22,701 nucleotides of DNA, taken from contig JAAYAO010000372.1 in the NCBI GenBank assembly GCA_012719335.1, positions 1 through 22,701 on the forward strand. The letters run 5' to 3'. The translations under genes and the position numbers were made by a program. Within the stretch, counting starts at the first letter, position 1, and every line of letters starts with the position of its first letter. The notes under the pieces were generated by a model. That model was not told where the DNA came from. It did no database searches and was given only the letters and a program-made list of their open reading frames with translations. Source of the DNA: Propionibacterium sp. Lineage in GTDB: Bacteria; Actinomycetota; Actinomycetes; Propionibacteriales; Propionibacteriaceae. Of this stretch, positions 1-22,701 are shown in pieces.

Positions 1-121
1 CGCCCTGCCCCAGGCGCACCATCCGCAGTTCGCGGCGCAGCTCCACCGGTTCGTCCGCCGACCCGTCGAGCACCAGCAGCCGCAACGAGTTGGTGCCGCA
101 ATCGATACCCGCCACCCTCAT
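1..121 (-). CDS. ppx: Ppx/GppA family exopolyphosphatase, N-terminus only
   Basis: Only the first 40 codons are in the window; the gene continues past base 1. The protein begins MRVAGIDCGTNSLRLLV, the phosphate-1 motif (DCGTNS) of the ASKHA-fold exopolyphosphatase/guanosine pentaphosphate phosphatase family. Family members hydrolyse terminal phosphate from polyphosphate or convert pppGpp to ppGpp in the cytoplasm. The ATG (119-121) overlaps the TGA of the upstream SDR remnant (118-120) as ATGA, and the GAGG serving as ribosome binding site lies inside that remnant, so translational coupling is likely. The position after eno, ftsB and DUF501 matches the actinobacterial order. Which activity (Ppx or GppA) dominates cannot be told from this fragment. 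Confidence 0.88.
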   Translation of the reverse strand, partial: MRVAGIDCGTNSLRLLVLDGSADEPVELRRELRMVRLGQG

Positions 122-249
122 CGCAGGGCCTCGGCCAGGGCATGTTCGCGGCGCCCGACCAGATGGACGTGGTGGCCGCGCCGGGCGGCCTCCACCGCCA
201 GCGCCCGGCCGATGCCGCTGCCGGCGCCGGTCACCAGTGCCGACGTCAT
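118..249 (-). pseudogene. Truncated short-chain dehydrogenase (SDR) N-terminus, 43 aa
   Basis: This small frame encodes MTSALVTGAGSGIGRALAV and on to ...LVGRREHALAEALR, then stops. It contains the complete first beta-alpha-beta of an SDR Rossmann fold, including the TGxxxGIG dinucleotide-binding loop (TGAGSGIG), but nothing after the second strand and helix. SDRs are normally about 240-300 residues, so roughly 200 residues, including the catalytic YxxxK, are missing. The ATG (247-249) overlaps the DUF501 stop (TGA, 246-248), its own TGA (118-120) overlaps the ppx ATG, and a strong GGAGG precedes its start. It therefore looks translated and coupled on both sides. The most likely origin is a deletion that fused an SDR 5' end to the ppx start. 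A sequencing frameshift is unlikely because ppx begins at once. No enzyme activity is expected. Confidence 0.75.
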
Positions 250-764
250 GAGGTTTCCTCCGTCAGGCAGGGGCGGGCCCAGAACTCGCCGAGTGCCTCG
301 ACCGCCTCGTCCCCGAACGGATTGACCCCGGGGCCGGCGGCCAGGGCGTGCCCGACCAGCACGTGCAGGCACTTGACCCGGGTCGGCATCCCGCCGGCCG
401 AAATACCGTCGATCTCGGCCACCTCACCGATACCGGCCTCGGTGCCGATCCGACTCCGTTCGGCCAGGTACTGCCGGTGCGCTTCGGCATAGCTCTCAGC
501 GAGCTCTGTGTCCTCGGCCAGCCGGGCGGTCATCTCGTTCATCAACCCGCTCGCCTCCAGGGTGGAGGTGGCCGAGGTGGCCCGCGGACAGGTCAGGTAA
601 TAGGTCGTCGGAAAGGGGGTGCCGTCGGGCAGCCGGGGGGTGGTCGCCACCACTCCGGGTTTGCCGCACGGGCACCGCCAGGCAACTCCGGCCACGCCGC
701 GCGGCAACCGACCCAACTGGGCGGTGATGTCTGCCTCATCGGCTTCGGTCATCGGTTCGAGCAT
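246..764 (-). CDS. DUF501 domain-containing protein
   Basis: A 172-residue cytoplasmic protein of the DUF501 family, whose members sit between ftsB and ppx in many actinobacteria and have no established biochemical role. Recognisable features are the N-terminal acidic stretch (MTEADEADI), a C-P-C-G pair followed by a second cysteine (TCPRA) that could bind metal, and the hallmark C-terminal segment KCLHVLVGHALAAGPGVNP with FGDE after it. The start at 764 (MLEPMTEADE) leaves 19 bp after the ftsB stop and avoids the overlap that a longer 204-residue reading (start 860) would create; ATG 750-752 is an alternative without a visible Shine-Dalgarno sequence. The stop overlaps the start of the SDR remnant. 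The family call is strong; function is unknown. Confidence 0.85.
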   Translation of the reverse strand: MLEPMTEADEADITAQLGRLPRGVAGVAWRCPCGKPGVVATTPRLPDGTPFPTTYYLTCPRATSATSTLEASGLMNEMTARLAEDTELAESYAEAHRQYLAERSRIGTEAGIGEVAEIDGISAGGMPTRVKCLHVLVGHALAAGPGVNPFGDEAVEALGEFWARPCLTEETS

Positions 765-783
765 TGGCCCAGTCTCGCAGCTT

Positions 784-1449
784 TCAGGGGGTCGGGTCAC
801 CCTCCGGGTCGGGCCCGATCGTGGTCGGCGCGGACGGTTCGCCGTCCTCCTCGCCCTCACCGGCGGCCTCGGCGGCGGGTTCGGGTTGGTCCACCGCCTG
901 CACCGAACCGAACAGTCGGCCCCACCAGGCGGCCTCCTCGGGTGGTGCGTTCTCGGATTCGTTCAGGGTGCCGGTGCCGCCCAGGGGTTCCCCGTCCGGG
1001 CCGACCACCCGGTAGCCGGTCTCCCCCGGCACCGCCCAACCCAGTCGTTCCCGGGCCTGGGCCTTGACGTACTCGGGGTCGTCCCAGCGGGCGAGTTCGT
1101 CCTCGAGTTCGGCGATCCGTTCCTGTCGTTCCCGGATGTCGGCCTTGGTCGCGGCGATCTCGGATTGCTGGTCCAGCCACACCCGCAGGCTGGTCGCATA
1201 CGACAGCACCAGGATCGCCACCACCACGATCATCGCGACGGCGCGGCGGGTGATGCCGAGCCCGGCCCGGTGCAGGCTCGGTGGCGGGGCGGCCGGCGGT
1301 GCGGGGGTGGTGGTGCCACGCCGTTGGGGTGCGGTGGCCCCGGCCTTGGCGGTGCCGGCCCGGCTGCGGGCACGCGAAACGGTCCGGGCCCGCGGGGTGT
1401 CGCGGCCCGGACCGTTTCGAGTGGGCCCCCGGCGCGTGTCACGCGCCAC
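784..1449 (-). CDS. ftsB: FtsB/DivIC septum formation initiator
   Basis: A 221-residue bitopic division protein. Residues 1-68 are a cytoplasmic Arg/Pro/Ala-rich tail, 69-87 a single membrane segment (VAMIVVVAILVLSY), 92-122 a heptad coiled coil (ERQERIAELEDELARW), and 124-150 the DivIC motif (DDPEYVKAQARERLGWAVPG). An acidic, Pro-rich extracytoplasmic tail follows. FtsB/DivIC forms the FtsQLB complex that activates septal peptidoglycan synthesis by FtsWI. The start is GTG (1447-1449) with GGAG six bases upstream; the next in-frame start lies inside the membrane segment. The Arg-rich N-terminal tail, longer than in E. coli FtsB, is usual for actinobacteria. The region coding for residues 11-25 holds a perfect 16-bp inverted repeat, listed separately. 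It lies downstream of eno and upstream of DUF501. Confidence 0.9.
   Translation of the reverse strand: MARDTRRGPTRNGPGRDTPRARTVSRARSRAGTAKAGATAPQRRGTTTPAPPAAPPPSLHRAGLGITRRAVAMIVVVAILVLSYATSLRVWLDQQSEIAATKADIRERQERIAELEDELARWDDPEYVKAQARERLGWAVPGETGYRVVGPDGEPLGGTGTLNESENAPPEEAAWWGRLFGSVQAVDQPEPAAEAAGEGEEDGEPSAPTTIGPDPEGDPTP
1375..1419 (-). repeat. Perfect 16-bp inverted repeat inside ftsB
   Basis: On the minus strand CGAAACGGTCCGGGCC (1419-1404) is followed by a 13-nt loop (1403-1391) and by its exact reverse complement GGCCCGGACCGTTTCG (1390-1375). The loop ends can add about three more pairs (GCG/CGC). It lies 31-75 nt inside ftsB and starts 77 nt past the eno stop. No T-run follows, so it is not a classical intrinsic terminator. 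It could slow transcription or translation into ftsB, stabilise the 3' end of eno mRNA, or bind a protein. The inverted repeat is directly visible; any role is inference. Confidence 0.85.
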
Positions 1450-1472
1450 GGGTCACTCCGGTTTCACCAGTC

Positions 1473-1490
1473 ACGTACTCCAGGGTACGT
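1473..1490 (-). other. Short inverted repeat in the eno-ftsB gap
   Basis: Arms ACGTAC (1473-1478) and GTACGT (1485-1490) with a six-base spacer lie five bases beyond the eno stop and before the ftsB ribosome binding site. The stem is short and has no T-run. It may be a minor hairpin or operator. With the larger repeat at 1375-1419 it gives two consecutive stem-loops between the eno coding end and the bulk of ftsB. Confidence 0.35.
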
Positions 1491-1495
1491 CGGCA

Positions 1496-2824
<1,329 letters not shown>

Positions 2825-2832
<8 letters not shown>

Positions 2833-3502
2833 ACGCCGCCCCTCGGCGGGCCGCGTCGGGCCCCTCGCCTTCGGCGGCGCGCACCCGGGATTCCAACCCG
2901 CGCAGGGCGTCGCGCAGGGCCTGTTCCGGGTCCACCCCGCTGTGCTGGGCGCGGGCGACCAGGTCGAGCACCTCGCGTCCGAAATCGTCGGCGGTCACCG
3001 GTTCGGTGGCCAGCGGCACCTCGACCCGGTGGGCGCGTGCCCGGGACACGACCTTGGTGGCCCGGGCCATCGCCGACATCCGGTGGGCGATGCCGTCCAA
3101 GGCGGAGGTGCGAGCCTTCTCGGCGCGTTTGCGCTCCTCCCAGGACCCCATCAGGTCATCGGGGGTGTCATCGGCGGCGAACACCCAGGGGTGCCGGCGA
3201 ATCAGCTTGTCGGCGATCCCGGCGGCCACGTCATCGAGGTCGAAGGTGTCGGTTTCGGCGGCGATGGTGGCGTGAAAGAACACCTGCAACAGCAGGTCGC
3301 CGAGTTCCTCGCGCAGATCGGCGGGGTCGCCGTCCTCGATCGCGTCGACGACCTCGCAGGCCTCCTCGATCAGGTAGGGCACCAGTGAGCGGTGGGTCTG
3401 TTCGGCATCCCAGGGACATTCGGCGCGCAGCCGGGTCATCACGTGCGCGAAGCGGCGCACCTCGGGCAGCTCGGGGGTGGGCTGCTGCCCCGGGTCGGTC
3501 AC
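2825..3502 (-). CDS. mazG: MazG family nucleoside triphosphate pyrophosphohydrolase
   Basis: A 225-residue all-alpha NTP pyrophosphatase. The MazG metal site is clear: CPWDAEQTHRSL, then EEACEVVDAIEDGD and REELGDLLLQVFFH (the EExxE and ExxD elements), followed by the second conserved stretch DKLIRRHPWVF. MazG hydrolyses non-canonical and excess NTPs to NMP plus pyrophosphate and in mycobacteria helps remove oxidised nucleotides. The length suggests a catalytic N-terminal domain plus a degenerate C-terminal repeat, less than E. coli MazG (about 263 residues) but typical for actinobacteria. The GTG start (3500-3502) overlaps the TGA of the upstream lipoprotein gene (3499-3501) as GTGA, implying translational coupling. 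Its stop overlaps the proposed eno -10. Confidence 0.93.
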
Positions 3503-4017
3503 GGAGCGGCCGGTGGCGCGACCGGGGCCGGTTGGGCGAGCGACCCGCCCGGCTGCACCCCCGGACCCCAGGTGCCGTAGCGCGGGTTCAGCACCACGTC
3601 GGCTTCGTCCACCGCCCGGTTGAACTCCTCCTGGCCCACTTCACCCATCACCAACTGGATGTAGGCGACGTCATCGACGTACTGCCGGGCGGTGGGCCCG
3701 GTGGCCGCGATCTGATCGGCACCCAACTCACGGATCAGCGTATTGACCTCCGTACCGGAGACGTCGATGCCCTTCTCCTCGGCCAGGTCCTCCACGATCA
3801 GGTGCAGGATCCGGAAGGTGCCGTAGGCCTCGGGCGACTCCTGCTGCATCAGGCCGGCGATCTCCTCGTTGAAGGCCTCGTGCTCGGCGCGCAGCTCGCG
3901 GGCGCTGATCTCGTCACCGTTGACCACCGCGTAGTTGTCCGGGGCCTGGGCACAGCCCGTGGCCACCAACGCGACCGCCACGCCACCGACCATCCAACGT
4001 GTAACTCGACCAGCCAT
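3499..4017 (-). CDS. SurA N-terminal domain-like lipoprotein
   Basis: A 172-residue secreted protein. It starts MAGRVTRWMVGGVAVALVAT followed by GC, with the lipobox cysteine at residue 21 (A-T-G-C; the -3 Ala is a relaxed match), so lipid attachment to the membrane exterior is expected. The mature part opens with YAVVNGDEISARELRAE, the pattern of the SurA/PrsA-type foldase N-terminal domain, and continues as helices. No PPIase domain follows, so a holdase-like chaperone role is inferred. The C-terminus is Pro/Ala-rich. The ATG (4015-4017) has a strong AAGGGG ribosome binding site. A much longer reading to 4269 would run antisense into the ATPase gene. It is the first gene of the run toward mazG and takes the place held by a lipoprotein gene in mycobacteria. 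Confidence 0.78.
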   Translation of the reverse strand: MAGRVTRWMVGGVAVALVATGCAQAPDNYAVVNGDEISARELRAEHEAFNEEIAGLMQQESPEAYGTFRILHLIVEDLAEEKGIDVSGTEVNTLIRELGADQIAATGPTARQYVDDVAYIQLVMGEVGQEEFNRAVDEADVVLNPRYGTWGPGVQPGGSLAQPAPVAPPAAP

Positions 4018-4051
4018 CACAGCCCCTTCATCGACAATCCAACGCACCGGC

Positions 4052-4057
4052 ATCCTA
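4052..4057 (-). promoter_or_regulatory. -10 element for the lipoprotein-mazG run
   Basis: TAGGAT on the minus strand (4057-4052) is a good -10 hexamer 34 bp upstream of the lipoprotein ATG. TTGGTT occurs 19 bp further upstream as a possible -35. It lies in the 106-bp divergent region shared with the plus-strand ATPase gene. Confidence 0.5.
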
Positions 4058-4111
4058 CGCCGACCCCGCGGGCCCGAACCAACCCGACCGGCCCACGATT
4101 GCCCCCGGGTC

Positions 4112-4117
4112 GATAAT
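4112..4117 (+). promoter_or_regulatory. -10 element for a leaderless P-type ATPase mRNA
   Basis: GATAAT differs from TATAAT by one base and is separated by exactly six bases from the ATG at 4124. The expected transcription start is therefore the A of the start codon. No Shine-Dalgarno sequence is present, which supports a leaderless transcript. No clear -35 is visible. Confidence 0.55.
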
Positions 4118-4123
4118 GGGCCC

Positions 4124-6910
4124 ATGGCGAACGCACCGGTGGCAGATCCCCACAACCTCACCGTGGAAGAGGTCGCCGCCGACCTCGGCGTCGATCCCGA
4201 ACGTGGACTCGACACCGCCGAGGCCGAGCGACGGCTGCTCGCCGACGGGCCGAACGAGTTGCGCTCCACTCCCCCGGTGCCGGCCTGGCGCCGGTTCCTG
4301 GCCCAGTTCCAGGACGCGCTGATCTACCTGCTGCTCGCCGCCGTGGTGATTTCGGTGGTGGCCTGGGTGATCGAGGGCGCGCACGGGGTTCCGGTGGACG
4401 CCATCGTGATCGCGTTGATCGTGCTGGCCAATGCGGTGCTGGGGTTCGTGCAGGAGAATCGGGCGGCCGATGCGGTCGCCGCGTTGCGCGGGATGACCGA
4501 GGTCACCACCACCGTGCTGCGGGACGGGAAACAGCACCGGGTGCCGTCCCACGACCTGGTGCGTGGTGATGTGGTGATCCTCGCCGAGGGTGATGCGGTC
4601 GGCGCCGATGCCCGGTTGTTCGAGGCCGGCGCGCTGCGGGTCGCCGAGGCCTCGTTGACCGGCGAATCGGAGGCGGTGCACAAGCATCCCGAGCAATTGT
4701 CCGGCACGGTGGCGCTCGGCGACCGGGTGAACATGGTGTTCAAGGGCACCGCGGTGGCCCAGGGGGTGGGCCGCGCGATCGTCACCCACACCGGCATGCA
4801 CAGCCAAATGGGGCAGATCGCCACGATGCTGGACAGCACCGAATCCGACCCCACCCCGCTGACCAAGGAGGTCAACAGCCTCGGCCGCACCCTGGGCATC
4901 GCGGTGATCGCGATCGCCTTCGTGGTGATGGCCACGATCTTCCTGACCTCCGACATCCGCACCGCCTCCGATGCGGTGGTGGTGCTGCTGTTGGGTGTGT
5001 CGCTGGCGGTGGCCGCGGTGCCCGAGGGACTGCCGGCGATTCTGTCGGTGGTGTTGGCCGTCGGGGTGCAGCGGATGGCCAAGCACAATGCGATCGTCAA
5101 GGATCTGTCCTCGGTCGAAACCCTCGGCTCGGCCTCGGTGATCTGCTCGGACAAGACCGGCACCCTGACCAAGTCGGAGATGACGGTGCAACGGATCTGC
5201 ACCCCGTCCGGCATGGTGCAGTTGTCCGGTATCGGGTACTCCCCCGAGGGTGGTCGGGCGACCGACGCCCGGGGCGGTGAGGTCACCGGGGATCTGTTGA
5301 CCGAGGCCCAACTGGTGTTGGCCTACGGGTCGCTGGCCAACGACGCCCAACTCGACCGGCAGGACGGCCAATGGCAGATCCAGGGTGACCCGACCGAGGC
5401 CGCCTTCCTGGTCGCGGCGCAGAAACTGGTCGGCTCCACCGCCATCGTGGACGGCTACACCCGGCTGGGACAGGTGCCGTTCACCTCCGAGCGCAAGAAG
5501 ATGTCGGTGCTGGACCGGTCGGCCAAGGGCGCCCGGGTGCTCAGCAAGGGCGCCCCCGACGTGTTGCTGGCCAACTGCACGCAGTACCGGGTCGGGGACG
5601 ATGTGCACGATCTGGACGAACAGATGCGAGCGACGATCCTGGGCAAGGTCGAGGAGCTGTCCGCCCAGGCCTACCGCACCCTGGGGGTGGCCTACCGGAT
5701 CGCCGAGGAGGCGGACCGGGCCCTGGACGACAGCATCGAGCACGACCTGGTGTGGGTGGGCATGGTCGGCATCATCGACCCGCCGCGCAGCGAGGCCGGG
5801 GCCGCCATCACCGAAGCGCACCGCGCCGGTATCCGGGTGATGATGATCACCGGTGACCACCCGGTGACCGCGGCGAAGATCGCCACCGATCTGGGCATCG
5901 TCCGGCAGGGGGCCCGGGCCCGCACCGGTCTCGAACTGGACGAGATGGACGATGTTGAGCTGACCGAAACGGTGCGCCGCACCTCGGTGTACGCCCGGGT
6001 GGCGCCGCAGAACAAGTTGCAGATCGTCGACGCCCTGCAGGCCGACGGCAACGTGGTCGCGATGACCGGCGACGGGGTGAACGACGCCCCGGCACTGAAG
6101 ACCGCCGACATCGGCGTCGCGATGGGGGTGACCGGCACCGAGGTCACCAAGGAAGCCGGCAACATGATCCTGGCCGACGACAACTTCGCCACCATCGTCA
6201 CCGCGGTGCGTCAGGGCCGGATGATCTTCGACAACATCCGCAAGTTCCTGCGCTACCTGCTGTCGTCCAACATGGGCGAAGTGATGGCGGTGCTCTTCGG
6301 CGTCGTACTCGCCGGGGTGCTGGGCCTGACCGAGCACGCCGAGGGCGCGGTGGTCGTCCCGCTGTTGGCCACCCAGATCCTGTGGATCAACCTGGTCACC
6401 GACTCCGGCCCGGCGCTGGCGATGGGCATCGACCCGCCGGTGGACGATGTGATGAGCCGCAAACCCCGACGGATCACCGACCGGGTGGTGTCGGGCCGGA
6501 TGTGGTTGCACGTCCTGTTCCTCGGCCTGGTGATGGCGGTGCTGATGCTGGCCACGATGGACCTGTTCCTGGAGGGTGGCCTGATCACCTACGGCCACGA
6601 GGATCTCGAAACCGCCCGCACCGCCGCCTTCACGGTGATGGTGCTGATGCAACTGTTCAACGCCTTCAACGCCCGCTCGCCCCGGCATTCGGCGTTCAGC
6701 CACATGTTCTCCAACAAGTGGCTGTGGGCCGCGGTACTGCTGGCCGTCGTCCTGCAGGTGGCCGTCGTGCACGTGCCCTTCCTGCAGACCGCCTTCGGCA
6801 CCACCGGCCTGACCTGGCAGCAGTGGTTGATCTGCTTCGGTATCGCCTCGATCGTGTTGTGGGTCGAGGAAGTGCGCAAGGCGATCCAACGTCTGATCGG
6901 GGAGCGGTGA
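4124..6910 (+). CDS. P-type (type II) cation-transporting ATPase, probably Ca2+
   Basis: A 928-residue membrane pump. In order: a cation-ATPase N-terminal domain (about 7-75), the actuator with TGES (179-182), M4 with [10 protein letters not shown], phosphorylation site DKTGTLT (Asp343), nucleotide-binding KGAP (Lys475), TGDH and the hinge TGDGVNDAP (648-656), then M5-M10. Metal-site residues resemble SERCA: PEGL in M4, SSNMGEV in M5 and NLVTD in M6. In M8 the usual SERCA Glu aligns with Gln (QLFNAFNA), as in some PMR1/PMCA-like pumps, so stoichiometry may differ. Ca2+ (or Mn2+) export driven by ATP is the likely role; the ion is inferred. The start is the ATG at 4124, which appears leaderless. 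The gene ends four bases before the NIPSNAP-like gene, and the pair splits the usual mfd-to-mazG order. Confidence 0.93.
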
Positions 6911-6914
6911 ACCG

Positions 6915-7535
6915 ATGACCACCACCTTTCTGCACCGGTTCACGGTCAAACCGAAACATCTGGACGACTACCTGCCGATCTGGCACGAGCAACGCCGGCT
7001 GCGGGCCGCGCACGGCTTCGTCACGCACCGGGCGTTCGTCGAAACCGACGCCGAACCCAAGGTGACCTGGCTGTACTCCCACCCCGACCCCGAGGCCGGG
7101 TTGCGGAGCCTGGCCGAGGACGCGGCGACCGACCGGCTGGCCGACCGGGCCGCCCCGCACGTCTTTCGCAACCTCAAGATCCGCCCGGTACGCGTACACC
7201 GGATGACCGGGGCCACCGCGGAGTCCGTCGCGGGCCGCATTGCCATCATGCGCCGCTACGCCATCGTCGGGGCCTGGCCGGAGTTCCTCGAGATCTGGAA
7301 ACGGATCGTCCCGGTGCGGGAGAAGTACGGCTTCCGCTGCCTGTTCGCGGTGGCGGACGAACCCGAGGACATGTTCACCTGGGCCTTCGACTTCGCCGGA
7401 CGGTGGCAGGACTTCCCCGCAGCACAACGCGGCTACTACCGCGACCCGGCCCGGGTCGAACTGCGCGGGGTGTTCGACTACATGGCCGATTACTCGATCC
7501 ACCCGGCCGAGCAGATCCTGATCCCGACGGAGTGA
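6915..7535 (+). CDS. NIPSNAP-like protein with two dimeric alpha/beta-barrel repeats
   Basis: A 206-residue soluble protein without a signal peptide. It consists of two similar halves of about 100 residues: FLHRFTVKPKHLDDYLPIW followed by HGFVTHRAFVE and VTWLYSHPD in the first, and RRYAIVGAWPEFLEIWKRI followed by YGFRCLFAVAD and FTWAFDFAG in the second. This beta-alpha-beta pattern with a [YF]L-x-IW element matches NIPSNAP-type ferredoxin-like domains; the pair would form one barrel. The catalytic role of bacterial members is largely unknown. The ATG is four bases after the ATPase stop with GGGGAG inside the end of that gene, so the two are cotranscribed and possibly coupled. The stop is one base from the convergent mfd stop. 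Family placement is moderately sure; function is unknown. Confidence 0.72.
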   Translation: MTTTFLHRFTVKPKHLDDYLPIWHEQRRLRAAHGFVTHRAFVETDAEPKVTWLYSHPDPEAGLRSLAEDAATDRLADRAAPHVFRNLKIRPVRVHRMTGATAESVAGRIAIMRRYAIVGAWPEFLEIWKRIVPVREKYGFRCLFAVADEPEDMFTWAFDFAGRWQDFPAAQRGYYRDPARVELRGVFDYMADYSIHPAEQILIPTE

Positions 7536-7536
7536 T

Positions 7537-10500
7537 TCAACGGGCCGGCACCGGGGCCGGCGCGATGATGTCGCTCACCACTGCCGAACACCACTCCAAC
7601 AACTCGGCATCGACCACCGGGCGCCCACCCATCGGGGCGGTCATCGGGCGCGGCACCAACAGGGTGCGGGTGGCGGCCTTGACCACCGCACTCGGATGCA
7701 GCCGGGCCAACCGCAACTGCCGGGATTCGGGCAGGTCGACCGGGCCGAACCGGATGTTGGATCCCTGGGCGACCACCTCGGTGAGACCGGCGGCACGGGC
7801 GGCCAGCCGGAACCGGGCCACGTCGAGCAGCGCGGTGACCGGCTTGGGTGGGGTGCCGTAGCGGTCGGTGAGTTCCTCGGCGATCGCGGTGATGTCGTCC
7901 TCGCTGCGCACCTCGGCGATCCGCTTGTACACCTCGAGCCGGAGCCGTTCGGATTCGACGTAGTCGGTGGGCAGGTGGGCGTCGATCGGCAGCTCGATGC
8001 GCACCTCCGGCTCGGGCTCGGCCTCCGACCCGTCGCTGCGGTACTCGGTGACCGCCTCCCCGACCAGCCGGATGTACAGGTCGAAACCGACGTCGGCGAT
8101 GTGACCGGACTGTTCCCCGCCCAGCAGGTTGCCCGCCCCGCGGATCTCCAGATCCTTCATCGCGATGGCCATCCCGGCCCCGATATCGGTGTGCTGGGCC
8201 AGGGTGGCCAACCGGTCGTGGGCGGTTTCGCTGAGCGGCTTGTCCGGCGGATACAGGAAATAGGCGTAGCCCCGTTCCCGGCCCCGGCCGACCCGGCCGC
8301 GCAACTGGTGCAACTGCGACAGGCCGAACATGTCGGCGCGTTCGATCAGCAGCGTGTTGGCGGTGGAGATGTCCAGGCCCGATTCGACGATGGTGGTGCA
8401 GACCAGCACATCGGCCTTGCGTTCCCAGAAGTCGACCATCACCTGTTCCAGGCGCTTCTCGCCCATCTGCCCGTGTGCGGTGACCACCCTGGCCTCGGGC
8501 ACGAGCTCGCGGATCTTGGCCGCGACCTTGTCGATCGACTGCACCCGGTTGTGGATGTAGAACACCTGACCCTCGCGCAACAGTTCGCGGCGGATCGCGG
8601 CGGTGACCTGGGCCTCGTCGTAGGCGCCGACGAAGGTGAGCACCGGGTGGCGCTCCTCGGGCGGGGTGGCGATGGTCGACATCTCCCGGATGCCGGTGAC
8701 CGCCATCTCCAGGGTGCGCGGGATCGGGGTGGCCGACAGGGTCAGCACGTCCACGTGGGTGCGCATCTGCTTGAGCTGTTCCTTGTGCTCGACGCCGAAG
8801 CGCTGCTCCTCGTCCACGATCACCAGGCCGAGGTCCTTGAACCGCACCTCCGACCCGAGCAACCGGTGCGTGCCGATCACCACATCCACGGTGCCGTCGG
8901 TCAGCCCGGCGAGCACCTTCTTCGCCTCGGCGTCGGTTTGGAACCGGCTCAGCGCGGCCACGTTCACCGGGAACCCGGCGTAGCGGCCGGCGAAGGTCTG
9001 CTCGTGCTGCTGGACGAGCAGCGTGGTGGGCACCAGCACCGCGACCTGTTTGCCGTCCTGGACGGCCTTGAACGCGGCCCGGACGGCGATCTCGGTCTTG
9101 CCGTAGCCGACGTCGCCACAGATCAGCCGGTCCATCGGGACGACCTGCTCCATGTCGGCCTTCACGTCGTCGATCGCGGCCAGCTGGTCGGGGGTTTCGG
9201 CGTAGCTGAAGGCGTCCTCGAGTTCGCGCTGCCAGGGGTTGTCCGGGCCGAAGGCGTGCCCGCGGGTGGCCTGCCGGGCGGCGTACAGCTTGATCAGTTC
9301 GCCGGCGATCTCGCGCACCGCCTTGCGGGCCCGGGATTTGCGCTTGGTCCAGTCCGCACCGCCCATCTTGTCCAGGGTCGGGGCCTCACCGCCGATGTAG
9401 CGGGTGACCAGGTCGAGTTGGTCCATCGGGACGAACAGTCGGTCGCGGGGTTGGCCGCGTTTGGAGGCGGCGTACTCGATCACCAGGTATTCCCGGGTGG
9501 TGCCGGCGGCCTGACGGTGCACCATCTCCAGGTATCGGCCGACGCCGTGCTGCTCGTGCACCACCGGGTCACCGGGTTGCAGTTCCAGCGGGTTGATCTG
9601 GTTGCGCCGCCGGGCCGGCATGGTGCGGGCCGACCGGTCGACCGGACGTTGGCCGGACAGTTCGGCCGCGGTCCACACCGCCAGCTTCGCCCGGGGCAAT
9701 CGGAATCCGTGCCGCAGGGCACCCGCCACCACGGTGGCGACCGATGGTTCGGGGGCATCGGGCAGCTCGTCGGTGCGCCGCACGCCGATGTCGTGATCGC
9801 CGAGCACCTCCCCCATCCGGTCGGCGATGCCGCGGCCCTCGGCGACCAGCACCACCGCCCAGCCGTCGGCCAACGAGGCACCGATCTCACCGATCGCGTC
9901 CTCGGCCTGCCCGCGCCAGCCGTCGATGCCGGTGGCCTCGATCGTGCGGGATTCGACCGCGCCCGCGTCGGAGAGCACCTCGGGCACCAGCCGATCCTCG
10001 GGGGCCGGGTCGTCGGCGGCGTCCTCGTCGGGGGCGGCGCTGAACTGGGAGAAACTCCACCAACCCAGCCCCCGGTCGAGCACCGAACCGCGGACGTCGG
10101 CCAGGTCGTGGAAGGCCGATTCGGCCAGGTCGATCGGGGCGGAACCGCCCGCGGCCGCACCGGCCCAGGAGGATTGGCGGAACTCCTCGCTGGTGCGCAC
10201 CAGGTCACCGGCCCGGGTGGACACCAGTTCGGGGTTGCCGATGATCACCAGGGCGTCGTCGGGCAGCACGTCGGTGAACAGTTCCATCCCGTCCACCAGC
10301 ACCGCCGACAGGGCTTCCATGCCGTCCACGGCGTGCCCGCGGGCGATGCGTTCCAGCATGTCGGCCAGTTGCGGATGCCGGTCGGCCAGGTCGGCGGCCC
10401 GCTGTTTCACCGCATCGGTGATCAGCAGTTCCCGGCAGGGGGTGGCGGTGATCTCGTCGAGCAGCTCGTCCCCGGAGCGCTGGTCGGCGACGGTGAACGG

Positions 10501-11127
10501 GCGGATCTCGTCCACCTCGTCACCGAAGAAGTCGATCCGCACCGGGTGTTCGGCGGTCGGCGGAAAGATGTCGACGATGCCGCCACGCACCGCGAACTCG
10601 CCACGGCGTTCGACCAGGTCGACCCGGATGTAGGCGGCATCGACCAGGTCGCGGGCCAACTGCTCCAGTTCGTACTCCGCACCGGCGCGCACGGTGACCG
10701 GACGCAGGTTCGCCAGACCCTTCACCTGGGGCTGCAGGATGCTGCGCACCGGGGCGACGATCACCCGGGGGGCGGGCAGTTCGTCGGTGCCGGCCAATCG
10801 GCGCAGCACGGTGAGCCGTTTGCCGACGGTGTCGGAGCGGGGGCTGAGCCGTTCGTGGGGCAGCGTTTCCCAGGCCGGATAGTCGACCACCTGGTCGGGG
10901 CCGAAGAAGGCCCCGACGGTGGCGGTGAGGTCTTCGGCCTCCCGTTGGGTGGCGGTCACCAGCAGCACCGTGCGGCCGCAATCGGCCATGGCGGTGGCCA
11001 GCACCGGCCACAGGGCCGAGGGTGCGGTCAGATCGAGAGTGGTGATGCGCCGATCACGCGCGTCGGCACAGGCCTCGGCAACGGTCGGGTCGGCCTTGAC
11101 GGCGTGGACGATTCCCTGCAGGGTCAC
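7537..11127 (-). CDS. mfd: Transcription-repair coupling factor Mfd
   Basis: A 1196-residue ATP-driven DNA translocase that removes RNA polymerase stalled at lesions and recruits UvrA. The N-terminal UvrB-homology region includes [14 protein letters not shown] and [17 protein letters not shown]. The CarD-like RNA polymerase-interacting domain begins near residue 516 ([19 protein letters not shown]). Helicase motifs follow: Walker [10 protein letters not shown] (Lys677), DEEQ (772-775), [14 protein letters not shown], and GRVGRG. The C-terminal TRCF domain includes [12 protein letters not shown]. Length is normal. The start is GTG (11125-11127), which gives MTLQGIV; it has no strong Shine-Dalgarno and appears leaderless. 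It lies nine bases after the MMPL gene and ends one base from the convergent NIPSNAP-like gene. Confidence 0.97.
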
Positions 11128-11133
11128 CCAACC

Positions 11134-11163
11134 ACACTATTCCGGCCGGGCCTCCTGCCCCAA
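11134..11163 (-). promoter_or_regulatory. Probable leaderless promoter of mfd
   Basis: TAGTGT on the minus strand (11139-11134) is a -10 match followed by six bases and the GTG start of mfd, placing transcription start on the first base of the start codon. TTGGGG (11163-11158) lies 18 bp upstream as a possible -35. The first three bases of the -10 are the TAG stop codon of the MMPL gene. This would let mfd be transcribed independently of the transporter. Confidence 0.5.
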
Positions 11164-13437
11164 ACTCCCGGCGGGTTCGGGCACCCGGTGCAGCTTGTTG
11201 GGCCACCACACCTTCGGCCCGACCAGGGTGAACAGGGCCGGGATCACGATGGTGCGCACCACGAAGGTGTCCAGCAGGATGCCCAGGCCCACCACGATGC
11301 CCAACTGGGTCAGCGTGATCAGCGGCAACACACCCAGCACGGCGAAGACCGCCGCCAGCACGATGCCGGCCGAGGTGATCACCCCACCGGTCAGAGCCAC
11401 CGCACGGACGATGCCGCCGCGGGTGCCGTGTTCGGGGGTTTCCTCCCGGGCCCGGATCACCAGGAAGATCGTGTAGTCCACGCCGAGGGCGATCAGGAAC
11501 AGGAAGGCGAACAGCGGAACGGCGGAGTCGAGGGCGGGGAAGCCGAACACCGCGGTGCTCAACCAGGTGCCGGCGCCGAGGGCGGCGAAGGAACTCAACG
11601 TGGTGGCGACGATCAACAGCAGCGGGGCGACCACCGCCCGCAGCAGGATGAACAGCACCGCCAGCACCACCGCCAGAATCATCGGCAGGATCACCAGCAG
11701 GTCGCGCTCGGCCGCGGTGCGGCTGTCGAGTTGCTGCGCGTCGGGGCCACCGACCAGGGCTTCGGCCCCGTCGACCGTGTCCAACTCGGTGCGCAGGTCG
11801 GCGACCGTGTCGAAGGCCTCGTCGGAGGCCGGTTCGGCGTCGAGCACCACCTGCCAGCGCGACCATCCGGTGTCGGATTCGCCGGTGGGTTGGGCCTCGA
11901 TCACGCCGGCGTGATCGGTGAGCACCTCGGTCACCGCGGGGGCGGCGTCGGTGCGGGCGAGCACCACGGTCGGGTTGGACAACCCGGCCGGGAAGTGTTC
12001 GTTGAGGGTTTCGAAGCCGTCGACCGATTCGGCCTCGACCCGGAACTGTTCGGTTTGTTCCAGGCCGACGCGCACCCCGACCAGCCCGAGGCAGAACACC
12101 GCGAGCAGCGGGATGGTGGCCAGCAGCACCAGCAGCGGCCGGGAGGCCACTCCCTTGGCCAGCTTGTACCAGCCACCGGTGGCGCCCTTGTTGCGGTCAC
12201 CGACCCGGGGAATGAATGGCCAGAACAGGCCGCGACCACACAGGGCCAGGGCCGGCGGCAGCACGAACAGGGCGAAGGCCAGGGCGACCAGCAGGCCGAT
12301 CGCGGCACTGATCCCGAGCATCCGGGTGTTCGGCAGGGTGGCCATCAGCAGGGTCAGCAGGGCCAACACCACGGTGACATTGGAGGCCAGGATGGCCGGG
12401 CTGGCGTGTTGGACGGCCCGGGCCAGGGCATCGCGGTGGTTGTCGAACTGGCGCAGTTCCTCGCGGTAGCGCGAGACCAACAGCAGGGCGTAATTGGTGC
12501 CCGCACCGAAGACCAGCACCGAGGTGATGCCGGTGGTGGAGGCGTCCAGCACGAACCCCATCTGCTCCCCCGCCCGGGCGCTGACGATCGCGGCAACCCG
12601 GTCGGCGACACCGATCACCAACAGCGGCACCAGCCACAGGATCGGGGAACGGTAGGTGATCAGCAGCAGGATGGCGACCACCACGGCGGTCGCGCCCAGC
12701 AGCCGGAAGTCGGCGCCGGCGAAGGCATCGGCGATGTCGGCGGCGAAGGCCGGGCCACCGGTGATCTGCAGGGTGAGATCCTCGGGCAGGCCGTCGGCAC
12801 CGGCGGCACGCAGTTCGGTCAGGGTGTCGGCCAGCGGAAATCCACTCAGGTCGGCACTGACCGGAAGCATCGACAGGGCGGCCATGCCATCCGGGGCGGG
12901 GATCACCGCGGGGGGTCCGCCCGGCCCGCCACCGTCCTGGGGCGGGCCACCGGGGCCACCTTCCTCGGGCTGGCCCGGCTGACCGGGCTCCTCGGGTTGA
13001 CCCGGCTGACCCGGCTGACCGGGCTCCTCGGGTTGACCGGGCTGCTCCGGCTGGCCGGTCTCCTCGTCCTCGACCCCACGGTCGACCTCGAGCATCCGCT
13101 CGTGCGCCTCGGCGGCGGCGGCCAGATCCTCCGGGGTCAACTCGCCACCATCGGCTCGGCTGAACACCGCCAACGCAGGGGCCACGCCCGCGTCGGGGAA
13201 CTCGTCCTGCAGATCCATCACCCGGGCGGCCTCGGCCTCGTCGGGCAGGTTGTTCGGGGCCTCGGGCGAGGTTTCGGCACCCCAGGCCATCACCACACCC
13301 GAGATCAGCAGGGCGATCACCAGGAACACCCAGGAGCGCTTACCACTCACCAATCGGCCGAGCCGGGCGAAACCCCCCTCGGAGGCGCCCGATTTCTCAG
13401 TACTGGTGGACTTCTGCTTCGAATCGGCTGTGGCCAT
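11137..13437 (-). CDS. MMPL/RND family transporter with Gln-Pro-Gly repeat insert
   Basis: A 766-residue inner-membrane transporter with two RND halves. TM1 is at about 34-52; the first extracytoplasmic porter domain (53-245) carries a low-complexity insert at 121-178; TM2-6 follow with GTNYALLLVSRYREEL (Asn315), then a second TM1-like helix, a second porter domain and the second TM bundle with GVDYTIFLV (Asp654). MMPL proteins export lipids, siderophores or drugs using the proton gradient; the substrate here is unknown. In well-studied MmpL proteins both halves have Asp-Tyr at this place, so Asn315 may mean only one half relays protons. The start ATG (13435-13437) has no clear ribosome binding site. 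The stop forms part of the mfd -10. It follows the phosphotransferase gene after a likely terminator. Confidence 0.9.
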   Translation of the reverse strand: MATADSKQKSTSTEKSGASEGGFARLGRLVSGKRSWVFLVIALLISGVVMAWGAETSPEAPNNLPDEAEAARVMDLQDEFPDAGVAPALAVFSRADGGELTPEDLAAAAEAHERMLEVDRGVEDEETGQPEQPGQPEEPGQPGQPGQPEEPGQPGQPEEGGPGGPPQDGGGPGGPPAVIPAPDGMAALSMLPVSADLSGFPLADTLTELRAAGADGLPEDLTLQITGGPAFAADIADAFAGADFRLLGATAVVVAILLLITYRSPILWLVPLLVIGVADRVAAIVSARAGEQMGFVLDASTTGITSVLVFGAGTNYALLLVSRYREELRQFDNHRDALARAVQHASPAILASNVTVVLALLTLLMATLPNTRMLGISAAIGLLVALAFALFVLPPALALCGRGLFWPFIPRVGDRNKGATGGWYKLAKGVASRPLLVLLATIPLLAVFCLGLVGVRVGLEQTEQFRVEAESVDGFETLNEHFPAGLSNPTVVLARTDAAPAVTEVLTDHAGVIEAQPTGESDTGWSRWQVVLDAEPASDEAFDTVADLRTELDTVDGAEALVGGPDAQQLDSRTAAERDLLVILPMILAVVLAVLFILLRAVVAPLLLIVATTLSSFAALGAGTWLSTAVFGFPALDSAVPLFAFLFLIALGVDYTIFLVIRAREETPEHGTRGGIVRAVALTGGVITSAGIVLAAVFAVLGVLPLITLTQLGIVVGLGILLDTFVVRTIVIPALFTLVGPKVWWPNKLHRVPEPAGSLGQEARPE
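12964..13059 (-). repeat. Gln-Pro-Gly/Glu-Pro-Gly coding tandem repeat in the MMPL gene
   Basis: Residues 127-158 are built almost only of QPG, QPEEPG and QPEQPG units, with the DNA unit reading ggttgacccggctgacc-like on the plus strand. A further Gly/Pro-rich stretch (to about residue 178) continues it. The frame is kept throughout because all units are multiples of three. The segment lies in the first extracytoplasmic loop. Such repeats change copy number by slippage. Confidence 0.85.
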
Positions 13438-13448
13438 GGGCGAACTCT

Positions 13449-13474
13449 GTCAAAGATCGGCCCCCCGAAACAAA
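13449..13474 (-). promoter_or_regulatory. Weak candidate promoter for the MMPL gene
   Basis: On the minus strand TTGTTT lies 18 bp upstream of CAGAGT, which ends six bases before the ATG at 13437. The geometry equals that proposed for mfd and would again give a leaderless mRNA, but the -10 matches TANNNT only partly. The TTGTTT is also the T-tract of the terminator described next. Confidence 0.22.
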
Positions 13475-13490
13475 CCGACACGGCGTCGGC
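13468..13490 (-). terminator. Intrinsic terminator-like hairpin after the phosphotransferase gene
   Basis: On the minus strand CCGAC-GCCGT-GTCGG (13489-13475, plus one G-T pair) is followed directly by TTTGTTT (13474-13468). A second stem, CACCC-CGAG-GGGTG (13508-13495), precedes it. Both lie in the 81-bp gap after the phosphotransferase stop and before the MMPL start. It is the only stem plus T-run of this kind that I found in the window. Confidence 0.5.
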
Positions 13491-13518
13491 ATCCCACCCC
13501 TCGGGGTGTGCAGATGCC

Positions 13519-14706
13519 TCAATCCACCAGCAGTGCCCGTTGCAGCCAACTGCGCACCAGGTCCAACCGAGCCAGGGCGTGGGCCCGGTCGGTACCGGCC
13601 ACCAGGGTGAGAATTACCCCCGCCACCCGGGCATACAGCGCTGCCGGGTCGACCTGTCCGGCGAAATGGCGGGTCCAGTGATCGATGGTGTCGATCAGCC
13701 CGGCGTAGTGCGCCGGGGACAGATCGGGCAGCACCGCCAAGTGAGCAAGAACACATGCCAGATCGTCCACCCGGTGCCCCGGGCCGGCGGTGTCCACGTC
13801 GATCAGGGTGTACTTGTGATCGCCGCCGGGCACGTCCTCGACGAAGATGTTCGCCTCGTAGAGGTCGCCGTGCACCGGCACCAGCGGCCCGCGGGGGCGT
13901 TCGGCGAGCAGCCGGTCGATCGCGGCGACCAGCCGTCCGATCTCGTCGGCCGCCTCCGGCAGGGCCACTGCGGCCGCCGCCCCGTGAAAGTCGAGCCGCT
14001 CGCTCCAGGCCGACCGTTTCGGCACCGCCAGCAACTCGCGGGGCAACCGGTCGAGCAACTGGACGATGTCGGCGGGGTCGGGGGCCGGCTGCCCGGACGC
14101 AACCGCGGCGAACCGTTCGGCGAGCGGCTCCCCGGCGGCGGCCGCGACGATCATCACGCCGGGTGCGGGTTCGGCCACCACCTCGGGCCCGACGCCGGCC
14201 TCGGCCAGCACCCGGTGCCGGGTCAGGTGCGGGGTGGCCCGGGCGGGCAGGAACACCTTGACGAAACAGGTGCCCCGGTCGGTCACGGCCCGCAACACCG
14301 CGCGGCGCAGCGGGCGATAGGCCACCAGATCGAGGTCGACCCGGTCGACCCCGAGCCACCCGGCCACCGTGTCGGCGTCGCAGGCCGCCGCGAGATCGGG
14401 TAGCCGCGGGTCGGCCGGGTGTTGCCAGAACCGCAGCGTCAGACCGTGGTGTTCGACGACCGCCAGGCCGTCGTCCGATTCGAATTCGGCGGTGGTGGCC
14501 ACCACGTACTCGGTGGTGGCGGTGCCGTCGGCCTCGGTCACCGTGACATGGAATCCCGCGGTGGTGTCGGCGTCGGGGCGGTGGTGCACCCGATCGAGTT
14601 CCACACCGATCGTGCCGCGGTCGGCCGGTTCCCCGGTGACCGCGGCACGCACCCACTCCTCGGCCAGTGGCGATGCCAGCAGCCGGGCTGCGCGGTCATG
14701 GTCCAT
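13519..14706 (-). CDS. APH/choline-kinase-fold phosphotransferase family protein
   Basis: A 395-residue cytoplasmic protein with an aminoglycoside phosphotransferase-like kinase fold. The C-terminal lobe has the catalytic loop VPVHGDLYEANIFVED (His279, Asp281, Asn286) and the metal-binding TLIDVDTAGPGHRVDDLA. The N-terminal lobe has LRAVTDRGTCFVKVF with the ATP-binding lysine. About 110 residues precede the kinase fold (RVHHRPDADTTAGFHVTVTE), an arrangement also found in kinases acting on small metabolites or sugars. The substrate cannot be read from sequence; antibiotic resistance should not be assumed. The ATG at 14704-14706 begins MDHDRAARLL. A -10-like TAAGCT lies eight bases upstream and no Shine-Dalgarno sequence is visible. 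Reading further upstream would run antisense-frame through the repeat protein gene and is rejected. Confidence 0.8.
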   Translation of the reverse strand: MDHDRAARLLASPLAEEWVRAAVTGEPADRGTIGVELDRVHHRPDADTTAGFHVTVTEADGTATTEYVVATTAEFESDDGLAVVEHHGLTLRFWQHPADPRLPDLAAACDADTVAGWLGVDRVDLDLVAYRPLRRAVLRAVTDRGTCFVKVFLPARATPHLTRHRVLAEAGVGPEVVAEPAPGVMIVAAAAGEPLAERFAAVASGQPAPDPADIVQLLDRLPRELLAVPKRSAWSERLDFHGAAAAVALPEAADEIGRLVAAIDRLLAERPRGPLVPVHGDLYEANIFVEDVPGGDHKYTLIDVDTAGPGHRVDDLACVLAHLAVLPDLSPAHYAGLIDTIDHWTRHFAGQVDPAALYARVAGVILTLVAGTDRAHALARLDLVRSWLQRALLVD

Positions 14707-14714
14707 GACGTTGC

Positions 14715-14720
14715 AGCTTA
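14715..14720 (-). promoter_or_regulatory. -10-like element before the phosphotransferase gene
   Basis: TAAGCT on the minus strand lies in the 22-bp gap between the repeat-protein stop and the phosphotransferase ATG, eight bases upstream of the ATG. With no Shine-Dalgarno sequence present, a leaderless or near-leaderless transcript is possible. No -35 is recognisable. Confidence 0.35.
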
Positions 14721-14728
14721 GGCGAGGA

Positions 14729-15262
14729 TCAGTCGCCCGAGTCGGCCGACGGGGCCGAGGCCGGCGACGGAGCCGAGGCCGGGGAGGGCGCGGAGGCCGG
14801 CGACGGAGCCGAGGCCGGGGACGGAGCCGAGGCCACCGGCGGGGAGACCTTCTTCGGGGCCGGCTTGGCGGCGGGCTTCGGGGCCGACTGGGCCGAGGGG
14901 GCCGAGTAGGCCTTCGGCGCGGGCTTGGCCGCCGGCTTCGGAGCCGGCTTGGCGGCGGGCTTGGGAGCCGACTGGGCCGAAGGAGCCGACTGGGCCTTCG
15001 GCGCGGCGGGCTTCGGGGCCGGCTTCGGCGCCGACTGGGCCGAAGGCGCCGACGGGGTGGCCGGGGCCTGGGTCGGGGTCGGGGTGGGGGTCGGGGTGGC
15101 GGGCGAGGCCACCGACGGGGCGGACGGGGTGCCGTACCAGGCGGTGGTCGGGGCCGCCGGACGGGGAGCGTCATCGGCACCGGCCAGCATCACCCCACCC
15201 AGCGCGGTGATGCCCAGGGCGCCGGTGACGATCCAGGTGGCAGTGGTCTTGCTGATGTTCAT
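14729..15262 (-). CDS. Single-pass membrane or secreted Ala/Pro/Ser/Lys-rich repeat protein
   Basis: A 177-residue protein of unknown function. Residues 1-8 are a short cytoplasmic end with Lys5; 9-28 are hydrophobic (TWIVTGALGITALGGVMLAG), acting as a signal anchor or signal peptide. The rest is low complexity: a Thr-Pro run (56-64), three SAPSAQSAPKPA modules starting at 71, 92 and 120 with PAAKPAPK extensions, and four to five ASAPSP units at 145-172. The ATG (15260-15262) has a strong GGAAGGAA ribosome binding site, which favours it over an upstream ATG. It is divergent from prsW and upstream of the phosphotransferase gene. The composition suggests a flexible, cell-wall-spanning stalk, with Lys-rich modules that could bind teichoic acid, polyphosphate or other anions. 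This is inference; I recognise no named domain. Confidence 0.72.
   Translation of the reverse strand: MNISKTTATWIVTGALGITALGGVMLAGADDAPRPAAPTTAWYGTPSAPSVASPATPTPTPTPTQAPATPSAPSAQSAPKPAPKPAAPKAQSAPSAQSAPKPAAKPAPKPAAKPAPKAYSAPSAQSAPKPAAKPAPKKVSPPVASAPSPASAPSPASAPSPASAPSPASAPSADSGD
14747..14833 (-). repeat. 18-bp tandem repeat coding ASAPSP
   Basis: Four complete ASAPSP units and one partial unit (ASAPS) follow each other at the 3' end of the repeat-protein gene. The DNA units are nearly identical, alternating ggagccgaggccgg-type blocks on the plus strand. Copy number is likely variable between strains. Confidence 0.85.
14849..15052 (-). repeat. Degenerate repeat coding SAPSAQSAPKPA(A/P)KPAP
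   Basis: Three copies of a longer module begin at residues 71, 92 and 120 of the repeat protein. Their spacing differs (21 and 28 residues) because one copy has an extra PAAKPAPK block. All changes keep the frame. The sequence pattern indicates expansion by duplication. Confidence 0.75.
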
Positions 15263-15372
15263 CTCAGTTCCTTCCTCATTGACGACACCAGTCAAGAGGG
15301 CCGACGTGAGACCACGAGGTGAAAACCATGAGACCTCTCTCATTCGGCGTGACTGCGCCTAATCTTGTTGTG
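15263..15372. promoter_or_regulatory. Divergent control region between the repeat-protein gene and prsW
   Basis: On the plus strand TAATCT (15360-15365) is a -10 element eight bases before the GTG at 15373, so prsW mRNA is probably leaderless. A perfect inverted repeat ATGAGA-CCTC-TCTCAT (15328-15343) lies where the -35 of this promoter would be and is a candidate operator. On the minus strand the repeat-protein ribosome binding site lies at about 15269-15278. TTGACT (minus, 15295-15290) is too close to that start to be its -35. Confidence 0.42.
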
Positions 15373-16632
15373 GTGAGTACCGGCGCCCCTCCCCCAGCAC
15401 CCCGGCACGAGTTCTCGGCGGCCACCTTCCGCACCCATCCGGAGCAGACCATGCGCCGGGTCGGTGCCCCCTTGGCGGTGATGGTGGTCGCCGGCCTGCT
15501 GATCGCCGGGCTGCTGGGATTTGCGGTGTTCTCCGGCCCGTTCTGGTTCGCGATCGGGCTGCTGCCGGTGGCGGTGGTGATCTGTGCGGCGTTGTTCGGC
15601 TACCTGTGGTTGGACCGCTGGGAACCCGAACCTCCCCGGTTGTTGATCTTCGCGTTCCTGTGGGGCGCCGGGATCGCCGCCGGGGTGTCGTTCGGACTGA
15701 ACACGGTGACCGCCCTGTACGTCTGGCCGAACGACCTGTGGGCGATGGCGGTGGGCGCACCGCTGTTCGAGGAGCTCACCAAGGGCGCCTTCCTGCTGTT
15801 CATGTTGACCGGGCTGCGGCGTCGGCAGATGACCAGCCTGGTGGATTGTCTGGTCTACGCCGGGATGGTCGGGCTGGGTTTCGCCTGGGTGGAGGACATG
15901 ATCTATTTCGCCCGCTCCGAGTCGGTGGCCACCACCGTCCAGTTGTTCGTGGTGCGCATGCTGATGGCGGTGTTCGCCCACCCGCTGTTCACCTCATTGA
16001 CCGCGATCGGCATCTACCTGTCGCTGCGGCACCGCAACCGGGCGGCCGGGGTGGGCTGGATCGTGGCCGGTTTCGCCGCGGCGATGCTGGCCCACGGGCT
16101 GTGGAACGGCTCCACGGTGGTGATGTACGGGCTGGGATTCCTCGTCCTGTACTTCCTGATTCTGGTGCCGTTGTTCGCCGGCCTGGTGTGGCTGGCGATC
16201 TGGTCGCGGTACAACGAGGGACGGCAGGTGATCACCCAACTGGTGCCGATGGTGCAGGAGGGGTTGGTCGATCATCACGAGGCGCTCTGGCTGGCCACCC
16301 TGCCGCGCCGGCGGGAACGGCGAAAACTCGCCAAGCGGCACGGCGCACCGGGTGACCTGCGCGCCCTGCAACGGTTCAGTGATGCGGTCACCGAGTTGGC
16401 CTTCATCCGCACCCGGCTGGGACGCGGCGAGATCACCCCGCAGCGCGAGGCCGACCACGCCGATCATGTGCAGGCGGTGCGGCACTATCGGGCCGAGGCG
16501 TTGCCGGTGCTGAGCGAACTGCACCGGATCTCCCCGGTCACCGGCAATCCGCCGCCGCCCCCGGCGCCACGGCCGCCGGCCATTCCGCCCGCGCCCGGGC
16601 ACAACGAACCGCCGTCGCCGCGTCCCCGGTGA
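15373..16632 (+). CDS. prsW: PrsW family intramembrane metalloprotease
   Basis: A 419-residue polytopic membrane protein with about eight hydrophobic helices (roughly residues 30-280) and a cytoplasmic, then Pro-rich C-terminal tail. The PrsW motifs are all present: EELTK (Glu133-Lys137), FAWVE (170-174), FAHP (His203) and AHGLWNG (His241). B. subtilis PrsW cleaves the anti-sigma factor RsiW after a first cut; actinobacterial substrates are mostly unknown. The GTG at 15373 is chosen because TAATCT lies eight bases upstream and no Shine-Dalgarno sequence is present; GTG 15370 and ATG 15451 are alternatives. No sigma/anti-sigma pair is nearby, but a single-pass membrane protein gene lies divergently. 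The stop is four bases from the convergent pth stop. Confidence 0.88.
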   Translation: MSTGAPPPAPRHEFSAATFRTHPEQTMRRVGAPLAVMVVAGLLIAGLLGFAVFSGPFWFAIGLLPVAVVICAALFGYLWLDRWEPEPPRLLIFAFLWGAGIAAGVSFGLNTVTALYVWPNDLWAMAVGAPLFEELTKGAFLLFMLTGLRRRQMTSLVDCLVYAGMVGLGFAWVEDMIYFARSESVATTVQLFVVRMLMAVFAHPLFTSLTAIGIYLSLRHRNRAAGVGWIVAGFAAAMLAHGLWNGSTVVMYGLGFLVLYFLILVPLFAGLVWLAIWSRYNEGRQVITQLVPMVQEGLVDHHEALWLATLPRRRERRKLAKRHGAPGDLRALQRFSDAVTELAFIRTRLGRGEITPQREADHADHVQAVRHYRAEALPVLSELHRISPVTGNPPPPPAPRPPAIPPAPGHNEPPSPRPR

Positions 16633-16636
16633 CGGC

Positions 16637-17230
16637 TCAGGAGTTGAAGGAGTTCTGGGTGGCGGTCAGACCGTGCACGATCAGGCTCTGCACCGCATCG
16701 GCCGCCCGGCCGATGTCGGCACCGAGGTGTTCGCGTTCGGCGCGGGAGAAGTCGTTCAGCACGTAATCGGCCGCGTTCTGTCGGCCCGGCGGGCGGCCGA
16801 TGCCGACCCGAACCCGGTGGAAGTCACCGGTACCCAGGTGTGCCCGGATCGACTTGAGACCGTTGTGCCCGTTGTCGCCCCCGCCCAGTTTGATCCGCAG
16901 CCGGCCCGGGTCGAGGTCGAGTTCGTCGTGGACGACGATCACCCGCTCCGGGGGAATCTTGTGGAACTTCGCCAGGGCCCCGGTCGGGATCCCCGACTCG
17001 TTCATGTAGGTGCGGGTGCGCACCAGGGCGACCGGGACGGTGTCGGCACCCACCGTGCCCACCCCGGCGGATCCGACCCGGGTCTGCACGACCTCGGCCC
17101 GCATCCCCTTCGGGGCGATCGGACGGCCGTCGGCCCGCCGGGCGAGCTCGACGACCACCATGGCACCGACATTGTGCCGGTGTCGGGCGTAGGTCGGGCC
17201 GGGGTTACCCAGCCCGACCACCAACCACAT
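16637..17230 (-). CDS. pth: Peptidyl-tRNA hydrolase
   Basis: A 197-residue cytoplasmic esterase that frees tRNA from prematurely released peptidyl-tRNA. Catalytic and binding residues can be placed: VVGLGNPGPTYARHRHNVG with Asn9 and His19, the substrate-gating YMNESG (Asn77), VVHDELDLDPG (Asp102) and GGGDNGHNGLKSI (Asn123). These match E. coli Asn10, His20, Asn68, Asp93 and Asn114. Length is normal. The ATG (17228-17230) lies 11 bases after the rplY stop, so both are cotranscribed; the ribosome binding site is weak. The order glmU-prs-rplY-pth matches mycobacteria. The 3' end meets prsW tail to tail with a four-base gap and no visible terminator. Confidence 0.96.
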   Translation of the reverse strand: MWLVVGLGNPGPTYARHRHNVGAMVVVELARRADGRPIAPKGMRAEVVQTRVGSAGVGTVGADTVPVALVRTRTYMNESGIPTGALAKFHKIPPERVIVVHDELDLDPGRLRIKLGGGDNGHNGLKSIRAHLGTGDFHRVRVGIGRPPGRQNAADYVLNDFSRAEREHLGADIGRAADAVQSLIVHGLTATQNSFNS

Positions 17231-17241
17231 CGTCGATCAGC

Positions 17242-17862
17242 TCACTCTTCGTCTTCGGCGGCCGGCTCGGCAGCAGCCTTTTCGGTGGCTTCCTCGGCCT
17301 CGTCCTCGTCACCGAGATCCTGCACCACCGGGGCGTTGACGCTCAGCACCATCGCCTCGGGCTCACCGGCCAGGGTGACGTCGGCGGGCAGCTCGACGTC
17401 CTGGGCGAAGATCTGGGCGCCGATCTCCAGGCCCTCGACCGAGACGGTGAGCTCGTCGGGAATGGCGACCGCGGGGGCCTCGACCAGCAGGGCCTGCAGG
17501 TCGACCGAGACCAGGGTGTCGGGGGCCGCTTCACCGGTGACGACCAGCGGCACCTCGACCTGAACCTTCTCGTCGCGACGCACCAGCAGCAGGTCGACGT
17601 GCTCGATGAAGCCGGTGACCGGGTCGCGCTGCACCTGGCGGGGCAGGGCGAGCTGGGACTTGCCGTCGACGTCCATCTCGAGCAGGGCGTTGGCGGTGCG
17701 CAGCGCCAGGAGGGTTTCGTGGCCGTGCAGCGACAGGTGCACCGGGTCGATGCCGTGACCGTAGATCACGGCCGGGATCCGGCCCTCGCGGCGCAGCCGG
17801 CGCGACGCGCCCTTGCCGAATTCGTTGCGGGGCTGGGCGTCCAGCTTGTGGGTGTCAACCAT
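17242..17862 (-). CDS. rplY: 50S ribosomal protein L25/general stress protein Ctc
   Basis: A 206-residue CTC-type L25. The N-terminal 5S rRNA-binding domain (about 1-95) shows NEFGKGASRRLRREGRIPAV and IYGHG, LALRTANALLEMDV and RDPVTGFIEHVDLLLV. The C-terminal TL5-type beta domain (about 96-185) shows VQVEVPLVVTGEAAPDTLVS and SVEGLEIGAQIFAQDVELP. An acidic Glu/Ala tail closes the protein. L25/Ctc binds 5S rRNA in the large subunit, and the long form is stress-linked in some bacteria. The ATG (17860-17862) has GAGGAG nine bases upstream; a longer reading from 17925 has no better support. It is the second gene upstream of the prsW convergence and is followed closely by pth. Its leader is long and structured, listed separately. 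Confidence 0.95.
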   Translation of the reverse strand: MVDTHKLDAQPRNEFGKGASRRLRREGRIPAVIYGHGIDPVHLSLHGHETLLALRTANALLEMDVDGKSQLALPRQVQRDPVTGFIEHVDLLLVRRDEKVQVEVPLVVTGEAAPDTLVSVDLQALLVEAPAVAIPDELTVSVEGLEIGAQIFAQDVELPADVTLAGEPEAMVLSVNAPVVQDLGDEDEAEEATEKAAAEPAAEDEE

Positions 17863-17993
17863 GAGGAGCTCCTCGGGTAGTTCTCGCGTTCGGTTCGTGG
17901 TCGGCGAATCGCGGACCCCGCACACCGTGCGAAAACCCTGTCGATCACGGGCCGCTTCACACGGCCCCTCGCCGAGGCAACCCGCCCATGCTA
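17863..17993 (-). promoter_or_regulatory. rplY-pth promoter and structured 118-nt leader
   Basis: TAGCAT (17993-17988, minus) with TTGGGG 18 bp upstream forms a plausible promoter in the prs-rplY gap, the same -35/spacing as proposed for mfd. Transcription would start near 17981 and leave about 118 nt before the rplY ATG. Two stems lie in it: GGGCCG-TGTGAAG-CGGCCC (17967-17949) and CGCAC-GGT-GTGCG (17931-17919). If the promoter is wrong, the first stem could instead be a terminator of prs, although it lacks a T-run. Confidence 0.4.
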
Positions 17994-18025
17994 GCCGACG
18001 GGTCGACCCGGCCCCAAAACGTCGG

Positions 18026-18109
18026 TCAGGGCTGCCCGTCGAACAGGCTGGTCACCGAACCGTCCTCGAACACCTCGTGGATCGCGGCGGCGATCAGCGG
18101 GGCGATCGA
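18026..18109 (-). pseudogene. prs: Displaced C-terminal codons of prs after a one-base deletion
   Basis: This minus-strand frame, shifted relative to the prs frame, encodes SIAPLIAAAIHEVFEDGS followed by VTSLFDGQP and a TGA at 18026-18028. It is the conserved end of bacterial Prs. Adding one C on the minus strand between 18112 and 18111 would restore LTVLSIAPLI and give a 326-residue protein, the usual actinobacterial length. The tail shows no other damage, which points to a very recent change or a sequence error. Confidence 0.88.
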
Positions 18110-19005
18110 CACACCGTCAGATTGCGGATCTCCACATCGGTGTTGATCGGCAGGGTGTTGGTGACGATGACCTCCTCGAAGGGGGAATCGTTCAGCCGTT
18201 GCGCGGCCGGCCCGGACAACACCGGGTGGGTGGCGGCGGCGATCACGGTCTTCGCGCCGTGCGCCTTCAACGCCTCGGCGGCCTGGCAGATGGTGCCGGC
18301 GGTGTCGATCATGTCGTCGACGAGCAGACAGACCCGGCCCTCGACCTCACCGACCACCTCATGCACCTCGACCTCGTTGGCGACATTGGGGTCGCGGCGC
18401 TTGTGGATGATCGCCAGCGGGGCGTCCAATTTGTCGGTCCACATGTCGGCGACCCGCACCCGTCCGGCGTCCGGCGACACCACGGTGAGGTTGCGGTCCT
18501 TGCCGTATTTCTCGCCGACGTAATCGGTCAGCACCGGCATCGACCACAGGTGGTCGACCGGGCCGTCGAAGAAGCCCTGGATCTGGGCCGCGTGCAGGTC
18601 GACCGACATGATCCGGTCCGCCCCGGCGGTCTTGTACAGGTCGGCGACCAGCCGGGCCGAGACCGGTTCGCGGCCGGCGTGCTTCTTGTCCTGGCGGGCG
18701 TAGGGGTAGAAGGGGGCGACCACGGTGATCCGCTTGGCCGAGGCACGCTTCAGCGCGTCGACCATGATCAACTGCTCCATCAACCATTCGTTCACCGGGG
18801 CGCAGTGCGACTGGATCACGTAGGCGTCACAGCCGCGCACCGACTCCTCGAAGCGCACGTAGATCTCCGAGTTCGCGTAGCTCAGGGCGCGGGTGGGCAC
18901 CAGTTCGGTCTCCATGAGCTCGGCGACCTCTTCGGCCAGTTCGGGATAGGCCCGCCCCGAGAACAACATCAAATGCCGTTCGATGGGGCGCTTGAATCCA
19001 CTCAC
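18094..19005 (-). CDS. prs: Ribose-phosphate diphosphokinase (PRPP synthetase), frameshifted 3' end
   Basis: As it stands this frame gives 303 residues. Prs makes PRPP from ribose 5-phosphate and ATP for nucleotides, His, Trp and cell-wall arabinose donors. Class I features are clear: SGRAYPELAEEVAELM, FPYARQDKKHAGREP-type catalytic loop (here YPYARQDKKHAGREPVSARL), VDLHAAQIQGFF, and the PRPP loop LLVDDMIDTAGTI. After EIRNLTV the reading ends CRSPR and stops at 18094, while the genuine end is present in another frame (18026-18109), so one base is missing near 18111/18112. The GTG start (19003-19005) overlaps the glmU TGA as GTGA and is preceded by GGAAGGA. Prs is normally essential, so a sequence error is the simplest explanation. 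Confidence 0.92.
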   Translation of the reverse strand: MSGFKRPIERHLMLFSGRAYPELAEEVAELMETELVPTRALSYANSEIYVRFEESVRGCDAYVIQSHCAPVNEWLMEQLIMVDALKRASAKRITVVAPFYPYARQDKKHAGREPVSARLVADLYKTAGADRIMSVDLHAAQIQGFFDGPVDHLWSMPVLTDYVGEKYGKDRNLTVVSPDAGRVRVADMWTDKLDAPLAIIHKRRDPNVANEVEVHEVVGEVEGRVCLLVDDMIDTAGTICQAAEALKAHGAKTVIAAATHPVLSGPAAQRLNDSPFEEVIVTNTLPINTDVEIRNLTVCRSPR

Positions 19006-20447
19006 TCCGTGTCCTTCCCAGCAGCCTTCTCGGCGTCCAAGGCGGCCTGTTCGGTGGCGGTGCCGGCACGTCGCCGCGACACCCAACCGGCAACATTACG
19101 CTGCTGCCCCCGGGCCACCGCCAGCTCCCCCGGTGCCACATCGTCGGTGACCGCCGAACCGGCCGCCACATAGGAGCCGTCCGCGATCGTGACCGGTGCC
19201 ACCAGCACCGAGTCGGAGCCGACGAAGGAGTGTTTACCGACCACGGTGCGCGATTTCGAGACCCCGTCGTAGTTGGCGAAGATCGTGCCGGCACCGATGT
19301 TGGCGCCCTCGCCGATCTCGGCGTCGCCGGCGTAGGTGAGGTGCGGCACCTTGGCGCCGTCACCGATCCTGGTGTTCTTGGTTTCCACGAAGGCGCCGAC
19401 CTTGCCCTTGGTGCCCACCACGGTGTTCGGTCGCAGGTACGAGAACGGCCCGACCTGGGCGAAGGGCCCGATCATCGCGAACAGGCAGTGGCTGCGCACC
19501 ACCTCGGCGCCCTCCCCCACCTCGCAGTTCTGCAGGGTGGTGGCCGGCCCGATGGTGGCCCCATCGGCGATCGAGGTGGCCCCGAGCAGTTGGGTGTCGG
19601 GCAGGATCGTCACGTCCTGCCCGAAGTCGACCTCACCGTGGATCCAGGTGGTGGCCGGGTCGATCACGGTCACCCCGTTGCGCATCGCGCGCTCGACATT
19701 GCGGCGGTTCACCTCGGCGTTCATCCGGGCCAACTGGACGCGGTCGTTGACGCCCTCGGTCTGCCACACGTCGTCGATCACGTAGGCCCCGACCCGACCC
19801 CCGGTGCCGCGGGCGTACCCGATCACATCGGTCAGGTAGAGCTCGCCCTGATCGTTGTCGGGCTTCATCTCGGCCAAGCCGGCCCGCAACACCGCGGCGT
19901 CGAAGACGTAGATGCCGGAGTTGATCTCGGTGATCGCCCGTTCGTCGTCGGTGGCGTCGCGGTGTTCGACGATCCGCGCCACATTGCCGTCCTCGCCGCG
20001 CACCACCCGTCCGTACCCGGTGGGGTCGCCCACCTCGGCGGTCAGCACGGTGATCTGGTCGGCGTGCTCGCGGTGGAAGGCGACCAGTTGGGTGATCGTT
20101 TCGCCGGTGAGCATCGGCACGTCGCCGTAGGTCACCACGATCTCGCCGTCCAGATCGGGCAGGTCGGCCAACCCGCATTGGACGGCATGACCGGTGCCGA
20201 GCTGCTCGTCCTGCACCGCGGTACGGCAGTCACCGGCGATCTCATCCAGATGCTCCAACACCTGTTCGCGCTGGTGCCCCACCACCACGACCAGGTGTTC
20301 GGGCTCGGCCGACCGGGCCGCGTCCACGGCGTAGGACAGCATCGAATGCCCACACACCTCGTGCAGCAGCTTCGAGCGCCGCGATTTCATGCGGGTTCCC
20401 CCACCGGCGGCCAGAACAACGACGGCGGCAACAGGCGCCTGGGACAT
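19002..20447 (-). CDS. glmU: Bifunctional UDP-GlcNAc pyrophosphorylase/GlcN-1-P acetyltransferase
   Basis: A 481-residue cytoplasmic enzyme making UDP-GlcNAc for peptidoglycan. The uridyltransferase half (1-230) has LAAGGGTRMKS (usual form LAAGxGTRM), EQLGTGHAV, YGDVPML and EINSGIYVFD. The left-handed beta-helix half (about 255-455) has hexapeptide repeats, GPFSYLRP, VETKN and the acetyltransfer catalytic His369 in VPHLTYAGDAEIG, then GAGTIFANYDG. Both active sites look intact. The C-terminal tail past residue 455 is Ala/Glu-rich. The ATG (20445-20447) has GAGGAG upstream at about nine bases. The stop overlaps the prs GTG start. It is the first gene of the glmU-prs run and is divergent from the metallophosphoesterase gene. 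Confidence 0.96.
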   Translation of the reverse strand: MSQAPVAAVVVLAAGGGTRMKSRRSKLLHEVCGHSMLSYAVDAARSAEPEHLVVVVGHQREQVLEHLDEIAGDCRTAVQDEQLGTGHAVQCGLADLPDLDGEIVVTYGDVPMLTGETITQLVAFHREHADQITVLTAEVGDPTGYGRVVRGEDGNVARIVEHRDATDDERAITEINSGIYVFDAAVLRAGLAEMKPDNDQGELYLTDVIGYARGTGGRVGAYVIDDVWQTEGVNDRVQLARMNAEVNRRNVERAMRNGVTVIDPATTWIHGEVDFGQDVTILPDTQLLGATSIADGATIGPATTLQNCEVGEGAEVVRSHCLFAMIGPFAQVGPFSYLRPNTVVGTKGKVGAFVETKNTRIGDGAKVPHLTYAGDAEIGEGANIGAGTIFANYDGVSKSRTVVGKHSFVGSDSVLVAPVTIADGSYVAAGSAVTDDVAPGELAVARGQQRNVAGWVSRRRAGTATEQAALDAEKAAGKDTE

Positions 20448-20487
20448 GGGTGTGGCTCCTCACAACGTTCGGCGGACCCTGGTCGGT

Positions 20488-20493
20488 AGCGTA
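20488..20493 (-). promoter_or_regulatory. Candidate -10 for glmU-prs
   Basis: TACGCT on the minus strand (20493-20488) matches TANNNT and would start transcription about 34 bp upstream of the glmU ATG, in front of its GAGGAG. No -35 is visible. It lies in the 218-bp divergent region shared with the metallophosphoesterase gene; the rest of that region shows no tRNA or small gene. Confidence 0.35.
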
Positions 20494-20615
20494 AATCATG
20501 CCACCGCCGCCCGCGCGTCGGGCCGTTGCCGGGTCGGCGGGCCACCCCACCACTTGTTCACCGAAGCGTTCCCTCGGTGTTGCCGAACTCCGGGCCGTCC
20601 GGGCACCCGGGCCCC

Positions 20616-20650
20616 TAGGGTGTCGACGGTTTCACCCACCCCTCGACACC
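20616..20650 (+). promoter_or_regulatory. -10 and inverted repeat before the metallophosphoesterase gene
   Basis: TAGGGT (20616-20621) is a -10 candidate. A perfect eight-base inverted repeat, GGTGTCGA (20619-20626) and TCGACACC (20643-20650), overlaps it and is separated by 16 bases. The ribosome binding site GAAAGG follows at 20653-20659. The repeat could be an operator covering the transcription start or a leader hairpin. The regulator is unknown. Confidence 0.45.
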
Positions 20651-20665
20651 ACCGAAAGGCTCACC

Positions 20666-22701
20666 ATGAAGCGCATGTCGCTCGCGGTGGCGGGTCTGGC
20701 TCTCTCCCTGGTACTGGGCAGCTCCTTCGCTGCCCGGGCCGCCGAACCGGAGCCGGAACCGCTGCTCAGTTTTCCCGTGATTTCCGATGTCCACATCAAC
20801 AGCGGTGACAAGACCGCGAACAACCTGGCCAACGCCATGGTGCAGTTCGAACGTGAGATGCCCCGCCTGGACGTGATCGCCGGGGTCGGCGACCTGGTGC
20901 ACGGTCACCAGTCCGAGATGGAGAAGTACCAGCGGATCATGTCCGAGAGCCCCGCCGCCGGGGTTCCGCAGTTCCTGACCATGGGCAACCACGAGTTCGA
21001 CCAGGGACGGATCGGCGCGGTCGAGCGGTTCAACACCCACATGGGCCAGGACGGCCCGCTGATGCACAAGGTCTACAACGGTTTCCACTTCATCGGCATC
21101 GGGTGGGACATGGGCCCGGTCGAGATCGGGTACCTGAAGCGGGAGCTGGCCGTCGCGGCGGAGGCCGCCCCGGATCAGCCGATCTTCGTGTTCTTCCACT
21201 ACCCGTTGCAGGACACCGTCTACGGCTCGGAGAAGGGTGAGTGGGGTACCGCCAACCCGCTGTTCCACGCCGCCTTGGCCGAGTATCCGCAGGCGATCAC
21301 CTTCTCGGGGCATTCGCACTACCCCGGTGAGAACCCGCGCAATATCTGGCAGGGCGATTTCACCGCACTGAACACCGGCATCGGCCTGAACTACCTGGAG
21401 ATGGAGAAGATGTGGGCCCAGGGCGGGTTCCCGCCCGGCACCGACACCCTCGCCCAGGCGCTGGGCGTCGAGGTGTACTCCGACGAGGTGGTGATCAAGC
21501 GTCGCGACATCACCCGGGACGAATGGTTCGGTGAGGAGTGGGTGATCCCGCTGCCGATCGACAAGGCGAACTTCACCTACACCGACGACCGCGACTCGAT
21601 CGCGCCGGTGTTCCCCGAAACCGCCGCGGTGTCGGTGCAGCGTTCGTCCAGCTCCGCGATCGAGGTGACCTGGGACATCGCCACCGACAACAGCGGCTTC
21701 ATCAACGGCTACTACCTGCGGGCCCGCAACACCGCCACCGGTGCGGTCGATGCCGAACGCAAGATCTCCTCGGAGTACTGGAAGCGTCCGGTGCCGAGCA
21801 GTCACACCTGGGAACTGGCCGGGCTGGCGCCCGGGGTCGACTACGCCATCGAGGTGGTCGCCGTCGACGCCTTCTTCAACGAGAGCGCCCCGCTGAGCAC
21901 CCCCTACACCACCGACAAGCTCGCCATCGCCGACGCGTGGACCGATGAGCAGGCCGTCGAACTGGGGATGACCAGCACCCACCACGTCGTGGTCACCAAC
22001 GCCGACACCGTCGATCGTGAGGTCGAGGTGAGCGTGGACGGCGGCACCGGCGCGACCTTCGCCGAGACCAGCCGCACCATCACCGTACCGGCCGGGGGCC
22101 GGGCTACCGCCGACTTCACCGTGACCGGGGGCAGCGAGCGGACGACCACCACGCTCACCTCCACGGTGACCGGCGACAACGGTGCGCAACTGGGGACGCT
22201 GACCAACCTGCTCTACGTCGGCTACGTCTACGGCGAGTCCTTCGACCGACTGGCGTCCGACCTGGGCCCGGCGGTCGACGAGAACATTTCGGTGCTCGGA
22301 TTCACCCACCAGCCGCCGACGGGCTGGGCCCGCACGCTGGCCGAGGGTATGGCGCAGGGCACCGAGGAGTGGCAGGGCTGGAGCTTCACCACGCTGGAGT
22401 TCTGGGTCGCCGCCGAGGACCAGGGACGTTCCGGCTTCAGCAAGGCCCACAACGTGTTCGCCGTGGCGGACTCCGACGAGTGGGACGACACCGGCTCGCC
22501 GGCCCGGGAATCCACCTTCGACTCCACCCTGAGCACCCCCGACATCCCGGTGACCGCCGGGGAGGCCTACGAGCTGGTCTTCGACAGCCACTACCAGGAC
22601 GAGAGCCCCCAGCGGGCCCAGTTGAGCGCGGTGCACACCGACGCCGAGGGCAATGAGGTGTCGCGGGCGATCATCCTCGACTACGGCCCCGAGGGTGCCG
22701 A
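20666..22701 (+). CDS. Secreted calcineurin-like metallophosphoesterase, C-terminus cut by the window
   Basis: The frame stays open for 678 codons to the last base. Residues 1-25 form a Sec signal peptide (MKRMSLAVAGLALSLVLG, cleavage likely after ARA). The metallophosphoesterase domain (about 35-285) has all metal-site motifs: SDVHIN (Asp41, His43), GDLV (Asp76), GNHE (Asn108, His109), FFHYP (His178) and GHSH (His216, His218). A fibronectin type III-like segment follows (about 312-416: AIEVTWDIATDNSG, LAPGVDYAIEVVAVD), then a beta-rich segment (425-515) and a jelly-roll-like region with FAVADSDEWDDT and LVFDSHYQDES. Such proteins hydrolyse extracellular phosphoesters; the substrate is unknown. 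The ATG has GAAAGG six bases upstream. No cell-wall anchor is seen before the window ends. Confidence 0.85.
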   Translation, partial: MKRMSLAVAGLALSLVLGSSFAARAAEPEPEPLLSFPVISDVHINSGDKTANNLANAMVQFEREMPRLDVIAGVGDLVHGHQSEMEKYQRIMSESPAAGVPQFLTMGNHEFDQGRIGAVERFNTHMGQDGPLMHKVYNGFHFIGIGWDMGPVEIGYLKRELAVAAEAAPDQPIFVFFHYPLQDTVYGSEKGEWGTANPLFHAALAEYPQAITFSGHSHYPGENPRNIWQGDFTALNTGIGLNYLEMEKMWAQGGFPPGTDTLAQALGVEVYSDEVVIKRRDITRDEWFGEEWVIPLPIDKANFTYTDDRDSIAPVFPETAAVSVQRSSSSAIEVTWDIATDNSGFINGYYLRARNTATGAVDAERKISSEYWKRPVPSSHTWELAGLAPGVDYAIEVVAVDAFFNESAPLSTPYTTDKLAIADAWTDEQAVELGMTSTHHVVVTNADTVDREVEVSVDGGTGATFAETSRTITVPAGGRATADFTVTGGSERTTTTLTSTVTGDNGAQLGTLTNLLYVGYVYGESFDRLASDLGPAVDENISVLGFTHQPPTGWARTLAEGMAQGTEEWQGWSFTTLEFWVAAEDQGRSGFSKAHNVFAVADSDEWDDTGSPARESTFDSTLSTPDIPVTAGEAYELVFDSHYQDESPQRAQLSAVHTDAEGNEVSRAIILDYGPEGA

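Follow-up and report, generated by a model that had tools for sequence, protein, structure and literature searches.

Does the prs gene of this bacterium lack a base near its 3' end, or does its assembled sequence lack a base that the cell possesses? The gene, which encodes the PRPP synthetase Prs and is generally essential, lies in the window analysed here, the whole of contig C317 (22701 bases) from the draft genome of a Propionibacteriaceae bacterium. As assembled, it stops in one frame and its conserved C-terminal tail follows in another. The draft comprises 536 contigs and 2.83 Mb, with a completeness of 90.53% and a contamination of 4.18%, and from these figures our guess is that it is a metagenome-assembled genome.

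The prs gene as assembled

The prs body occupies positions 18094-19005 of the minus strand, starting at a GTG codon (19005-19003) that overlaps the stop of the upstream gene (19002-20447, minus strand), which we take from its family to be glmU. By direct reading, the body frame closes with ...EIRNLTVCRSPR at a premature TGA (18096-18094) after 303 residues, and positions 18109-18026 of the same strand encode SIAPLIAAAIHEVFEDGSVTSLFDGQP and a stop, the 27-residue conserved Prs tail, in another frame that is entered by a -1 step. In tblastn searches with the Prs of relatives, the body and tail matches abut near 18112, the tail lying in a second frame. Three relatives gave a tail match that passed the threshold, with identities of 81-82% for the body and 88-92% for the tail; for the other relatives the body match alone was reported, the tail falling below threshold. 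The break is, on the evidence of these alignments, far beyond chance, because the frame in which the tail matches is the only one to continue Prs. No further frame break was found in the prs body when the Prs of relatives was matched against the window.

Against the NCBIfam equivalog profile NF002844.0 (cut-off 438), the body by itself reaches 521 bits over profile positions 5-298 of 326, and so passes the cut-off for a class I PRPP synthetase even without the tail. It also resembles PrsA from M. smegmatis (PDB 5mp7), with which it aligns over residues 10-299 with 403 bits, and a profile built from eight full-length relatives aligns with the same chain over residues 7-324, tail included. The window gene differs from the class I PRPP synthetases of Actinomycetota in that its frame stops before the tail, so that a complete C-terminal tail with the allosteric residues is not present in the same frame.

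Downstream on the minus strand lie rplY, encoding ribosomal protein L25/TL5 (17242-17925), and a presumed pth for peptidyl-tRNA hydrolase, named from its family (16637-17230); no frame break was found in either gene or in glmU. Elsewhere in the window, the minus strand encodes an MMPL-family transporter with a repetitive stretch rich in proline, glycine and glutamine (EEPGQPGQP...; 11137-13437) and a short predicted protein in which Ala-Pro-Lys/Ser repeats are numerous (QSAPKPAAKPAPK...; 14729-15343), and the plus strand encodes an intramembrane protease of the PrsW family (PF13367) with a proline-rich C-terminus (15319-16632). A long predicted exported protein, by eye metallophosphoesterase-like with later domains, is encoded on the plus strand at 20666-22701, its frame still open where the contig ends.

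Relatives and the rest of the draft

The prs genes of relatives were collected at 109 loci, of which 80 were kept from 589 relatives in public genomes and 29 came from further relatives, giving 108 distinct coding sequences; two genomes, G001 and G030, contain prs in fragments only and stand outside this set. As the stop-to-stop length is 333 in the window too and hence not diagnostic, the coding sequences of the relatives were re-read instead. All 109 reach their stop in a single frame at 322-328 residues, and the frame break of the window is common to none of them. When the 3' ends are aligned with MAFFT, the window sequence has a single one-base gap after 18112, at the junction (18112-18111, minus strand) where the body and tail matches meet, and the base is present in 109 of 109 relatives. 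The preliminary description had attributed the break to one base missing between 18112 and 18111 and had anticipated a restored protein of 326 residues; the alignment agrees with the former, and the coordinates and the expected length are borne out by the relatives. Among the genomes available for comparison the genus is represented by this draft alone, and the 109 are more distant relatives: the closest named prs, from Enemella dayhoffiae (Propionibacteriaceae), is 80% identical, and the two nearest relatives by DNA are G003 and G027.

The frequency of comparable breaks in the draft was audited in a sample consisting of the window and 40 contigs taken by number, blind to content except for C327, which was chosen for a prs paralogue described below. 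Reference genes came from G003 and seven other relatives; 24 of the 41 contigs (198,434 bases) were unmasked and reference genes reached 13. At loose settings 66 genes were found on these 13 of 41 contigs (58,046 bases), ten of them in the window, and prs was the sole broken gene; at strict settings it was again the only one, among 52 genes of the draft. Control stretches (14, from seven relatives) gave one broken chain, which looks like an antisense match in L142, among 139 genes under the loose settings, and none among 132 at strict settings. On these counts the assembly can be called neither riddled with errors nor clean: in so small a sample, 65 genes in which no break was detected are compatible with breaks in a few per cent of genes. 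A reference-free scan of codon phase, with a lenient and uncalibrated criterion that missed prs itself (the tail being too short), flagged two of 69 same-strand frame switches, at 16547 in the window and at 2349 in L155. The flag near 16547 falls in the PrsW-family gene and is perhaps compositional.

The tail and the second prs-like gene

The profile of the eight full-length relatives aligns the window tail with Prs chains of solved structure. Residues 308-315 of chain 7xmu_A, which we take to be the Prs chain of E. coli, align with the SVTSLF segment, and tail positions 18, 20 and 23 (Ser, Thr and Phe) are the counterparts of E. coli Ser308, Ser310 and Phe313. In the accessible part of PMC6332680, these three residues are among those of the E. 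coli allosteric site, which lies at the interface of three chains. By this alignment the lost tail carries counterparts of three residues of the ADP/phosphate allosteric site. The preliminary description had assigned the tail to subunit packing; that view is refined rather than replaced, the tail contributing more than packing by the profile alignment and the portion of PMC6332680 just cited. For PrsA from M. smegmatis, the available text of PMC5395218 describes a hexameric enzyme under the control of phosphate and Mg2+, with activation by phosphate and inhibition by ADP. A Prs without its tail would keep the catalytic motifs and lose part of the regulatory site.

The tail sequence was compared codon by codon with six of the 109 tails (24 codons each). 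Against G003, 19 of the 24 codons are identical, three differ synonymously and two nonsynonymously; against G027 the corresponding numbers are 20, two and two; and the other four tails share 13-16 identical codons, with 3-9 synonymous and 1-7 nonsynonymous differences. Nonsynonymous codons outnumber synonymous ones in the comparisons with L084 and L085 and equal them in that with L088, and in all six comparisons the third codon position has more differences than either of the other two. This pattern is suggestive of selection at the protein level until very recently, as far as 24 codons can indicate and with no formal test, and the tail, free of clear decay, still looks coding. A decaying pseudogene was considered as well and set aside: the body holds no other break and the third-position excess recurs in 6 of 6 comparisons, yet nonsynonymous differences exceed synonymous ones in two.

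A second prs had been put forward as one of several explanations, and this proposal survives in part: no spare copy of the same prs was found in the draft, of which about 10% is missing, and the one other match is a full-length paralogue, 37% identical. This gene (L148:3753-4712, on contig C327 of the same genome) encodes 319 residues and keeps the KRR motif, the paired aspartates of the PRPP motif and a tail of its own; it differs at conserved positions, with RSDKK for RQDKK and ALH for DLH. Because of these two replacements its role may be read in three ways, as a PRPP maker, a regulator or a pseudoenzyme. Comparable second matches (36-42% identity) occur in 44 of 56 other genomes, their identity as the same paralogue having been checked for G003 only. 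By eye, the paralogue directly follows an apparent histidine kinase and response regulator and lies near a CarD-like gene (L148:1699-6257), and G003 has the same gene order around it. A search of plasmids at distant sensitivity returned only prs-like matches, with 60-80% identity, in 49 records.

Origin of the missing base

The absence of the base is probably a consensus or assembly error of a fragmented draft. What is observed is a one-base gap that is absent from 109 relatives and a conserved tail left out of frame; that the DNA of the cell has no such gap is what we infer from it. The organism itself would then carry a normal gene for a class I PRPP synthetase of full length between glmU and rplY-pth. 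The uniqueness of the gap to the window speaks for an error, as does a tail that still looks coding and, in the three relatives where both were measured, is more similar to theirs than the body is. The fragmentation, completeness and contamination of the draft point the same way, and so does the general essentiality of Prs, given that a draft lacking about 10% contains no second copy of this gene. According to the available portion of PMC11017572, many of the supposed pseudogenes in assembled bacterial genomes stem from errors of assembly, and in that of PMC3711429 isolated frameshifts validated by BLASTp are expected to be sequencing errors over genuine indels. On the other hand, the longest run between 18130 and 18090 is four bases, so that there is no homopolymer and the commonest signature of indel errors is missing; no other break was found in the 66 audited genes, and the site lies away from the ends of the 22701-base contig, which rules out an edge effect. 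Taken as a whole, the gene resembles the singleton frameshifted genes treated in the GeneTack work (PMC3711429) and in PMC11017572, as far as the accessible text of both goes, being isolated, validated by homology, conserved downstream of the break and found in a draft; it differs from them in that the break lies near the 3' end and outside a homopolymer, which leaves room for a real indel.

Such an indel, a real and very recent one-base deletion carried by this strain or by some members of the population that was sampled, is the strongest alternative, and we regard it as rather unlikely. The cell would live on a 303-residue Prs without its tail, perhaps poorly regulated, or on the diverged paralogue. 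The body on its own exceeds the equivalog cut-off, and the genome does hold a full-length paralogue with KRR, the aspartates of the PRPP motif and a tail, but one altered at conserved positions (RSDKK, ALH). That prs is the only broken gene among those audited fits a genuine event, as does the suggestion, in the available part of PMC3711429, that true indels may make up a relatively larger share of the frameshifts close to 3' ends than of those in other parts of a gene. A shortened Prs, however, is absent from all 109 relatives; the tail is without clear signs of decay and holds the counterparts of Ser308, Ser310 and Phe313, placed at the three-chain interface in the accessible text of PMC6332680. 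More improbable still is a deletion fixed in the lineage, with a Prs that would lack the C-terminal allosteric part or with PRPP that would be supplied by the paralogue, even when frameshifting of an unconventional kind, needing no standard slippery site, is counted alongside it.

Programmed -1 frameshifting would join body and tail into a full-length Prs, as in genes such as dnaX, in which two overlapping frames jointly encode a protein. The stretch 18346-18094 is open in the body frame as well as in the tail frame, and in principle the shift could occur anywhere within it. However, no X XXY YYZ heptamer is present in any frame from 18180 to 18094, confirming that a standard slippery site is missing, and none of the 109 relatives needs a shift; in both respects, an absent heptamer and an unconserved break, prs departs from dnaX-type genes. 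For these reasons programmed frameshifting is very unlikely, and recoding keeps the last place that it held among the options of the preliminary description. A full-text literature search for frameshifting in ribose-phosphate pyrophosphokinase returned nothing relevant, just food-spoilage proteomics. Separate translation of the tail, starting at the overlapping GTG (18112-18110) and complementing the truncated body in trans, is scarcely credible: this codon of the tail frame does coincide with the junction and precedes the premature TGA by 13 bases, but GTG is common in a window with 69% GC, the 28-residue product would need to slot into the hexamer, and no such arrangement was seen in any of the relatives examined. 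Even jointly, recoding and separate translation of the tail are highly improbable.

With a consensus or assembly error as the preferred reading, the locus is probably without biological import; it usefully illustrates how a draft genome can show what looks like a lesion in an essential gene, and it serves as a warning that automatic annotation might call this prs truncated or a pseudogene. Were the deletion real, it would raise the question of whether a PRPP synthetase can dispense with the C-terminal part of its allosteric site; and were it fixed, the organism would possess a PRPP synthetase freed from feedback, or would obtain its PRPP from the paralogue that neighbours the apparent two-component system and the CarD-like gene.
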